Of a DNA stretch of 64,000 bases, positions 1 to 64,000 are shown piece after piece. The DNA comes from Aquimarina sp. AU474 (GTDB lineage: Bacteria; Bacteroidota; Bacteroidia; Flavobacteriales; Flavobacteriaceae), in assembly GCF_900312815.1 (NCBI RefSeq), contig NZ_OMPE01000008.1:744001-808000 (forward strand), in the 5' to 3' direction. The position numbers and the translations under genes are program-made. Below the pieces are notes generated by a model that saw nothing but the letters and a program-made list of their open reading frames with translations, made no database searches and was not told the origin of the DNA. Each line of letters opens with the position of its first letter. Positions within the stretch are counted from its first letter, which is position 1.

Positions 1-2
1 AT

Positions 3-323
3 TTAGAGCCGGAATCTAAATGGAAAGTTGAATTTAATGGAACGACTATCAAAACAACCAATTACGATGGAATCGAAAGTTCAATAGAAATAAGCGGAAT
101 TCATCAAATAATAATAGAGACTAATGATTCTGGACCTTGGGGAACTGATGTCTGGTGGAGGATTTTATCAAAAAACGGAATTTTATCTGTTCCTGGTGGA
201 GCAACTGGAGAATCCGAAATGTTAGGAAATTTTCAACGCTTTCCGAATTTTAATAATGGACAGTTAATCAAAGCAATGAGTTCGACTGAAAATGCTGAAT
301 TTATTGTCTGGAAAAATAAATAA
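3..323 (+). CDS. C-terminal part of a hypothetical protein
   Basis: An open frame enters from the left edge of the window and ends at the TAA at 321-323, giving about 106 residues of the C-terminus. The translation is rich in aromatic residues, with a segment around GPWGTDVWWRI, and reads as a compact soluble domain. I do not recognise the family. The stop codon is followed at once by the first attC-like repeat, so this is the cargo of the leftmost, incomplete cassette. It may be a small immunity-type protein, since such proteins are common cassette cargo, but nothing seen here proves that. Confidence 0.6.
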   Translation, partial: LEPESKWKVEFNGTTIKTTNYDGIESSIEISGIHQIIIETNDSGPWGTDVWWRILSKNGILSVPGGATGESEMLGNFQRFPNFNNGQLIKAMSSTENAEFIVWKNK

Positions 324-324
324 C

Positions 325-465
325 GTTGTACAACACTGTGTATAATTCATTGCTAGTACTCGCCTACTTACGAAAATCCTCGCGGATTTTCTATTCAGTT
401 TGTATTTGCTAATTTAGTAGCTGAAACACGCAACGAAATCATACACAAAACCGTTGTAGGTAATC
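325..465 (+). repeat. attC-like inverted repeat, site 1
   Basis: The left arm TACAACACTGTGTATAATTC pairs imperfectly with the right arm near 438-463, which contains ATACACAAAACCGTTGTAGG. Between the arms lie a perfect hairpin (AAAATCC, loop TCGC, GGATTTT) at 374-391 and the element TTTGCTAATTTAGT near 405-418. The site begins directly after the stop of the preceding gene and ends about 10 bases before the next start. This is the placement expected of a cassette recombination site. Confidence 0.7.
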
Positions 466-473
466 CATTAAAG

Positions 474-938
474 ATGTCAATAAGAAAAGAAATATCAGAA
501 GATAACGAATTATATCTATGGATGAATGGAAAACTCATCTATAAAAGATGGTTAAATCTTGGATATTCCAAAGTGTTCGATAAAATGGCATACGGTAGAG
601 ACACTTTCGTAAGTATCATAACGGACGAAGACGGAAAAAACAGACATCGAAAAAAGATATTCATAAACGGAGAGTTTTGTGAAACTCAACTAGATTTTTG
701 GGATAAATATACCGAGGAAATTGATAAAGAATCGGCTAAGAATTTCGGAAAAAATCTTGATGCATTTAACGATGCAATAACGGCTCAAGGACCTGGTTAT
801 CCAGGAGATTCTGTAATTGAGATAATTGGAACTGAAAAGCTGACAAAAATATTTGGTAAAGAAAATTTTAATTTTATAATTGACTTACTGACAAAAGCCA
901 ATTTTGTCGACCTAATAATTGAAAAAACGACTGAATAA
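474..938 (+). CDS. Barstar-like (ribonuclease-inhibitor fold) protein
   Basis: A 154-residue soluble protein. The C-terminal half, about residues 90-150, carries FGKNLDAFNDAIT followed by GPGYPGDSVIEI and a predicted helix-strand end. This resembles barstar-type inhibitors, in which NLDA sits at the start of the second helix. The N-terminal 85 residues form an extra beta-rich region that I do not recognise. Barstar folds bind and block extracellular or toxin RNases. No partner nuclease lies beside it, so it would act as an orphan immunity protein. The gene sits alone between two attC-like sites, making a cassette of about 615 bases. The family call rests on motif memory only. Confidence 0.5.
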   Translation: MSIRKEISEDNELYLWMNGKLIYKRWLNLGYSKVFDKMAYGRDTFVSIITDEDGKNRHRKKIFINGEFCETQLDFWDKYTEEIDKESAKNFGKNLDAFNDAITAQGPGYPGDSVIEIIGTEKLTKIFGKENFNFIIDLLTKANFVDLIIEKTTE

Positions 939-942
939 AAAA

Positions 943-1080
943 CTACCTACAACAAATGTGTATAGCTCATTGCATCTGAATTCCTTAAACGGAATTCATT
1001 GCAATTTTGTTACCTTGGTACTCATAGGAAATTCCCAACGGAATTTCCAACGATCTATACACAAACCGTTGTAGGCAATG
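943..1080 (+). repeat. attC-like inverted repeat, site 2
   Basis: This is the best conserved site. The left arm has CTACAAC, then 3 bases, then TGTGTATAG. The right arm read backwards has CTACAAC, then 4 bases, then TGTGTATAG. That makes a 7-base outer box and a 9-base inner box separated by an unequal bulge, as in integron attC sites. The interior holds two further hairpins (GAATTCC/GGAATTC and GGAAATTCC/GGAATTTCC) and the element TTTTGTTACCTTGGT at 1005-1019. Confidence 0.75.
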
Positions 1081-1113
1081 TAGACAAAATTCTGCTGAAG
1101 AAAAAACCCTCGA

Positions 1114-2025
1114 ATGAAATTAATGAATCGACTTTTATTATTAACTCTATTTGTAACTATGACTAGTTGCAACAAATCAATTGAACAAAAAAACACACAA
1201 CCTAATAGAGAAAAAACTGAATCGATTGATTCTATAAAAACAGAAAATGTGACTTTCGAAAGTGAAGGAGTTAAATTGGCAGGTACAATTTATAGTCCTA
1301 GTCATCCGCGTTCAGCAGTTGTCATTGTTCACGGCTCTGACCAAGTACCTCGAATGAAAAAATTCGCTGAATTGTTAGCCGAAAATGATATTTTAGTATT
1401 GACCTACGATAAACGCGGAGTTGGAGAATCTGGTGGAGTTTATGCTGGACCAGAAGTAGGGACAAATAATATTAGTGTTGAAAATCTAAATCTATTAGCA
1501 AAAGATGCAAGTTCAGCTGTTAACGTAGTCCATAACAAAAGGAAAGATTTACCTATTGGACTTATAGGCGCAAGTCAGGCAGGATGGATAATTCCGATTG
1601 TTGCAAGTGAAAATCCATTGGTAGAATTTATGGTTTTATTAAGTTGCCCAACAATAACTACTCTTGAACAATTAAGATTTCAGTTTTACACAAACGGGAG
1701 AACAGATTTTTGGGATAATCATACAGAAAAAGATGCTCGTGAACATACCAAAAACGACCCTGATAAATATCAATTTGAAGCTACTGACCCAAAAGAGATT
1801 TTGAAAACTCTTTCAATTCCTGGTCTTTGGATTTTTGGAGAAAAAGATATTCAAATTCCCGTGAAAATGTGTATTGAACAGCTTAACACCCTAAAATTAG
1901 AAAACAAACCTTTTGAATATGTTTTGTTTCCGTCATTAGGACATAATACCAATAAGACAGAACCAATAAAAATTTCTGTTAATTGGATAAAACGAAAGTC
2001 ATTGGAAATTAAGAATAATAAATAG
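1114..2025 (+). CDS. Alpha/beta hydrolase lipoprotein
   Basis: A 303-residue protein. The N-terminal signal ends in a lipobox (TMTSC, Cys19), so it is probably anchored in the envelope. The fold is an alpha/beta hydrolase: HG oxyanion motif near residue 73, nucleophile elbow GASQAG with Ser154, an acid in GEKD, and a late histidine in SLGHN. It resembles the serine aminopeptidase or esterase branch of the superfamily, acting on ester or amide bonds; the substrate is unknown. It is a single-gene cassette between attC-like sites 2 and 3. Confidence 0.8.
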   Translation: MKLMNRLLLLTLFVTMTSCNKSIEQKNTQPNREKTESIDSIKTENVTFESEGVKLAGTIYSPSHPRSAVVIVHGSDQVPRMKKFAELLAENDILVLTYDKRGVGESGGVYAGPEVGTNNISVENLNLLAKDASSAVNVVHNKRKDLPIGLIGASQAGWIIPIVASENPLVEFMVLLSCPTITTLEQLRFQFYTNGRTDFWDNHTEKDAREHTKNDPDKYQFEATDPKEILKTLSIPGLWIFGEKDIQIPVKMCIEQLNTLKLENKPFEYVLFPSLGHNTNKTEPIKISVNWIKRKSLEIKNNK

Positions 2026-2037
2026 AAATAAAGCACT

Positions 2038-2110
2038 GCTTGTAACAAGGTATATGAAATCATAACCGCCATCGGCAGGCCACGATTCATATATTAAACG
2101 TTGTAACAAA
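2038..2110 (+). repeat. attC-like inverted repeat, site 3 (short)
   Basis: A compact version of about 72 bases. The left arm TTGTAACAAGGTATATGAAATC pairs with the reverse of ATTCATATATTAAACGTTGTAAC, with a short GC-rich centre (ACCGCCATCGGCAGG). It lacks the internal TTTTGCTACCTTAGT element of the longer sites. It separates the hydrolase gene from the beta-lactamase-fold gene. Confidence 0.6.
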
Positions 2111-2126
2111 ATTAAAGAAATCTTCC

Positions 2127-2167
2127 TCTACATTTGTAGAAATAAAATATTGTTCTACATTTGTAGA
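2127..2167 (+). promoter_or_regulatory. Tandem BlaI/MecI-like operators overlapping a Bacteroidota promoter
   Basis: Two identical palindromes TCTACATTTGTAGA lie at 2127-2140 and 2154-2167, 27 bases apart. They fit the TACA-N-TGTA pattern bound by BlaI/MecI/CopY winged-helix repressors. The first palindrome supplies a TTTG (-33) at 2133-2136 and the second supplies TACATTTG (-7) at 2156-2163. The spacer is exactly 19 bases, which matches the Bacteroidota promoter. Bound repressor would cover both promoter elements of the downstream serine hydrolase gene. No blaI or blaR gene is in the window. Confidence 0.7.
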
Positions 2168-2240
2168 GTAAATGAAATTTAATAACTTATTGTGTTCTTT
2201 TCATTTCAAAATCCAATACAAACGTTAATTCAATTAATAA

Positions 2241-3359
2241 ATGAAAAGAATTCTATTGTTCACAATTGCTTTAATCATATTTAGCTGCAATACACCAATA
2301 AAAGAAAATCAGAACACCAAACAAACTAAAAATGAAATAGTCGAACACTTTATCCAATTAGTAAAAAGTGACGTTAAAGACGATAATATTAAGGGCAGTT
2401 TTTCCCTTGCTATTATTCATAAAGATTCAATTTTAGCATTAAAATCTTACGGAAACATTGATTTGAATACTATTTTCCGAATTGGCTCAATTTCAAAATC
2501 ATTTGCCGGATTTTTAATGATGCAACTGCAACAAGACGGAAAGCTCAATATTAATGACCCAGTTGAAAAATATTTACCAGAAATTACGTCGTTAGTTGGT
2601 TATGATAAATATCCACCAATTACTCTAAAACAATTAGCTACACATACTTCCGGATTAGATAGAGAATCGAGAAGTCGAGATGAAAATGTACGCTTTGGAA
2701 AAATTAATGAATGGGAAAATAATCTTATTAAAGCAATTCCAGAAACCTCATTTCGTTCAAAACCTGGAGAAAGATTTGGATACTCAAACATTGGATTTGC
2801 TATCTTAGGTTTAACGCTTTCAAAAATAGCCGACAAGCCTTATGTTGAATTGGTTAAAGAAAAAATTTTTAGACCTTTAGAAATGAATAACACATATTTT
2901 CAAGTTCCAGAAAACCAAAAAGAAAATTTAGTGAAAGGAATGGCAGGCGGACCAACTGCTGAACTTAACTACGAGATACCCAAACGTGAACTTAATGAAG
3001 TTGGATATAGGGTTCCCAATGGAGGTATTTACTCAACACCACGCGATATGGTTAAATTTATGAAAGCTTGTATGGGATATTCGGCTCTATTAAGTGAAAG
3101 TAGTATAGAAATGCTTCAAACAACGCAAACACCAACAACAAGATTAAGGTCTAATTATAGTTTTGGTTTCAATTTATATTCAGACCAAGAAATAAATACT
3201 GTTGGACATGGTGGTTCTAATGCGGGTTATTCAGCTCATTTTGAATATGAAAAAAACAGCAAATATGGAGTAATACTTATGAGAAATTATAATTTTGGCA
3301 ACACAAATTTAGATTTGAGATCAAATTCACTACTTCGTAAATTAAGTGAAGTTAAGTAA
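2241..3359 (+). CDS. Serine hydrolase, class C beta-lactamase fold, lipoprotein
   Basis: A 372-residue protein with a lipobox at FSC16. The penicillin-binding/beta-lactamase motifs are present: SxxK as Ser83-Ile-Ser-Lys86, YxN as Tyr181-Ser-Asn183, and a late HGG triad replacing KTG. This places it in the broad class C/DD-peptidase/esterase family (PF00144). Members range from true beta-lactamases to peptidases and esterases, so resistance cannot be assumed. Its promoter carries two BlaI-like operators, which hints at control by a cell-wall-stress repressor encoded elsewhere. It is a single-gene cassette. Confidence 0.85.
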   Translation: MKRILLFTIALIIFSCNTPIKENQNTKQTKNEIVEHFIQLVKSDVKDDNIKGSFSLAIIHKDSILALKSYGNIDLNTIFRIGSISKSFAGFLMMQLQQDGKLNINDPVEKYLPEITSLVGYDKYPPITLKQLATHTSGLDRESRSRDENVRFGKINEWENNLIKAIPETSFRSKPGERFGYSNIGFAILGLTLSKIADKPYVELVKEKIFRPLEMNNTYFQVPENQKENLVKGMAGGPTAELNYEIPKRELNEVGYRVPNGGIYSTPRDMVKFMKACMGYSALLSESSIEMLQTTQTPTTRLRSNYSFGFNLYSDQEINTVGHGGSNAGYSAHFEYEKNSKYGVILMRNYNFGNTNLDLRSNSLLRKLSEVK

Positions 3360-3364
3360 AAACG

Positions 3365-3503
3365 TAATACAACAAAGTGTATAGCTCATTACGGAAGAGT
3401 TCCCTAATCGGAATTCATTCTAATTTTGCTACCTTAGTGACTTATCTGAATGTTTCCTTCGGAAAATTCCACAACAAACTATGTACAAAACGTTAGCAAA
3501 TAT
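3365..3503 (+). repeat. attC-like inverted repeat, site 4
   Basis: The left arm TACAACAAAGTGTATAGC pairs with the reverse of CTATGTACAAAACGTTAGC at 3479-3498. The centre has the hairpin TTCC-TTCG-GGAA type sequence and a clear TTTTGCTACCTTAGT element at 3424-3438. Confidence 0.7.
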
Positions 3504-3514
3504 TATTAACAATA

Positions 3515-4444
3515 ATGAATAAACTTTTATCGACTTTCTTAATCATTATAACATTTTTTAGTTGTAAAAATAATACCGTTTCATATTTCGACCAAAAATC
3601 TCCTTCTACAACTCCAATATTATTTGCGCCATCAATTGTTAATACTGACAACATTGAACTTAATGTAGTTTTTAATTATAATAATACAGAAATGTTCTTT
3701 TCAAGAATTGTAGACAACAGCTTTGTTATTCATCATTCTGAATTAACTAATGGCAAGTGGTCTGATATTAAACCCATTAAAATGTATGACGATAATGTGT
3801 TAATTTCAGTTGCTTGTGACCCCACAATTACCAAAGACGGAAAGACAATGTATTTTCTTGGTGTAGACCCTAAGCTTTATAAAAATGATGTCACTCGAGA
3901 AGAACTTTATACTATCCCTCCGGATATTTATAAGAGTAAGAAAGTGAATGGCAAATGGGAGTTAGCCTCTAAAGTGGATTTTTTAGTTTCCACGGAATAC
4001 TTAGAAACCTATCCTGTTGTTACAGCCGATGGGAGTTTATATTTTCGGTCAAATAGGCCAAGTGATGAAGGAGGAATGAACACATATCGCGCACAATATT
4101 TAGGAAATGAAAAATTTGAAACACCTGTTATCATAAAGACTAAAACAGAGAAAAAGGAACTAATAACTTATGTTTCACCAGATGAACGGTATGCCATTAC
4201 TAATGGACAAGGTAAATTTCAAATAACATTTAATGATAATGGTGAATGGACAAAACCGAAAGAAATACCATTAAAATATGAAAGTAACTGGCGCTATTAT
4301 TGTCCGTATATGTCTTCTGACGGAAAATATTTCTTCTATTCCAGAAGATATAATAACCCTGAAAAAAAAGGATGGGCAGGTGTTGAAAAAGGAGAAGTTT
4401 ATTGGGTAAACGCTGATGTACTCTTCAATGCAAAAATAGAATAA
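3515..4444 (+). CDS. PD40-type beta-propeller lipoprotein
   Basis: A 309-residue protein with a signal ending in FFSC17. The body shows repeated propeller blades of the TolB/PD40 type, for example around DGKTMYFLG, DGSLYFRSNRP, SPDERY and SSDGKYFFYS. Such proteins bind ligands or carbohydrate at the cell surface; no catalytic residues are evident. It is a single-gene cassette between sites 4 and 5. It resembles a second PD40 lipoprotein at 16,644-17,588 in layout but not closely in sequence. Confidence 0.75.
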   Translation: MNKLLSTFLIIITFFSCKNNTVSYFDQKSPSTTPILFAPSIVNTDNIELNVVFNYNNTEMFFSRIVDNSFVIHHSELTNGKWSDIKPIKMYDDNVLISVACDPTITKDGKTMYFLGVDPKLYKNDVTREELYTIPPDIYKSKKVNGKWELASKVDFLVSTEYLETYPVVTADGSLYFRSNRPSDEGGMNTYRAQYLGNEKFETPVIIKTKTEKKELITYVSPDERYAITNGQGKFQITFNDNGEWTKPKEIPLKYESNWRYYCPYMSSDGKYFFYSRRYNNPEKKGWAGVEKGEVYWVNADVLFNAKIE

Positions 4445-4449
4445 AACAT

Positions 4450-4585
4450 TTACTAACAATGTGTACAAGTAATAACGGTTTAGTAACGAAACGAAAGTGT
4501 AAACATAAAACAAAGGTTTGTGTAAAACAGAAAGGTTGGTGAAATGCAATCCGTTACTACTCATACACGAGACCGTTAGGTATAC
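4450..4585 (+). repeat. attC-like inverted repeat, site 5
   Basis: The left arm CTAACAATGTGTACAAGTAATAACGG pairs with the reverse of CCGTTACTACTCATACACGAGACCGTTAG at the right end. The outer box here is CTAAC/GTTAG rather than TACAAC/GTTGTA, so the outer box varies between sites while the arm pairing is kept. This covariation argues that the folded structure matters. Confidence 0.7.
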
Positions 4586-4617
4586 TAACCGACTGAATTA
4601 AATGTAAGAATGAAAAA

Positions 4618-4704
4618 ATGAATAGGGTAATCGGATTAATTATTATTTTATTCAATATTTATATCATTTGGATGTATCTTAAATTATTTTACGAGTATCA
4701 CTAA
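4618..4704 (+). CDS. Possible 28-residue single-span membrane peptide
   Basis: A short frame starts at ATG 4618 just after attC-like site 5. It encodes a peptide that is almost entirely one hydrophobic helix (VIGLIIILFNIYIIWMYL) and ends YEYH. Its position right behind a recombination site matches that of other cassette genes, and no other candidate occupies 4586-4840. No strong ribosome binding site is seen and AT-rich DNA easily yields such frames, so this is tentative. Confidence 0.25.
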   Translation: MNRVIGLIIILFNIYIIWMYLKLFYEYH

Positions 4705-4861
4705 ACTATGATGCTTTTCCTTTATAAGGTTCCCGATTTAATCTCATTTTGCTTCATTTTAATTTGGTGTAAAAATAAAATACAAAAATTCAGCTGTGTG
4801 TTTAACCGAAAAAAGTTAGTATTTTTTTATACGCTACGTCGTGCACAATAAATACAGACCA

Positions 4862-5452
4862 ATGACAGAATTTGAAATAAAGACTTTAGTTGCAATTATT
4901 TTAGCAATTGTTGGGTATTTCGTTAAATACCTAAATGACCTGCGTATTATGAACAAGAAAGCCTTATTAGAATCAAAAAAGAGTAAATTAAATTCTGAAT
5001 TGAATAGAGTTAATGAACAATTAGAAAAATTTTATGGTCCATTAAAAGCTTTAAGGGAATCATCTGAAATAGCATGGTCCGGTTTTAGACAAAAATATCG
5101 TTCAAACACACCCCACTATTTTTCTAATAATGATATGCCAAATGAAGAAGAACTAAAAGCTTGGCGGCTTTGGATGAGCATTGTTTTTATGCCGAATAAC
5201 AATAAAATGTTTGAAATTATTAATTCTAGACTGGATTTATTAATAGAAGAAGAAATGCCTGAAAGTCTGAAATTATTATGTGCGCACGTTGCAGCATACA
5301 AAACCGTACTTCACAAATGGGAACAGAACGATTTTAGTGAACACACATCAATAATTAATTTTCCATCCAAAGAAGTAAATAAATATGTAGATAGTTCATT
5401 CAGCAAATTAAAAAAACGTCAGAATGAACTCATCGGATTAATTAAAGAATAA
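4862..5452 (+). CDS. Hypothetical membrane-anchored coiled-coil protein
   Basis: About 196 residues from the chosen ATG at 4862; a GTG at 4841 would add seven. The N-terminus is a single membrane helix (TLVAIILAIVGYFVKYL). Next come a basic coiled coil with KKALLESKKSKLNSELNRVNEQ and a helical soluble domain. I recognise no catalytic motif. The shape, one membrane anchor plus a cytoplasmic helical bundle, is seen in many uncharacterised cassette proteins. The 150 bases upstream contain no obvious repeat arm, so the small peptide at 4618 may share its cassette. Confidence 0.7.
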   Translation: MTEFEIKTLVAIILAIVGYFVKYLNDLRIMNKKALLESKKSKLNSELNRVNEQLEKFYGPLKALRESSEIAWSGFRQKYRSNTPHYFSNNDMPNEEELKAWRLWMSIVFMPNNNKMFEIINSRLDLLIEEEMPESLKLLCAHVAAYKTVLHKWEQNDFSEHTSIINFPSKEVNKYVDSSFSKLKKRQNELIGLIKE

Positions 5453-5580
5453 CAGTGCTATACATTGGCTATAAGTAATTACTTGAGAGTATTAAGTACC
5501 AATCGGAATATTCCTCACTCTGTGTCTTTTTGCTATCTTAGCATTTCAACAAATAACTTATAATCAAACGATTACATAAC
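5453..5580 (+). repeat. attC-like inverted repeat, site 6
   Basis: The left arm around ACATTGGCTATAAGTAATT pairs weakly with the reverse of CAAATAACTTATAATCAAACGATTAC. The internal element TTTTTGCTATCTTAGC at 5528-5543 is well kept. The arms are more diverged than in sites 1-5. Confidence 0.5.
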
Positions 5581-5595
5581 TTAAAAAGCAACCAA

Positions 5596-6534
5596 ATGAG
5601 AAAATATCACATAGTTTTTGTTATTTGTTTATATACAATCCTGGCCTGTAAGAATAATATCAAAGATCAAGAAAAAACAATTTCTGATGTTAATAACAAA
5701 TCAGGAAGTATTGTTATTGACGGGACTACCTTAAATTATTCTATTAAAGGAAAGGGAACTCCTTTTCTATTAATAGGGTCAGATCCTGAATATTTTTCAA
5801 AAGACTTTCTAAACAATTTCCGATTATATTCTATAGAAATGAGGTTTAATGCAAAGGAATATGAGCCAATTGATCTTTCAGAATATAATATAGACAATCT
5901 ATTTAAAGACATTGATACGCTGAGGTCTGTATTAGGGCTTGAAAAATTTATAATTGGAGGACATTCTGTATTAGGAGCAGTTGCTCACAAATATGCCAAA
6001 AAACATCCAAAATACGTTTCTCACGTTGTGATGATGGCAACCCCTAGAACTTGGGGAACAACAGAATATAAAGACTCTGTGAAAACATACTGGGAAAATG
6101 CGTCCGAAAAAAGAAAGTTACTGTATAACGAAAAACTAAAGCAATTTGAAAAAGAAAAAAACGACACATTAAATCGTCGTGAACTTTTTATTAAAAGTTT
6201 AGTCGCTTCTGGTCCAAAAAGATGGCACGATGAAAATTTAGATGCTACACAATTTTTTGAAAGGGTTAACTATAATTTAGACTTTTTATATCATTTATTT
6301 GGTAAAGTAATGCCAAAATATGATCTATGTTCGCCAAAAGAAAAAATAGATATTCCTGTTTTTGCAGCAATTGGAAAAAGTGATTACATTGCTCCTTCCA
6401 CTCTCTGGCATATAACCTGTAAAGAATCAACTCGCCTAACAGTTTCTTTGTTTGAGAAAAGCGGACATACTCCACAATATGAACAAAGTGAGCTTTTCAA
6501 TAAAAGGTTAGTTGATTGGATTCAAAGGAATTGA
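5596..6534 (+). CDS. Alpha/beta hydrolase lipoprotein
   Basis: A 312-residue protein with a lipobox (ILAC18). The nucleophile elbow is IGGHSVLGA, the acid lies in IGKSDYIAPS, and the late histidine is in KSGHTPQYEQ. These are the landmarks of the single-domain alpha/beta hydrolase fold related to proline iminopeptidases and esterases. It is likely exported and lipid-anchored; the substrate is unknown. It forms a single-gene cassette and differs clearly in sequence from the hydrolase at 1114. Confidence 0.8.
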   Translation: MRKYHIVFVICLYTILACKNNIKDQEKTISDVNNKSGSIVIDGTTLNYSIKGKGTPFLLIGSDPEYFSKDFLNNFRLYSIEMRFNAKEYEPIDLSEYNIDNLFKDIDTLRSVLGLEKFIIGGHSVLGAVAHKYAKKHPKYVSHVVMMATPRTWGTTEYKDSVKTYWENASEKRKLLYNEKLKQFEKEKNDTLNRRELFIKSLVASGPKRWHDENLDATQFFERVNYNLDFLYHLFGKVMPKYDLCSPKEKIDIPVFAAIGKSDYIAPSTLWHITCKESTRLTVSLFEKSGHTPQYEQSELFNKRLVDWIQRN

Positions 6535-6538
6535 AAAA

Positions 6539-6722
6539 TGTTACATAACACTGTGTTTATCCAATCATACCAGCTACGTGATCAATCCAATGGTTATTTT
6601 AATTTTTGGTAAGGCGCAATACTTGCAGAAAGTAAAAGTTAGCAACCAATGCGCAGAAAAATCGAAAAGCAAGGTAACATTTTGCACTGCTACGACACAT
6701 ATATTTAACGTTGTGTGTCACT
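6539..6722 (+). repeat. attC-like inverted repeat, site 7
   Basis: The left arm ACATAACACTGTGTTTATCC and the right arm ACACATATATTTAACGTTGTGTG form a weak inverted repeat. The interior has the element GGTAACATTTTGCAC at 6673-6687, shared with the site at 10,766 and in part with the one at 26,744. This defines a second sub-family of sites. Confidence 0.5.
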
Positions 6723-6740
6723 AAAAAAAATAAATTGTGA

Positions 6741-7553
6741 ATGAATTATCAAACGTTTCAACCACACCCTGATTTAAGTGCTTTAGTCAAATTTTATTGG
6801 TCCTTGAAGGTTCCGTTTGATCCAAACAATCAGAAGCAAAAAATTATTCCTGACGGCTGTATTGAAATGACTTTTAACCTTAAAGATAAGATTAAGCGTT
6901 ACATATCTGAAGATGATTTTCTAATACACCCAAATGCTATGATAATGGGGCAAAGAACAAAATCCTATTTTATAGAACCTTTAGGAAATGTAGACTCGTT
7001 TGCAATTTGTTTTTACCCTTACGGATTCTCAAACTTTGTTTCTACTCCTATGGAAAATTTGATAGATATTGAAACACCAATCCAATGTTTGTTTGGAGAA
7101 ACTCCTGCAAAAAAGTTAGAACAGAAAATCTTTCAAGCAACCAGTACTCAAAAACGTATTGAAATCATTGAAATATTTCTTTTAGATAGGCTTAATCAAA
7201 ACACAACCATCGAAAATTTAGTAAAAATTACCGTAGATACCCTTCTTGAAACTAATGGAAATAGTTCTATTAATAAAATACTGAAAGATGACTTATCGAA
7301 AAGAAGACAACTCGAAAGAAACTTCAGAAAGCAGATAGGCATTAGTCCGAAACAGTTAGGTAAGGTATTGCGTTTACAGACAGCTTTAAAGATGATTATC
7401 AATGATAAGGAAAACCTAACAAACATTGCTTATGAAAGTGAATACTTCGACCAAGCACATTTTATTAAGGATTTTAAAGAATTTATCGGAACCACTCCAA
7501 AAGAGTTTTTAGGAAACGAAAATATGGCTCTTTCCACCCTTTTCTATAAATAG
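6741..7553 (+). CDS. AraC-family regulator with DUF6597-type N-terminal domain
   Basis: A 270-residue transcription regulator. The N-terminal part opens with FQPHPDLSALVKFYWSL, typical of the DUF6597 sensing domain. The C-terminal 100 residues hold the double helix-turn-helix of the AraC family, ending in YESEYFDQAHFIKDFKEFIGTTPKEF. No attC-like site separates it from the VOC-fold gene 76 bases downstream, so the two probably travel as one cassette and may be a regulator-target pair. A second AraC/VOC pair occurs at 21,997-22,827. Confidence 0.85.
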   Translation: MNYQTFQPHPDLSALVKFYWSLKVPFDPNNQKQKIIPDGCIEMTFNLKDKIKRYISEDDFLIHPNAMIMGQRTKSYFIEPLGNVDSFAICFYPYGFSNFVSTPMENLIDIETPIQCLFGETPAKKLEQKIFQATSTQKRIEIIEIFLLDRLNQNTTIENLVKITVDTLLETNGNSSINKILKDDLSKRRQLERNFRKQIGISPKQLGKVLRLQTALKMIINDKENLTNIAYESEYFDQAHFIKDFKEFIGTTPKEFLGNENMALSTLFYK

Positions 7554-7629
7554 TATTCGGTGTCGCATTTTTACAATTTCAAATCACCTATTCAAAATAA
7601 TTTTGCTTCCTTAAAATATCCTAAGACAA

Positions 7630-8124
7630 ATGAATAGAATAATACTAAACCTAACCATTTTGTTTGCCATTGGTCTTGTTGCTTGTAACAAGCAAAACAA
7701 AGCCAATTCTGAAACAGGAAAGCAAAATTTACAAGTAGAAAAAAAAATGACTGATATGAATAGTTTTATTTCCCTTTTTGAAATACCTGCAATTGATATT
7801 TCAAGAGCAATAGATTTTTACCAAGCAATTTTGGATATTAACATTGAAAAAATGGAAATACCAGGAATGGAAATGGGAATTTTTCCTTATGAAAACCAAA
7901 CAATCACGGGAGTAATAATGAAAGGAGAAGACTTCAAACCGTCTACTGATGGTGTAACCATTTATCTTAATGGAGGAGATAATTTGCAAACTATCCTTGA
8001 CAAAGTTGAGGAAAATGGCGGGAAAATCATTATTCCAAAAACAGCACACGCCGATGAAAGTGGATTTTTTGCTCTGTTTTTAGATACAGAAGGAAATAAG
8101 TTAGGGCTCAATTCTCCTAATTAA
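7630..8124 (+). CDS. VOC-fold (glyoxalase/bleomycin-resistance-like) lipoprotein
   Basis: A 164-residue protein. A lipobox at LVAC19 shows export, which is unusual for this fold. Residues 45-163 match the vicinal oxygen chelate fold, from FEIPAIDISRAIDFYQAIL to the closing FLDTEGNKLGLNS. Cytosolic relatives bind metal and act on small carbonyl or antibiotic substrates. The closing glutamate of the metal site is plausible in DTEGN. An N-terminal envelope anchor on this fold is worth checking. It probably shares a cassette with the AraC regulator upstream. Confidence 0.8.
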   Translation: MNRIILNLTILFAIGLVACNKQNKANSETGKQNLQVEKKMTDMNSFISLFEIPAIDISRAIDFYQAILDINIEKMEIPGMEMGIFPYENQTITGVIMKGEDFKPSTDGVTIYLNGGDNLQTILDKVEENGGKIIIPKTAHADESGFFALFLDTEGNKLGLNSPN

Positions 8125-8140
8125 AGGAGATAAAAGCAAA

Positions 8141-8278
8141 CGTACAACAATGTATATGAGCCATAGCATAAATTATACTTCGTTTATGGCTTTTTCGTAT
8201 ATTTAAGATCTGAACGAAGCCAAAAAAGTTAGTGCATAAAAATCCAGTACGACACATAATATTAAATGTTGCATGCAA
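8141..8278 (+). repeat. attC-like inverted repeat, site 8
   Basis: The left arm CGTACAACAATGTATATGAGCC is close to the consensus. The right arm GACACATAATATTAAATGTTGCATGC belongs to the second sub-family. An inner stem is visible: GGCTTTTTCG with a later CGAAGCC. Confidence 0.6.
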
Positions 8279-8297
8279 GAGAAACGTAACAAAAGAA

Positions 8298-8705
8298 ATG
8301 AAAATACAAATAGATAATACAAAACTATTTTTAATTGGACTTACAATTTTGATTGTTATCTGTGTATTGACTTTTAATGTTGTTTATTTTTCGAGTTATT
8401 ATGGAATTACACAAATTGATTATATCAATTCTCTCTTACTCGTACCTTTCATCTTGTTAATATTTTCTTTTGGAATTTTCATAGAGCAAAACAAACAAAA
8501 AGAAAAATTAAAAAAAATTGATTCTTTTTATCTTACTTCAAAAGAAAAAGAAGTAACCTTAAAGATTTTGAAAAAGAAGAAAAATCAAGAAATTGCGAAT
8601 GAAATGTTTGTTGAACTATCTACTATAAAAACGCACATCAATAACATTTACAAAAAGGTTGGAGTAAAAAACCGAAAAGAGTTATTTGAGAAGATAAACA
8701 ACTAA
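8298..8705 (+). CDS. Membrane-anchored LuxR-type helix-turn-helix regulator
   Basis: The ATG at 8298 gives 135 residues; a longer frame would start inside the repeat at 8232 and is unlikely. Two membrane helices come first, at about residues 9-30 and 45-62. A linker follows and then a LuxR/GerE DNA-binding domain with LTSKEKEVTLKIL and the recognition helix ELSTIKTHINNIYKKVGVKN. A DNA-binding domain tied to the membrane suggests local sensing. It shares its cassette with the DUF4199 and DUF1801 genes downstream, as no repeat lies between them. Confidence 0.8.
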   Translation: MKIQIDNTKLFLIGLTILIVICVLTFNVVYFSSYYGITQIDYINSLLLVPFILLIFSFGIFIEQNKQKEKLKKIDSFYLTSKEKEVTLKILKKKKNQEIANEMFVELSTIKTHINNIYKKVGVKNRKELFEKINN

Positions 8706-8815
8706 ATCCTTGATTTTGTTGGTATTGTAAAAATCCACCTTTTTTTCCACCCATTGAAATAAGGAAATTTCATCGAACAATATCAAATTTGCCGAATAAC
8801 TTTTAAAATTAAATT

Positions 8816-9346
8816 ATGAATCAAAAAACATTGTATTCGGTAAAATCAGGTTTTCTAATTGCGCTTGCAGGAACCTTGCTTATGCTAATTCTATTGGTAT
8901 TAAATTTTGTTGGACCAGAATCCATTAAAAAAGATAAACTAATGATTGGTGGAACAATCCTATTTATTTCTCTTTACATTTTTCTTCTGTTAGGTATATA
9001 TAAAAGTATTTCAAACACTAAAAGGATTACCCAAAACCTTACATTCAAAAGCGCCTTTCTTACTGGGTTTATAGTAAGTCTTGCGACAGCAATTTTTTCT
9101 GCGTTATTTACATTATTATTTTATGAAGTAATATATCCTAACTATAATGCTGATATGACAACTGTTTTGACCGAAAAACTATCAAACCAAAACCTGAACG
9201 AAACCGAAATGATTAAGAAAATTAATGAGCAAACAAAATATTATAGTACCACAATGCAAGCACAGTTTTCTTTTGTTGGGAACCTAATTACTGGAATCGC
9301 ATTTTCACTAATATTGAGTTTATTCTTAAAATCAAAAAAGAATTAA
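8816..9346 (+). CDS. DUF4199-family membrane protein
   Basis: A 176-residue protein with four predicted membrane helices (about 10-30, 42-62, 78-102 and 150-170) and an extracytoplasmic loop in the second half. The pattern matches the DUF4199 family common in Bacteroidota, whose function is unknown. It lies 110 bases behind the LuxR-type regulator and two bases before the next gene, so it is probably co-transcribed with both. Confidence 0.75.
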   Translation: MNQKTLYSVKSGFLIALAGTLLMLILLVLNFVGPESIKKDKLMIGGTILFISLYIFLLLGIYKSISNTKRITQNLTFKSAFLTGFIVSLATAIFSALFTLLFYEVIYPNYNADMTTVLTEKLSNQNLNETEMIKKINEQTKYYSTTMQAQFSFVGNLITGIAFSLILSLFLKSKKN

Positions 9347-9348
9347 TA

Positions 9349-9681
9349 ATGAATCAAGAAGTTACTACATATATCGAAAATTCAGAGGAGAATAATAAAG
9401 GGATTTTACACAAATTGAGAGAATTAATCTTCGCTTTAATTCCTAATGTAAAGGAACAATTTAAATGGAATAGACCAGTGTATGCAAATGATAAGGATTT
9501 TTGTTATTTAAGAACAACAAAAAAAGCAGTTACTCTTGGTTTTTTCGAATTTGACAAAGTAAAAACCAATAGTCATTTAATAGAAGGAACTGGAAAATCT
9601 ATGAGACATATTAAAATCAAAAATGTTGACGAAATAGAAGAATTTGAAATAAAAAAAATGATTGACGAAGTCTTGAAATAA
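9349..9681 (+). CDS. DUF1801-domain protein
   Basis: A 110-residue soluble protein that starts two bases after the DUF4199 stop. The pattern IPNVKEQFKWNRPVYANDKDFCYLRT is typical of DUF1801 (YdhG-like), a small family with an iron-sulphur-chaperone-like fold and no settled role. It is the last gene of a three-gene cassette. No complete attC-like site follows it. Instead a decayed AraC gene begins within 40 bases, suggesting a deletion fused two cassettes. Confidence 0.75.
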   Translation: MNQEVTTYIENSEENNKGILHKLRELIFALIPNVKEQFKWNRPVYANDKDFCYLRTTKKAVTLGFFEFDKVKTNSHLIEGTGKSMRHIKIKNVDEIEEFEIKKMIDEVLK

Positions 9682-9711
9682 CACTAGCAATTAACAAGAT
9701 TTAGTTACAAC

Positions 9712-10040
9712 AAACTTAATGATTATAAATGCAGAATAAATAATGTAATTGATTACATTGAAAAAAATTTGGACGATGATTTCTCTTTGAATAAACTAAC
9801 AAAGATTCCTAATTTCTCGAAATTTCATTTAAGCAGAATATTTCGCGGTATCACTGGCAAAACACCTTTCTAATTGATTCTTCGACTTCGATTGGAAAAA
9901 GCAGCATCGTTATTGATTCGCAGTCGCTATTCAATTTCTGACATTACCTATAAGTAAGGATAAAAGTTTGCCGGTATTCTCGAAAAGCTTTAAATCTCAT
10001 TTTAAAGAATCAGCAACTTCATTTAAGAAAAAAAATGGCA
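9712..10040 (+). pseudogene. Broken AraC-family regulator gene
   Basis: Reading frame by frame recovers an AraC DNA-binding domain: YIEKNLDDDFSLNKL, then KFHLSRIFRGITGKTPF, a TAA stop where a glutamine would be usual, then RLRLEKAASLLIRSRYSISDITYK. After further stops and a frameshift it resumes as PVFSKSFKSHFKESATSFKK. Several lesions in under 330 bases show a dead gene. Its N-terminal half and any start codon are missing. It lies fused to the broken YARHG gene downstream. Confidence 0.75.
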
Positions 10041-10049
10041 ATTTGAAAT

Positions 10050-10766
10050 ACGAAAAAAGCACTATTATTATTAATTCTGATTTCTAACTTTTCTTTTGGC
10101 CAAGTAATGGGCGGTGAAAAAATTGATGAAAATAAAATTAGTGTTTGGAGTGTCGAATCCTTAAACGAATATGAAGGAATTTATTTCTTCGGATTTTTGG
10201 AAGCAGAATCTCAAATAACATTATCTATAGATCAAAACATTATTTGTGCTCAGCTCAAATCATATAAGTGGGTAAAGGAAAATGAAGATAAGCTTGGTCG
10301 GCATCCCCTGTATCTAAACTATACAAATGTAAAAATTAAAGGAAACAAATTCTTTTCTGACCAAAGTAATGGCGAATTTGTAACCTATAATAATCAAAAG
10401 TGTTTAAAATTGGGAAATCCTCCTGCTCTACTCTTTGTCTAAGAAGGAGAATATGAACTCGGACAATTCGGGGGTGATAATTTATCAAAATATTACTCGG
10501 GTAGATTCATTGATACTATTTTCAGCTTAATTAATGATAATTATCTAAAATCATTGAATCTTGAGGATTTACAGATAATGAGAAATGAAATATTTGCTAG
10601 ATATAACTACATTTTTAAAAGCGGAGGAGAAATGGATACTTACTTTAAAAAACAAAGTTGGTATATTAGGATTAATAAAAACGTTGACCAATTATTAACG
10701 GATATAGAAAAAGTAAATATCAAGTCCATACGGAAAGTTGAACAAGTAAAAAAGAAAGAAAAGTAA
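10050..10766 (+). pseudogene. Broken YARHG-domain protein gene
   Basis: One frame runs from a signal-peptide-like stretch (ALLLLILISNFSFGQ) through 10,107-10,439, is cut by a TAA at 10,440-10,442, and continues in the same frame to 10,766. The second half carries the YARHG motif region LQIMRNEIFARYNYIFKSGG ending in KKQSWY, a domain of the bacterial envelope. There is no good start codon before the signal peptide. The single in-frame stop could instead be a sequencing error or read-through, but the damaged gene upstream supports decay. Confidence 0.7.
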
Positions 10767-10935
10767 ATAACACTATATATGTGATCACAGCCATTAGCTC
10801 TTAATTGATTGATTTTCAAATGCCTATAATACGAAATGATTTTAAAGCTAAAGAATGTTTAAAACCTGTGACGAAGTGTCCTGGGTTAGGTAACATTTTG
10901 CACAACTAAGGCACATATATTAAACGTTGTATGCA
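10766..10935 (+). repeat. attC-like inverted repeat, site 9
   Basis: The left arm AACACTATATATGTGATCAC is the second-type arm. The right arm GGCACATATATTAAACGTTGTATGC closely matches those of sites 7 and 8. The element GGTAACATTTTGCAC lies at 10,889-10,903. A solitary copy of the left arm (AAATAACACTATATAT) recurs far away at 36,822. Confidence 0.6.
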
Positions 10936-11021
10936 AGCTTTGAACTAGTTACTTTCATCAAGCTTTTTTTGTAATTAAAATTATTGTTATGCGACTATTA
11001 TAAAATTATCTATTCTAATTT

Positions 11022-12143
11022 ATGATTTTAATAATTCTCTTTGGCGCAGCTTGTTTTCTTGCATATAGTAATGGAGCAAATGATAATTTTAAAGGAGTTG
11101 CTACTTTATTTGGTAGCGGAACTCTTAATTATAAAAAAGCAATAATTTGGGCGACTACTACAACTTTTGCAGGGTCAGTGGCAGCTATTTTTTTGGCTGG
11201 AACATTAGTGAAAAATTTTTCAGGAAAAGGTTTAGTCCCTGATTCTTTAATTCAATCTCCAGAATTTGCAATATCTATTGCTATTGGAGCTGCCATAACC
11301 GTTTTTATAGCTACTAAAATTGGAATGCCTATATCAACAACTCATAGTCTGGTAGGAGCATTATTTGGTAGTGGAATTGTTGCTGTTGGAACTTCGTTTA
11401 ATTTCGCAAAGTTAGGCAGCACTTTTTTAATGCCTTTAATTGTTAGTCCACTTATGGCGGCATTAGTCAGTTTTATAGCATATCTGGTTTTTAAAAAACT
11501 AAGAAAAATTATTGGAGTTACTAAAGAAACCTGCGTATGTGTTGGAGAAGAAAGAATTCCGGTCATAAAAGACAATAACACAAATGAATTTATATCTGTC
11601 GAAAACAAAAAACGGGCGAGCATCAAAATATCAAATGAATTACAATGTATTGAGGCTTACAAAGGAAACTTTTTAGGAATTAATTCACAAAAACTATTGG
11701 ATTTTGCACATTATGCAAGTGCGGGTGTAGTAAGTTTTGCCAGAGGACTAAATGACACACCGAAAATTGTAGGATTACTAATTGTTATTAATGCAATGGA
11801 TATTAAATGGGGAATGATTGCTGTAGCTATAGCAATGGCCGTAGGTGGTCTTATAAACGCAAAAAAAGTTGGAGAAATGATGAGTAAGAAAATTACACCA
11901 ATGAATAGTGGTCAAGGGTTTACAGCTAATTTAATTACTGGGCTTTTGGTTACAACTGCCAGTGTTCACGGACTACCTGTTTCAACAACGCACGTATCGG
12001 TAGGTTCGATTTTTGGAATAGGGACTGTGACCAAAAAAGCTGATTTAAAAGTGATTAGAAATATTCTACTTTCTTGGCTACTAACTTTACCGATTGCTGC
12101 GTTTTGTAGTGCTATTGTTTATTGGATATTAATCACAATATAA
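11022..12143 (+). CDS. PiT-family inorganic phosphate transporter
   Basis: A 373-residue membrane protein with about ten helices. The two PiT signature halves are plain: GANDNFKGVATLFGSGTLNY near the N-terminus and ARGLNDTPKIVGLL in the second half, each followed by PISTTHSLVGALFG or PVSTTHVSVGSIFG. PiT carriers import phosphate, often as metal-phosphate with protons or sodium. No phoU-like gene accompanies it. It sits alone between attC-like sites, an unusually large membrane transporter as cassette cargo. Confidence 0.9.
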   Translation: MILIILFGAACFLAYSNGANDNFKGVATLFGSGTLNYKKAIIWATTTTFAGSVAAIFLAGTLVKNFSGKGLVPDSLIQSPEFAISIAIGAAITVFIATKIGMPISTTHSLVGALFGSGIVAVGTSFNFAKLGSTFLMPLIVSPLMAALVSFIAYLVFKKLRKIIGVTKETCVCVGEERIPVIKDNNTNEFISVENKKRASIKISNELQCIEAYKGNFLGINSQKLLDFAHYASAGVVSFARGLNDTPKIVGLLIVINAMDIKWGMIAVAIAMAVGGLINAKKVGEMMSKKITPMNSGQGFTANLITGLLVTTASVHGLPVSTTHVSVGSIFGIGTVTKKADLKVIRNILLSWLLTLPIAAFCSAIVYWILITI

Positions 12144-12145
12144 AT

Positions 12146-12289
12146 AGCGCCAGTATATAACTACGTATATATAAAATAGGGGCCGATGGGTAAGAGTTTG
12201 AAAATCCCTACATCTAAAAGATACAAGAATTATCTGAAAAGCCTGAACATTCAAACCCTCCACTTTTTATATACAATACCATTGTGCTT
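12146..12289 (+). repeat. attC-like inverted repeat, site 10 (diverged)
   Basis: The left arm ACTACGTATATATAAAATAGGGG pairs with the reverse of CCTCCACTTTTTATATACAATACC. Sequence similarity to the consensus is low but pairing is retained, with TTTGAA/TTCAAA stems inside (AGAGTTTGAA and TTCAAACCCT). Confidence 0.5.
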
Positions 12290-12311
12290 TATTACCACAA
12301 ACCATTAACCA

Positions 12312-12398
12312 ATGGTAAAATTCTTTAGAAAAATCAAACAAAACTTTCTACTAAAAATAAAAGCAAGTATTGAGAAAGAATTAAAACTTTTACAATAA
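12312..12398 (+). pseudogene. Remnant of a DUF6090-type protein
   Basis: The 28-residue frame begins MVKFFRKIKQNFLLK. This is almost the standard opening of the abundant Bacteroidota DUF6090 membrane proteins, in which the phrase is followed by a helix ending in the LVVIGILIALQINNWN pattern. Here that membrane segment and everything after it are missing. It is most likely the stub of a cassette gene truncated when the tricorn protease unit came to lie next to it. Confidence 0.5.
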
Positions 12399-12520
12399 CT
12401 AAAGTACAACAGGATGTAAAATAAATTATAGCTAAATTTCTAGCTTATATATTAAATTTGTTACTTAACCTTAATTGTTATAACCAACAAGTTTAAGTAT
12501 TTAACTAGCATAATTAAAAA

Positions 12521-15500
12521 TTAATTCTTTAACAACACATTGACTGCACTCTCTAGTTGTTGATCTCTTCCTGTAATTACAATCTCCGGGTCTAATGCAA
12601 CTTTTATATCTGGCTCTAATTGTTGATTTTCAAGATATTTACCTTTAGTATCAAGAATACCGACCATTGGTATCCCGAACCTAGATCCATTTTGTAACCT
12701 TTCCCACCATACCGCAGTACCTGTTCCAGGTACTGGCATACCTACAAGCATTCCAATACCCATTGCTCGATATGTAACAGGAAACATATGAGCATCAGAG
12801 TAATTGCTTTCACTCATTACTACAACGGATGGTTTATTCCATTTAAATTGAGGTTCTGATCCTAAATTTTGACCTCTCGGTCTAAAATCCATATAAGATT
12901 TTCCATTTAGAAATGTTGCTAGATCATCATGAAGCCAACCTCCACCATTAAATCTAGTATCCACAATAAGTCCTTCTTTATCATAATGTTTTCCTAGAGC
13001 ATCATCATATACCTTTCTAAAACTCTCATCATTCATTCCTCGAACATGAACATAACCTAACTTACCATCAGAAAGTTGCTCAACGAGACGGTTACAATTT
13101 TTAACCCATCTTTCATAACGCATTTGGCTTAATTCTCTGCTACTAATTGGTTTTACTGTTTCCTCCCAATATTTTTTTGATTCGGGATCATAGAAAGTAA
13201 GTAATGTATTTTTACCAGCCTTACGATTAAGGAGTGGATAATAATTCATATCCTTATTGATTTTCACACCATCTATTGATTGTATTATGTGACCAGCTCT
13301 TGATTTATTGTTTTTATTTTTTAACGGACTCTTGTCCATAATTTCAACAATCTTTAATCCATCACCCGAGTAAGATTGATCCAAGAAGATTCCTAATGAA
13401 GCCGTTTTATCTCCATTTGGATTAGAACTTCTATAACTTGCACCTGTATGAGAGGCATTTAATTCACCTAACATTTCACTCATTAGCTCTGCAAAATCAT
13501 AATTATTATTGATATCTTTCAGTTTAACGAAATAGGCTTTTTTATAAAAATCCCAATCTACTCCTTGCATATCTTTACGGTAAAACTTCTTCTTCGTTTG
13601 ACGCCAAATATGTTCAGCTAAGTAAGCACGTTCAGACATTTCATCAAGTAACATTTCACCTTTAATAGAAATACCTTCCACTTTTCCTTTTTTTAGATCA
13701 ACTTTACTCATTTTACCATTAGATAGAATATAAAGAATTTCTCCTTTAGGTCCCATTTCAATATCACCTTGACTTTTTGCATTTAATGAAGCAAGAATTT
13801 TTGTTTCTTTAGTACGAAGATTAGTTTCCCATAGATTATAACCTTTCTCGAATTTCGCAAGGTAGTAGAGCATTTTACCGTCTTTGGAAATAACTGCTGC
13901 TCCAAGATCTGAAGAATGGGTTGTCAATCGAATAATTCTATCTTCTCGCCCATCCAACTCCAATTGAATAGGATCTACTTGTTTTTCTTTATCCTCACTT
14001 TTCTTTTTGTCTTTTGATTCATCCTTATCACCTTCTGAACCTGAATTCTTCTTCTCTTCAGACATCAACTCTGATTCTAGTTCACTTAAATTAAAATTAT
14101 CCCAAGCAGATTGTGTTAAAAACATACCATAAAAATCCATTTCAGTTCCCCAACTTGCATGATTTTTCATTCCATTTCTGGCAGAATACCATGTAATCAT
14201 TTTACCATCCATCATCCATTGTGGAGAATGTGCACCATAACCAGTAGGAGATATATTAATAATAGGTTCTTTACCAGATGCATTGACTAGACCTGCTTGA
14301 TCTATCCATTGGCTATTTCTTAAATAATTCACCAAAAACCACTTACTATCAGGAGACCACTCATAGAATTGGTCTCCATCTGAATAAGAGTAGTTATTAT
14401 TACCCGGTATAATCTCGCGTACCTCCTTACTTTTTAGATTGATGACCTTAAGATTAGTGCGTTCTTCAAGAAAAGCTACTTCCTTGCCATCAGGAGAATA
14501 ACTTGCTTGAAAAGTTTCGGAATCTGAATTGAGAATAATTTTCTCCTCTAAAACTGTCGAATTAAAAAAATACTTTTCTTCTTCACGACTTAGCGAAGTC
14601 TCATATAGATTCCAACTTCCATTGCGTTCACTAGCATAAAGTATAGCTTTACCATCTGGGCTAAAAGATACACTGCGCTCTTGTTCGGGGGTATTCGTAA
14701 TTCGCTTTGTTGTTCCATCTTTAATAGAACTAACGAATACTTCACCGCGTTTAATAAAAGCTATTTCTTTTCCATTAGAAGAAACATCAAACTCAGTAAG
14801 ATTGTCATTTACAGATAATGTTTTTATTGGTATATTACGTAAATCTGAACGGATATCTATTTCAACAAGTTGAGGTTCAGCTCCATCTGTTTGTAAAAAT
14901 ATTCTTCCATGATAGCCATAACACAGCTTACCATCTGAAGCTATGCTTAGATGACGAACAGGATGAGTCTTGAACTTTGAAATTTGTTGAGAGGCTCCTC
15001 CAGAGAGACTCCCTTTATATACATTAAAACTACCTGAAGATTCATTCAAGAAATAATAAGAATTCCCGTCTTTCGCAAAAACGGGATTCATGTCTTCTCC
15101 ATTAAACGTACTTAGTTGTGTATAAGCTTTAGATTCGACATCATACTTCCAAATATCACGAGTAACAGATGATGTATGGTGCTTGCGAAGTGGGTCTTCA
15201 TATCCTTTTGAATCTTGAAAAAGTAGTGTTTTTCCATCCTTACTTATTTTGGTATTGACTGCAGGCGTAGTTAGAACTTGTACTACTCTACCTCCCTTAA
15301 TTGGTACTTTGTATAATTCTGGTAAGACGGAAGAAGGAAATTGTTGATTAGTATGTAAGTCTAAACGCGAAGATGAGAATAAAACGAAATTACCATCAGG
15401 GCTAAAATCGCTAGGGCTATCATTAGAAGAGTGAAATGTTAGTCGTTTAGAGGTACCTCCTTTTGATGGCATCACAAAAACATCAAAATTACCATGCCTA

Positions 15501-15751
15501 TTTGAAGCAAAAGCAATTAGAGAACCATCATGAGACCATACAGGCATATGATCATAGCCATCGCTTATTGTAAGAATAGTAGCTGTTCCTCCAGTAGATG
15601 GTACCGTATAAATGTCACCATGATAGCTAAAGGCTATAGTTTTACCATCAGGAGATAATGCCGGAAAACGTAGCCATTGAGAACTCTCTTGGCCTGATGA
15701 AATTTGGTATAAAAAGATGAAGATAAAAAACAGAAAAATTGATTTTCTCAT
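12521..15751 (-). CDS. Tricorn-type protease (S41), secreted
   Basis: A 1076-residue protein with an N-terminal signal peptide. Residues 25 to about 560 are PD40-type propeller blades with repeated SPDGK motifs. A lysine/glutamate-rich linker follows at about 570-600, then helical and PDZ regions, then a C-terminal S41 protease domain with DTRFNGGGWLHDDL and the serine region MSESNYSDAHMF. Tricorn enzymes cut oligopeptides; bacterial forms with signal peptides act in the periplasm. It is on the minus strand, against the polarity of the array, so it is either a resident gene or a reversed unit. Only a solitary left arm lies on its right side. Confidence 0.9.
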   Translation of the reverse strand: MRKSIFLFFIFIFLYQISSGQESSQWLRFPALSPDGKTIAFSYHGDIYTVPSTGGTATILTISDGYDHMPVWSHDGSLIAFASNRHGNFDVFVMPSKGGTSKRLTFHSSNDSPSDFSPDGNFVLFSSSRLDLHTNQQFPSSVLPELYKVPIKGGRVVQVLTTPAVNTKISKDGKTLLFQDSKGYEDPLRKHHTSSVTRDIWKYDVESKAYTQLSTFNGEDMNPVFAKDGNSYYFLNESSGSFNVYKGSLSGGASQQISKFKTHPVRHLSIASDGKLCYGYHGRIFLQTDGAEPQLVEIDIRSDLRNIPIKTLSVNDNLTEFDVSSNGKEIAFIKRGEVFVSSIKDGTTKRITNTPEQERSVSFSPDGKAILYASERNGSWNLYETSLSREEEKYFFNSTVLEEKIILNSDSETFQASYSPDGKEVAFLEERTNLKVINLKSKEVREIIPGNNNYSYSDGDQFYEWSPDSKWFLVNYLRNSQWIDQAGLVNASGKEPIINISPTGYGAHSPQWMMDGKMITWYSARNGMKNHASWGTEMDFYGMFLTQSAWDNFNLSELESELMSEEKKNSGSEGDKDESKDKKKSEDKEKQVDPIQLELDGREDRIIRLTTHSSDLGAAVISKDGKMLYYLAKFEKGYNLWETNLRTKETKILASLNAKSQGDIEMGPKGEILYILSNGKMSKVDLKKGKVEGISIKGEMLLDEMSERAYLAEHIWRQTKKKFYRKDMQGVDWDFYKKAYFVKLKDINNNYDFAELMSEMLGELNASHTGASYRSSNPNGDKTASLGIFLDQSYSGDGLKIVEIMDKSPLKNKNNKSRAGHIIQSIDGVKINKDMNYYPLLNRKAGKNTLLTFYDPESKKYWEETVKPISSRELSQMRYERWVKNCNRLVEQLSDGKLGYVHVRGMNDESFRKVYDDALGKHYDKEGLIVDTRFNGGGWLHDDLATFLNGKSYMDFRPRGQNLGSEPQFKWNKPSVVVMSESNYSDAHMFPVTYRAMGIGMLVGMPVPGTGTAVWWERLQNGSRFGIPMVGILDTKGKYLENQQLEPDIKVALDPEIVITGRDQQLESAVNVLLKN

Positions 15752-15929
15752 AATAAAAATATAAGGTATTCTAATTGTTAGGGTAGCTAAGATAATTATT
15801 TAAGCTATACATCTCTGCCAAATTTTGTAATGCAAGGTTCTGGCAATCTAAAACTACTACATTTACTTGATATAAACATCTATTTTGCAATTCGTAAATT
15901 CGAGTTATTATTTACCCAAATTGTAAAAA

Positions 15930-15955
15930 AAGCACAACAAAGTGTATATTCAATT
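15930..15955 (+). repeat. Solitary attC-like left arm
   Basis: The sequence ACAACAAAGTGTATA is identical to the left arm of site 4, but no matching right arm is found before the gene at 16,016. It is probably a half-site left by deletion or by the event that placed the tricorn gene here. Confidence 0.45.
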
Positions 15956-16015
15956 GTTTTGGTAAGTGCTTATTTAAAAAATCTTGATAGTATTAATGGA
16001 TAGAACTATTACATA

Positions 16016-16486
16016 ATGAAATTAAGTATACTGATAAAGTTGCTGATGATTATCTTACTTTTATCAAACAACTACGGATGTACAGAACAGAATAAAAAAG
16101 AGAAAAAAATAATTGACGGCCATTCAAAAGACAACAATTACCAACAAGGTAAAAAAGTAGGGTTATGGAAAGAATTCTATAAAAACAGACAGATAAAAAG
16201 TGAAGGCACTTTTAAAGATGGAAAAAAAGAAGGGGTACATAAAGAATGGCTAAGCAATGGTGTTCTAATTTTAGAGGGAAATTATGAAAGTGGATTAGCA
16301 AATGGGCTAATGAAATGGTATCACGACAAAGGGTATTTGGCAGATGTAGGTTTAATGAAAAACGGACTAAGACATGGAATTTGGAAAGTGTATGCCGTCG
16401 AAGATGGAAAATTAACACCGGAAGTAAAATTCAATGAAGGAAAACAACAAGAAGTTTTAAAAACATATAATAGCGCTGTAAAATAA
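16016..16486 (+). CDS. MORN-repeat (YwqK-like) lipoprotein
   Basis: A 156-residue lipoprotein (NYGC22). Four short beta repeats of the MORN/YwqK type follow: GLWKEFYKNRQIKSEGTF, GVHKEWLSNGVLILEGNY, GLMKWYHDKG and GIWKVYAVEDGK. Such repeats form an elongated sheet and occur in many surface lipoproteins of Bacteroidota; database labels as a toxin-antitoxin component are not proof of that role. It forms a single-gene cassette with the site at 16,492. Confidence 0.8.
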   Translation: MKLSILIKLLMIILLLSNNYGCTEQNKKEKKIIDGHSKDNNYQQGKKVGLWKEFYKNRQIKSEGTFKDGKKEGVHKEWLSNGVLILEGNYESGLANGLMKWYHDKGYLADVGLMKNGLRHGIWKVYAVEDGKLTPEVKFNEGKQQEVLKTYNSAVK

Positions 16487-16491
16487 AAACT

Positions 16492-16640
16492 ATTGACAAC
16501 ACCATATAAAAATTATCGTGAGTTAATGCTAACAAAAAAGATTCAGGTATTTTTGGAAATTAGGCTTATGTATAGTATTATTCATAAATAATAGCTTGTC
16601 CCCCGCTCTAGTTATGATATATTTAACGTTTGTAGCACAT
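16492..16640 (+). repeat. attC-like inverted repeat, site 11
   Basis: The left arm GACAACACCATATAAAAATTATCGTGAG pairs with the reverse of CTCTAGTTATGATATATTTAACGTTTGTAGC. The outer box (ACAAC/GTTTGT) and inner box (CATATAAAAATTAT) are still recognisable. The site overlaps the first part of a longer open frame, which helps fix the next start at 16,644. Confidence 0.55.
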
Positions 16641-16643
16641 GAA

Positions 16644-17588
16644 ATGAAAAAATTAGGGATTCCAAATAATTTATTTCCAATAATTAGTTTAGGTATGCTA
16701 TTAATTCTTTTTAGTAGCTGTAAAAATACGTCAAGGCAATTTAAAGCATTAGTTTTTGAAGCGAATAATATATCCACCAAAGCAATAGAATATGCTCCAA
16801 GCTTTTCGTCTTCGGGTTCAGAGATTTACTTTTCGAAAAGTAATGACAAATGGGGAAAGGGCAATATTAAAAGCTCAATATATTTTTCGATCAAAAAAAA
16901 CCAAAAATGGTCAAAGCCTAAATTAGCACCTTTTTCTGGTCAATATGACGACAGTGCTCCCCATCTTACCAATAACGGAAAAACTCTTTATTTTATTTCC
17001 CAGAGACCTTATGACGGAATCCACAATGCATCGCAGGATATATGGAAAGTAGAAAGAAACGAAAACAACAAATGGGGAACACCAATTAGGTTAGATAATC
17101 CTATCAATTCTTCTCAAAATGAATATTGCATTAAAACTGATGAATATGGCAATCTATATTTGGCTTCTGACCGTAATCTAGGATATGGCCAAGGTGACCT
17201 TTATATTGTAAAAAAAACAAATAATACCTATGGTTCACCAGTAAATTTAGGAAATTCCTTGAATTCAGAAAAAGGAGAATGGAATTTAGAGGTGAATAAA
17301 GAAGGGAATATTATCATCTTTGAAGCTTCGGAAAGGGCAGAGAACCTCTCGCCTTATGGTGATCTATATATTAGTTTTAAACTAGATAATGATTGGTCTT
17401 TACCACAAAATATTCAAGAAATTAATACTACAGGCAGTGACCTTTATCCAGAATTAATTGAAGATGATAATATCTTGTATTTTTCTAGTAGTGATAGCCT
17501 TAAAAGTACTCGAACAAATATCTATTTCATTGAATTTAAACATATTTATGACAAGTACAGAAGAAATGTTGTTTTTCTAAAAAAGTAA
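16644..17588 (+). CDS. PD40-type beta-propeller lipoprotein
   Basis: The start at 16,644 is preferred over 16,596 because the earlier one lies inside the repeat. From 16,644 a proper signal with lipobox (FSSC) follows. The 314-residue product shows propeller blades such as APSFSSSGSEIYFSK, DDSAPHLTNNGKTLYFIS and DLYPELIEDDNILYFSS. These match the PD40/TolB-like family of surface-bound ligand binders. No enzyme motif is evident. A weak left arm (CTATACCATACATGTGATTATAAC) follows its stop codon. Confidence 0.75.
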   Translation: MKKLGIPNNLFPIISLGMLLILFSSCKNTSRQFKALVFEANNISTKAIEYAPSFSSSGSEIYFSKSNDKWGKGNIKSSIYFSIKKNQKWSKPKLAPFSGQYDDSAPHLTNNGKTLYFISQRPYDGIHNASQDIWKVERNENNKWGTPIRLDNPINSSQNEYCIKTDEYGNLYLASDRNLGYGQGDLYIVKKTNNTYGSPVNLGNSLNSEKGEWNLEVNKEGNIIIFEASERAENLSPYGDLYISFKLDNDWSLPQNIQEINTTGSDLYPELIEDDNILYFSSSDSLKSTRTNIYFIEFKHIYDKYRRNVVFLKK

Positions 17589-17729
17589 AAAAAGTACTAC
17601 TATACCATACATGTGATTATAACTGATTAGTAATTCATATCCAAAGGTCGATAACATCTGAAACCTTTTTTCTAAGAGAAGAATTATACCCAAATATACA
17701 CCTTGTCGTTTATGGTTAGTTGCAATTAA

Positions 17730-17915
17730 CTATTCATTTGAGTTAATATCTTTATTTTGATCTTTTTTTGGTAATCTTTTTGCTTCCTTTAAGCTTTTAT
17801 TTATAATCCACTCAATTTGTCCATTAACGCTACGAAACTCATCGTCTGCCCATTTTTCTATTTGTTTAAAGATATCTGGGTCTATTCGAAGTGCAAATGA
17901 TTTTCTTTTACTCAC
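17730..17915 (-). CDS. Arc-like ribbon-helix-helix protein
   Basis: A 61-residue protein. FALRIDPDIFKQIEKWADDEFRSVNGQIEWIINKSLKEA fits the Arc/MetJ ribbon-helix-helix fold, with a beta strand followed by two helices. It starts two bases after the stop of the SPFH gene on the same strand, so the pair is translationally linked. Such small proteins are usual partners of this SPFH family in Flavobacteria. It may regulate the pair. Confidence 0.8.
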   Translation of the reverse strand: MSKRKSFALRIDPDIFKQIEKWADDEFRSVNGQIEWIINKSLKEAKRLPKKDQNKDINSNE

Positions 17916-17917
17916 AA

Positions 17918-18772
17918 TTAAGAATTTAGAGTTCCTGCGTTTACTATTGGGACAGCTTCCTTATCACCACACAAAACTACCATTAAATTACTTACCATAG
18001 AAGCTTTTTTGTCATCATCAAAGTCAATAATATTATCTGTAGATAATTTATGCAATGCATCTTCTACCATGCCCACAGCTCCTTCAACTATTTTTTTTCT
18101 AGCCGCCACTATGGCAACTGCCTGCTGTCTTTTTAGCATTGAACTTGCAATTTCTGGAGCGTATGCTAAATATCCTATTCTTGCCTCCATTACTTTTATA
18201 CCGGCAATAGATAAACGTTCGGTAATTTCATTCTCTAGGGCTTCGTTTACTTCATCCATCCCCGATCTTAAAGTAAATTTAGCCTGCTCGTCATCAAAAT
18301 TATCATATGGGTAAGACCCCGCAAGTTTTCTTACAGCGGCATCTGTTTGTACTTTTACAAATTCTTCATAATTATCAACATCAAAAGCCGATTTATATGT
18401 GTCAGCAACCTTCCAGACCAAGATTACATTAATCATAATCGGATTGCCAATTTTGTCATTTACCTTAACTCTATCACTATCAAAATTTCTAGCTCTCAAT
18501 GAAATTTTCTGTCTTGTAAAAAAAGGATTAGCCCAAAAAAATCCATTTTCACGAACAGTCCCTTTATAAGCTCCAAATAAAACTAACACTTTTGAACTAT
18601 TTGGATTGACAATAAAAAAACCTTTAATTATAAATATTGCAAATATTCCTAAGATCAAGAAAGATAAATTTTTGATCAATAATAGACCTATTACCATAAT
18701 AATAATTGTGACCATTAACACGAGAAGCATTACATAACCATTTGTTGCTTTAACTTTAGTTTCTATTTTCAT
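17918..18772 (-). CDS. SPFH (band 7/prohibitin-like) membrane protein
   Basis: A 284-residue protein. Two adjacent hydrophobic segments (about 14-32 and 32-50) anchor it. The SPFH domain follows with ENGFFWANPFF, SLRARNFDSDRVKVNDKIG and NVILVWKVADTYKSAFDVDNYE. The C-terminal helix QQAVAIVAARKKIVEGAVGMVEDAL is typical for oligomerising flotillin-like proteins. These make ring-like membrane microdomain scaffolds. The unit is on the minus strand within the array, next to a diverged repeat on its right. Confidence 0.85.
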   Translation of the reverse strand: MKIETKVKATNGYVMLLVLMVTIIIMVIGLLLIKNLSFLILGIFAIFIIKGFFIVNPNSSKVLVLFGAYKGTVRENGFFWANPFFTRQKISLRARNFDSDRVKVNDKIGNPIMINVILVWKVADTYKSAFDVDNYEEFVKVQTDAAVRKLAGSYPYDNFDDEQAKFTLRSGMDEVNEALENEITERLSIAGIKVMEARIGYLAYAPEIASSMLKRQQAVAIVAARKKIVEGAVGMVEDALHKLSTDNIIDFDDDKKASMVSNLMVVLCGDKEAVPIVNAGTLNS

Positions 18773-18849
18773 GTGATATCATTTTAATATCACAATAATA
18801 CTAAATTAATCTATCATTAACAAATCATGAATACGATGTTGGATAAAAC

Positions 18850-18980
18850 AGTGGCTACCAAAATGTATAATTAATTGCTTCATTATGGCCTACTTTTAGA
18901 AAACCTTATCTGATTTTATGTTCGGCTTTTATTTGTTAAATTACGTACCTAATTACATAACCAATACCTTTCTATAACAC
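18850..18980 (+). repeat. attC-like inverted repeat, site 12 (diverged)
   Basis: The left arm GGCTACCAAAATGTATAATTAATTG pairs with the reverse of AATTACATAACCAATACC. The inner element TTATTTGTTAAATTACGTAC at 18,931-18,950 resembles the TTTGCTAATTTAGT element of site 1. Confidence 0.45.
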
Positions 18981-19001
18981 AATACTGAAAACCAAATACA
19001 A

Positions 19002-19574
19002 ATGCGTAAAACTATAATCCTTTCATTATTATTGGCCTTTGGGTTTACATCTTGTAAAAATTCTGAAAAAAGAAATGACAAACTTGAAATCGCAAAACAA
19101 TACTACAATATTCTTAATAATTCTGATCATTCTGGAATAAGAACAATATTAGGGGATAGTATTGTGATTAGAGAAAGTGAAAGTGATTACCAGGAATCTT
19201 TTTCTCAAAAAAGATATGTTGAATGGTTGGAGTGGGATTCGGTATTTGAACCAACATATAAAATTCTTGAAATTGAACAAGAAAATGAAATTGTAAAAAC
19301 AAAAATTTCTAAAATAGATAAAAGAATCTTTTTTCTTCATGAAGAGCCAATGGTTTGGAATGAAATTATCCGATTTGATAATGATAAAATAACCAGAGTT
19401 GAAAGAGTTGAATACGAGATTTTTAATGTTAAGAAATTTCTCAAAAACAGAAATGAGCTTTTAAACTGGATTGACAAAAACTACCCTGAATTGAATGGAT
19501 ATCTATATGACCAAACAGAATCTGGTGCAATGAAATACTTAAAAGCAATCGAACTGTACAAAAACAAAAAATAA
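19002..19574 (+). CDS. Hypothetical lipoprotein, NTF2-like
   Basis: A 190-residue lipoprotein (FTSC18). The stretch KLEIAKQYYNILNNSDHSG followed by alternating strands, ending with KISKIDKRIFF and EIIRFDNDKITRVE, is compatible with an NTF2/SnoaL-type cone fold. Such folds bind small ligands or act as inert binding modules. No catalytic residue can be assigned. It appears to be a single-gene unit. Only weak remnants of repeat arms lie behind it. Confidence 0.6.
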   Translation: MRKTIILSLLLAFGFTSCKNSEKRNDKLEIAKQYYNILNNSDHSGIRTILGDSIVIRESESDYQESFSQKRYVEWLEWDSVFEPTYKILEIEQENEIVKTKISKIDKRIFFLHEEPMVWNEIIRFDNDKITRVERVEYEIFNVKKFLKNRNELLNWIDKNYPELNGYLYDQTESGAMKYLKAIELYKNKK

Positions 19575-19682
19575 CGTACCTCAAAGACATATGTGATTTT
19601 ATCATATATGAGATGAATCAATTAATTCTTGTCTATACACACTTATAGCGTTCTATTCAATTAAAAAAACAATGTATTATTT

Positions 19683-20915
19683 ATGAAAAATCTTATTTTA
19701 ATAATCACTACTCTTATAAATTTCTCTTGTGTTAATTCACAAGAAAATAAAATTGATCAAAATAAAATTAAAGAAGATTTAGGCAAAATCATAAACGATA
19801 TATCACATAATTACACTTACCTACAAGAAAAAAAGGTAGATTTAAATTGTATCCAAGAACACTACGAAAAAGAAATCCCAAACATAAAAACAGAAGAAGA
19901 GATTGTATTGTTTTTTGAATATTTACTAGACGAGTTTTATGATAATCACATTATTTTAAGAACAAATAGAAATTCTTCTTTTCGTCTTTTTGCTCCAATT
20001 TATATAACCATAGATAATGGAAAGCCAGTCGTAACAAATATTTGGCAAACACAAATAGAAAACCCTGAACACAACCTAATTGGAGCAGAAATCACACAAT
20101 TTAACGGTATTGATTTTGAACAAGTTATACAAGATTTTCCAACGCACTGTAATGATAAAAGCTTTCCTGAAACTAAAGAATGGATTGCTAATAAAATTTT
20201 GGCTGGTAGGTATAACGAACCCAGAGTATTGAGTTTAAAATTAGCTAACAACAGAGTAATCAAGTATGACTTAGATAATATCAAGATAAAAAATAATGAT
20301 TCCCTTTTAACATCAAAAACAGTTAACGGAATTGGGGTTATTAGAATAAATAATTCACTTGGAAATGATAATTTGGTTGGTGAGTTTGACAACGTATTAA
20401 ACAAACTATCAAGCACAAAAGGTCTTATTATAGATTTAAGAAATACAATTTTTGGTGGTGACACATATGAAGCTCGTGGTATTATGAGTAGATTTATAAA
20501 AGAGCCTAAACCATATCAAAAGCACTCATACATTGCAAAATCAGAAAACAATCCAGATGTTGAACGAAGTTGGGTCGAATACGTTAGTCCTCGTTTGAAT
20601 CAATATGAAAAACCTGTTGTGGTTTTAGTTGGTCGTTGGACAGGTAGTATGGGAGAAGGATTGGCAATAGGTTTTGAAGGAATGGAAAGAGCCGAAATTG
20701 TTGGTTCTGAAATGAGAAGACTAGCTGGTGAAGTTTATGACTTTAGTTTTAAGTATCGAAACTATGGATATAAATTATCAACTACAAAATTGTATCATGT
20801 AAATGGAACTATAAGAGAAAAATATGTCCCAACGAACTATGTAAAACAAACAACTACTGAAAAAGACGAGATTTTAGAAAAAGGAATCGAACTAATTAAT
20901 AAAATTACTGAATAA
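19683..20915 (+). CDS. S41-family peptidase, exported
   Basis: A 410-residue protein with an N-terminal signal (a possible lipobox at NFSC). The C-terminal-processing-peptidase fold is shown by GLIIDLRNTIFGGDTYEARG and the nucleophile region VVLVGRWTGSMGEGLAIGFE. The serine in TGSMGEG is the likely catalytic residue. No PDZ domain is obvious between the cap and the core. Likely substrates are envelope peptides. It is the second S41-type enzyme in the array, after the tricorn protease, but belongs to a different branch. Confidence 0.85.
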   Translation: MKNLILIITTLINFSCVNSQENKIDQNKIKEDLGKIINDISHNYTYLQEKKVDLNCIQEHYEKEIPNIKTEEEIVLFFEYLLDEFYDNHIILRTNRNSSFRLFAPIYITIDNGKPVVTNIWQTQIENPEHNLIGAEITQFNGIDFEQVIQDFPTHCNDKSFPETKEWIANKILAGRYNEPRVLSLKLANNRVIKYDLDNIKIKNNDSLLTSKTVNGIGVIRINNSLGNDNLVGEFDNVLNKLSSTKGLIIDLRNTIFGGDTYEARGIMSRFIKEPKPYQKHSYIAKSENNPDVERSWVEYVSPRLNQYEKPVVVLVGRWTGSMGEGLAIGFEGMERAEIVGSEMRRLAGEVYDFSFKYRNYGYKLSTTKLYHVNGTIREKYVPTNYVKQTTTEKDEILEKGIELINKITE

Positions 20916-20926
20916 AATCAAGATAA

Positions 20927-20950
20927 AACACCATGTATAAAAATGATTAC
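20927..20950 (+). repeat. Solitary attC-like left arm
   Basis: AAAACACCATGTATAAAAATG lies just after the S41 gene stop and resembles the second-type left arm (AACACCATATATGT). No right arm precedes the next gene. Comparable fragments follow other genes near 21,944 (ACTACAACACATAACATAG) and 28,110 (GCAACAACATATAAAATAAT). Confidence 0.35.
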
Positions 20951-20991
20951 ATTAATGCTTAAACAAAAATAATTGTCTGTATTTAAATCAA

Positions 20992-21942
20992 ATGAATAAA
21001 TTTTTAATGTACATATTTTGTGTTTTGACTTTTGGATGCAAAAGGATTCCGGAGGATATTTTTATAAGTACAATAGATCTCAATGGGGTTCATTCCAAAC
21101 TCATAGCAAATTCTAAAAACTCAGATCATCCTCTTGTAATAGTTGTTCCGGGTTCGGGAGGCAGTTATATCCCAGATAAATATCTTTTTGGATTAGTTCA
21201 AAACGGATATGATGTTTTGTCTATCGCTTATGTAGGTAAAAAGAATTTGCCAAAAGAAATTGAATTGGTACCATTAGAGTACCTAAAAAAAATCCTTGTA
21301 TGGGCAAAAGATAAATTCCCAAATAGGAAAATGGTTTTATTAGGGATTTCAAAGGGAGCAGAATATGCTTTAACTTTTGCAAGTCATTATAACCTTGTTG
21401 ATGCAATAATATGTTATTCCCCAAGTGCTTTTGTCTTACCAAATCATGTAGGTGTAAGTAAAAATGAAGTACAAAAATCTTCTTGGAGTTTAAACGGAAA
21501 TGAAATTCCTTTTGCACAATTGAATAGCTTTAATGATAAAGCGGGAATGATTACTTACAAAAAATACATAGATCCCATTTTTGATGATGCTGAACAACTT
21601 AATACATCTAGAATACATGTAGAGAATATTAAATGTGATGTACTTCTTTTAACGGGAGAAGATGATTTAGTTTGGCCTTCTACAAGAATGGCAAGTTTGA
21701 TGCAATCAAACATAGAAAAAAGTAATCTTAGTATTAATATCAAACATGTATCCTATAAAAATTGTGGGCATCAATTTGTTTGGTTTGATAAAAAAAAGCC
21801 AGAACATATCCCTGAATATCAATCTATGAATTTAACTGGTATTAAAAAGCATAAATTTTTATTTGGAGGCACAAGCGAAGGAACAATAAAGGCTATGATT
21901 GATTCTAGAAATGTTGTAATACATTTTCTAAAAGATATCTAA
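20992..21942 (+). CDS. Alpha/beta hydrolase, BAAT/acyl-CoA thioesterase-like
   Basis: A 316-residue protein with a short export signal and lipobox-like TFGC. Motifs are VIVVPGSGGSY (oxyanion loop), nucleophile elbow LGISKGAEYAL, acid in LTGEDDLVWPST, and histidine in KNCGHQFVW. The GISKGAE elbow and the layout match the BAAT C-terminal acyltransferase/thioesterase branch. The natural substrate is unknown, and envelope location would be unusual for CoA esters. It forms a + strand unit, followed after 54 bases by an AraC regulator. Confidence 0.8.
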   Translation: MNKFLMYIFCVLTFGCKRIPEDIFISTIDLNGVHSKLIANSKNSDHPLVIVVPGSGGSYIPDKYLFGLVQNGYDVLSIAYVGKKNLPKEIELVPLEYLKKILVWAKDKFPNRKMVLLGISKGAEYALTFASHYNLVDAIICYSPSAFVLPNHVGVSKNEVQKSSWSLNGNEIPFAQLNSFNDKAGMITYKKYIDPIFDDAEQLNTSRIHVENIKCDVLLLTGEDDLVWPSTRMASLMQSNIEKSNLSINIKHVSYKNCGHQFVWFDKKKPEHIPEYQSMNLTGIKKHKFLFGGTSEGTIKAMIDSRNVVIHFLKDI

Positions 21943-21996
21943 ACTACAACACATAACATAGCCTAGATGTTGATAGTAATATAGAAAAATATATGA

Positions 21997-22401
21997 ATGA
22001 CTTTTTACGAAAAAGAAATTAATAGAATAAATGACATTATTTACTCAAACCAGGAACAAATAAAAACTGTGATTGAAATTAGAAGTTATATTGACAATAA
22101 CTATAACAGTGATTTGAATTTGGATTTATTATCTCATTTTCACTTTGTATCCAAGTATCATTTGTTGCGATTATTCAAAAAACATTATGGCCTTACGCCT
22201 AGACAATACTTAATTGATAAAAGGATTGAAAAATCTAAAGAACAACTAATCAAAGGAACATCTGTAACTGAAACTTGTTTTATTGTTGGATTTGAAAGTT
22301 TAGGTTCGTTCAGTACTTTATTTAAAACCAAAACGGGAAAATCACCTACGAGATTTCAAAAAGAGCAACTTTCAAGAAGCAAATTACACTCAGAATTCTG
22401 A
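21997..22401 (+). CDS. AraC-family regulator, DNA-binding domain only
   Basis: A 134-residue protein that is little more than the AraC double helix-turn-helix: IRSYIDNNYNSDLNLDLLS for the first helices and VTETCFIVGFESLGSFSTLF for the second. No sensing domain is present, so it resembles the MarA/SoxS style of stand-alone activators. It lies 30 bases before a VOC-fold gene, repeating the AraC/VOC pairing seen at 6,741-8,124, and probably regulates that gene. Confidence 0.85.
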   Translation: MTFYEKEINRINDIIYSNQEQIKTVIEIRSYIDNNYNSDLNLDLLSHFHFVSKYHLLRLFKKHYGLTPRQYLIDKRIEKSKEQLIKGTSVTETCFIVGFESLGSFSTLFKTKTGKSPTRFQKEQLSRSKLHSEF

Positions 22402-22431
22402 ACTTTGGAATACCAATAAAAAATATCAAAG

Positions 22432-22827
22432 ATGAAAGTAACACTAATTAGCATTCCGGTTAGAGACCAAGAAAAGGCTTTAAGATTTTATACAGAAAAA
22501 CTAGGTTTCATAAAAAAAAAAGACAAACCATTAGATGGTGGAAATAGATGGTTAACTTTAGTCTCAAAAGAGGCGCAAGATGGACCTGAGGTATTATTAG
22601 AACCTGCACCTAATCATTTTGAGCCATCTAAGATATATCAGGATGCATTGATGGAAGCTGGAATTCCATACACTCAATTTGATGTTGACAATGTAGATTT
22701 TGAATATGAGCGACTAATTAAGTTAGGCGTGAAATTCAGTGTGAAACCGTCTACAATGGGAACGACAAAATATGCAGTATTTAATGATACTTGCGGGAAT
22801 AATATTGAAATCGTAGAAGAATTATAA
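22432..22827 (+). CDS. VOC-fold (glyoxalase-like) protein
   Basis: A 131-residue cytosolic protein. It starts with VTLISIPVRDQEKALRFYTEKLGF and closes with YAVFNDTCGNNIEIVEE, the standard start and end of a vicinal oxygen chelate domain. Relatives include glyoxalase I and fosfomycin or bleomycin resistance proteins. The specific substrate is unknown. It sits directly behind the AraC regulator, with a 30-base gap. Confidence 0.85.
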   Translation: MKVTLISIPVRDQEKALRFYTEKLGFIKKKDKPLDGGNRWLTLVSKEAQDGPEVLLEPAPNHFEPSKIYQDALMEAGIPYTQFDVDNVDFEYERLIKLGVKFSVKPSTMGTTKYAVFNDTCGNNIEIVEEL

Positions 22828-22869
22828 AAACACCACTACCAAAACCTTAATCACAATTAATAAACAAAA

Positions 22870-23598
22870 ATGAAAAACTTTTTTTTACTATCAATTTGTA
22901 TAATCCTATTTTCTTGTAAGCAAAACCCTAAACCACAAATAGATAATACAATATCGCAAGAAACCATAATACCCGAACAGCATGGTAGCGACAATAATCA
23001 TGAAAATCAATCAGCAAACTTTGTAAAAGTTCAAATTAACAATAAAGAAATACAAGGAGTAAACTTTGAATTTAAAGGTTCGGGAAGTAAAGAAATCGGA
23101 TTGACAAATGAATTAAGTTTTGAGATACCAGAAGGTATTTTTGATGATAAATATCATGAGATTTATTTCAATGCTAAGAAAAATACCTTACCTCATATGT
23201 TAGAAGTTGGATCATACACCATAGATGGAATTGAAAGTGACGAAAAGTTTCTCAAAAATGAAAGTTATGTATACTGCACAAAAGCATTAAATATAGATAC
23301 GTATAACAAAATGCTAGAAACGTATGGAACAATGAATAAAGAAGATTTTTTAAAGATCTTGCATTTTGATTTTGTGATAATCCCAGACGATAAAAACAAA
23401 TTTAATATAGAATCAATAGAAGAAATAAAAGGAGAGAAAGAATTTACAGAAATAGCCGGCGGAAAAGGTATGACAATAAATGCATTTTTAATAAAAGGGG
23501 ATTTTCAACTTAAGTTAATGCAAGTAGCTACTAAAAAAGAATTTATAATTAAATCTCAATTCAAATCTGAATATAATTATAATTATTCTGACTTTTAA
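22870..23598 (+). CDS. Hypothetical lipoprotein
   Basis: A 242-residue lipoprotein (ILFSC16). After a short low-complexity linker the body is a mixture of strands and helices with no motif that I recognise. The stretch GSGSKEIGLTNELSFEIPEG suggests a beta-sandwich start. It follows the VOC gene by 42 bases and precedes the DinB gene by 30, so it may belong to the same transcript. No repeat arms separate them. Confidence 0.6.
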   Translation: MKNFFLLSICIILFSCKQNPKPQIDNTISQETIIPEQHGSDNNHENQSANFVKVQINNKEIQGVNFEFKGSGSKEIGLTNELSFEIPEGIFDDKYHEIYFNAKKNTLPHMLEVGSYTIDGIESDEKFLKNESYVYCTKALNIDTYNKMLETYGTMNKEDFLKILHFDFVIIPDDKNKFNIESIEEIKGEKEFTEIAGGKGMTINAFLIKGDFQLKLMQVATKKEFIIKSQFKSEYNYNYSDF

Positions 23599-23628
23599 AA
23601 AACGTAAAAATGGTTAACATTAATTAGA

Positions 23629-24126
23629 ATGAAATACCTTGTCAACAACATTATTCAACAATTAGAGGAGATCCAAAATGGAAAATTATGGATAGGCAGC
23701 ACTTTTAATAGTAAATTAAAACTAATAGATGAGAACACAGTTTTTTTAAGACCTATTGAAAACTTGCATAGTGTTGCAGAAATAATTTCTCATTTAACAT
23801 TATGGAGAAAAGAAACAATCCTAAAAATCCAGACTGGCAAAGGGAGTAAGACAGATGATTGTGAAGAAAACTGGCTAACAAACGATCAACTCAAACCTTT
23901 AGGTTGGAAAAAGATCAAATCAGAGTATGATAATACCTTATTTAAATTGATTGACTTATTAAAATCAAAAGACGATGAGTTTTTGAATGAAGAATATTAT
24001 GATACGGATTTTAAAGGCAATTATGAATATAGATTTGTTATCAATGGTATGCTTCATCACGATATTTACCATTTAGGACAACTTGGAATAATTGTAAAGT
24101 ATTTGAAAGAAAATAACAAATACTAA
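23629..24126 (+). CDS. DinB-family protein
   Basis: A 165-residue four-helix-bundle protein. The DinB metal site is visible as SVAEIISHLTLWR near residue 50 and HHDIYHLGQLG near the C-terminus, giving three histidines. The family includes thiol-dependent transferases and many damage-induced proteins of unknown role. It is on the + strand, 30 bases behind the lipoprotein gene. Confidence 0.85.
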   Translation: MKYLVNNIIQQLEEIQNGKLWIGSTFNSKLKLIDENTVFLRPIENLHSVAEIISHLTLWRKETILKIQTGKGSKTDDCEENWLTNDQLKPLGWKKIKSEYDNTLFKLIDLLKSKDDEFLNEEYYDTDFKGNYEYRFVINGMLHHDIYHLGQLGIIVKYLKENNKY

Positions 24127-24175
24127 AAAAGTATATGAAACCTTAGTTATTATTTACAAAGCATAATTATTTAAA

Positions 24176-25132
24176 ATGAAAAAAATCTTACATACTAAAT
24201 CGATTTTTATATGCTTTACTTTACTTGTTTTCTTATCGTGCATACGTAAAAAGCCAGAATTGATTCTACTCGATTTTGAGAAGGATTTGCTACCTGAAGG
24301 TATTGCTATTGATGGTAGTACAAAAAAATTGTACCTGAATAGTTTAAAAAAAAATAAAATAGTAAGTAGTTTACTTGATGGCAATAACCCTACAGTTTTT
24401 CTAGAAACTAATCAACATAATTACTTAGCTGGTTTTGGAATGACAATTAAAGGAGACACTTTGTACGATCTAGGCAACAGTCTTACAGAAGATAAAAACA
24501 AATCAATCCTTTTACTTTTACAACTTCCAACAGGAGATCTCATTGATTCCTATTCTCTTAACGACTCCAATTTTCATTACTTGAATGATTTAGCTATTAG
24601 TTCTAATAATGAGATTTTCATGACCGATTCAGAAAGTAACAAAATCTATAAAATTCAAAGACCCAATAAGACTATCGAAATTTATATAGATTCTGAAGAG
24701 GTTTCCCACTCTAACGGAATTACAATTTCTGATAATGATGAATATTTATATCTAGCATCAAGCAAAGGAATTCGAGTTGTTGACATCAAATCAAAAAAAA
24801 TTATGAATAAGCCTAAAGAAGATTATTCAGGCATAGACGGTTTAAAATTTTACAACAATAATTTATACGGAATAGTAAACGCTTGGAGGGATAAAACAAA
24901 AAATGGCCTGTTTAAGTTTAAACTTAACAATGCTGGAACCGAAATACTTGAAAATGAAAGAATAGTAGAGTTTACAGATAGTTTTAAAATCCCAACCACT
25001 TTTGACATTTTTGACGGAAACATTTATTTTGTGATCAATACACAAATAGATAATTTTAACGAGAATACGAATGAGATTTTAGATTTGAAAAAACTGGAAT
25101 CTTATAAAATGATGAAAATCAGAATCGAATAA
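24176..25132 (+). CDS. SMP-30/NHL-like beta-propeller lipoprotein
   Basis: A 318-residue lipoprotein (FLSC22). The six-bladed propeller signature of SMP-30/strictosidine-synthase-like lactonases is seen: DLLPEGIAIDGSTKKLYL, HYLNDLAISSNNEIFMTDS, SHSNGITISDNDEYLYLA and GIDGLKFYNNNLYGI. Conserved acids and asparagines at the central metal site are plausible. It could be a lactonase or only a binding propeller. Confidence 0.75.
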   Translation: MKKILHTKSIFICFTLLVFLSCIRKKPELILLDFEKDLLPEGIAIDGSTKKLYLNSLKKNKIVSSLLDGNNPTVFLETNQHNYLAGFGMTIKGDTLYDLGNSLTEDKNKSILLLLQLPTGDLIDSYSLNDSNFHYLNDLAISSNNEIFMTDSESNKIYKIQRPNKTIEIYIDSEEVSHSNGITISDNDEYLYLASSKGIRVVDIKSKKIMNKPKEDYSGIDGLKFYNNNLYGIVNAWRDKTKNGLFKFKLNNAGTEILENERIVEFTDSFKIPTTFDIFDGNIYFVINTQIDNFNENTNEILDLKKLESYKMMKIRIE

Positions 25133-25207
25133 AATAATGGTAGAGTACTCTTCTACTTTCTTATAATTAATTATACAATACTCATTAGTTATAATATAAA
25201 ACTGAAA

Positions 25208-26350
25208 ATGAAATACACAATAATTGGAGCAGGTATTGGCGGGTTAACAACCGCTTTAGCATTTGAGAAAAAAGGTGTTGAGTATCAATTATTTGAAAAA
25301 GCACCAAAGATAAATGAAGTTGGAGCTGGAATATGGCTTGCTCCCAATGCTTTACAAGTTTTGGAATATTTGAATGTATTTAATAGAGTAAAATCAAAAG
25401 GCAATTCGATTGATCGAATTACTCTAGGAAAAGCAGATTTATCTCCACTTTCAGACAACTATCAAGATCTTGTTAAAGATACATTTGGATATACTACAAT
25501 AGCAATTCATAGAGCCGAACTTCAAAAAATATTATTAGAAGAAATACCACAAGAAAAGATATTTTTAGGAAAAAGTTTTCAATCCTTTGAAAAATTAAAT
25601 TCCGGAAAAATCAAATTGAAATTTGAAGATAATTCAACATCTGAAACGGATTTTTTGATTGGGGCTGATGGGATACATTCAAAAATAAGAAAACAACTAT
25701 TTCCAGAGAGTAAGACAAGGTATTCAGAGCAAACCTGTTGGAGAGGTGTTGCTAATATTACATTGGATAAAGAGTTTGAAAATAGAGGAATGGAACTCTG
25801 GGGAAATCAGATTCGTTTCGGTATTTCAAAAATAGCAAAAGATAAAGTGTATTGGTTTGCTGTAGTCTTAGATAAACCAAATCAAAAAGATGACAACGAT
25901 GTAATCAAACAACAACTTTTGAAAATGTTTAATAGTTTTCATCCATTAGTACATAATTTAATAAAAGCTACTCCCAAAATCAATATTTTAAGAAATGACA
26001 TCAATGACCTTAAACCTCTCGATAATTGGTCAAAAGGTAATATTTGTTTGATTGGCGATGCTGGGCATGCAACTACACCCAATATGGGGCAAGGTGGTGC
26101 CCAAGCCATAGAAGATGCTTATTACTTGGGGAATCTAATAGGAAAAAATCCAAATCAAAATGTCTTTGAATTGTTCCAAAAAAAAAGGCAATCAAAGGTA
26201 AATACAATAGTAAAACAATCCTGGACTACCGGAAAAATGGCCCATTGGAAATACGGAACGAATATTAGAAATTTTCTTTTAAAGCATATGCCAAAAAAGA
26301 TAATGGAAAGAAAAATGATGGAAATGTATCACATTGAAAAAATACATTAA
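25208..26350 (+). CDS. FAD-dependent monooxygenase
   Basis: A 380-residue group A flavoprotein. The N-terminal dinucleotide motif is IIGAGIGGLTTALAFE. The second FAD motif GADGIHSKIR lies near residue 155, and GDAGHATTPNMGQGGAQAIEDA near residue 280. These are the hallmarks of aromatic or polyketide hydroxylases such as urate and salicylate hydroxylases and the Tet(X) group. Close identity to Tet(X) is not evident, so drug inactivation is only a possibility. It is on the + strand and followed by a 579-base gene-free stretch. Confidence 0.85.
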   Translation: MKYTIIGAGIGGLTTALAFEKKGVEYQLFEKAPKINEVGAGIWLAPNALQVLEYLNVFNRVKSKGNSIDRITLGKADLSPLSDNYQDLVKDTFGYTTIAIHRAELQKILLEEIPQEKIFLGKSFQSFEKLNSGKIKLKFEDNSTSETDFLIGADGIHSKIRKQLFPESKTRYSEQTCWRGVANITLDKEFENRGMELWGNQIRFGISKIAKDKVYWFAVVLDKPNQKDDNDVIKQQLLKMFNSFHPLVHNLIKATPKINILRNDINDLKPLDNWSKGNICLIGDAGHATTPNMGQGGAQAIEDAYYLGNLIGKNPNQNVFELFQKKRQSKVNTIVKQSWTTGKMAHWKYGTNIRNFLLKHMPKKIMERKMMEMYHIEKIH

Positions 26351-26929
26351 TTAATAATGTATATAATCCGTAAAGGTATTCTTGCTAAAATTAAGCTTTA
26401 GATTCGGCTTTCTTAATCTTCGTAATTTATGAATGCATTTTTATTGAACTTTCTGGCGGTTGTAATTCTTCGATAGGCTATATAGAATAAATAAAAGTTC
26501 AAATTCATTTCTTTGAAATTAAAGATTTTAATTCATAAGAAAATTGAGCGTAAGAACATTCTGAAACTGATATACGGACAATTTTATCAATCTTTATTAG
26601 ATTACTAATAAAATATCTCTAGTAGAAAATTGTAAATCAAATCTTAAGGGCAAAAGAAATTTCCCTTTCTTCATCAAGATAATAATGTATTGACCTTTAG
26701 GTAACGTTTTCGACATAAAAAATGAACACAAAAAACTGTGCATAAAACACCATATATGTAATCATATCTTATTAGTAATAAATCGATCCGTTCTTGTATA
26801 TTTGTTAGGGCATAAAGATTTTTAATAAAATTTTTTACAAATTTAATGCCGGAGAATTAATTTCTTGGTAACATTTTACCTTTTTAAAACACATACATTA
26901 AACATTACATCTCATTAAAATTAAGCAAT
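26351..26929. other. Gene-free stretch with a repeat and a possible gene scar
   Basis: No convincing gene lies here. The first part holds a decayed arm and the TTCGGCTTTCTTAATCTTCG element similar to the inside of other sites. On the minus strand 26,716-26,597 encodes a 39-residue frame with LPKGQYIIIL, which resembles the end of a type IX secretion sorting domain and may be a gene scar. The right part is the attC-like site at 26,744. Confidence 0.4.
26744..26911 (+). repeat. attC-like inverted repeat, site 13
   Basis: The left arm AAAACACCATATATGTAATC and the right arm ACACATACATTAAACATTACATC form an inverted repeat of the second sub-family. The element GGTAACATTTTACC at 26,877-26,890 parallels GGTAACATTTTGCAC in sites 7 and 9. 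It is the last complete site in the window. Confidence 0.5.
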
Positions 26930-28105
26930 ATGAATAAAGTATTTACATTTTTTGCAATCATAATAATTTGTTGTCAATCATTTGGACAAAAACCAAGAGC
27001 AAGAGATTTAGGAATTCCTTTTTTTGGTAATCCTGGTAAATTAAATTCGATAACAGATGTAAAAGGTATCGAAGTGGGTTATTCTACAATTATTTCAGGA
27101 AAAGGAGAAAATATACTCGGGAAAGGGCCTGTCAGAACTGGAGTTACAGCAATATTCCCAAGAGGAAAAGCAAAAAAATTCAGTCCAGTTTTCGCTAATT
27201 GGTATAGTTTGAATGGAAATGGTGAAATGACTGGTACAACTTGGGTTACTGAATCTGGTTTTTTAGAAACCCCAATAATGATAACAAATACCAACAGTGT
27301 GGGAGTAGTGAGAGATGCGGTATTAAAATGGTATGTAGACACAAACTGGTATAGTGGAGAGAATTGGTGGTATACATATCCGGTAGTTGCGGAAACTTAT
27401 GATGGTTTCCTAAATGACATTTATGGTTTTCATGTCAAAGAAGAGCACGTATTGGAAGCTATTAGTAATGCAACTACTGGTAAAATAGAAGAGGGTAATG
27501 TAGGCGGTGGAACCGGAATGATGTGTTTAGGTTTTAAAGGAGGAACTGGAACAGCTTCTCGACAATTCAAAGTCGCAGATTCAACATATACCGTGGGCGT
27601 ATTAGTGCAAGCCAATTTTGGAGCTAAATTCAATCTAACCATCGCCGGTGTTCCGGTAGGTCGTGAACTACAAGACACATTGAATTATGAAATGAAAAAA
27701 CCTGCAGTACCGAATAGAAATGAAGGAGATGGGTCTATTATTGTTGTTGTTGCAACAGATGCTCCATTACTCCCACATCAACTTAAAAGAATAGCGAAAA
27801 GAGTTCCAATAGGTATAGGGAACGTAGGTGGGCGAGGTGCCAATGGTTCTGGTGATATTTTCATTGCCTTTTCAACTGCTAATGAAAATGCTTTTAGTAG
27901 AGATCAAACTGTAAGTGTAAAGAGTATGTCTAATGACCAAATTAGTTGGTTTTTTCAAAGTACAGTGCAAGCTGTGGAGGAGGCAATTGTAAACGCAATG
28001 ATAGCAGCAGAAGATATGGAAGGTGTCAATGGAAATAAAGTATATGCCATTCCTCATGATTTACTAATTAAAACATTAAAAAAATATAATAGAATTGAAG
28101 AATAA
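26930..28105 (+). CDS. P1-family (DmpA-like) aminopeptidase, exported
   Basis: A 391-residue protein with a signal peptide ending near QSFGQ. RARDLGIPFFGNPGKLNSITDV and KGIEVGYSTI start the DmpA/BapA N-terminal-nucleophile fold. The autoprocessing and active-site serine region is probably GNVGGRGANGSGDIFIAFS. These enzymes self-cleave into two chains and remove N-terminal D- or beta-amino acids from peptides. It lies behind the last repeat of the array. Confidence 0.85.
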   Translation: MNKVFTFFAIIIICCQSFGQKPRARDLGIPFFGNPGKLNSITDVKGIEVGYSTIISGKGENILGKGPVRTGVTAIFPRGKAKKFSPVFANWYSLNGNGEMTGTTWVTESGFLETPIMITNTNSVGVVRDAVLKWYVDTNWYSGENWWYTYPVVAETYDGFLNDIYGFHVKEEHVLEAISNATTGKIEEGNVGGGTGMMCLGFKGGTGTASRQFKVADSTYTVGVLVQANFGAKFNLTIAGVPVGRELQDTLNYEMKKPAVPNRNEGDGSIIVVVATDAPLLPHQLKRIAKRVPIGIGNVGGRGANGSGDIFIAFSTANENAFSRDQTVSVKSMSNDQISWFFQSTVQAVEEAIVNAMIAAEDMEGVNGNKVYAIPHDLLIKTLKKYNRIEE

Positions 28106-28221
28106 CTTAATGCAACAACATATAAAATAATTAATATAGATTTTTAAGTTTGGTTTAAAAATTTAATAATAAAACAGAACTTGTTAATTTGAATCAAACA
28201 AGTTTTAAATATTCTTAAAAA

Positions 28222-29124
28222 ATGAGTCAAGATAAATTATGGACGAAACTTTTAAAAGTTTTTGAAAATAACCAGGATAAAATTAGAAATATTTCAAATT
28301 TTGAATCTGAAAACAACTTTGTATCACTTTTAATTCATGAGTCATTAAGTGAATACAATCAATTAGTTATAGAAAATGTCTACAATATTGTTAAATATTA
28401 CTTATTCTATCAAAAGGTCGACGTCATAGATTTAATTAAGTTTATTAAAGAAAAGAGTAATAATAACGCTTTTGACATTATTACTCTTGAAAGAGAAAGT
28501 CAAGATTCTTTTGATAATAAATTTGGCACATTAACTGGGGTAATAAAGGAACAGTTTATGTTACACGATTCAATTTCAATGGATAGATATCAGAATTCAG
28601 CTAGATACCACCCTACTCCCATAAAATCTATGCATTTAGCTCTTGATTCTCTAAAAAAATATAATATAAATTATAATAATTCAATATTTATCGATGTAGG
28701 GTCTGGAATGGGACGGAATCTATTAATAGCATCTGAATATCCTTTTAAAAAAATTATTGGGATAGAAATTTCCAAATACCTTAATGAAATAGCAGAAAAG
28801 AACATTAGTATTTATAAAACTGAAACTCAGAAATGTAAAAATATTGATTCATATTGTGGAGATGCATTAAATTTTAGTTTGCCTGATTATAACTGTTTGG
28901 TATTATATTTTTGGGAGCCTTTCGACGAAAATATATTTAATCCATTTTTTCAAAAAATAACACAATCAATCAAATCAAAAGATCAAAAGGTTTTTCTGGT
29001 TTTTTTGGGTAAAGTTTTTTCAGAAGTAAGGAAATCAAAAATTTTCAAATTAAAAGACTATAAGGAGACTAATGATAAAATTTCTGAAACTGATCATTTT
29101 TACATATCTACATTTTCAAATTAG
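28222..29124 (+). CDS. Class I SAM-dependent methyltransferase
   Basis: A 300-residue protein. The SAM-binding motif I is FIDVGSGMGRNLLIAS near residue 155, followed by IIGIEISKYLNEIAEKN as motif II. The N-terminal 130 residues are helical and not recognised. The order resembles small DOT1-like or general methyltransferases; the substrate is unknown. It marks the right end of the accessory region, as no full repeat follows. Confidence 0.8.
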   Translation: MSQDKLWTKLLKVFENNQDKIRNISNFESENNFVSLLIHESLSEYNQLVIENVYNIVKYYLFYQKVDVIDLIKFIKEKSNNNAFDIITLERESQDSFDNKFGTLTGVIKEQFMLHDSISMDRYQNSARYHPTPIKSMHLALDSLKKYNINYNNSIFIDVGSGMGRNLLIASEYPFKKIIGIEISKYLNEIAEKNISIYKTETQKCKNIDSYCGDALNFSLPDYNCLVLYFWEPFDENIFNPFFQKITQSIKSKDQKVFLVFLGKVFSEVRKSKIFKLKDYKETNDKISETDHFYISTFSN

Positions 29125-29370
29125 CACTATTCTATTTTTGATTTGAAAATCTTATATACTTAAAACAATATAGATACATTTCGAATTTGTTAGTTAGTAT
29201 TTGAATTACTCTGTTTCGTTTTAAAATTAAAATTCAACACCCCAATACGAAAGGTTATCTCTAAACTCAACATATATTTGTTGTAAGGTATGACCAAACA
29301 AAACGTCCAAAAACACTTCAAAAAAAAACCTAATTAATGTATATTGCCGGTTTATATAAAGGTGAAAATT

Positions 29371-31215
29371 ATGCTAAGCAATACAGTGCTAAATTATATT
29401 AAAAATGTACTAGAGAATATGCCTGCTGATTGGTTGAATCTAACAACCCATCGACTAGATATTTATGACGAAGAATTGGCCAAGACTGAATTTTTAGAAC
29501 AGTTCGAAACCCTATTTAATAACAATAATTTTCAGTTATCATCTCTAAGTGAATTGCCTACGGCATATGACTATATTCGGTTAGGTCATCCATTATCATG
29601 TGTATTAGAATGGGTAGTGGCTAACTTAAACAATATAAAAGCAGAAAATGTAATTAGTTTTTCATCAAAAACGGTTCCGGTTTTGGCAGTTTTAAGAAAG
29701 AATTTACTAGCCAATAAAAACACTCAAATAATTTATAAAGGTGAATTACCGAGTTTTTTTGATCCCGATATCGTAAAGAGTATCTATGGATATCAATTTG
29801 ATTTAAAAAGAATTGAAAATACAGAAGATATTCCTGTATTTGACGGCAGTACAGTTTTTATTTCGCAACAAGATGATATCTGTAATTTTGACCTCACTCA
29901 AAATGTGGACTTTTTTATCAATATTCACCCTCAATTAGGTAGTGTTTTATTAGTAAATGGTGCACAAAATGAAAGTTATATTTCAGAAATTCAGCATGTA
30001 CGAAGGAGAGAGACCATTGCTATGACACCAGCCAATACGCTAATTGCCTTAAATCATCTTTTAGAGCAATCTTCTGTAATTAATAAAAATAGCAATGTTG
30101 AGGCCAACAAATCACTTGTCTTAAAGTCAATTAAAGAGATTACGGGTACAAATATCAAAGCATTAGTTGGATCTAGTGGATTATCCATGCAGTATGCAAT
30201 TGTTATGGGATTGGTACATGATGCACTAGAAAACCATAAAGGAAAGGCTATTAAAATTGTCGTTCCCCCAAATTGTTATGGAGGGACAAATGATCAGGCT
30301 AGACGAGTTGCCGCTTGTAATGATAATATTGAAGTAATGGATTTACCGGTCGATGGTGGTAAAGATATGGTGCAGAGTATTGATGTAGTTTTGGATAAAA
30401 TTGCTAATGAAGATGCAATTCCATATATCATTGCCGAAATCCCTACAAATCCGAGAGTTGAAGTTCCGGATCTTGAAAAATTAAAAAATGTTTTAAGTAA
30501 GAAGCGTAAAACTAAAAATGGTAAAACGGCTATTGATCCAGTCTTTATTTTGGATCAAACATTTTGCCCTAACGTACACTTTTTAGGTGAGGATAATATG
30601 CTCTCTTCGGTTAAGACCATCGCATATGTTAGTGGATCTAAATTTCCGAGTGGTGGGCAATGTACTGCTGGTTATTGTGTAGCAAATAAAAAAGCTGAAG
30701 TTCTGATGCAAAAAATTGCATTGCATCTAAGACTTTGTGATAATGAAGCTACAGATCTTCAATATGAAATATTAGCAAAGCAATTACCTTCTATGAATCA
30801 AAGAATTAATGATGCCTATAAGATCACGCGTGAGTTTGTTACTTTTATCAACGCAAACTTACCCGAGGCGAAAATCAATTTTGTTTCAGAAGAATTGGCA
30901 CAACAAGGATTTACGCCTTCCGTTTTTTCCTTAGACCTCCCTACCAAAGGTAATACCGACGAAGAAAAAGAAACTTATAAAAGAGCACTAAATCTTAAAT
31001 TAATCAATTTAATGATTAATGAAATTCCTCAAGAAAGTAAATTCTGTGTAAGCTATGGACAATTAAAAGGATGTTACTGGACAATCCCGGCAACTTCTAC
31101 TCAAGGAACAACTAAAGAAGGAGATAAGGACTATATTGTGAGGGTTGCACTTTCAGCTAATCTGGATTTCGAACTTCACAAAAAGGTCTTTTTAGATTTT
31201 GTAGAGAATATTTGA
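29371..31215 (+). CDS. Cys/Met-metabolism PLP-dependent enzyme, large form
   Basis: The ATG at 29,371 has a purine-rich stretch (AAAGGTGAAAAT) just upstream and is preferred over the TTG at 29,344. The 614-residue product has an N-terminal region of about 240 residues followed by a fold-type I PLP core: SSGLSMQYAIVMG, PPNCYGGTNDQARRV, then IAEIPTNPRVEVPDLE. The PLP lysine is expected in VSGSKFPSGGQCTAGY. This matches the cystathionine gamma-synthase/beta-lyase superfamily in its long form. It acts in sulphur amino-acid transsulphuration; the exact reaction is unresolved. It stands alone. Confidence 0.85.
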   Translation: MLSNTVLNYIKNVLENMPADWLNLTTHRLDIYDEELAKTEFLEQFETLFNNNNFQLSSLSELPTAYDYIRLGHPLSCVLEWVVANLNNIKAENVISFSSKTVPVLAVLRKNLLANKNTQIIYKGELPSFFDPDIVKSIYGYQFDLKRIENTEDIPVFDGSTVFISQQDDICNFDLTQNVDFFINIHPQLGSVLLVNGAQNESYISEIQHVRRRETIAMTPANTLIALNHLLEQSSVINKNSNVEANKSLVLKSIKEITGTNIKALVGSSGLSMQYAIVMGLVHDALENHKGKAIKIVVPPNCYGGTNDQARRVAACNDNIEVMDLPVDGGKDMVQSIDVVLDKIANEDAIPYIIAEIPTNPRVEVPDLEKLKNVLSKKRKTKNGKTAIDPVFILDQTFCPNVHFLGEDNMLSSVKTIAYVSGSKFPSGGQCTAGYCVANKKAEVLMQKIALHLRLCDNEATDLQYEILAKQLPSMNQRINDAYKITREFVTFINANLPEAKINFVSEELAQQGFTPSVFSLDLPTKGNTDEEKETYKRALNLKLINLMINEIPQESKFCVSYGQLKGCYWTIPATSTQGTTKEGDKDYIVRVALSANLDFELHKKVFLDFVENI

Positions 31216-31304
31216 TGATAATGATTTGGTGAATCTCTCTTAATTGGTTTTTATGATTGAGTAATTATTTAGAATTTCTTCTTAACCCTTAATAAAAATA
31301 AGAT

Positions 31305-32153
31305 ATGAAAAAGATGAGATTTATTGTATTTACAGGATTATTTCTATTAAGCATGAATGTATTAGCGCAAGATTCTAATTTTCATATTTATCTCTGTTTT
31401 GGGCAATCAAATATGGAAGGGCAAGGTAAAATAGAAGAGCAAGATAAAATTGTAGATAATCGCTTTCAGGTCATGCAGTCATTGGATTGTTCTACCCCAA
31501 AAAGAACAAAAGGTAAATGGTATACTGCGATTCCTCCTTTATGCCAATGCGAATCAGGTTTATCCCCTACTGATTATTTTGGAAGAACAATGGTTAAACA
31601 TCTTCCCGACAGCATCAAAGTTGGGGTGATTAATGTCGCTATAGGAGGTTGCGACATTAGATTGTTTGATAAAGATCAATATCACAACTACGACAGGACT
31701 CATAAAGAACGTTGGTTTACTTCGAAAATAGCAAATTACAACGGAAACCCATATTTGCACCTAATTAACCTTGCCAAATTAGCACAGAAAGATGGTGTAA
31801 TTAAAGGAATTCTCTTGCATCAAGGAGAAACCAATACCGGAGATAGTTTATGGCCCAAGTATGTGAATAAAATATACAATGATATGCTCGTCGAACTTTC
31901 TTTAAATTCTAATGATGTACCCCTATTAGCTGGTGAAGTGTTTTCGGGTAACAATAATTGTTGTTCTGAGATGAATGAAATAATAAATAAATTACCCGAA
32001 GTAATAACAACAGCACATATTATTTCATCGCAAGGATGTCCCGGTATGGATAACGCACATTTTAATTCTGAAGGGTATAGAACGCTAGGAATACGATATG
32101 CAACGCAAATGTTATCGCTAATGGGATATCAAAATATTCCTGACAAAAAATAG
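31305..32153 (+). CDS. Sialate O-acetylesterase-like SGNH hydrolase, exported
   Basis: A 282-residue protein with a signal peptide ending in LAQ. The SGNH block I is CFGQSNMEGQGK near residue 30, block V is DNAHFNSEGYRTLG near residue 250, and block III lies around GILLHQGETNTGD. This matches the SASA/DUF303 carbohydrate esterase family, which removes acetyl groups from sugars. It is likely to act on polysaccharides in the periplasm or outside the cell. Confidence 0.85.
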   Translation: MKKMRFIVFTGLFLLSMNVLAQDSNFHIYLCFGQSNMEGQGKIEEQDKIVDNRFQVMQSLDCSTPKRTKGKWYTAIPPLCQCESGLSPTDYFGRTMVKHLPDSIKVGVINVAIGGCDIRLFDKDQYHNYDRTHKERWFTSKIANYNGNPYLHLINLAKLAQKDGVIKGILLHQGETNTGDSLWPKYVNKIYNDMLVELSLNSNDVPLLAGEVFSGNNNCCSEMNEIINKLPEVITTAHIISSQGCPGMDNAHFNSEGYRTLGIRYATQMLSLMGYQNIPDKK

Positions 32154-32312
32154 GCCACCACCTACGTTAATTATCTTAAGTTAAAGCTTGTAGCTTTAAA
32201 TCAAGTTCGCATTATTTATGTTTTTTTTAATTAAAACTATTAAAAAACGCAATAAATTAAAAAAGTATCGTCTTTTTAAACAAAGCCCCCTCATAAAAAG
32301 GTTTTATCGAAT

Positions 32313-32855
32313 TTGGAATCAGAAAACACAAAAAAGCTTAAAGAATTTTTTGGAAGAGAATATACATCTCTCAAGATGTATGTGAGCACAAAAATAAGTG
32401 ACACAGCCAATCGCGATGCAGAAGATATTATCCAGGATGTTGCTTTAAAACTATTCTCGGGAGCAGACAGATCTGCTCCGATTAACAATGTAGCGGGCTT
32501 TGTCTATAAATCTATAAGAAACAAGATTATTGATGTAATGCGAACTACAAAAAAATCAAACTCTGTAGACATTGATAAAGATTTATTAAACCTGGTCGAA
32601 GTATTAAATCAATCTGAAAGTTCTTACACTTCGGATCAAATGATAGTGGTATTAAAAAAATGCATCGAACAGTTAAAACCTGCCTATAAAGATATTATAA
32701 TCGCTGTAGACTTTGAAGGGTATTCGTATAGAGAAATTTCGGCCGAAACTGGAATTTCTATAGGAACGCTTATGTCACGAAGACACAGGGCAATAGGAAT
32801 ACTCTATAAAAAAATTGAAATAGAAATAAACAAACATAAAATTATTATATCATGA
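32313..32855 (+). CDS. ECF-type RNA polymerase sigma factor
   Basis: A TTG start is used, because region 2 begins before the first internal ATG. Region 2 is REYTSLKMYVSTKISDTANRD followed by AEDIIQDVALKLF. Region 4 is CIEQLKPAYKDIIIAVDFEG with helix-turn-helix YREISAETGISIGTLMSRRHRA. It directs polymerase to a small regulon. Its stop overlaps the next gene by four bases (ATGA), and the two following genes probably serve as its partners. No classic anti-sigma factor is visible. Confidence 0.85.
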   Translation: MESENTKKLKEFFGREYTSLKMYVSTKISDTANRDAEDIIQDVALKLFSGADRSAPINNVAGFVYKSIRNKIIDVMRTTKKSNSVDIDKDLLNLVEVLNQSESSYTSDQMIVVLKKCIEQLKPAYKDIIIAVDFEGYSYREISAETGISIGTLMSRRHRAIGILYKKIEIEINKHKIIIS

Positions 32856-33268
32856 CAAATTTTTTCACTCATAAATTCAGGAAGAAATCACCAATAGAGA
32901 TTGTGGGAATGATCATTTTTGGTGCAATAGCCATAACAGGATTAGTCATTCTATTTGGTTTTGTAATAATGTGGTTATGGAATTGGCTTATGCCCGAAAT
33001 TTTTGGACTAACTACACTTACATACTGGCAAGCCGTTGGTTTATTTATTTTACTAAAAATACTAGTTGGAGGTTGTGGTAGTAGCGGTAGTAAAAAATCA
33101 TCAAAACATTCTAGTGATAAATGCAAAAAAGAATCCAAAACCGATTTTTCAAAATGGAAATATTATGACAAATTTTGGAAAGAAGAAGGTGATGACTATT
33201 ACAAGCAGTATGTAGAGAGACAATCGAATGAAAATCAAGACTCCTCCTCAAAATCAGATTTAGAATAA
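32852..33268 (+). CDS. Two-helix membrane protein of the sigma-factor operon
   Basis: A 138-residue protein overlapping the sigma gene by four bases. A basic N-terminus is followed by two membrane helices (about 16-42 and 58-72, with WLWNWLMPEIFGLTTLTYWQA between), then a Gly/Ser/Cys stretch and a charged tail. The WNWLMPxIFGL phrase is typical of a small membrane family found beside ECF sigma factors in Flavobacteria. A role in tethering or sensing for the sigma factor is an inference from synteny. Confidence 0.7.
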   Translation: MTNFFTHKFRKKSPIEIVGMIIFGAIAITGLVILFGFVIMWLWNWLMPEIFGLTTLTYWQAVGLFILLKILVGGCGSSGSKKSSKHSSDKCKKESKTDFSKWKYYDKFWKEEGDDYYKQYVERQSNENQDSSSKSDLE

Positions 33269-33282
33269 TATTAAATTATATT

Positions 33283-33501
33283 ATGGAAATACTCATATTT
33301 CAAACCGATATTAAATCAAAGAAAAAAGTAAATTCTTTAAAGTCCGTTTTCAACAATCACTCAGATATTATTAGATGGTCTATTGACCTTGAAGATATTG
33401 ATAATGTGCTTAGAATTGAAGCCACTACCAATTTATTACATGAAGATGTTATTGATTTAGTAAAAATCAAAGGTTTTTATATCAAAACGTTAACCGATTA
33501 A
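33283..33501 (+). CDS. Small HMA-like protein without metal cysteines
   Basis: A 72-residue protein. The beta-alpha-beta order of EILIFQTDIKSKKKVNSLKSVF and WSIDLEDIDNVLRIEA resembles heavy-metal-associated domains that occupy this place in related sigma operons. The CxxC metal motif expected after the first strand is replaced by SKKK, and no cysteine is present. It is therefore not a copper chaperone as usually understood. It lies 14 bases behind the membrane gene. Confidence 0.6.
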   Translation: MEILIFQTDIKSKKKVNSLKSVFNNHSDIIRWSIDLEDIDNVLRIEATTNLLHEDVIDLVKIKGFYIKTLTD

Positions 33502-33699
33502 AATACTTCTATTATTAGTTCTAATACATATTAGACTATCTTATCCCAATAAACTGTAAATCAATAAAAATGATAGACTATTCTATTAATTGTTGTTCTA
33601 TTTCATAATAAAGAATTCACAAGTATTAAGTATCTTTAACCAATGTAGAGCATATTAGTGTTTTTATCTATTATGTATCTACACCTAAACCTACTTGAT

Positions 33700-34110
33700 A
33701 TGTTGAAAAAGATAAAAACAATAATAATACTTACATTTTTTTGTGGATTATGTTCGGGGTATGCTCAATCCGAAATGACTAAAAAACTCCTTGGACAATG
33801 GGTCTGGGTTGAAGAAACTGAAGAAAAAAACTCCTTAAATAATACAGAAATAGTATCGATTAATAACCCTCGCTCGACATCTGATATTGAAAGTCTTCCT
33901 GAAATAATTATGACTTTTAATCCAGATAATACGTTAATTATTGATGAAACTGGGGCTAAGTCAAATTCTACATTTAAAATTAGTGATTCGATTCTTTCCC
34001 TAGGTAATCGTGAATATATCATACTCACATTAGATAATGACAGGCTTGTTTTTAAAGATAAAGATGATGTGCTCGATAATAATTATACCTATAAAAGGCT
34101 AGAGAATTAA
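33700..34110 (+). CDS. Exported lipocalin-like small protein
   Basis: The ATG at 33,700 opens a clean signal peptide (KTIIILTFFCGLCSGYAQ) and is preferred to the GTG at 33,658. The mature part of about 115 residues starts KLLGQWVWVEE and runs as alternating strands, as in the lipocalin-like domains of Bacteroidota. Ligand unknown. It starts a + strand series with the next two genes. Confidence 0.6.
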   Translation: MLKKIKTIIILTFFCGLCSGYAQSEMTKKLLGQWVWVEETEEKNSLNNTEIVSINNPRSTSDIESLPEIIMTFNPDNTLIIDETGAKSNSTFKISDSILSLGNREYIILTLDNDRLVFKDKDDVLDNNYTYKRLEN

Positions 34111-34161
34111 ATTCTAAGAAATATTCTGTAAACTAATTACCTTTTAAAACTAAATATTGAA

Positions 34162-34659
34162 TTGAAAAACAAACTAAACCTTCTTTTGTTAGTGAGCTTT
34201 TTATTAGCATTATTAATAACATGCTGGATCTATTACCAGGGTACACATCGAATTGGAGATATTGCATTTAATAAAAATATTGATGATTCTAAATTTGAAG
34301 TATGTAATGAAGATAGAATTTTTCAATACTATAGCGTAGGTACGAATTATTCTAATGGCGAAAAAGAAATTAAAAGGCAATTTTCAGAACTAATGTCCAA
34401 CTTAACATTTAAAAACTCTGGCTTTATTACCTTTAGATTTGTAGTAAATTGTAATGGCGAAATTGGTCGTTTTAGGGTTAAAACTGTTGATACTGAATTG
34501 AAAGAAAATCATTTCGAAGAACGAAATATTAGACATATTGAAGAAAAGATAAAGAAACTAAAAAAATGGAACCCTGGAAGCCGAAAAAAACAAAATTTTG
34601 ATAGTTATTATGTATTAACTTTCAAAATAGAGGATGGTAAAATCAATGATATATTTTAA
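34162..34659 (+). CDS. TonB C-terminal-like protein with one membrane helix
   Basis: A 165-residue protein from a TTG start. One N-terminal membrane helix (LLLLVSFLLALLITCWIYY) is followed by a domain with SGFITFRFVVNCNGEIGRFR and IEEKIKKLKKWNPGSRKKQ. This matches the TonB C-terminal fold used in energy-transducer-like proteins. It lacks the proline-rich linker of a real TonB. It lies six bases before the TPR gene and is probably co-expressed with it. Confidence 0.7.
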   Translation: MKNKLNLLLLVSFLLALLITCWIYYQGTHRIGDIAFNKNIDDSKFEVCNEDRIFQYYSVGTNYSNGEKEIKRQFSELMSNLTFKNSGFITFRFVVNCNGEIGRFRVKTVDTELKENHFEERNIRHIEEKIKKLKKWNPGSRKKQNFDSYYVLTFKIEDGKINDIF

Positions 34660-34664
34660 ATTTC

Positions 34665-35465
34665 ATGAAAAAGTTTTTAAAAATAATTAAAATTGTTCTT
34701 ACCGTTTTATTTTTTTCTTATTCGATAATCATAGTCTACTTTGTTGGGTTTTCGTCAAAAGATGGCAGATTTAAAGTTGCCGAACATGCTCAAGGCATGT
34801 ATCTTTCCCAAAAGATGTTTGATATATTGATATTTCAAAACGCAGATAACTCCGATCTATATTTTGAAAAATCTGTTGCTTTTAATAAAATGGGGCAATA
34901 TGCAAAAGGTAGTGAGCTTTTGGATAAAGCAGTACAAATAGATCCCAAAATACATCTTGGATATAGAGGTTGGTTAAAACTAAGAAAATTAAGATCCTTT
35001 GATAATGCATTAAAAGATTTTGATCGCCTCGATAAGTTAACTCCCAATGTAATAGATGCGCCTTGGGGAGAGGATATTGATTTTTTAAGAGGCGAATGTT
35101 ACTACGGTAAAAAAGAATATCAAAAAGCTATTGATATGTTTAATCGTAGCATCAAAAACCAAAAAGAAGATTGGGCCGATATTCATACTTTTGTTTACCT
35201 AGGCCTATGCGAGTACGAACTTGGAAATTATGAAAAAGCAATTTCTGAATTTGATAGAGCATTACAACAATCGCAAACCACACCAGAGTCATATTTAGGG
35301 ATGGCAAAGGCATATCACAAACTTGGAGATATTCAACAGGCAAAAAATCATGTTTCAAAGGCAGAAGAATATATAGAATCCAAACGTGACGATGTCTACA
35401 ATGAACTCTTAAATGAAATTTATCTTTCGGATGTTATAGCGTTTAAAGAAAGTCTAAACAATTAG
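34665..35465 (+). CDS. TPR-repeat membrane protein
   Basis: A 266-residue protein with an N-terminal membrane helix (about 8-27). It has at least five tetratricopeptide repeats, such as KGSELLDKAVQIDPKIHLGY, GKKEYQKAIDMFNRSIKN and ELGNYEKAISEFDRALQQS. TPR stacks serve as protein-binding scaffolds. It is paired with the TonB-like gene six bases upstream. Confidence 0.85.
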   Translation: MKKFLKIIKIVLTVLFFSYSIIIVYFVGFSSKDGRFKVAEHAQGMYLSQKMFDILIFQNADNSDLYFEKSVAFNKMGQYAKGSELLDKAVQIDPKIHLGYRGWLKLRKLRSFDNALKDFDRLDKLTPNVIDAPWGEDIDFLRGECYYGKKEYQKAIDMFNRSIKNQKEDWADIHTFVYLGLCEYELGNYEKAISEFDRALQQSQTTPESYLGMAKAYHKLGDIQQAKNHVSKAEEYIESKRDDVYNELLNEIYLSDVIAFKESLNN

Positions 35466-35538
35466 GAGTTTTTATCACTTACCCTATCCTTATTTTCATG
35501 TACATAATTTAAACAAAAGTTAAAGTTTCATTTTATAT

Positions 35539-35554
35539 CTAACCGATTGTTTAG
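35539..35554 (+). promoter_or_regulatory. TetR operator upstream of its own gene
   Basis: CTAACCGATTGTTTAG is a near-palindrome that matches the perfect palindrome at 36,160. It overlaps a -7 box (TAGCTTTG at 35,552-35,559), so binding would block the regulator's own promoter. Confidence 0.65.
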
Positions 35555-35579
35555 CTTTGTACAAGATATATAAAACCTG

Positions 35580-36143
35580 ATGGCTCGAGCAAAACAATAT
35601 AAGGAAGAAGAAGTAATCAAAAAGGCGATGAATTTATTCTGGCGTAATGGTTATGAAACTACCTCTATGCAAATGCTCGAAAAAGAAATGGGTATTAATA
35701 AATTCTCTATTTATTCAAGTTTTGGTAGTAAAAATGGAGTTTTTCTTGAAAGTATTAAGTGCTATAAACAAGAACTAAATCAAATTATTAATAAGCTTAA
35801 GGTTTCTATAGATGGCATCATAGGCATAAAACAATATTTCTATGATTTTATTGATTTTGCCAAAGAAAAAGAGATTGGGAAAGGCTGTTTAGTGACGAAT
35901 ACAGCTAATGAGCTTAGAGATGATGCAGACGAAAAGATAAAAGAAGCATTATCAAAATTTATGTATGAAGTAAAACAAGTATTTACTAATAGTTTAAAGC
36001 AAGATATCACTAAGGATGAAGCTACAATTAAGCTACAAGCCGATTATCTACTTATTTCGCTATTCGGGCTATCATCTGCTTCTAGAGTATTCAATAAAAA
36101 GCAATTAGATAATTATATAGAACATATCTTCAAAAACGTATAA
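35580..36143 (+). CDS. TetR/AcrR-family regulator
   Basis: A 187-residue protein. The N-terminal helix-turn-helix is AMNLFWRNGYETTSMQMLEK with the recognition helix INKFSIYSSFGSKNGVF. The rest is the helical ligand domain of the TetR-C family. Matched palindromes lie before this gene and before the next one, so it is likely to repress both itself and the AhpD-like gene. The ligand is unknown, but the target suggests an electrophile or oxidant. Confidence 0.85.
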   Translation: MARAKQYKEEEVIKKAMNLFWRNGYETTSMQMLEKEMGINKFSIYSSFGSKNGVFLESIKCYKQELNQIINKLKVSIDGIIGIKQYFYDFIDFAKEKEIGKGCLVTNTANELRDDADEKIKEALSKFMYEVKQVFTNSLKQDITKDEATIKLQADYLLISLFGLSSASRVFNKKQLDNYIEHIFKNV

Positions 36144-36159
36144 TTTTTTTAACCCATAA

Positions 36160-36175
36160 CTAAACGATCGTTTAG
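36160..36175 (+). promoter_or_regulatory. TetR operator before the AhpD-like gene
   Basis: CTAAACGATCGTTTAG is a perfect 16-base palindrome in the 62-base gap between the TetR-family gene and its neighbour. It shares 14 of 16 bases with the site at 35,539. Confidence 0.7.
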
Positions 36176-36205
36176 CTATTTAATTTATAACATAAAAATA
36201 AAATT

Positions 36206-36754
36206 ATGAGTACATTAAAAATTCACAGTATTAAATCAGCACCACAAGAAGTTAAAGCTTCGCTAGAAGCATCTGTAAAATCCTTTGGTATGTTACCAAA
36301 TTTACATGGTGTGTTGGCAGAAGCTCCTCAACTATTAGAGGCATACAAAACACTGCATAGTCTTTTTCAAAACACTTCATTTAATGCTGAAGAACTTACA
36401 GTAGTTTGGCAAACCATTAACGTAGAGCATAACTGCCATTACTGCGTACCTGCGCATACAGCAATCGCCCATATGATGAAAGTCGATGCTTCGTTGACCG
36501 AAGCCTTAAGGAATCAAGAATCAATGCCCAATGCCAAATTACAGGCTTTACACGATACAACACTTAGTATCGTAAGAAATCGTGGTAATATCGATGCTTC
36601 ACAAATTCAAGCTTTCTATGATGCGGGATATGGAGAGCGCCAATTACTGGAAATTATCTTGGGGCTAGCACAAAAAGTAATTAGCAATTATACCAATCAT
36701 ATAGCTAACACACCTGTAGATGAACCATTTCAAAAATTTGCTTGGAGTAAATAA
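36206..36754 (+). CDS. Carboxymuconolactone decarboxylase/AhpD-like protein
   Basis: A 182-residue protein. The alkylhydroperoxidase signature is present as VEHNCHYCVPAHTAIAH, with the CxxC pair and histidine needed for peroxide reduction. The helical fold suits the AhpD/CMD family. It is separated from the TetR regulator by an operator palindrome and followed by a hairpin terminator at 36,765, giving a complete small regulon. Confidence 0.85.
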   Translation: MSTLKIHSIKSAPQEVKASLEASVKSFGMLPNLHGVLAEAPQLLEAYKTLHSLFQNTSFNAEELTVVWQTINVEHNCHYCVPAHTAIAHMMKVDASLTEALRNQESMPNAKLQALHDTTLSIVRNRGNIDASQIQAFYDAGYGERQLLEIILGLAQKVISNYTNHIANTPVDEPFQKFAWSK

Positions 36755-37173
36755 TTAAACACCTCATAAGCGCTAGTCAATAGGGTTAGTGCTTATGTTT
36801 TTATGATACAAAACAGGCAAAAAATAACACTATATATAATTTCTTTCTCATTGGTTCTAATGTTATTCATTTAGCGTAAAAAACATTCTCTTCAAAGTAA
36901 TACGATACATTTTACACAAATGATTGCAACTCTAGTTGGATTATAAACCCAAAAAGTACTGTAAATTATTGTGAAATGGCTAAGTATATTATTTATATCA
37001 TTTAATACCTCGCTACAATTTATATATTTGACTAATTCTAATTGCGAGTATTGCTTAGTTAATAAGGCTTTAATAAGTAAAAAAACACTTACGGTAAGCT
37101 TAATAGTACTTATTTTACTGCCGAACTTGTAAAAAGGGAATTGTCCAAATCTATTGCTATAAATACGAAATAA
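36755..37173. other. Gene-free stretch with a terminator and a solitary repeat arm
   Basis: This 419-base gap begins with the terminator of the AhpD-like gene. At 36,822-36,838 it has AAATAACACTATATAT, identical to the left arm of the repeat at 10,766, which shows that half-sites occur outside the main array. The remainder has no coding frame or structure I can name. Confidence 0.5.
36765..36797 (+). terminator. Rho-independent terminator
   Basis: The stem CATAAGCGCTAG pairs with TTAGTGCTTATG around a short loop and is followed by TTTTTATG. It ends the TetR/AhpD-like transcript. Confidence 0.6.
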
Positions 37174-39873
37174 GTGAAATACAACGCTAAAAATTTTTAT
37201 AACTATTTTAAAGATTGTTACAAGTTAGATTATAAAGAATTTGAAGTAAACAACATTTTGGCGCAGAAACATACATTCAAATGGTTTGTTTCGAAAACAG
37301 AAGAACTATTACACCAAAAACTTCCTATTATTCCTTATTTCAATACCAAGATCGTAGAGCTTGAAAAAGAAATTGAGCTTTATAAACTTGAAAAAAAACT
37401 CTTTTACGGATGTTTCTTTTTATTAGGTGAAAAAGAAAATTCCTTTTCAAAAGATAAAAGACTCTGTGCACCTTTATTTCTATTTCCTGTCGATATTCAG
37501 ACTATAGATGATGATAAATTTCTCGAAATTGACAAAACTGCTTTAATCATTAACAGAGCAGTACTTACCCAGCTCGAAATCAAAGATTCTACTTTGAGCA
37601 AAGATCAGTTTATAAAAGAAATTTCAGAATTACTAATAAACGATCAGAAGGAAATGATTGGTATAAAAAGAATATTTGATAAGTTCTTTTTGAATGTAAA
37701 TACCGATGAGCTACTTCTCTTTCCTTCGGTATGGCCTGTACGTAAAATTAGAAAACACTTATCTGAAACAACTTACAATGATGGCGAATTTAAAATTGTT
37801 CCAGCCGCCGGGACTGTATTTATCAAAAAATCCGAATCTTCACTAAGAGTTCTAAACGATTTAGATGAAATGGCAAAGAAAGCCAAATTTAATACTTCAA
37901 TTGAAAATTTAGTAAACTCTAGTACTTTAGAGTCAGAATTTAATTTTAGTTTTTATAAATCTCGTTTAAACTCTGATCAATTTAATGCTCTAAAAAATGC
38001 ATATAAATTCACTAATTCTGTTATAGTAGGTCCACCAGGAACCGGTAAAACATACACTATTACCTCTATCATATCAGACGCCGTAATCAATAATCAGTCT
38101 GTATTAGTTGTATCTAAAACAAAACAGGCGGTAGAAGTGTTAAGAGGAATGCTTCAAGATGATTTTAAATTAAAAGATTATTTGATTCATACCACTGGAA
38201 TTAATTATAAATTAAGTCTTAAATCAAAAATCAGGAAATATCTAAGCGGAATTACGGCACGCCAAAATCTATCATTAAATGAACCAAGAATAAAAAAATT
38301 ATACGACAAATTAGAGCAGTTAGAAGAAGGGTTTGAAAAATTTGTAGAAAGGGAACTCGAAATATCTGATTTAGAGTTCTCATCAGAATTAAATTTTCTC
38401 GAGAAATGGCGTAAATTTTACTTAAAAATTATATCATCAGATCACGAAAAATTATGGTTGTTATTCAGAGAAATAGAAGCCGTATTACAGTCTTTAGAAA
38501 AAGAAATAAGTCTTTTCTCAAAACGTAAAATCCAAGGAAACATAAGAGACAATTTTAAGATCTTCAGGAAAGATATTTCATTATTTTTTGATGCTCTAGA
38601 TTCGTCTAGTTTTACGGAATACAAAAATCTTTTAGACAATGTTGAGCAAAAAAACATTTTAAAAGTTTTCCCTATATGGCTTGCAAACCTTTCTCAATTA
38701 AACTCAGTTCTTCCTTTACAAGAAAATCTCTTTGATCTCGTAATAATTGATGAAGCTACTCAATGCGATATTGCCTCTGCTCTACCCGCTCTATATAGGG
38801 CTAGTAAAGTAATAATTGTTGGAGATCCAAACCAACTAAGGCATTATTCATTTGTCTCTCGCGATCAGCAAGCCAGTTTAAGAAAAAAATATCAATTACC
38901 TGAGGAGAAAATTTTTGATTATCGAAATAGGAGTATTTTAGACTTTTTTATTTCAAAAATTTCAAAGCAGGAGCAAATTACATTTTTGAGAGAACACTTC
39001 AGGTCGACACCTTCATTGATTGAATTTAGCAATCAACAATTTTATGAAGGTCAACTCGAAATTTTAAAATCTTCACCCAAACATATCTTAAATGATCAAA
39101 TAGAAGTTATCAGTACGTCGGGAAAAAGAAATGAAAAAGGTATAAATGAAATCGAGGCTCAAGCAGTCATAAGTAAACTTAATACTATAATTCAAAAATA
39201 TGAAACAGGAGAAAGAATTCCAACAATTGGAATTATTTCTCCTTTTAGTAAACAAGTTGTATTTATCAACAAACTTCTAAAAGAAAAATACGATCTAAAT
39301 ACACTTAAAAAATTTAATCTACTGTGTGGTTCTCCATACAACTTTCAAGGATCAGAACGTGATATCATACTATTATCGTTTTGCGTTTGCGACTCTAGTC
39401 ATCCCTCTACCTTTATTCATGTAAATAAACCCGAAGTTCTAAATGTAACTATTACAAGAGCAAAATCACAACAAATCATCTTCAAGTCGATTTCAGAAAC
39501 TTCATTAAATCAAAAAAGTTTGCTTTATCAATATTTTAAATTCGTTAAAGAATTTTCTCATTTTGATAATAAAAATTTATATCAAGATGAATTTCAAAAT
39601 GAAGTGCGTCACGAATTATTAAAATTAAACTATGATAATGTTCAATGTGGTTACCCTATCGCCGGTAGCATACTTGATATTTTGATTACGCACAACAATA
39701 ATAATTATTTTATTGACCTAATAGGCTACCCAGGAATGTTTACACAAGCCTTTACCTTTGAACGATATAAAACACTTGCTAGAACAGGAATTAAAAGTTT
39801 TCCTCTACATTATAGTTATTGGCAAAAAAATAAAACTAGTGCTATCGAAAAGATTAAAACAAGAATTAAATAA
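37174..39873 (+). CDS. UPF1-like superfamily 1 helicase with possible C-terminal nuclease fold
   Basis: An 899-residue protein from a GTG start. Residues 1-260 are an unrecognised N-terminal region. Walker A VGPPGTGKTYTITS lies near 286, Walker B IIDEATQCDIAS near 526, GDPNQLRHYSF follows as motif III, then EHFRSTPSLIEF, and NVTITRAKSQ as motif VI. The last 100 residues contain VRHELLKLNY, then GSILDILITHNNNNYFIDL, the acidic spacing of a restriction-endonuclease-like fold. Helicase plus nuclease is common in defence and RNA or DNA processing genes. It stands alone here, so its role is open. Confidence 0.8.
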   Translation: MKYNAKNFYNYFKDCYKLDYKEFEVNNILAQKHTFKWFVSKTEELLHQKLPIIPYFNTKIVELEKEIELYKLEKKLFYGCFFLLGEKENSFSKDKRLCAPLFLFPVDIQTIDDDKFLEIDKTALIINRAVLTQLEIKDSTLSKDQFIKEISELLINDQKEMIGIKRIFDKFFLNVNTDELLLFPSVWPVRKIRKHLSETTYNDGEFKIVPAAGTVFIKKSESSLRVLNDLDEMAKKAKFNTSIENLVNSSTLESEFNFSFYKSRLNSDQFNALKNAYKFTNSVIVGPPGTGKTYTITSIISDAVINNQSVLVVSKTKQAVEVLRGMLQDDFKLKDYLIHTTGINYKLSLKSKIRKYLSGITARQNLSLNEPRIKKLYDKLEQLEEGFEKFVERELEISDLEFSSELNFLEKWRKFYLKIISSDHEKLWLLFREIEAVLQSLEKEISLFSKRKIQGNIRDNFKIFRKDISLFFDALDSSSFTEYKNLLDNVEQKNILKVFPIWLANLSQLNSVLPLQENLFDLVIIDEATQCDIASALPALYRASKVIIVGDPNQLRHYSFVSRDQQASLRKKYQLPEEKIFDYRNRSILDFFISKISKQEQITFLREHFRSTPSLIEFSNQQFYEGQLEILKSSPKHILNDQIEVISTSGKRNEKGINEIEAQAVISKLNTIIQKYETGERIPTIGIISPFSKQVVFINKLLKEKYDLNTLKKFNLLCGSPYNFQGSERDIILLSFCVCDSSHPSTFIHVNKPEVLNVTITRAKSQQIIFKSISETSLNQKSLLYQYFKFVKEFSHFDNKNLYQDEFQNEVRHELLKLNYDNVQCGYPIAGSILDILITHNNNNYFIDLIGYPGMFTQAFTFERYKTLARTGIKSFPLHYSYWQKNKTSAIEKIKTRIK

Positions 39874-40027
39874 CACCGATACAGATAAGTATCGTTGAAA
39901 AGAAATAAGATATTCTTAGGTACAAATTTGACTATAAACCCTAAAACCAGCTCCTTTTTATCAAAAGCAATAATTCATTTTCTGCTCAACTTACCCTATA
40001 TTTAAGACGTCATCCAATCAAAAGAAA

Positions 40028-41278
40028 ATGAAAGAAATAAAAAGTATAATTGTAGCCATTCTTTTTACAATTCTTATCCCCGTAACATTAATAGCCCAAT
40101 CCGACAATTTCGATTTAGTAAAACCAGAATTAGTTGATGTGTCCAGCGATTCTCTAAAAAAAATGAATGCACATTTTCATAGGTTAGTTGATGAAAAACA
40201 ACTCGCAGGAATCCAAACTGCAATTTTACGTAAGGGCAAATTAATTCAATTCGACAGTTATGGTTTTTCTGATATTGAAGAGAATAGATTACTTAATGAG
40301 CAAAGTATATTCAGGATTTTTTCAATGACTAAGCCAATAGTTTCTGTTGCTTTAATGCAATTATTTGAAGAAGATAAGTTTAAATTAACAGATCCCCTAT
40401 ACAAGTTCATTCCAGAATTTAAAGAAATGTTTGTCTATTCAGACACCACTCTTATTCCTGTTCAACAACCTATTAGAATTGTTGACCTACTTACACATAC
40501 TTCGGGGTTTAATTATGGTAGAACTCGAAATTCGGCTTTAAATCAGTTCTATTATAATGCCAATTTAAACACTTCAAAAACTAATAAAGAATTTGTAGAA
40601 AAACTAAGTAAGTTGCCCTTACAATTCGAGCCAGGTACAAATTGGCAATATGGATTATCGACTAATATTTGTGGTTATCTCATAGAAGTATTATCTGGTA
40701 AATCACTAGATGTATATTTAAAAGAAAATATATTTACTCCTTTAGGTATGAATGACACTCATTTTCAACTACCAAAAGAAAAAATAAATAGGTTTGGTGC
40801 TGGTTACAGGTGGCAAGAAGAAACTGGATTAGTTGTAGTCGAAAACTCAAGAGATAATAGGTTTGTGCAAGAAGTTACACTCATGAATGCCGGTGGTGGA
40901 CTGGTATCTACAACGTATGATTATTTGCGGTTTTGTGGGATGCTACTTAATAAAGGACAGTACAATAACATTCAAATCTTAAAACCAAAAACCATTGATT
41001 TAATGTTAACTGATCATTTAGAAGGAGTAAGAAAGTATCATGAACGAATTCGTTTACCAAGAGGTGAAGCTGGTTTTGGATTAGGGTTTGCTATACGCGG
41101 AAATAGTATCGATGCATTACAACAAGTGTATGGCTGGGGGGGAGCAGCAGGAACCTATTTTAAAATTGATTTAGAGCATGAATTAGCCTATATTTTGATG
41201 ATACAATTATCACCGTATAGACATTTAAATCTCAGACAATTATACCAGGATTATATTAATTCAGCCCTAATAAAATAG
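40028..41278 (+). CDS. Serine hydrolase, class C beta-lactamase fold, secreted
   Basis: A 416-residue protein with a signal peptide ending in LIAQ. SxxK is SMTK near residue 98, in FSMTKPIVSVAL. The tyrosine motif lies in WQYGLSTN, and a C-terminal GWGGAAGTYF replaces the KTG strand. It belongs to PF00144 esterase or peptidase relatives. It is not close to the cassette-borne copy at 2241. An AraC regulator follows 49 bases on. Confidence 0.85.
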   Translation: MKEIKSIIVAILFTILIPVTLIAQSDNFDLVKPELVDVSSDSLKKMNAHFHRLVDEKQLAGIQTAILRKGKLIQFDSYGFSDIEENRLLNEQSIFRIFSMTKPIVSVALMQLFEEDKFKLTDPLYKFIPEFKEMFVYSDTTLIPVQQPIRIVDLLTHTSGFNYGRTRNSALNQFYYNANLNTSKTNKEFVEKLSKLPLQFEPGTNWQYGLSTNICGYLIEVLSGKSLDVYLKENIFTPLGMNDTHFQLPKEKINRFGAGYRWQEETGLVVVENSRDNRFVQEVTLMNAGGGLVSTTYDYLRFCGMLLNKGQYNNIQILKPKTIDLMLTDHLEGVRKYHERIRLPRGEAGFGLGFAIRGNSIDALQQVYGWGGAAGTYFKIDLEHELAYILMIQLSPYRHLNLRQLYQDYINSALIK

Positions 41279-41327
41279 AGTAAAACAAGGAGATTTTTAA
41301 AACTGTAAAAAATATTTTGTTCATATA

Positions 41328-42251
41328 ATGAATATCAACAATAACGAAATTAGAAATAACTATTCTAGTAGTATTAATAATGCTTTAAAATTTATCGATG
41401 ATAACTTAGAAAGCGAACTTTCATTAGAGTTAATTTCTGAAGTTGCTCATTATTCTCCGTTTCATTTTCATCGTATTTTTAAAATCATGACTAATGAAAC
41501 TCTAAATACATACATTACCAGAAAACGAATAGAAAAAGCAGCTTCTACCCTATTTCGGCAGAAAGAAATTACAATTTCAGAAATTTCATTACGATATGGT
41601 TTTAACAGTATTTCTTCGTTTAGCAGAGCGTTCAAAAAATTCTATAGTATAAGTCCTTCAGAGTTTAGAAAAATAAGTCCGAGCAAGTATAGCAAGATAT
41701 GTCAAGTAGAAAGCAAGATCGGACAAGAGAACACCGTTTTTGAAGAATACATTTGCAACATTAATAATCTTAAAAATTGGATTAATATGAATGCAAAAAT
41801 TGAAATTAAAAAAATACAACAGCTAGATCTTGCTTTTATCTCTCATTTAGGAGAACACGGTTTGGATATTACTTTTAATAAGTTGATTAAATGGGCTACT
41901 CCCCATGGCCTTATGGATAGGCCAAATCTTAAATTGCTTACTATGTATCATGATAGTTACAAAGTAACCTCTCCTGATAAAATTAGAAAAAGTGTTGGTA
42001 TTGTTTTAGATGAACCAATACATACTAGCGGAGAAATTGGATTAACCACCATAGAACAAGGAAAATATATTGTAGGTAGTTTTGAGATTAGTCCTCAAGA
42101 ATTTGAAAAATCTTGGAGTGGTCTTTTTGTTTGGATGAACGAAAACGGATATAAAAAATCAGAACAAAACCCTTTTGAAATATATCATAACAATTTTAAT
42201 GACCATCCAGAAAAGAAATGTATTGTAGACTTATATATACCAATCCAATAA
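41328..42251 (+). CDS. AraC regulator with GyrI-like effector domain
   Basis: A 307-residue protein. The N-terminal AraC DNA-binding domain is LISEVAHYSPFHFHRIFK and ISLRYGFNSISSFSRAFKKF. The C-terminal half from residue 155 is a GyrI-like small-molecule-binding domain, with LAFISHLGEHG and GIVLDEPIHTSGEIG. The architecture matches the Rob/BmrR type of drug-responsive activators. Its target may be the serine hydrolase upstream, with which it is co-directional. Confidence 0.85.
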   Translation: MNINNNEIRNNYSSSINNALKFIDDNLESELSLELISEVAHYSPFHFHRIFKIMTNETLNTYITRKRIEKAASTLFRQKEITISEISLRYGFNSISSFSRAFKKFYSISPSEFRKISPSKYSKICQVESKIGQENTVFEEYICNINNLKNWINMNAKIEIKKIQQLDLAFISHLGEHGLDITFNKLIKWATPHGLMDRPNLKLLTMYHDSYKVTSPDKIRKSVGIVLDEPIHTSGEIGLTTIEQGKYIVGSFEISPQEFEKSWSGLFVWMNENGYKKSEQNPFEIYHNNFNDHPEKKCIVDLYIPIQ

Positions 42252-42393
42252 TCAGGGTATAAAAACGTAAAATATTACTTTCATCAATGTTTAAAGGGGT
42301 CTAGCTAGTATAAATAGTTGAAAAACAGCCTCTTCATTTATAACCCAATCATAAATAAAATTATTTTTTCTTGTTTTATTCATATTACTTAGT

Positions 42394-42426
42394 TAGTTTT
42401 GAAGTGTACTAGATAACTAATACACT
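42394..42426 (+). promoter_or_regulatory. Promoter and GntR operator of the ABC operon
   Basis: A -7 box TAGTTTTG lies at 42,394-42,401, with TTG 20 bases earlier at 42,371-42,373. The operator AGTGTACTAGATAACTAATACACT at 42,403-42,426 is an inverted repeat matching at 9 of 10 bases per arm. It covers the expected transcription start, five bases before the ATG. The GntR regulator encoded at 44,021 is the obvious ligand-free repressor. Confidence 0.65.
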
Positions 42427-42430
42427 AGAT

Positions 42431-43282
42431 ATGATAACCTTAAATAATATTCAATACTATTATCCTAAAAGTAAAATTGTACTCGATAATATATCGTTAC
42501 AATTTGCTCCTGGTAATATATATGGTTTATTTGGTAAAAATGGAGAAGGGAAAAGTACTTTAATGAAAATAATGACAGGTTTACTATTTCCAAAGGCTGG
42601 TATTTATCAAGCCTTTGGAAATAAAATATCAAGACAAAACATATCATGTCTTCAAGATATTTTTATAGTCCCAGAAGAATTTGAGCTCCCTTCACTTAAA
42701 ATTTCAGCTTATGAGTATATAAACTCTCCTTTCTATCCTAATTTTTCTAGAGAAGAATTTTATACACTTATTAAAGAATTTAAACTTTCTCCTAATCAAA
42801 AGATATCTACACTATCCTTTGGTCAGAAGAAAAAAGTGCTTATTGCATTTGGTATTGCCACCAATACCAGACTATTGCTCATGGATGAACCCACAAACGC
42901 CCTAGATATACCTTCCAAAAGTCAATTTAGAAAAATTATGGCTTCTGCTGTTGATCAAGGTAAGTGTATTGTTATTTCTACACATCAGGTAAGGGATTTA
43001 CATAGTCTAATCAATCATGTTATTATATTAGATCATTCGCGTGTTGCTTTTGATCAATCGCTAAGCAATGTTTCAGAAAATCTTTGGTTTGGTAAGCCTT
43101 CTCAGGCTAAACCTGAATCAATTATTTATTCTGAATCTGCTTTTGGAGGAAAAGCTGTTCTCATGCGGCAAGGAAAAAATGAAACCGAAGTTGATCTTGA
43201 ATTATTATTTAATGCCGTTTTAGATCAACCAGAACGGGTAAATTATGCAATTAAAACCAGTTATGACGAAAAGCGTATTTAA
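42431..43282 (+). CDS. ABC transporter ATP-binding protein
   Basis: A 283-residue ATPase. Walker A is GLFGKNGEGKSTLM, the signature is a variant LSFGQKKKVLIAFG, Walker B is LLLMDEPTNALD, and the switch histidine is in ISTHQ. The C-terminal tail is typical of YtrB-like exporters regulated by GntR repressors. It overlaps the permease gene start. Confidence 0.9.
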   Translation: MITLNNIQYYYPKSKIVLDNISLQFAPGNIYGLFGKNGEGKSTLMKIMTGLLFPKAGIYQAFGNKISRQNISCLQDIFIVPEEFELPSLKISAYEYINSPFYPNFSREEFYTLIKEFKLSPNQKISTLSFGQKKKVLIAFGIATNTRLLLMDEPTNALDIPSKSQFRKIMASAVDQGKCIVISTHQVRDLHSLINHVIILDHSRVAFDQSLSNVSENLWFGKPSQAKPESIIYSESAFGGKAVLMRQGKNETEVDLELLFNAVLDQPERVNYAIKTSYDEKRI

Positions 43283-44018
43283 TATTAAAAGGATAAGTCT
43301 TTTTATGCTTAGAGACTTGACTATACTCAAGAGTACGATTACTACATCTTTATATGTTGTATGTGGACTTTTCTTTATTTCGTTTCTTATTCGTCTTAGA
43401 GGAGATCTTGTTTTATCTTCATATGATTTTGCCAGTGTATTTGGCAAGTTTTACATTATACTTGGCATACTGTTTACTTTTTCTGTTTTTAAAGAAGCCC
43501 AAAATCAAAAAACCAACCATCTCTATTTTTCGCTACCTGTATCATCACTAGAAAGAATAGCCGCGGCCTGGCTCAGTACAGTAATCCTTTTTACTATTAT
43601 TCTTACTGTTCTTGGAGCTATAATAGGACAACTTGCTATTTTGATAGGAAGCATGTTTTCTGAAACTTCTTTTCATATGGTATCCATATTTTCTGAAGAA
43701 TATTGGGGAGCAGTTACATTTTATGCTATCATACAACCTCTATTCTTGTACGGTGCTCTTAGGTTTAAGAAAAATAGAATTGGTAAAACATTATTATCCG
43801 TTTTACTATTAATTTTTGGTTTAATGATCTATAATTTTATGTTTTATGGTATTCTCAATCATAGCTATGATGTGTTTTCAGGTGAGGATTTAGCTGCAGA
43901 AGCTTTTGATCTTACATCTAAAGATTTCTCTGGAGCAGGAAAATTTGCTTTTATGGGGATCTTAACGCCATTACTTCTTGCTGCCACATATTTTAAGTTA
44001 GTTGAAAAAGAGGTTTAA
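43263..44018 (+). CDS. ABC transporter permease
   Basis: A 251-residue protein from the ATG at 43,263; an ATG at 43,245 would add six residues. Six membrane helices are predicted, starting with TSLYVVCGLFFISFLI and ending with GAGKFAFMGILTPLLLAATYF. No sequence motif tells the substrate. The gene overlaps the ATPase gene and ends two bases before the GntR regulator. Confidence 0.8.
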   Translation: MTKSVFNIKRISLFMLRDLTILKSTITTSLYVVCGLFFISFLIRLRGDLVLSSYDFASVFGKFYIILGILFTFSVFKEAQNQKTNHLYFSLPVSSLERIAAAWLSTVILFTIILTVLGAIIGQLAILIGSMFSETSFHMVSIFSEEYWGAVTFYAIIQPLFLYGALRFKKNRIGKTLLSVLLLIFGLMIYNFMFYGILNHSYDVFSGEDLAAEAFDLTSKDFSGAGKFAFMGILTPLLLAATYFKLVEKEV

Positions 44019-44020
44019 CC

Positions 44021-44401
44021 ATGGATTTTGACAACAGTAAACCGATTTATTTACAAATAGTGGATTTATTCTATGAAAATATTCTCGAAAAACGATGGCA
44101 GGAAAATGAAAGGATTCCATCTGTAAGAGAAGTCGCTATGATGGTCGAAGTAAACCCAAATACCGCAATAAGAGCTTTTACTCATCTTCAAGAACAAGAA
44201 GTCATCCATAATAAAAGAGGGATTGGCTATTTCGTTTCAGAAAAAGGGTATGATAAAGTTCTTGATATTAAAAGACACGAGTTTATTGAAACAACCTTAC
44301 CGGATGTATTTAAAAAAATGGGATTACTTAATGTTAATATCAAAGAAGTGAACAACTCATTTAATCAATATCTAAACAATATAGATCATGAAAAAAAGTA
44401 A
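44021..44401 (+). CDS. GntR-family regulator, YtrA subfamily
   Basis: A 126-residue protein. The winged helix-turn-helix is typical: PIYLQIVDLFYENILEKRW, IPSVREVAMMVEVNPNTAIR and YFVSEKGYD. The short C-terminal tail without an effector domain marks the YtrA group, which represses its own ABC-transporter operon. The palindrome at 42,403 is the expected site. Placing the regulator third in the operon is less usual than first. Confidence 0.85.
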   Translation: MDFDNSKPIYLQIVDLFYENILEKRWQENERIPSVREVAMMVEVNPNTAIRAFTHLQEQEVIHNKRGIGYFVSEKGYDKVLDIKRHEFIETTLPDVFKKMGLLNVNIKEVNNSFNQYLNNIDHEKK

Positions 44402-44930
44402 ATTAATGATATTAATCGCACTTAGTGTAGTGTTATTTTTTTTCTTGTCTTTTCAACTTTCGATTCATCGAAACATAAAAAAAGGCGCAATCCCAGAAGA
44501 CAGTGCATATATCCGAAAAAACATAGATGTTGAACATTTTACAAAAATCAATTTAGATCATTATATCAATGTTGTTTTTAAACAGGATAGTACTCAACAA
44601 ATATTAATAAATGCTCCTGAAAATTTAATGCCTTATATCGATGTTCAAGTATTAGATAACGAATTAACGATTAAAAAAACAAAGCGAACAAGCAGTGAAG
44701 ATTCAATAGTAATCCTAATAACAAATAATCAATTAGATCAATTAGTAACCAATACAGGAGTGAGTTTTGAGACAAAAGGTAAGGTACACGGGAAAAACTT
44801 GCAATTAGAATTTGGTAGTAACTGTACAGGAAGATTAGAACTCTCCTACTCTTCTGTTATGTGTAAAACTGCAAAAAATGCAACAATAAAAATAACAGGA
44901 AACTCTAATGAAATAGATTTTTCTAACTAA
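44388..44930 (+). CDS. Head GIN-domain (DUF2807) protein
   Basis: A 180-residue protein that overlaps the GntR gene by 14 bases. An N-terminal membrane anchor (about 6-23) is followed by a domain with FTKINLDHYINVVFKQDS and LDQLVTNTGVSFETKG, matching the right-handed beta-helix-like head GIN domain. It is translationally linked to the ABC operon, so it is probably envelope-stress related. Confidence 0.75.
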   Translation: MKKSKLMILIALSVVLFFFLSFQLSIHRNIKKGAIPEDSAYIRKNIDVEHFTKINLDHYINVVFKQDSTQQILINAPENLMPYIDVQVLDNELTIKKTKRTSSEDSIVILITNNQLDQLVTNTGVSFETKGKVHGKNLQLEFGSNCTGRLELSYSSVMCKTAKNATIKITGNSNEIDFSN

Positions 44931-44962
44931 TTAAACTATATGTATAACACCATTTTAAAGTA

Positions 44963-44987
44963 ATCAATCATCAATCAATCATCAATT
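44963..44987 (+). repeat. Short tandem repeat in a 5' leader
   Basis: ATCAATCATC motifs run in tandem just before the DUF4386 gene. A related CATTCATTCATCATCAATC stretch precedes the DUF2306 gene at 45,688-45,704. Both leaders then share AAAAACGAACA before the start codon, suggesting a duplicated leader or a translation-control element. Confidence 0.5.
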
Positions 44988-45001
44988 AAAAAACGAACAT
45001 T

Positions 45002-45670
45002 ATGTACTCAATTAAAAAAATCGGAAGAATAATCGGTATCGTATTTCTCATTCAATTTGTGATGGGAGTCCTAATTAATCTTTATATACTTGGACCAATT
45101 GTATTCGATCCTGATTATTTAACCAAAATCATCGCTAACTCAAATTTAATAATAGCAACTACCCTACTTAGATTTCTACTAAGTTCTATCAATATTGGAG
45201 TTGCTATTATGCTACTATCAATCTTTCAGAAAAAAAATAGAAATATTGCCATAGGATATTTAAGCTTTAGCATTATTGGTTTTACTGTAGGTGTATTAGA
45301 TAACACCATTATATTATCACTATTATCATTAAGCGAATCATTCACAACGGCCTCATCCTCTGATATTAGTAATTTTCAAAGATTAGGTGACTTATTTTAT
45401 GAGATAAGATTTTGGACACATATGATCGATATGCTTGTTGGGAGTCTTTTCTTATCTACCTTATACTATTTGTTCTATGTGTCTAAATTAATTCCAAGAA
45501 TTCTATCTACATTAGGTTTTTTGGCCGTTGTTATAATGACAGCAAACATTATTTGGGCATTTTTTGGAGAAGGTTTAATGATATTATATCTACCTATAGG
45601 CCTAACTCAATTATGTATCGCCATTTGGCTTATTATAAAAGGATTTAATTCTAATCAAATTACATCTTAA
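45002..45670 (+). CDS. DUF4386-family membrane protein
   Basis: A 222-residue protein with about six membrane helices. The start KKIGRIIGIVFLIQFVMGVL and the middle LLRFLLSSINIGVAIMLLS are typical for DUF4386. The family has no known activity. It shares leader sequence with the next gene and may be in the same regulon. Confidence 0.75.
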   Translation: MYSIKKIGRIIGIVFLIQFVMGVLINLYILGPIVFDPDYLTKIIANSNLIIATTLLRFLLSSINIGVAIMLLSIFQKKNRNIAIGYLSFSIIGFTVGVLDNTIILSLLSLSESFTTASSSDISNFQRLGDLFYEIRFWTHMIDMLVGSLFLSTLYYLFYVSKLIPRILSTLGFLAVVIMTANIIWAFFGEGLMILYLPIGLTQLCIAIWLIIKGFNSNQITS

Positions 45671-45737
45671 TACAAACTAAAACATCATTCATTCATCATC
45701 AATCAGTATACCACAAGTGTACTAAAAAAACGAACAA

Positions 45738-46571
45738 ATGAAATCATCTAATACTACTATTAATGCCTTATGGCATAAGTACTCTAGTGCGCAAAATGCA
45801 CTAAAATTAACATCGAGTTTTTGGTTTATTGTAGCCGTAGCGGGCCAATGGCTATTTGCCTATTACATAGCCGTTTTCTATGGAGGATCCCTTGTCCAGG
45901 GTAACTTAGCAGAATGGACAAGACGAATGATCCACGGTTTTATAGAGGGTGATTACTTAGGTAATGCATTTGTATTGCTTCATATATTATTGGCTTTTGT
46001 AATTACTTTTGGAGGGCCTTTACAATTTATCCCAATACTAAGAACAAAGTTTCCTTCATTTCATCGTCGAAGCGGGCGTTTATATATAGTAACGGCTATT
46101 ATAATAAGCTTGGGAGCATTATACATGGTTTGGGGTCGTGAAGCTTTAGTTGGTGGGTTCTTTGGTCAACTAGCCATATCAGGAAACGCACTTCTTATTG
46201 TCATATTTGCCATAATGACCATACGCACTGCAATTGCCCGTAATTTTGATGCCCATCATAAATGGGCATTACGAACTTTTATGGTTGTTAGTGGCGTGTG
46301 GTTTTTCAGAATAGGATTTGGCTTGTGGATCTTTATACATAATGGTACTGCTCCTGGATCAACTCAAGACCTTACAGGCCCTTTTGATAAGTTCTTATAT
46401 CTAGCAAATTATCTACTACCATTAGTTTTTCTTGAACTTTATCTATTTGTTAAAAGTAAATCGAGCTCTCTAGGAAAATATATTATGGGAATACTCCTTT
46501 TGTTTCTATCTGTTATGACCGTTTTTGGAATATTTATGGCTGCTCAAATTTTTTGGTTTCCAAATCTCTAG
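45738..46571 (+). CDS. DUF2306-family membrane protein
   Basis: A 277-residue protein with about seven membrane helices. GGPLQFIPILRTKFPSFHRR followed by SGRLYIVTAIIISLGA is the family hallmark, and histidines near NFDAHHKWALRTFM could coordinate a cofactor. Function unknown. A partial palindrome AGTATACCACAAGTGTACT at 45,705-45,723 resembles half of the GntR operator and could place it under the same control. Confidence 0.8.
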   Translation: MKSSNTTINALWHKYSSAQNALKLTSSFWFIVAVAGQWLFAYYIAVFYGGSLVQGNLAEWTRRMIHGFIEGDYLGNAFVLLHILLAFVITFGGPLQFIPILRTKFPSFHRRSGRLYIVTAIIISLGALYMVWGREALVGGFFGQLAISGNALLIVIFAIMTIRTAIARNFDAHHKWALRTFMVVSGVWFFRIGFGLWIFIHNGTAPGSTQDLTGPFDKFLYLANYLLPLVFLELYLFVKSKSSSLGKYIMGILLLFLSVMTVFGIFMAAQIFWFPNL

Positions 46572-46608
46572 AATACCAATCATAAATCAATTTGAATTAA
46601 AAAACTCA

Positions 46609-47775
46609 ATGATGAAAATAAAAACCACCAACAAAAGGCATGCTAAATATGAAGATCAACTGGAAAAAATATGCAACAAACTCCGAGAAGTAACAGAAAC
46701 CAAAGATTATGAAGAGTTTTACATGTTGTTTAAAGCTTCTGGATTGCCATTTATTCCTTGTAATGAAAAGAGTATAGAAATTGTACATCAAGAATGTTTT
46801 GATATTCTTCATAAAATTGGTCAAATATCTATTCCTGTGTCTATAGCATTATCTATGCACTATTATATTTTGGCGTCAATATCGTGCTATCCATTCTCAA
46901 TAAAAAGTACACAATATTGGAAAAGAGAAACATTACTAAAAAAAATAAAACATCAGAGATTATTAATCGCTAACACAGGTTCTGTTAGAACCTTCAAAAA
47001 TATAAGTGATAACAAGAGCATACTAGCACAAAAAGAAAATGAACATTACATTATCAATGGAGAGGCCTCATTTATGTCACTATCTGAAATCGCTGATTAC
47101 TTGGTCTTTACGGCGACATTGCCCGATCATACAAAGACAGTATTTTTTATTCCATCACGTAGCAACAATATAGAATTTATGGATATTGCATTTGGAGGAA
47201 CGATGGAAGGGTCTTTTACTAAATCGGTAAAAATAAAAAACTTAAAAGTACATTGTGATAATGCAATTGATTTGGCGAATGCAGAAGAAACCTCATCAAA
47301 AATATTAATATACCAAAGGACATGGTTTCAGGCATTAATACCTGCACCATATTTAGGTGCCACTTTAAGTGTTATCCATGAGTTGAAAAAGTTTAGTAAA
47401 ACCAAAATTAAAAACAATACTGTATTATCTGAATCTGAAACTTTTTTGATAAGTATCGGTGAATTAGTTATGAAATATAAGGTTGCATATCAATTATGTA
47501 AAGATGCAGGATTAATGATTTCGAAATTCAAAAAAAATGACATATTATCTTTAGAAAAAGCATTTGAAAACTCTTTAATGTCCAAATATATTTCTACGCA
47601 TTATGCTGAAGAAATTGTTACGAAAACCAGACATATTATGGGGTCAAAATTTCTTGCACCTAGCTCGATAACCAATAAAATATATAAGGAAATCGTATTT
47701 GGTGTTTTACAACCAATGACCGATTTTGATATTAAAAATTACTTCGGACAGTCATCCATGAAAACTATAAAATAG
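46609..47775 (+). CDS. Acyl-CoA dehydrogenase-like protein
   Basis: The start at 46,609 lies after the DUF2306 stop and is preferred to the overlapping frame from 46,525. The 388-residue product follows the acyl-CoA dehydrogenase order: an N-terminal helical domain with ISIPVSIALSMHYYILASI, a middle beta domain with NGEASFMSLSEIADYLVFTA and AFGGTMEGSF, and a C-terminal bundle. The catalytic glutamate cannot be placed with confidence. It may be a non-canonical member using a different substrate. Confidence 0.65.
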   Translation: MMKIKTTNKRHAKYEDQLEKICNKLREVTETKDYEEFYMLFKASGLPFIPCNEKSIEIVHQECFDILHKIGQISIPVSIALSMHYYILASISCYPFSIKSTQYWKRETLLKKIKHQRLLIANTGSVRTFKNISDNKSILAQKENEHYIINGEASFMSLSEIADYLVFTATLPDHTKTVFFIPSRSNNIEFMDIAFGGTMEGSFTKSVKIKNLKVHCDNAIDLANAEETSSKILIYQRTWFQALIPAPYLGATLSVIHELKKFSKTKIKNNTVLSESETFLISIGELVMKYKVAYQLCKDAGLMISKFKKNDILSLEKAFENSLMSKYISTHYAEEIVTKTRHIMGSKFLAPSSITNKIYKEIVFGVLQPMTDFDIKNYFGQSSMKTIK

Positions 47776-47815
47776 GGTTTCCAATATTACAAAAACTTTA
47801 TTTTCTTTAAAAATA

Positions 47816-47862
47816 TTTGCGCAAGCGAATACTTACATATATATTTGCAAGCAAATACTTGC
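47816..47862 (+). promoter_or_regulatory. ArsR-type operators on a Bacteroidota promoter
   Basis: The -33 TTTG at 47,816-47,819 and the -7 TATATTTG at 47,840-47,847 are 20 bases apart. Two copies of an operator, GCAAGCGAATACTTAC (47,821-47,836) and GCAAGCAAATACTTGC (47,847-47,862), lie between and just after them. The second is a palindrome with GCAAG/CTTGC arms. The arrangement fits auto-repression by the ArsR regulator that follows. Confidence 0.7.
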
Positions 47863-47867
47863 ATAAT

Positions 47868-48209
47868 ATGGAAGCTAGAAGAGATGTTTTTCAGGCTATT
47901 GCGGATCCAACAAGACGAAAAATAATTGGATTATTAGCAGATAGTAGTAAAAATTTGAATTCAATTTCGGAAAATTTCAATATGTCTCGACAAGCGGTCT
48001 CTCTGCATATCAAAATACTTCAAGAATGTGATCTTATTGTAGTACAGCAAAAAGGTAGAGAACGTATCTGCGAAGTTCAGTTAGAGAAACTCAACGAAGT
48101 ATATGAGTGGACAGATCAATTCAGGACTTTTTGGACAAATAAATTACATGCATTAAAAAAAGTTGTAGAACAACCAAATGATCATATTGATTCACCAAAA
48201 AAACTATAA
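47868..48209 (+). CDS. ArsR-family regulator
   Basis: The ATG at 47,868 is used; the longer frame would start within the promoter. The 113-residue protein has VFQAIADPTRRKIIGLLAD and the recognition helix MSRQAVSLHIKILQECDL. It lacks metal-binding cysteine pairs, as do ArsR proteins paired with SRPBCC genes. Two operator copies sit on its promoter. It starts a two-gene operon with the next gene. Confidence 0.85.
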   Translation: MEARRDVFQAIADPTRRKIIGLLADSSKNLNSISENFNMSRQAVSLHIKILQECDLIVVQQKGRERICEVQLEKLNEVYEWTDQFRTFWTNKLHALKKVVEQPNDHIDSPKKL

Positions 48210-48211
48210 TT

Positions 48212-48640
48212 ATGAAAGCAGTAATCGTAGAAGAGGTATTTAATGCCACAGCAAAAACTATCTGGAAAGCATTAACCAATACGGATGAAATGAAAAAATG
48301 GTACTTTGATCTACCTAAATTTGAGCCCATAGTGGGATTTGAGTTTACCTTTACTGGGCAAGGAAATACTGGAGAAAAGTATATTCATTTATGTAAAGTA
48401 ACAGAGGTTATTCCTAATCAAAGACTACAGTATAGTTGGGAATATGAGCATCTTGATGGTTATTCTCTGGTAACTTTTGATCTTATTGAAGAAGGTACTA
48501 AAACTCGCCTGAAACTCACGCATAGTGGTTTGGACTCTTTCCCTCAAGATCACAACGACTTTACTATACAAAGTTTTACCAATGGTTGGACCACATTGGT
48601 TACAAAATTTCTATTGGATTATCTTAAAGGCAAAAAATAG
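48212..48640 (+). CDS. SRPBCC (AHSA1-like) domain protein
   Basis: A 142-residue protein beginning two bases after the ArsR stop. EVFNATAKTIWKALTNTDEM and RLQYSWEYEHLDGYSLVTFDL match the AHSA1/START-like cavity fold. It binds hydrophobic ligands; the ligand is unknown. The ArsR/SRPBCC pairing is common and suggests ligand-responsive control. Confidence 0.85.
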   Translation: MKAVIVEEVFNATAKTIWKALTNTDEMKKWYFDLPKFEPIVGFEFTFTGQGNTGEKYIHLCKVTEVIPNQRLQYSWEYEHLDGYSLVTFDLIEEGTKTRLKLTHSGLDSFPQDHNDFTIQSFTNGWTTLVTKFLLDYLKGKK

Positions 48641-48668
48641 TTTTTACGCGCAAACGGGATATAACATT

Positions 48669-50630
48669 CTAAATTGGAAGTATAAAACTCTTAATAAACC
48701 TTACGATTCCATTTTTGGAAGCACCTTTCATATCGGCATCAATAAGAATTAGATCATCATCTTTCTTTTTAAGATAAATACCACTCATAAAAACATCTAC
48801 GATATTTAGTTCTGATTCTACATTGAAGCGCGTATTTTTTTGCCATGCCAATATTCTACTCGTTGCTACACTGGCATTAGCTCCTATATGACCATGAGTT
48901 ATTGGTTCTCCTTTTGTTAATAATATCAATTTACCCGGTCCTTTTGCTGTTGTAAATATCAAACGACCAAATAATAAAGAAGTTAGTCTAAAACTTACCA
49001 CAGCAGATATCTTAACCCCTTCACTCATCCCTACAAAATTTCTAAAATGAAATATTACCTCCTCACCTTCTTTTATATCCCATTCTACAAATTCATGACT
49101 CCCCATTGCTTTAAAGTGCACCTCTTCGGGTCTTGATTTCATAACTACTTTATTCATTGCATAATTACGAGTAAAAAGCCTTGCTAGTATAGCTGATTTC
49201 CATTGCGGTAACGAAAACTTTGGAGCCCTTCCGCTAGGTTCGAACGAACGTGATAAAAAATAGTTCTCTTTGGTCTCTTCGGGATTAATTGTATACTGAT
49301 TACCCGTATTTTTTAATTTTCCTTTGCTAATATTTCCATCAGATTCTAATAGTGTAACGTAATTTTCATCATCAGACGAGAAAGCAACTCTAGAAAAAAC
49401 GTACATAAAACTCTTCAAAATCAGGAAACCAAAGGCTATATCCAACAATAGGTTAATAAAAGTAATCGTATCAAACGTAGATTGTATAGTACGCTTTACC
49501 CCTTGGGTTAAGGTATGCATTTGATTCTTGATAGTTGTATTGATATCATTTGTTGATGACTTCACTCCATTTTGAATTTCAATAGCCGAATTTCTCACCT
49601 CAACTATTAAAGCTGATAAGAATTCTCTTCTTTGTTTGGCATAAATACCATTAACAGTTCCTTTTGCACTATTTTTCATTTGGCAAGGAAAATTAAGTTT
49701 TCCCCAAAAACCACAATCATCTTTTTTAAAAAACGGAGCCATTTGTGGTAATGTCGGTTTAAATATACCCGCATACACTCCAGCTACTTCAGTATCTAAA
49801 TCTTTTGTATTATTTGTGGCAATAATATTTAATTGTTCTGTACTATTTTTGATAGCCTCTTGCATACAAATCATCTCAGCTTCTAACGAAAATTCAAGAT
49901 CTTTCTCAAACTGGTCTCTTTTGTACTTTCTATCTTCATTTGTAGACATGATAAAAGTATTATCATAAATCTTATCTATAGATGTCTTATTCATCTTACT
50001 ATTCATAATTGCACCAGGAATAATAAAAATTAACAGAGGAGACCAATACAAAAACGACTTTGCAGTGAGCTTACCCGTTTGTTTGAGGCCCGTTTCTCTA
50101 AAAATATCTATGTTCTGTTTAATCGCTAGATAAAGAAAACGTATCAAAACCGTATACGTAAGAAATAATATGAGATGCTGAATATCCAGTAAAATCCATA
50201 CGACAATAAGGGTTAATAAAAACGGTATTGAACGTAATTTACCTTTAACTATAAAATATAGAAAAGCTATTTTATAACATATAAAATGAAGTATACCAAT
50301 TAGGGCTTGGTATGTATCCAACGAAAATTCCTCTGAACTACCCACCAAATGCACATAACCAGCAAAAAAAGCAGGTAACAATCCAACTATACGATAGTAG
50401 TTTTTACCCCCCATAACCAAAATCAATCCAATCGGTATGAGGTATAAAGGAATAGCGTATAGCAATCTAAATTCTTCGTGAATCGAAAATTTCGTTATTG
50501 AAAATCCAAAAATTGCAAAAAGAGAAAAATCTTCTATTGCTGGTAAGATTCCTAGTAAAACAATACATAAAAAAAGTGCAAATGGTCCCTCTTTGATAAG
50601 AGCCTGCTTGAGCTGTGTAAAATTGAGCAT
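48669..50630 (-). CDS. Multi-pass membrane protein with AIM24-like C-terminal domain
   Basis: A 653-residue protein. Residues 10-190 hold about six membrane helices, followed by another near 200 and one near 395. Between the last two lies a soluble region with conserved-looking cysteines. The C-terminal part from about 490 is beta-rich, with VVMKSRPEEVHF, GPGKLILLTKGEPITHG and RILAWQKNTRFNVESEL, which resembles AIM24 or TraM-like beta folds. I know no exact family. It lies directly downstream of the CD-NTase-like gene on the same strand, 145 bases apart, and so is its likely partner. Confidence 0.6.
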   Translation of the reverse strand: MLNFTQLKQALIKEGPFALFLCIVLLGILPAIEDFSLFAIFGFSITKFSIHEEFRLLYAIPLYLIPIGLILVMGGKNYYRIVGLLPAFFAGYVHLVGSSEEFSLDTYQALIGILHFICYKIAFLYFIVKGKLRSIPFLLTLIVVWILLDIQHLILFLTYTVLIRFLYLAIKQNIDIFRETGLKQTGKLTAKSFLYWSPLLIFIIPGAIMNSKMNKTSIDKIYDNTFIMSTNEDRKYKRDQFEKDLEFSLEAEMICMQEAIKNSTEQLNIIATNNTKDLDTEVAGVYAGIFKPTLPQMAPFFKKDDCGFWGKLNFPCQMKNSAKGTVNGIYAKQRREFLSALIVEVRNSAIEIQNGVKSSTNDINTTIKNQMHTLTQGVKRTIQSTFDTITFINLLLDIAFGFLILKSFMYVFSRVAFSSDDENYVTLLESDGNISKGKLKNTGNQYTINPEETKENYFLSRSFEPSGRAPKFSLPQWKSAILARLFTRNYAMNKVVMKSRPEEVHFKAMGSHEFVEWDIKEGEEVIFHFRNFVGMSEGVKISAVVSFRLTSLLFGRLIFTTAKGPGKLILLTKGEPITHGHIGANASVATSRILAWQKNTRFNVESELNIVDVFMSGIYLKKKDDDLILIDADMKGASKNGIVRFIKSFILPI

Positions 50631-50775
50631 TCCCCAAATAATGTGTTGGTTATTTCTTTACAAGATAAGTAATTACTATCAATAATCTCGTTAAACCAAA
50701 ATGTTAAGGCATATTGAAACATAAAGAAAAGTATCTTTTACGATTTATAAATACACACTTAATTTCTATAGTCAA

Positions 50776-52254
50776 TTATATGTTATATACAGTGCTCTTA
50801 TAAAGTTTGTGTTTACTTCTTTCTGCCATTGCCATATTAGATGCAGAGATTATTGATGATTTTTGAGAGGTATCTATAATAGCACTATTTTTTAACTTCT
50901 CAAAGGTTTCGATACAACCTTTACTTATTTTGGAAGAAGTTCCTCTATAAATATTTCTAAGTTTGGATGCAGCCTCTTTCTTTTTCTCTCGTATCAATGC
51001 CACATCTACATCATGAGTATTTAAATCCAAAATTAACTGATGAATCTGCTCCTTAACCCGTAAAGCTAATTTTGCAGATACTTTGTATCGTAATATCGTA
51101 TTATATTTATTAGTTCTTCCGTACACTAAAGAAATTGTAAAACACAAGATTGCAGTAATAAATAAAGAAGTCCCTAGATACAAGTAAGGTGTATATTCAA
51201 TAACTAAAAGTGCAATAGGAATCGTAAGCGCGAACAATACCTGGAGTGTAACAAACAGGTATCTTTGTCCAGTTAGAACCTTGACGCGTTTTTTTTGACT
51301 TTCATAGGTCTTAGACGCATTCTCCTCTAAAGTATTGAGTTGATTCTCAACCACAATCGTATCGGGAAATTCACTACCAAATATTTCTTTCCATTTTTGA
51401 GCGGCTAACCATTGTTGATTATTCTTAGAAAAAGTCATAGCTCTTACTGCCTTTTCATGAGCAATTATAGCCTTATATCTAAAATTAAACGTATTAGGAA
51501 TAACCAGAAAATCCCCAATAGCTTTCCAATCCTTTTTTAATGGTTTTTGCTCCATTAAATACTTAAAGAAATCTTTGCACATTGCATCATAATATGAGTA
51601 CGATTTATTTCTATATCTCCAGAATAATAAAAACTCATAAGCCTGGGTATCAATTAACATATCGGAAATTGGGACTTTGGCATTTTTTTTCCAAATTTTT
51701 GCCATCCTACAAAGCCTTTTGTGATTATCATTGGCGGCTAAGTTTAACATGGTCGTACTTTGTTTTTCCTTACTGAAATTTTTCGTTTCCCAAGTTCCAC
51801 CTTTTCTAGGATCTGCATATATATGCGTATTATTTTCCTTAAAAAAAACAGGAGTTATTTTAAAACACATCTTATCAAAAAAACAAACCTTGATCTCCAG
51901 ACTATCTTGTTCTATTACCGTATTAGGATATATCGCCGATATTGATCTTCTAACATCTTCAAGAAATAAGAACTGACCGTTATTTGGTTTGTCAGAATAT
52001 AGTTGGTACATACGAGATGGCATTTCAAAAAGCATCTCGATCGTCTCTGTACTATTGTTTGCAGTCTCTCTACCGTAGCAACCTACATAAATACCTCCAC
52101 AATAGGTATTTATATCCCAAAAATCATTATTAAGTTTTTTACATATAGAATTATACCGTAGTGAAATTATTGATTTCTTCTTAGTCGAAACTTTCAATTT
52201 ATCGCAAAACACATTAAAATTAGCAGATATACTCATCATTCTAGTTATTTCCAA
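50776..52254 (-). CDS. CD-NTase (SMODS) protein with degenerate active site and 2TM SLATT-like tail
   Basis: A 492-residue protein; initiation at Met7 (52,236) is also plausible. Residues 8-310 follow the SMODS nucleotidyltransferase pattern of CBASS cyclases: RYNSICKKLNNDFWDI, IYVGCYGRETA, LCRMAKIWKKNAKV, and SYYDAMCKDFFKYL. In active enzymes GS is followed by two acids in DxD and a third acid before P. Here they read Gly58-Cys59, Thr71 and Glu73, and Lys132, so catalysis is doubtful. Residues about 320-470 hold two membrane helices and a helical tail like SLATT effector modules. It is followed by a membrane protein gene on the same strand. It could bind rather than make a nucleotide signal. 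Confidence 0.75.
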   Translation of the reverse strand: MEITRMMSISANFNVFCDKLKVSTKKKSIISLRYNSICKKLNNDFWDINTYCGGIYVGCYGRETANNSTETIEMLFEMPSRMYQLYSDKPNNGQFLFLEDVRRSISAIYPNTVIEQDSLEIKVCFFDKMCFKITPVFFKENNTHIYADPRKGGTWETKNFSKEKQSTTMLNLAANDNHKRLCRMAKIWKKNAKVPISDMLIDTQAYEFLLFWRYRNKSYSYYDAMCKDFFKYLMEQKPLKKDWKAIGDFLVIPNTFNFRYKAIIAHEKAVRAMTFSKNNQQWLAAQKWKEIFGSEFPDTIVVENQLNTLEENASKTYESQKKRVKVLTGQRYLFVTLQVLFALTIPIALLVIEYTPYLYLGTSLFITAILCFTISLVYGRTNKYNTILRYKVSAKLALRVKEQIHQLILDLNTHDVDVALIREKKKEAASKLRNIYRGTSSKISKGCIETFEKLKNSAIIDTSQKSSIISASNMAMAERSKHKLYKSTVYNI

Positions 52255-52519
52255 TTACACAAAGGGCTATTTTTATTTAAGACATATATCTTTAACATCA
52301 CCTACATAAAAAATATAAGGTTTGACGGCACCAGGGAATAACGTTCAGAGAAATATTTCTGTTGAACCAGTGCTATAAAAACATGTCCTAAATTGCAAGA
52401 ATGAACACAATGCTTACTTAGTTAATCAATTGCGCATAAAGCGCATCAATCTAAATTGTCACATACATAAATTTGCAAGTAACATAAATCAAAAGTTTTA
52501 AGAGTAATAAAAGACTATA

Positions 52520-52759
52520 ATGAGTGTGTGTGAAAATATTGCAGACGTATTAAAATATTGTATTTTTTGCCATACAAGGTTTTTAATTAATCGTCTTATT
52601 ACCGGTCCTTTATTTGAGATTTTCTATATACTTAAAGTTACAAACAAAAACCCAAAAATGCTTACGGTTAAAACACATTTAGATGGAGGAAATTTTACAA
52701 AAACGCTGGAATACCCCAAAAAATATAGACATACAGAAAGTAAAGGGGCTTTAAAATAA
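52520..52759 (+). CDS. Doubtful 79-residue frame
   Basis: A short + strand frame with HLDGGNFTKTLEYPKKYRH near its end. I recognise no family, there is no clear ribosome binding site, and it lies opposite to both neighbouring genes. It may be chance or a degraded gene. Confidence 0.15.
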   Translation: MSVCENIADVLKYCIFCHTRFLINRLITGPLFEIFYILKVTNKNPKMLTVKTHLDGGNFTKTLEYPKKYRHTESKGALK

Positions 52760-52989
52760 TAATAAGACTTACTGTTTTCCATAAATACAACATAGAAGAC
52801 ATGTATTTAGTCGGAAAATACTAGTATTAAAACACTTAGGTTTCACTAATTTCTAAAGTAATGCATTTAGAAGTTAACCCTATATATACTATCGTATACT
52901 ATAGTGTTTATGTATAGGCTTCTTTACAATACCCATTATTTGATTTCAATACAAATACATATCACTTCGCTGTATTATGTAACTTAACA

Positions 52990-53019
52990 ATAAAAAAGCC
53001 CACTTAAACAAGCGGGCCT
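52990..53019 (-). terminator. Terminator of the secreted endonuclease gene
   Basis: On the minus strand the stem GCCCGCTTGTTTAAGTGGGC is followed by a T-run (TTTTTTATT). It lies 26 bases past the endonuclease stop codon. Confidence 0.75.
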
Positions 53020-53044
53020 TAATAATTCTAAATTTGATTAACAC

Positions 53045-55630
53045 TTATTTTTGAATTACTACTTTTTGAGTTATTGTATGCCCTCCATCAGATGTTTCTA
53101 AAACATATAACCCCGAGATCACCTCATCTAATTCTATCCTATTTCGTTTAGCTATACCCGATTTTACCAAACGTCCATTCATATCCATCAACTTATAACT
53201 AAGTTCTCTATTGTCACTAGATTTTAAGTTTATAAATTGAGATGTTGGATTTGGAAACACTTCAGACGAAAATACTTTTCCTTCATTACCCAACTCTCCA
53301 TCTATTTTTACTTTTGATACTTCTGTATTTCTTGCAGAAGATGCCCCTATTGTAACTGTGTAATCTTCAACTTCTCCATAACCAAAGGTTTCACAAGGAG
53401 AGGGAGCGCCGTTCCACTTCATAGAGACTCTCATTCTTGTATTTCCAACCGTTGCATTAGAGGGTACCGTAAAATTGTATGATAAATTACCTGCATTAGA
53501 TGTAGATCCTGATACAACTTTCTCCGAGGATTCAAAAGATCCGTTTTTATTAAAATCTATCCATACTCCCCAGTGCTCGTTATAAGATGCACTTACAAAC
53601 CCAACACTTAATACAATTGTATTTGAACCATAAGATAAATTCCCTACTTGTGCGGTAAAATCTCCATATCCAGAATTGGCAGCAGTAGTATTAGAAATCC
53701 CACCAACACCAACATAATCTATAAATTCATAATTGACAGTATTTCCTTTTGAAGAGCAATAAGAAACTACAATATCTTGCGTAGTAACACTTAGTGCATT
53801 ACTACTACTCGAATTATTACCCGAAGCATCAAAAGCAGCTATTGTAAAACTATATGTTGTACCTGCAGTTAACCCAGAAACATTATAATTAGTTGTAGCA
53901 ATCGTTCCTAAAAGAGTTCCATTTTGATATACAGTATATCCCGTTACTCCAATATTATCTGTAGACGCTGACCAAGATAAACTAGCACTAGTTTGCCCAA
54001 TACTCGAAGCGGTTAAATTTGATGGTATCGAAGGTGCTTGAGTATCTGGGCCAGAACCTCCTCCTCCATTAAAAGTATGGTTTCCCAGATCACCAAACGT
54101 ATTTTGAGAAAAAGAATCCCACTCTGAAGTTGTATAATTTGTAGATGGAGATGATACTTCTGATTTTCTTCGTAAAGTTACATCCTTGGCAAAATTAGAA
54201 GAACCTCCACTAAATGTTCCAATAACATCAATCAAAACTCCATTTTTAAATAAACCTACTGGATCATTTCCATTAAAAACCATTTCTGTAGATGATGACA
54301 ATACATCAGCTTCATTCTTGATCGTATTAGTTGCTGAATTATTTGCTGCCACATAAACTTCGTTATTTGGCAAAGTTCCCGAAAGATTTAATCCAGAAGA
54401 CCAAGATCCAGAACCATTAGTTTGTTTCTTGATAGCATATCCAGAAAGATTAATCGCAACTCCAGTAAAATTAGCTATTTCTAATGCCTTATTGTTAGAA
54501 GATCCTTCGATATACTCTGAAAAAAATAATTCTGTTGCTACTCCTCCTCCCGAAGTATTGTCTTGAGTAGTTACATTAACGGTATTACTCGCTGCCGATA
54601 CATTTCCTGCCGCATCTTTGGCTCTCACAAAGAAGGTGTATGTTGTATTAGCAGTAAGTCCGGATACATTAAAACTAGCCGTCGAGCTAGTATTAAGTAA
54701 AGAACCATCTCTATATATATCATAACCAGTAACCCCAACATTATCTGTAGAGGCATTCCATGTTAATATGGTAGATGTTTCTGTAGTATTATTCGACACA
54801 AGGTTTGAAGGTGTTCCTGGAGCTACAGTATCTTCTCCTCCACCAGTATTTCCAAATCTATCTTCGGCTTGTGGTCCTCCCCATATTTTAGTAGCAAATG
54901 CAGGATTATCTATAAATGGATTTCTATTACCTTGAACACTCTCTAAAACAGGGTTTCTTTGAAGTTCTAATTGTGAAACAGGATCTTCTGCATTCCATTC
55001 TAAAAACAACTGAAGCATATTACTATCACTTGTGGCTGCAGCTCCTATCCCTACATTTTTAGGAAGACATCTGTTTCCATATCTAATATACATATACATC
55101 ATCATACGTGCTACATCTCCTTTCCATTCGTCGCCAGGATACCAATGTCCTTGAGAGGTTGCACCTGAGTTCCCTGATCCATCAGCAAATTTTCTGCTTC
55201 CGCGTGAAGAATTTCGTTGTACATCGGCAGGCCTTAAATGATGGGCATCTGCCCCGGGTCCTTCTGTACCCAAATTAGGATTACCTAAAGATTTGGGATA
55301 TACATGTTCTCTGTTCCAATCTGTAGATCCACCTCCGTTATTATTTACTCCACGGGTTCTATCGGTAGTAGAATTACCATCTGTATCATTAAATCCATAC
55401 ACCAAAATAACCTTAGATGCATCAGTTGGATCTATATCGCTTTGTTTTAAAGCATCCCATACTCCAGGTGTGTATGTTAGAAAAGTTACATGCGTATTGG
55501 TAACTTTTGTTCCTAATTCTGTCTGTAAAGATTGCCCCGTAAGATTTATATTTACATCATTGTAATACGCTGGGACTTGGCTATATCCAATAGCCGAAAC
55601 TGCCAGCAGCAATAGTAGTACTTTTTTCAT
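53045..55630 (-). CDS. Secreted endonuclease I-family protein with T9SS sorting domain
   Basis: An 861-residue exported protein. A signal peptide (1-18) is followed by an endonuclease I domain (about 24-260) with the His-metal motif DWNREHVYPKSLG and ADAHHLRPADVQRN. Then come an FN3 domain (about 270-355), a lamin-tail-like domain (about 365-520), a second FN3 (about 530-620), a GEVED-type beta domain (about 675-770, CETFGYGEVEDYTV), and a C-terminal type A sorting domain (PNPTSQFINL to TQKVVIQK). It is released or surface-anchored by type IX secretion, and probably degrades extracellular DNA or RNA for nutrients. Confidence 0.9.
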   Translation of the reverse strand: MKKVLLLLLAVSAIGYSQVPAYYNDVNINLTGQSLQTELGTKVTNTHVTFLTYTPGVWDALKQSDIDPTDASKVILVYGFNDTDGNSTTDRTRGVNNNGGGSTDWNREHVYPKSLGNPNLGTEGPGADAHHLRPADVQRNSSRGSRKFADGSGNSGATSQGHWYPGDEWKGDVARMMMYMYIRYGNRCLPKNVGIGAAATSDSNMLQLFLEWNAEDPVSQLELQRNPVLESVQGNRNPFIDNPAFATKIWGGPQAEDRFGNTGGGEDTVAPGTPSNLVSNNTTETSTILTWNASTDNVGVTGYDIYRDGSLLNTSSTASFNVSGLTANTTYTFFVRAKDAAGNVSAASNTVNVTTQDNTSGGGVATELFFSEYIEGSSNNKALEIANFTGVAINLSGYAIKKQTNGSGSWSSGLNLSGTLPNNEVYVAANNSATNTIKNEADVLSSSTEMVFNGNDPVGLFKNGVLIDVIGTFSGGSSNFAKDVTLRRKSEVSSPSTNYTTSEWDSFSQNTFGDLGNHTFNGGGGSGPDTQAPSIPSNLTASSIGQTSASLSWSASTDNIGVTGYTVYQNGTLLGTIATTNYNVSGLTAGTTYSFTIAAFDASGNNSSSSNALSVTTQDIVVSYCSSKGNTVNYEFIDYVGVGGISNTTAANSGYGDFTAQVGNLSYGSNTIVLSVGFVSASYNEHWGVWIDFNKNGSFESSEKVVSGSTSNAGNLSYNFTVPSNATVGNTRMRVSMKWNGAPSPCETFGYGEVEDYTVTIGASSARNTEVSKVKIDGELGNEGKVFSSEVFPNPTSQFINLKSSDNRELSYKLMDMNGRLVKSGIAKRNRIELDEVISGLYVLETSDGGHTITQKVVIQK

Positions 55631-55975
55631 TGTGTTGTTGTGAGTTAGTATCTTTTAATCAAGCCGAAACTAAAATTATTTTAATAAAGATACCAGCCCA
55701 AAAGGTTACCAAATAGTTATGTAGTATGTTGATAATGTATCATTTAACATCAAAACCATCGTAAATGATTCATTATCAGCTATTTATAAAAAACATAAAT
55801 GTTAATAAGTTATTTCTTACGGTATACACCAGAGTTCTCTTACGAAGCTCCCGTAAATAGTTAAAGCGATACTCTATTTAAAGCAATATTCCCTCATAAA
55901 TATTGCGGTTTTCGGGTAACCGACTATGGATTATTTAAAGTAAATTTATCATCCAACTTTAATATATTACGCAAA

Positions 55976-56020
55976 ATGAAAAAATCTAAAATTTTAGAAG
56001 GCCATTTCATTTTCTTTTAA
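55976..56020 (+). CDS. Short leader-like peptide frame (14 residues)
   Basis: The frame MKKSKILEGHFIFF is followed directly by a strong terminator hairpin. It starts like the peptide leaders downstream (MKKILxL) but stops before a core. It could be a regulatory leader peptide, a truncated family member, or chance. Nothing else in the sequence decides between these. Confidence 0.3.
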   Translation: MKKSKILEGHFIFF

Positions 56021-56033
56021 AGCTTAAAGAATT

Positions 56034-56059
56034 AAAGGCAAATCTTAAGATTTGCCTTT
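56034..56059 (+). terminator. Strong hairpin terminator
   Basis: AAAGGCAAATCTTAAGATTTGCCTTT is a perfect 13-base palindrome followed by TTTT. It sits just after the 14-residue frame at 55,976, about 210 bases before the first peptide gene. Confidence 0.7.
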
Positions 56060-56271
56060 TTTTATTCATGTTCCTTTTTCCTTTCCCTATATCTTTTTTG
56101 TTTCATTTTAAAGTTACCATTGTTTACAGTATATATCTTATACAAGAGCAGTATTCGCAAATCAATTAGTTGTTGAAATTTATAAATATCAAGAACTTAA
56201 ACTTGTGACCTAAAGGTCTTTCTAATATTTTTAGGTATCAATTTCATTAACTCTTAAAAACCTATTAACAG

Positions 56272-56460
56272 ATGAAAAAAATCTTAGGACTAACAGGAAT
56301 TCAAACTATTAGCAAACAAGAACAACAAGGAATTAAAGGATCTTGGGGCCGCAGAGTATATTGCGGAGCGCCAAATATGTGTTGTACTAGACTCCCAAAT
56401 GGAGGTGAATGGTGCGATTTTGGATATTGCCAATCAAACGGGAATTGTATTTGGGCCTAA
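56272..56460 (+). CDS. Six-cysteine peptide precursor A
   Basis: A 62-residue precursor. The leader MKKILGLTGIQTISKQEQQ ends in GIKGS, a double-glycine-like processing site near residue 23. The core of about 39 residues has six cysteines in the pattern C-x5-CC-x10-C-x3-C-x5-C, closing in IWA. It is likely exported by a peptidase-containing ABC transporter not present here. Three disulphides are probable. First of a three-gene run. Confidence 0.75.
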   Translation: MKKILGLTGIQTISKQEQQGIKGSWGRRVYCGAPNMCCTRLPNGGEWCDFGYCQSNGNCIWA

Positions 56461-56481
56461 AATTGTTTAAAGAAGCTATTT

Positions 56482-56676
56482 ATGAAAAAGATTCTAGAGC
56501 TCACAGGAGTACAAAAATTAAGTAGAAAACAACAGGTACACATAAATGGAGCTCGCAGAGTTCTTACTTGTTGTCCTTCTGGTAGAGGTTGTCAAATCAG
56601 TTTTCCAGAATTTGGAATCCAATTTTGTGAACCTGGTGCATGCAGTAGCGACGGTAGATGTCTCTTTCTTGCATAA
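56482..56676 (+). CDS. Six-cysteine peptide precursor B
   Basis: A 64-residue precursor. The leader MKKILELTGVQKLSRKQQ is nearly that of precursor C and ends in HINGA. The core has CC-x5-C-x12-C-x4-C-x5-C with the CEPGxC phrase, six cysteines in all. It lies 21 bases after precursor A and is probably co-transcribed with A and C. Confidence 0.75.
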   Translation: MKKILELTGVQKLSRKQQVHINGARRVLTCCPSGRGCQISFPEFGIQFCEPGACSSDGRCLFLA

Positions 56677-56713
56677 AATGTATTAGAATTATTAACTTTT
56701 TAAATATTCACTT

Positions 56714-56893
56714 ATGAAAAAAATCTTAGAATTAAACGGGGTACAAAAACTCAGTAGAAAAGAACAAGTAAAGATTAACGGTGCCGGATTTGGCGGTTGC
56801 TGTAGTCCTAATCAATGCCGTGTTAGCTTTCCTGGAGGAAGTTTTTGTGAGCCAGGCCGTTGCCTTTCTTGGGGTGGTTGCATATTCTACTAG
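56714..56893 (+). CDS. Six-cysteine peptide precursor C
   Basis: A 59-residue precursor not listed by length-limited gene callers. The leader MKKILELNGVQKLSRKEQ ends in KINGAG. The core has CC-x4-C-x9-C-x4-C-x5-C with CEPGRC, again six cysteines. It lies 37 bases after precursor B and is followed by a terminator, closing the A-B-C transcript. Confidence 0.75.
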   Translation: MKKILELNGVQKLSRKEQVKINGAGFGGCCSPNQCRVSFPGGSFCEPGRCLSWGGCIFY

Positions 56894-56908
56894 AAAGAAT
56901 AACATTAC

Positions 56909-56935
56909 AAAGGTTGAGTCTGTGACTCAACCTTT
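56909..56935 (+). terminator. Terminator after precursor C
   Basis: The stem AAAGGTTGAGTC, loop TGT and GACTCAACCTTT form a perfect 12-base hairpin followed by TTT. It splits the peptide cluster into two transcripts. Confidence 0.75.
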
Positions 56936-56968
56936 TTTCATTATACTATAACACAAAATCATCTCATT

Positions 56969-57118
56969 ATGAAAAAAAAAGACATTAAAACTTTAAAACT
57001 AGACAAACAGACGATCGCAATTGCAAACTCTAATATGATTAAAGGAGGAAGAGTTCCTACCGCTACATCAAAATATACAGTTTGCGGATGCGTTACTGCG
57101 CGATCTGTTCGCTGTTAA
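56969..57118 (+). CDS. Lanthipeptide-like leader peptide precursor D
   Basis: A 49-residue precursor unlike A-C. The leader MKKKDIKTLKLDKQTIAIAN ends in IKGG, a double-glycine site at residues 26-27. This form (MKKKxIKxLxLxKxxI) is typical of Bacteroidota class I lanthipeptide-type precursors. The core RVPTATSKYTVCGCVTARSV and RC is Thr/Ser-rich with three cysteines, which fits dehydration and thioether bridging. No lanthionine dehydratase or cyclase gene lies in the window, so any modification enzyme must act from elsewhere. Confidence 0.65.
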   Translation: MKKKDIKTLKLDKQTIAIANSNMIKGGRVPTATSKYTVCGCVTARSVRC

Positions 57119-57148
57119 TCGACAATTCATTATATCTAATCATAAACA

Positions 57149-57343
57149 ATGAAAAAGCTCTTAAAATTTCCAGGAATAGAACAACTGGATAGAAAACAAC
57201 AAGCAAAAATAACAGGTTCAGACACCATCATAAGAGTGCGATGTTGCGGAAGCCGTAAATGCATGATCATTTACAATTCTGGAACACAATCTTGTGTACC
57301 TGGTTATTGTTCTGAAAGGGGAGGTAATTGTGTTATATTTTAA
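57149..57343 (+). CDS. Six-cysteine peptide precursor E
   Basis: A 64-residue precursor of the A-C type. The leader MKKLLKFPGIEQLDRKQQ ends in ITGS. The core has CC-x4-C-x10-C-x4-C-x6-C with CVPGYC, six cysteines. It lies 30 bases after precursor D, so a six-cysteine and a lanthipeptide-like precursor share one transcript. It is more diverged than A-C. Confidence 0.75.
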   Translation: MKKLLKFPGIEQLDRKQQAKITGSDTIIRVRCCGSRKCMIIYNSGTQSCVPGYCSERGGNCVIF

Positions 57344-57352
57344 AACCTCTTT

Positions 57353-57388
57353 TTAATTAAGGATGAATCAATATTCATCCTTAATTAA
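57353..57388. terminator. Bidirectional terminator between the peptide cluster and ackA
   Basis: TTAATTAAGGATGAAT, loop CAAT, and ATTCATCCTTAATTAA form a perfect 16-base stem. It serves both the + strand peptide genes and the minus-strand ackA, which ends at 57,392. Confidence 0.8.
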
Positions 57389-57391
57389 ACT

Positions 57392-58576
57392 TTATCCTAG
57401 TAATTGAAAAGATTGTTTGGCAATCTCTAATTCCTCATCTGTTGGAATTACTAATATTTTTGTTTTTGATGAAGGTAAACTTATATCTCTTATCTCCTTA
57501 GATCTTATACCATTCTTTTCTTTATCCAATTGTAATCCCAAGAAATCCATATCCTTGCAAACCATCTTTCTGATCACATCAGAATTCTCGCCTATACCTG
57601 CGGTAAAAACAATAGCATCTAATCCATTCATTATGGCTGCATAGGATCCTATAAACTTTTTGATACGGTATGCATTCATCTTTAATGCTAATCTACAATC
57701 AGAATTTCCTTTATTGGCCTCAGCTTCTATATCCCTAAGATCACTATATCCAGTAAGCCCCAGCATTCCACTTTCTTTTTGTAATAACATATTTACTTCA
57801 TCCAAAGAATGACCTAAAGCATTTACCATATAAAATATGACCGCGGGATCGATATCTCCAGATCTTGTACCCATAATCAATCCATTCATAGGAGCAAATC
57901 CTAGGGTATGATCAATACTTTTTCCGTTTTCTACAGCAGTCATACTACAACCATTACCTAAATGAATTGTAATTATTTTGGCTGCATCTTTATCAAGATA
58001 CTCAATGGCTTTTTGTGAAACGTATTTATGGCTTGTACCATGAAAACCATATAGTCTTATATTATTCTCTTCAAGATACTTATTAGGTATAGCATATTTG
58101 TGTGCTTCTACCGGTATAGTTTGATGAAATGCAGTATCAAAAACGGCTATTTGTTTGGCTTGAGGAAAAATTTCTTCTGCTACCAGTATACCTTCAAGAT
58201 TTGCTGGATTATGAAGTGGTGCCAAAGCCGAAAGATCGCTTATCTTTTGTTTCACTTCTTTATTTATCAACACTGTTTTAGAAAAAGTACTCCCTCCATG
58301 AACTACACGATGCCCTACTGCATCAACCTCTGAAGCCGATTGTAGTACTCCTATTTTTTTATCCATCAAGTATGTTGCTATCAATTGTAAGCCATCCTTA
58401 TGTGTCTTAATTGGACTCACTTTTTCTATCTTATCAGAACTTGTAGTGTAATTGATTATAGCATTATCTAATCCTATTCGTTCTACAAGGCCAGAGCAAA
58501 TAACAGCTGCTTCTGGCATATTAAACAGTTGAAACTTTATAGAAGAGCTTCCTGAATTTAGTACTAATATTCTCAT
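57392..58576 (-). CDS. ackA: Acetate kinase
   Basis: A 394-residue enzyme of full family length. It starts RILVLNSGSSSIKFQLF, with later FDTAFHQTIP, GTSHKYVS, HLGNGCSMTAV and DGLDAIVFTAGIGENS. These are the signature blocks of acetate kinase, which converts acetyl phosphate and ADP to acetate and ATP in the cytosol. It lies 12 bases behind pta and forms the overflow-metabolism operon pta-ackA. Confidence 0.97.
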   Translation of the reverse strand: MRILVLNSGSSSIKFQLFNMPEAAVICSGLVERIGLDNAIINYTTSSDKIEKVSPIKTHKDGLQLIATYLMDKKIGVLQSASEVDAVGHRVVHGGSTFSKTVLINKEVKQKISDLSALAPLHNPANLEGILVAEEIFPQAKQIAVFDTAFHQTIPVEAHKYAIPNKYLEENNIRLYGFHGTSHKYVSQKAIEYLDKDAAKIITIHLGNGCSMTAVENGKSIDHTLGFAPMNGLIMGTRSGDIDPAVIFYMVNALGHSLDEVNMLLQKESGMLGLTGYSDLRDIEAEANKGNSDCRLALKMNAYRIKKFIGSYAAIMNGLDAIVFTAGIGENSDVIRKMVCKDMDFLGLQLDKEKNGIRSKEIRDISLPSSKTKILVIPTDEELEIAKQSFQLLG

Positions 58577-58588
58577 GTTTATATTTCT

Positions 58589-60682
58589 TTATAATCCTTG
58601 TGCCTGAATTGCCGTTATAATTACAGTATTGTATACGTCATCTACCGTACATCCTCTACTCAAATCATTTACCGGTTTATTCAACCCTTGAAGCATTGGA
58701 CCAATAGCCAAAGCTCCTGTTTCTCTTTGTACAGCTTTATATGTATTATTTCCAGTATTTAAATCTGGAAATATCAATACACTTGCTTGACCTGCAACTT
58801 CAGAATTAGGGAGTTTACTTTGTCCTACTCTCATATCTACCGCGGCATCATATTGGATAGGCCCTTCAATCTTAAGGTTTGGATGTTTTTCTTTAACTAT
58901 AGCCGTAGCGTTCCTTACAATTTCTACGTCTTCACCTTTACCAGAGGTTCCTGAAGAATATGACAACATAGCTACTTTGGGTTCGATCCCGAAAGCTGCA
59001 GCCGATTCTGAAGATGAAATTGCTATTTCTGCCAATTGCTCTGCATTTGGATTAGGGTTTATAGCACAATCTCCAAAAACTGAAACTCTATCTTCTAAAC
59101 ACATAAAAAATACCGATGATACAACCTTAACTCCCGGCTTCGTTTTTATAAATTGTAATGCTGGTCGTATTGTGTGTTGTGTAGTATGAACAGCTCCTGA
59201 TACCATACCATCTGCATGCCCCTTATAAATCATCATAGTACCAAAATAAGAGACATCTGCCATCATATCCTTGGCCATATCAAGATTTACGTTTTTATGT
59301 TTTCGTAGTTCATAAAAAGTTTGTGCATAATCCTCAAAGTGTTCTGATTCTGTAGGAAATATAATTTTCACCTTCTTGAAATCAATAGGAATATCAAGTT
59401 TTACGGCTTTGTTCTTAATTTTCTTTTCATTACCTATCAACGTAATATCAACAACTTCTGATGCCAATAATCGAGATGTTGCTCTTAAAATTCTCTCATC
59501 GGACCCCTCGGGTAATACAATATGTTTTTTATGTTTTAAAGCACGTCTAAGTAAATTATATTGAAACATTCTAGGAGTTAGACTCTCAGATTTAAAAGTG
59601 ATAAGTTTATCAGCAAGCTCATCTTCATTTACATATTTCTCAAAAGTACTAATCGAAGTATCTATCTTTTGTAGATTGTCTAAATAGATCTTCGATTTAA
59701 TAGCTCCAATTTGATTAGTTACAGAGAATGTACCACTGGGCACAGATATGATAGGAAAAGATAAAGAAACGCCCTCTATCAGCTTAAGAATCGATTTTTC
59801 TGGTACTATGCCACCCGTTAATATTATTCCTGAAATTTTTGGATAATTGTCAGAAATATTAGCTTGTAATACCCCTAATATAATATCTGCGCGATCTCCC
59901 GGAGTTATTACCAAACTGTTATCTTTAAGGTGAGTAAGATAATTACGCAGCTGCATCGCTCCTACTCCAAAATTACCTGCTTGATTATTTAGATATTCTT
60001 TACCGAACAATACATTTCCGCCCAGCTCATTTACAATTTCTTTTATTGTAGGATTAATCAAAGAATTAACCTTCGGTATAATGATTCTATCCACATCGCC
60101 ACCAAAATCTTTTTCAAAATGGGAGTCCAAATCTTTTTCACAACCAGGAGTAACTTTATTGGCTACCAACGTCATGATCTCAACATCCTTACTATTAAAT
60201 GTATCAAAGGCTAGCTTTAGATTAGCTACAATTTCTTCATTCTTTTTATCAACTCCACTGGCCACAATAACGGCAGGTATACCTAAGTTTTTAGCGATAA
60301 TAACATTGATATCAAATTCAATAATACTCCCTTCATCAGAAAAATCAGTTCCTTCTACAAGTATGAAATCAAACTTTTCTTCGAGGTTTTTATATTTTCT
60401 GATAACACCATCAATGATTTCTCCCGATTTTCCTTGATTATATTTTTGAAGTACTTCGCTACGGGTAAACGCATAGGCATTTTTAAAATTAATATCCAGT
60501 TCAAAATGAGATATTACGGTGTTGATATGATTATCAACTTCTCCTGCTGCAGGATCGTCAATTATGGGTCTAAAATACCCTACTTTGGCAATCTTACCAA
60601 GAAGCATACGCATCATCCCTAAAACAACAATAGATTTACCACTATTAGGTTCAATAGTGGCTATGTAAACGGCTTTGCTCAT
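58589..60682 (-). CDS. pta: Phosphate acetyltransferase (long form)
   Basis: The start at 60,682 is chosen because the upstream ATG at 60,712 precedes the promoter -7 box at 60,702. The product of about 697 residues opens with KAVYIATIEPNSGKS (P-loop-like AAA_26 domain), continues through a DRTGG domain, and ends with the PTA_PTB catalytic domain: SGAVHTTQHTIRPALQ, SYSSGTSGKG and NTGNNTYKAVQRE. It makes acetyl phosphate from acetyl-CoA. First gene of the pta-ackA operon. Confidence 0.95.
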   Translation of the reverse strand: MSKAVYIATIEPNSGKSIVVLGMMRMLLGKIAKVGYFRPIIDDPAAGEVDNHINTVISHFELDINFKNAYAFTRSEVLQKYNQGKSGEIIDGVIRKYKNLEEKFDFILVEGTDFSDEGSIIEFDINVIIAKNLGIPAVIVASGVDKKNEEIVANLKLAFDTFNSKDVEIMTLVANKVTPGCEKDLDSHFEKDFGGDVDRIIIPKVNSLINPTIKEIVNELGGNVLFGKEYLNNQAGNFGVGAMQLRNYLTHLKDNSLVITPGDRADIILGVLQANISDNYPKISGIILTGGIVPEKSILKLIEGVSLSFPIISVPSGTFSVTNQIGAIKSKIYLDNLQKIDTSISTFEKYVNEDELADKLITFKSESLTPRMFQYNLLRRALKHKKHIVLPEGSDERILRATSRLLASEVVDITLIGNEKKIKNKAVKLDIPIDFKKVKIIFPTESEHFEDYAQTFYELRKHKNVNLDMAKDMMADVSYFGTMMIYKGHADGMVSGAVHTTQHTIRPALQFIKTKPGVKVVSSVFFMCLEDRVSVFGDCAINPNPNAEQLAEIAISSSESAAAFGIEPKVAMLSYSSGTSGKGEDVEIVRNATAIVKEKHPNLKIEGPIQYDAAVDMRVGQSKLPNSEVAGQASVLIFPDLNTGNNTYKAVQRETGALAIGPMLQGLNKPVNDLSRGCTVDDVYNTVIITAIQAQGL

Positions 60683-60701
60683 GTATATAAATTTGGTTGC
60701 G

Positions 60702-60709
60702 CAAAGATA
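60702..60709 (-). promoter_or_regulatory. -7 box of the pta promoter
   Basis: TATCTTTG on the minus strand fits the TAnnTTTG box. Its location inside the longest possible pta frame supports the inner start codon. A matching -33 box is not clear. Confidence 0.5.
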
Positions 60710-60773
60710 CATTAATACGCTAATTTAATATATGCAAATGGTATTAATGTTTTGATCCCTTTTAAACAAACAA

Positions 60774-60803
60774 AAAACGAGATCCAATAACGGACCTCGT
60801 TTT
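60774..60803 (-). terminator. Terminator of the DUF2911 gene
   Basis: The stem AAAACGAG(G/A)TCC with loop AATAAC and its partner forms a hairpin, followed on the minus strand by TTTTTT. It lies 25 bases past the DUF2911 stop. Confidence 0.7.
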
Positions 60804-60827
60804 ATAATGCATCATTTTTAAGGAGAT

Positions 60828-61928
60828 TTAATTAATATCTTCTCCTTTTTTTAATTTTTCTAATTCTCCTGTTAATCTTCCTTTAAATCTATCTGGAGCT
60901 TTAGTCATAGAAGTATTAATCGCTTTGATAGCATTTTTATAATCTCCTGTAGCTGCATATGCCTTGGCTAATCCATAATTAGATGGCCACGCCCCATTAG
61001 AATTTTTAACATTGTTCTTCAAAATATCCAACGCTTTATCTTTTTGTCCTTGTCCTATTAACCCTGTTCCTAGTCTAAATACTTGAGTGGCGTTACCTAA
61101 TTTAGCTGCCTTGTCTACAAAAGTCAAAGCTTCGGCCGTTTTACCTTGCTTTACCAAAATTTGAGATTTAAGAGATAGGTTTGCAAAAGTTTCTTTACTA
61201 AAAAAGTTTCCACTTATAGAAGCATTAACCCATTCTAGTGCTTGATCCACTTCTCCTGCATTAAATGCATAGTTAGCTGCGTTATCCCATGTAGTTTGAG
61301 TAAATCCTGTAGTGTTGCGTAAATCGTTTTTAATTCCTTCCATTACGATATTTTTTACATCAACATCAATCTTAAAAGGAATTTCTTTTTTCTCCCATCG
61401 TAAAGCAGCTATAGTGCTATTCGCCTCAACTGATGGAAATAGAAAAGTTAAAACCTCGGTATGCGCCGCTTCTTTAGTTTGAACATCTACTCGCAAAACA
61501 TCTTCTTTTTCATCATAGAAATAACTTCCCCATGATGTAGAATTAGTAGACAGTATAATAGTTGCACCACCATCTTCTTTTAAAGCTATATGCAATCCAT
61601 ATAATCCTGCTTTAATATCTTTTCCTTCTATTTTAACATCATTGGTGAACTCTATAGTACTATTCAAATTAGCTCCAGCTCTCCATGGAGCAGATTTAGA
61701 AGTCCCAAAATTAAGATCATTAAAACCATAAGGTACTAGTTTACCCCAGATTTCACGTTCTTTTACACTCGGTCTCCCATAATCAATAGTTATATCCGTG
61801 ATACCCACTCGTTGGGTTACTTGTGATCTTTGACTTCCTTCTGGTGTTTTTAATTGCGCATTTGTTTGCGTTGAGAACAACATCATTGCGCTAGCAATAC
61901 ATGCCGTGAGCAGGCTGGTTTGTTTCAT
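60828..61928 (-). CDS. DUF2911-domain exported protein with TPR tail
   Basis: A 366-residue protein with signal peptide (about 1-24). Residues 28-190 are DUF2911, with GITDITIDYGRPSVKERE and PWRAGANLNSTIEFTNDVKI. The C-terminal third carries TPR-like helices such as AEALTFVDKAAKLG and GDYKNAIKAINTSMTKAP. The family is widespread in Bacteroidota and of unknown function, in the periplasm by its signal. Confidence 0.85.
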   Translation of the reverse strand: MKQTSLLTACIASAMMLFSTQTNAQLKTPEGSQRSQVTQRVGITDITIDYGRPSVKEREIWGKLVPYGFNDLNFGTSKSAPWRAGANLNSTIEFTNDVKIEGKDIKAGLYGLHIALKEDGGATIILSTNSTSWGSYFYDEKEDVLRVDVQTKEAAHTEVLTFLFPSVEANSTIAALRWEKKEIPFKIDVDVKNIVMEGIKNDLRNTTGFTQTTWDNAANYAFNAGEVDQALEWVNASISGNFFSKETFANLSLKSQILVKQGKTAEALTFVDKAAKLGNATQVFRLGTGLIGQGQKDKALDILKNNVKNSNGAWPSNYGLAKAYAATGDYKNAIKAINTSMTKAPDRFKGRLTGELEKLKKGEDIN

Positions 61929-62063
61929 GACTGACTTTTTGAATTAATTATAAAATTGGGTAGATACAAGATCTACTTGGGCAATTTAATAGGTTATCAT
62001 CAATCCTAATGTTACGGTAGTGTTAAACTCAAATACAAAGTCATAATTGATTGTTAAACACAT

Positions 62064-63293
62064 TTACTCATTTAACAACTCTTTCACAAAACCTTCAAAT
62101 TCTGTTTTAAAACTAATATATTTTTCACCAGTAGCGGGTCCGTTAAATCCTGTGTGTATTTTTCTTACCTTACCTTTTTTGTCAATAAAAATTGTGGTTG
62201 GATACGATAATACATGATTTAACATTGGTAATTTTTCTTGAGCTTTCTTTTTATCTGAAGTGCCATGTTGTGCCAAAAGTATTGGATACGGTACATGTAA
62301 CTTATTTTTTAATCTATTAATAGCTTTATAGGCTTTTTCTTCGGTTCTCGCATATTCAAAAGCCAATGCCACAAATTCTATTTCATTATCCTTGTTTCTA
62401 TTATAATAATCCACATAATACTTGGTTTCATCCATACAATTTGGGCACCATGTGCCCATAACCTGAACTATAACCACTTTGTCTTGAAATCGCTTATCAG
62501 ATAGAGAAACTGTTTTCCCTTCTACATCCGGAAAACTAAAGGCTAAAGCGTCATATCCTTCTTTTAAAAAAGTTAAAGAATCTGCTTTTGGTAATTCATA
62601 GTGTTCATTACGCTTAGCTACAAAAGGTTCTTTCCAATGGTTACCAGAATAAAAATGCCCATTCATTGTGCTATCGGTTACCTGCCCTGTAAATAAAAAG
62701 GCATGAGCTCCATCAAAAGCTGATAATCGAAATTGGTTATCATTTATTACTCCTTCGAGAAATCTGTAATCACCTGTTGTGGTTCTAAAAGTACCTGAAA
62801 CAATATTTCCATTTTGTTTAAAAATACCTTTAGCAATATATCTATCTTCTTCACTATCCTCGCTAAATACTGTTTCCCAATTACCCGTTATATTTTTTGA
62901 AGGTTTTGACTTAATTTCGAATCTATCCTGCGCTCCAAATTTTGCAATAAAAGGTACTACCCTATTCAAACTTTCTTTAATAAAGCTACCCGAAATAGTC
63001 ATCGAATCTTTAAAACGACCAGCTACATATCCTTCAAATATTGGGAATTTAATCAGAATTGAATCTCCATTAATCTCTACTTCATCTACCTCTATGGTTT
63101 CTTCAGCATTAAATATTCTCAAGGTTTGATCATCCATTACTTCAAACAAAAAAGGAAGTTCTTTATCCTCTTCGACCATTAAACTGGCTCTCCATGGGCC
63201 ACTTTTAAAATCTATCGATTTTTTAGTTTCCTCTTTTTTACAAGAGTTAAGAATAAGTGTACAAATAGAAATTAATAAGATTGTTTTTTTCAT
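62064..63293 (-). CDS. TlpA-like thioredoxin-fold lipoprotein
   Basis: A 409-residue lipoprotein (LNSC18). About 250 residues of an N-terminal beta-rich region precede a TlpA/AhpC-TSA thioredoxin domain with VMGTWCPNCMDETKYYVDYY; the CPNC pair is the redox centre near residue 283. Such proteins keep periplasmic thiols reduced or act in cytochrome maturation. No partner gene is adjacent. Confidence 0.85.
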   Translation of the reverse strand: MKKTILLISICTLILNSCKKEETKKSIDFKSGPWRASLMVEEDKELPFLFEVMDDQTLRIFNAEETIEVDEVEINGDSILIKFPIFEGYVAGRFKDSMTISGSFIKESLNRVVPFIAKFGAQDRFEIKSKPSKNITGNWETVFSEDSEEDRYIAKGIFKQNGNIVSGTFRTTTGDYRFLEGVINDNQFRLSAFDGAHAFLFTGQVTDSTMNGHFYSGNHWKEPFVAKRNEHYELPKADSLTFLKEGYDALAFSFPDVEGKTVSLSDKRFQDKVVIVQVMGTWCPNCMDETKYYVDYYNRNKDNEIEFVALAFEYARTEEKAYKAINRLKNKLHVPYPILLAQHGTSDKKKAQEKLPMLNHVLSYPTTIFIDKKGKVRKIHTGFNGPATGEKYISFKTEFEGFVKELLNE

Positions 63294-63496
63294 TAGATAA
63301 AGCTTTATATAAAAAGTACGGAAAGTTACTCAAAACTTACGTGACAGTTTCTATTTCATTAAAATTTTGAAAAAAATAAATATGTATACAATGCATTCGA
63401 TCACGAATAGCATTTTATTTAAGATAAGCCAATAATACTGTTTGTAACCTCTTGGCAATATATTATCTTTACCGACTGAATTTAGAAAAATCATCA

Positions 63497-64000
63497 ATGA
63501 AAATTTCATACAACTGGCTAAAACAATTTGTCAATCTTGATTGGGATGCAGAACAAGCAGGTGAATTACTTACAGATTTGGGCCTTGAGGTTGAAGGAAT
63601 AGACACCTATCAAAGTTTAAAAGGAGGCCTAGAAGGAGTTATTATAGGACAAGTATTAAGTTGCGAGAAACACCCTAATGCTGATAAATTAAAAGTTACC
63701 AAAGTTGATTTTGGAAATGGAGATCCTGTTCAAATCGTATGTGGTGCTCCTAATGTGGCTGCAGGGCAGAAAGTACCAGTGGCAACTATAGGAACAAAGT
63801 TATATGATGATAAAGGAGAAGAATGGGTCATAAAAAAGGGGAAAATTCGTGGAGAAGAAAGTCACGGAATGATCTGTGCAGAAGATGAATTAGGCCTAGG
63901 ACAAAGTCATGATGGTATTATGATACTTGATACCGATATTCCTGTCGGTACCAAAGCCTCAGAAATATTTGATATCGAAAATGATACTGTTTTTGAAATA
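63497..64000 (+). CDS. pheT: Phenylalanine--tRNA ligase beta subunit (start only)
   Basis: The frame starts KISYNWLKQFVNLDWDAEQA and runs off the right edge after 168 codons. LGLEVEGID, HPNADKLKVTKVD and QIVCGAPNVAAGQKVPVA are the tRNA-binding EMAP-II-like domain of the PheRS beta chain. GKIRGEESHGMICAEDELGLG confirms it. It charges tRNA-Phe together with PheS. A core gene that marks the end of accessory DNA. Confidence 0.95.
   Translation, partial: MKISYNWLKQFVNLDWDAEQAGELLTDLGLEVEGIDTYQSLKGGLEGVIIGQVLSCEKHPNADKLKVTKVDFGNGDPVQIVCGAPNVAAGQKVPVATIGTKLYDDKGEEWVIKKGKIRGEESHGMICAEDELGLGQSHDGIMILDTDIPVGTKASEIFDIENDTVFEI

What the first reader, a model, noticed from the sequence alone, without database searches (positions are those of the whole stretch)
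56272..57343. Family of six-cysteine peptides on a shared double-glycine-like leader
Four precursors share MKKxLxxxGxxxLxRKxQ leaders and a core with a CC pair, a single C, then CxPGxC or a close variant and a last C, always six cysteines. Leaders are more alike than cores, as in diversified secreted peptide families. They may be disulphide-rich antimicrobial or signalling peptides of Bacteroidota. No export or modification gene is nearby, so a transporter elsewhere should serve them.
Basis: partly seen in the sequence, partly recalled or inferred. Interest (0 to 1): 0.8.

Follow-up and report, generated by a model that had tools for sequence, protein, structure and literature searches.

The report
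Array of exported six-cysteine mini-proteins
A marine bacterium carries a tandem set of tiny proteins, each with six cysteines and probably secreted and locked by sulphur bridges, that its genus has kept and reshuffled, probably as weapons or signals.

Summary
The four precursors are real: 62, 64, 59 and 64 aa, each with six cysteines. Their family is centred on Aquimarina: 51 of 66 genomes of the window's genus match, 48 strongly, against the same two genomes outside the genus in the order and phylum samples of 395. In 44 arrays, 131 of 133 leader-bearing frames have exactly six core cysteines. Five are fixed; the sixth sits beside the first (type B) or the third (type A). Leader and core are under purifying selection. 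No exporter, oxidase or LanC relative lies in 60 array stretches, but the genome has three C39-peptidase ABC exporters and a VKOR/C39-like/thioredoxin fusion. That fusion or a relative occurs in 51 of 51 family-positive and 3 of 15 family-negative genus genomes, and precursors of the same leader class crowd around it. A 20-bp palindrome lies 70-85 bp before many array genes. Best reading: double-glycine-type, three-disulphide mini-proteins exported and oxidised in trans, bacteriocin-like. Export and disulphides are inferred; antibacterial action is a guess from precedent. The four pass no curated cut-off.

The parts
56173..56192 (.). 20-bp palindrome TTGAAATTTATAAATATCAA, putative operator, 79 bp before the first start codon
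   Evidence: Exact match; the only site in the window at up to 3 mismatches, where shuffles average 0.37. In 812 kb of 44 array stretches 26 of 26 sites at up to one mismatch lie 70-85 bp before a leader ORF. 8 sites in own genome at up to 2 mismatches versus 0 for the reversed control
56272..56460 (+). precursor 1, type A (C-x5-CC-x9-C-x4-C-x5-C), 62 aa; predicted mature part 56344-56457, 38 aa
56482..56676 (+). precursor 2, type B (CC first), 64 aa; predicted mature part 56554-56673, 40 aa
56714..56893 (+). precursor 3, type B, 59 aa; predicted mature part 56786-56890, 35 aa; protein identical to L056:10225-10404
56909..56935 (+). intrinsic-terminator-like hairpin after precursor 3
   Evidence: 6 such sites in the scanned 1.8 kb; shuffles mean 0.7
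56969..57118 (+). fifth precursor-like ORF, 49 aa, different leader ending IKGG; weak class I lanthipeptide leader match below cut-off
   Evidence: NF038153, E 0.33; about 80% identical homologue in L056 and L144, probably the same species twice
57149..57343 (+). precursor 4, type B, 64 aa; predicted mature part 57221-57340, 40 aa
57352..57389 (+). intrinsic-terminator-like hairpin after precursor 4
55975..56019 (+). probable remnant of a decayed array member, followed by a terminator-like hairpin at 56034-56059
   Evidence: sequence; similarity of 55930-55992 to starts of array genes elsewhere; hairpin
53045..55630 (-). divergent neighbour: endonuclease I with fn3, LTD, GEVED and a secretion-system C-terminal sorting domain; conserved neighbour in the genus, probably not a functional part
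   Evidence: not linked outside the genus

Best explanation
The locus is a tandem array of precursors of secreted, three-disulphide mini-proteins. A dimeric regulator probably acts at the upstream palindrome. The 24-residue leader (L/I at -12, I at -4, G at -2, A/S at -1) is recognised by C39-type proteins encoded elsewhere: a C39-peptidase ABC exporter cuts the leader after G-A or G-S and exports the 35-40 residue core, and a VKOR/C39-like/thioredoxin fusion supplies disulphides. The folded all-beta core is released and most likely acts as a bacteriocin-like weapon against related bacteria, the several copies giving several target specificities. Shown: the family, its cysteine conservation, selection, the presence of exporter and oxidase genes, their co-occurrence, and clustering of the leader class with the oxidase gene. 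Inferred: which exporter acts, the cleavage site, disulphide formation, the regulator. Guessed from precedent: the antibacterial role.
For: 131 of 133 leader-bearing frames on the array strand, within 700 bp of a six-Cys member in 44 arrays, have exactly six core Cys, with C4-x4-C5 spacing in 131 of 131. dN/dS 0.285 leader, 0.482 core. The four window leaders, found without any pattern of mine, have L or I at -12, I at -4, G at -2 and S or A at -1. Own genome: three C39 ABC exporters over the curated cut-off plus the VKOR/C39-like/thioredoxin protein. VKOR-C39, at any similarity with E up to 1e-20, in 51 of 51 family-positive and 3 of 15 family-negative genus genomes (Fisher 9e-11; genomes at least 90% complete and at most 5% contaminated 48 of 48 versus 3 of 10, 4e-7). 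The C39 ABC at G000:C6 has a match of at least 83% identity in all 48 strong family genomes; in one, G331, the match lacks the C39 domain. 61 leader-class precursors lie within 1.5 kb of VKOR-C39 in 20 of the 30 best loci, versus 10 in 642 kb of array flanks. In some relatives VKOR-C39, C39 ABC and HlyD-like genes are adjacent. Bacteroidetocins are a precedent: GG leader, signs of disulphides, C39 ABC, thiol oxidoreductase, antibacterial (PMC6671954, passages).
Against: No activity, cleavage or disulphide has been observed. No immunity gene was recognised in the array, although bacteroidetocins also lack one. Inheritance looks largely vertical (Mantel r 0.67 between type A and nuclease distances) and cores are conserved, unlike typical patchy bacteriocins. 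-1 is E, R or K in 3 of 131. Some genomes keep only broken copies at the site (G309; G349). Co-occurrence with VKOR-C39 and exporter is confounded by phylogeny, genome size and completeness; 7 of 15 family-negative genomes have a C39 domain. 10 of 30 VKOR loci, including the own genome's, have no precursor of this class within 1.5 kb. The C39-like part of the VKOR protein aligns only from profile position 26 and scores just below Pfam's cut-off (21.2 against 22), so it may only bind leaders. No palindrome lies in the 30 VKOR loci.
Confidence: 0.55

Rival explanations
1. The same secreted three-disulphide mini-proteins act on eukaryotes (algae, invertebrates, fungi) rather than on bacteria, like toxin scaffolds with a constant leader.
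For: Several copies without a recognised immunity gene; compact all-beta Cys-rich models; antifungal proteins PAF and PAFB are among the weak Foldseek rows (E 1.7 and 3.2, not significant). The genus lives on marine hosts (recalled).
Against: No significant fold match to anything; no virulence context noticed; bacteroidetocins show that lack of immunity is compatible with antibacterial action.
Confidence: 0.17
2. They are extracellular signals or developmental peptides used between cells of the same genus.
For: Genus-wide, largely vertical inheritance, purifying selection, a type A copy in 32 of 44 arrays, an operator-like palindrome shared with other leader peptides of the same genome.
Against: No sensor kinase or receptor noticed in the conserved neighbourhood (gene starts read by eye, not searched); three-disulphide cores are large for pheromones; one array holds up to six members.
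Confidence: 0.13
3. The cores are enzymatically cross-linked RiPPs (lanthionine or other thioether), not disulphide peptides.
For: An ORF with a lanthipeptide-like leader sits inside the array and the genome has a LanC-like gene with a same-leader-class precursor nearby.
Against: No relative of that LanC-like protein or of the protein beside it in 60 array stretches (other modification enzymes were not searched); six core cysteines in 131 of 133; VKOR-C39, an oxidase, tracks the family.
Confidence: 0.08
4. The peptides are partners or inhibitors of the neighbouring secreted endonuclease.
For: Nuclease match 290-1342 bp away (best tblastn segment) in 40 of 41 stretches with intact members where the contig allows the test.
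Against: Outside the genus the peptides are on other contigs than the nuclease matches listed, and no nuclease lies in the stretches fetched around them (G431, G555, G179); G350 and second loci of three genomes (L079, L113, L114) lack it; the genes are divergent.
Confidence: 0.04
5. Untranslated or chance reading frames.
For: None of the four passes a curated model.
Against: Recurrence in 48 genomes of the genus and reading-frame-specific selection.
Confidence: 0.01

Closest known systems
Bacteroidetocins (class IIf bacteriocins, PMC6671954; passages seen)
   Same: Bacteroidota; short precursor; GG-type leader; 35-50 residue core with cysteines; C39 ABC exporter and thiol oxidoreductase; no immunity gene
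   Different: 15-16 aa leader, four Cys in bacteroidetocins A and B, and exporter genes beside the precursor; here a 24 aa leader of another class, six Cys, tandem arrays, exporter elsewhere. The own genome has two cassettes of that layout (TM protein, redoxin, C39 ABC) with their own short-leader peptides
NCBIfam NF047798 leader_Chryseo, 'bacteriocin-like protein'
   Same: End of the leader resembles it in 14 of 49 members at E up to 0.1, best 9.3e-4
   Different: Best window score 14.4 against a cut-off of 23.5; an 18-residue leader model that says nothing of the core
Class II microcins (e.g. microcin V)
   Same: Gram-negative, double-glycine leader, C39 ABC plus HlyD-like protein, disulphides possible (recalled; papers seen only in a search listing)
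   Different: No local exporter or recognised immunity gene; known ones come from Enterobacterales (listing); core relatedness not tested beyond
Class I lanthipeptides of Bacteroidota
   Same: GG leaders; one lanthipeptide-like ORF in the array
   Different: Different leader class; no relative of the own genome's LanC-like protein at the arrays; six fixed Cys

Membership tests
Bacteroidetocins | 15-16 aa leader ending in GG | tested here: not met
   24-residue leader ending GS, GA, GA, GS in the window; in 131 members -1 is A in 90, S in 29, T in 9, E, R or K in 3, G in none although the pattern allowed G; G does occur in one further genus member (L078)
Bacteroidetocins | TM protein, thiol oxidoreductase and C39 ABC beside the precursor | tested here: not met
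   No tblastn match at E 1e-6 to the own genome's C39 domains, redoxins or TM protein in 60 stretches (window, 15 named loci, 44 unnamed-genome loci that overlap them in species; positive control found all). Nearest C39 ABC in the own genome about 111 kb away
Bacteroidetocins | kills Bacteroidales | not testable with these tools
   needs peptide and growth assay
NF047798 leader_Chryseo | score above curated cut-off 23.5 bits | tested here: not met
   11.5 and 14.4 bits for two window members, no match for the other two
Double-glycine leader peptides exported by C39 ABC transporters (general kind) | leader with hydrophobic -4 and -12 and small -2/-1 (recalled) | tested here: met
   All four window leaders. 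In the 131 wider members the search pattern itself demanded G at -2, a hydrophobic residue at -4 and -12 and a limited set at -1, -7 and -8, so they add little. -7 is Q, not the hydrophobic residue of the classical motif (recalled), in 129 of 131
Double-glycine leader peptides exported by C39 ABC transporters (general kind) | C39 ABC exporter in the genome | tested here: met
   a C39 domain in 51 of 51 family-positive genus genomes
Double-glycine leader peptides exported by C39 ABC transporters (general kind) | cleavage after the small residue | not testable with these tools
   needs mass spectrometry
Class I lanthipeptides | LanB and LanC beside the precursor | tested here: inconclusive
   no relative of the own genome's LanC-like protein and its neighbour at the arrays; other LanB/LanC families were not searched
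Known disulphide-rich folds in the PDB | significant sequence or fold match | tested here: inconclusive
   profile of the type B-led alignment best E 6; Foldseek best E 0.92 and 3.2; VIA-align no row and one row at Z 2.4, rmsd 2.6, 34 aligned

The most novel reading that the evidence does not exclude
Aquimarina and relatives run a genome-wide secreted mini-protein system: many scattered precursors with one leader class, sharing one exporter, a dedicated VKOR/C39-like/thioredoxin maturase that holds the leader while it oxidises the core, and, for part of them, one palindromic operator; the six-cysteine array is its most conserved branch, a scaffold that diversifies by moving one cysteine between two positions and by recombining heads and tails.
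Probability: 0.3. Interest if true: 0.8.

Novelty: new variant of a known kind. Interest (0 to 1): 0.58.

Why it matters
If right, a marine genus holds a conserved, unannotated family of natural three-disulphide mini-proteins made in trans by a shared export and oxidation machinery, so gene-cluster miners that look for local transporters would miss it. The moving cysteine gives a natural series for studying how disulphide scaffolds evolve, and the VKOR-C39 fusion is a concrete candidate for a leader-guided disulphide maturase. No paper on this family turned up in the ten word searches made; they cover only open PubMed Central papers, and most hits were seen as listings.

Tried and rejected
Curated families: no hit over cut-off for the four precursors; scanning 49 aligned members at E up to 0.1 gave only weak matches, among them PF14406 Bacteroid_pep in 3 members (best E 0.0083), PF23597 in 1 (0.0032) and TIGR04194 in 1 (0.019). 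Solved structures: best E 6. Fold libraries: nothing significant for either model. Phage and plasmid records: no match for precursor 3, the only one tried. Rfam on 55600-57400: two matches, both below the gathering score. Sigma-70 scan: 6 sites, shuffles mean 7.4. A functional link to the nuclease was considered and set aside. A hallmark of an arms race, overall positive selection, was not found. Papers PMC5524665, PMC10734526 and PMC10352776 were seen as passages only and do not describe the family there.

Counting choices. One search required six cysteines and at least four and CC; one search missed one L053 member, read by hand. One search demanded six cysteines by pattern. One search used the leader alone, but only within 700 bp of a member found and on that strand; it is the count reported. 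The 44 stretches are best-hit loci of 44 of the 66 genus genomes, chosen from the printed list; L151 (G309, only a broken copy) was left out and the window added, giving 44 arrays. G177 (one member, L078), G310, G349 and the weak genomes G321, G326, G336 are not in that count. The nuclease loci of G310 and G349 were looked at later: no intact member, and in G349 a copy broken by stops between ackA and nuclease. The background is array flanks only, and only the best 30 VKOR loci were examined. In the family-level sample 22 of 299 genomes matched, but most of these matches cover the leader, and cores read resemble the array only in the genus and in G179.

Full report
Observation. Three have CC first (type B: CC-x4/5-C-x9 to x11-C-x4-C-x5/6-C); the first has the order C-x5-CC-x9-C-x4-C-x5-C (type A), CDFGYC instead of CxPGxC, and a leader that departs from the stated consensus. 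A fifth ORF (56969-57118) has another leader ending in IKGG and a sub-threshold class I lanthipeptide leader match. A decayed copy seems to lie at 55975-56019. Terminator-like hairpins follow precursor 3 and precursor 4, so there are probably two transcription units. The predicted cores are 35-40 residues and only weakly basic (2-5 K/R against 1-3 D/E).

Family. A search of named genome contigs returned 15 loci, 14 labelled Aquimarina and one an unclassified Bacteroidia MAG, with two to six members each. In the window's own genus 51 of 66 genomes match the family profile at E up to 0.001, 48 of them below 1e-12; in at least two of the 48 (G309, G349) the site holds only a broken copy. Outside the genus, two genomes of one other genus carry two members each: besides the own genome they are the only matches in the order sample (3 of 395 in all) and in the phylum sample (the same 3 of 395). 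A genome of a third genus has a single related peptide (G179).

Anatomy. In 44 arrays (43 unnamed-genome stretches with an intact member plus the window) a leader-only criterion, applied within 700 bp of known members, finds 133 frames; 131 have exactly six core cysteines, the other two are short frames with two. Of the 131, 35 are type A and 96 type B, and C4-x4-C5 never varies. In an alignment of 50 cores five cysteines are invariant, and the sixth follows either the first or the third. Some members, such as L047:9323-9499, join a type B head to a type A tail, which suggests recombination between copies. Type A occurs in 32 of 44 arrays, exactly once in 30. Distances of single type A precursors follow those of the neighbouring nuclease domain (Mantel r 0.67, 0 of 2000 permutations as high, 30 arrays), so inheritance is largely vertical.

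Selection. Over 387 cross-locus pairs with dS between 0.1 and 0.8, which overlap and are not independent, dN/dS is 0.285 for the leader and 0.482 for the core; mean identity is 0.66 and 0.47. Both parts behave as translated and constrained; the core is freer. There is no sign of overall positive selection.

Fold. AlphaFold models of the mature type A and type B cores from family alignments are all-beta with mean pLDDT 80.9 and 84.3 but pTM 0.48. No significant match was found in the PDB by sequence or fold. Disulphide connectivity could not be read.

Neighbourhood. An endonuclease I with a secretion-system sorting tail lies next to the array in 15 of 15 named loci and in 40 of 41 unnamed-genome stretches with intact members where the contig allows the test (L154 is the exception, L157 and L158 end too soon). 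Acetate kinase is on the other flank in 11 of 15 and present in 34 of 44 stretches. The two sets overlap in species. Outside the genus no nuclease lies in the stretches fetched around the peptides, and the matches listed are on other contigs of those genomes; second loci in the genus (L079, L113, L114) lack it too. I read the linkage as inherited synteny. No C39 domain, redoxin, VKOR, HlyD-like or LanC-like relative of the own genome's proteins was found in 60 array stretches; the positive control found them all.

Export and oxidation. The own genome has three C39 ABC exporters over the curated cut-off and a VKOR/C39-like/thioredoxin fusion. Two exporters sit in cassettes laid out like those of bacteroidetocins (membrane protein, redoxin, C39 ABC) with their own short-leader peptides; the third is beside an HlyD-like gene. 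A match of at least 83% identity to the third is found in all 48 strong family genomes, 47 full length and one (G331) without the C39 domain; of the 18 other genomes G326 has 93% and G356 82%, the rest 75% or less or none at this threshold. VKOR-C39, close or distant, is in 51 of 51 family-positive and 3 of 15 family-negative genomes; any C39 domain in 51 of 51 and 7 of 15. These associations are confounded by phylogeny, size and completeness, although they hold in high-quality genomes (48 of 48 versus 3 of 10 for VKOR-C39). In a different kind of evidence, precursors with the same leader class crowd around VKOR-C39: 61 in 20 of the 30 best loci within 1.5 kb, against 10 in 642 kb of array flanks. 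The own genome's copy has none of that class beside it.

Regulation. A 20-bp palindrome, TTGAnATTTATAAATnTCAA, lies 79 bp before the first start codon. At up to one mismatch there are 26 sites in 812 kb of array stretches, all 70-85 bp before a leader ORF; many of these are related by descent. Three more sites were found in 535 kb of other stretches: two lie 67 bp before a pair of same-leader-class peptides in the own genome, and one, in the G177 array, is 282 bp before its gene and so outside the limit used. The own genome has 8 sites at up to two mismatches against 0 for the reversed control; three precede GG-leader precursors by 68-145 bp, the other five do not. No site lay in the 30 VKOR loci. 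The regulator is unknown.

Comparison. Bacteroidetocins (PMC6671954; passages read) are the closest characterised system: they probably work alike, but leader length, cysteine number and local cassette differ, so the array is not filed as a member. NF047798 is a sub-threshold leader resemblance. Microcins and animal toxin scaffolds are recalled analogies only.

Verdict. A real, conserved, apparently unnamed family of six-cysteine mini-proteins on an export-type leader, a new variant of a known kind. Secretion and oxidation in trans are supported by genomic association, not shown; the antibacterial role is the best guess.

Noticed in passing
window 50776-52254 (-): SMODS nucleotidyltransferase fused to a C-terminal stretch with a weak SLATT_4 match (20 bits, cut-off 27), a CBASS-like defence protein, with relatives 3-5 kb from the array in several genus loci.
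   Followed up: partly
window 56969-57118 (+): Lanthipeptide-like precursor inside the array, about 80% identical in L056 and L144 and weakly similar in L050, L117 and L158.
   Followed up: partly
L069:5790-8077 (own genome C7): LanC-like gene with two other-leader precursors and one four-Cys precursor on the array's leader class.
   Followed up: no
L074:7346-7570 (own genome C10): 74-aa precursor on the same leader class with many more cysteines than the array cores.
   Followed up: no
L066:7365-11590 and L067:6750-14280 (own genome): Two cassettes laid out like bacteroidetocin regions, with several short-leader glycine-rich or cysteine peptides.
   Followed up: partly
L173-L196 near VKOR-C39: Other precursor families of the same leader class, one with a nearly invariant ...SCCYHNGxTWVQGPPCF core end across many species.
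   Followed up: no
own genome C7:1449687, C9:99418, C6:302068: Further copies of the palindrome 94-155 bp upstream of ORFs of at least 448, 456 and 115 codons that are not GG-leader precursors.
   Followed up: partly
L213:6688-7264 (G349) and G309:C20:25748-25930: Array members broken by stops between ackA and the nuclease, signs of loss at the site.
   Followed up: partly
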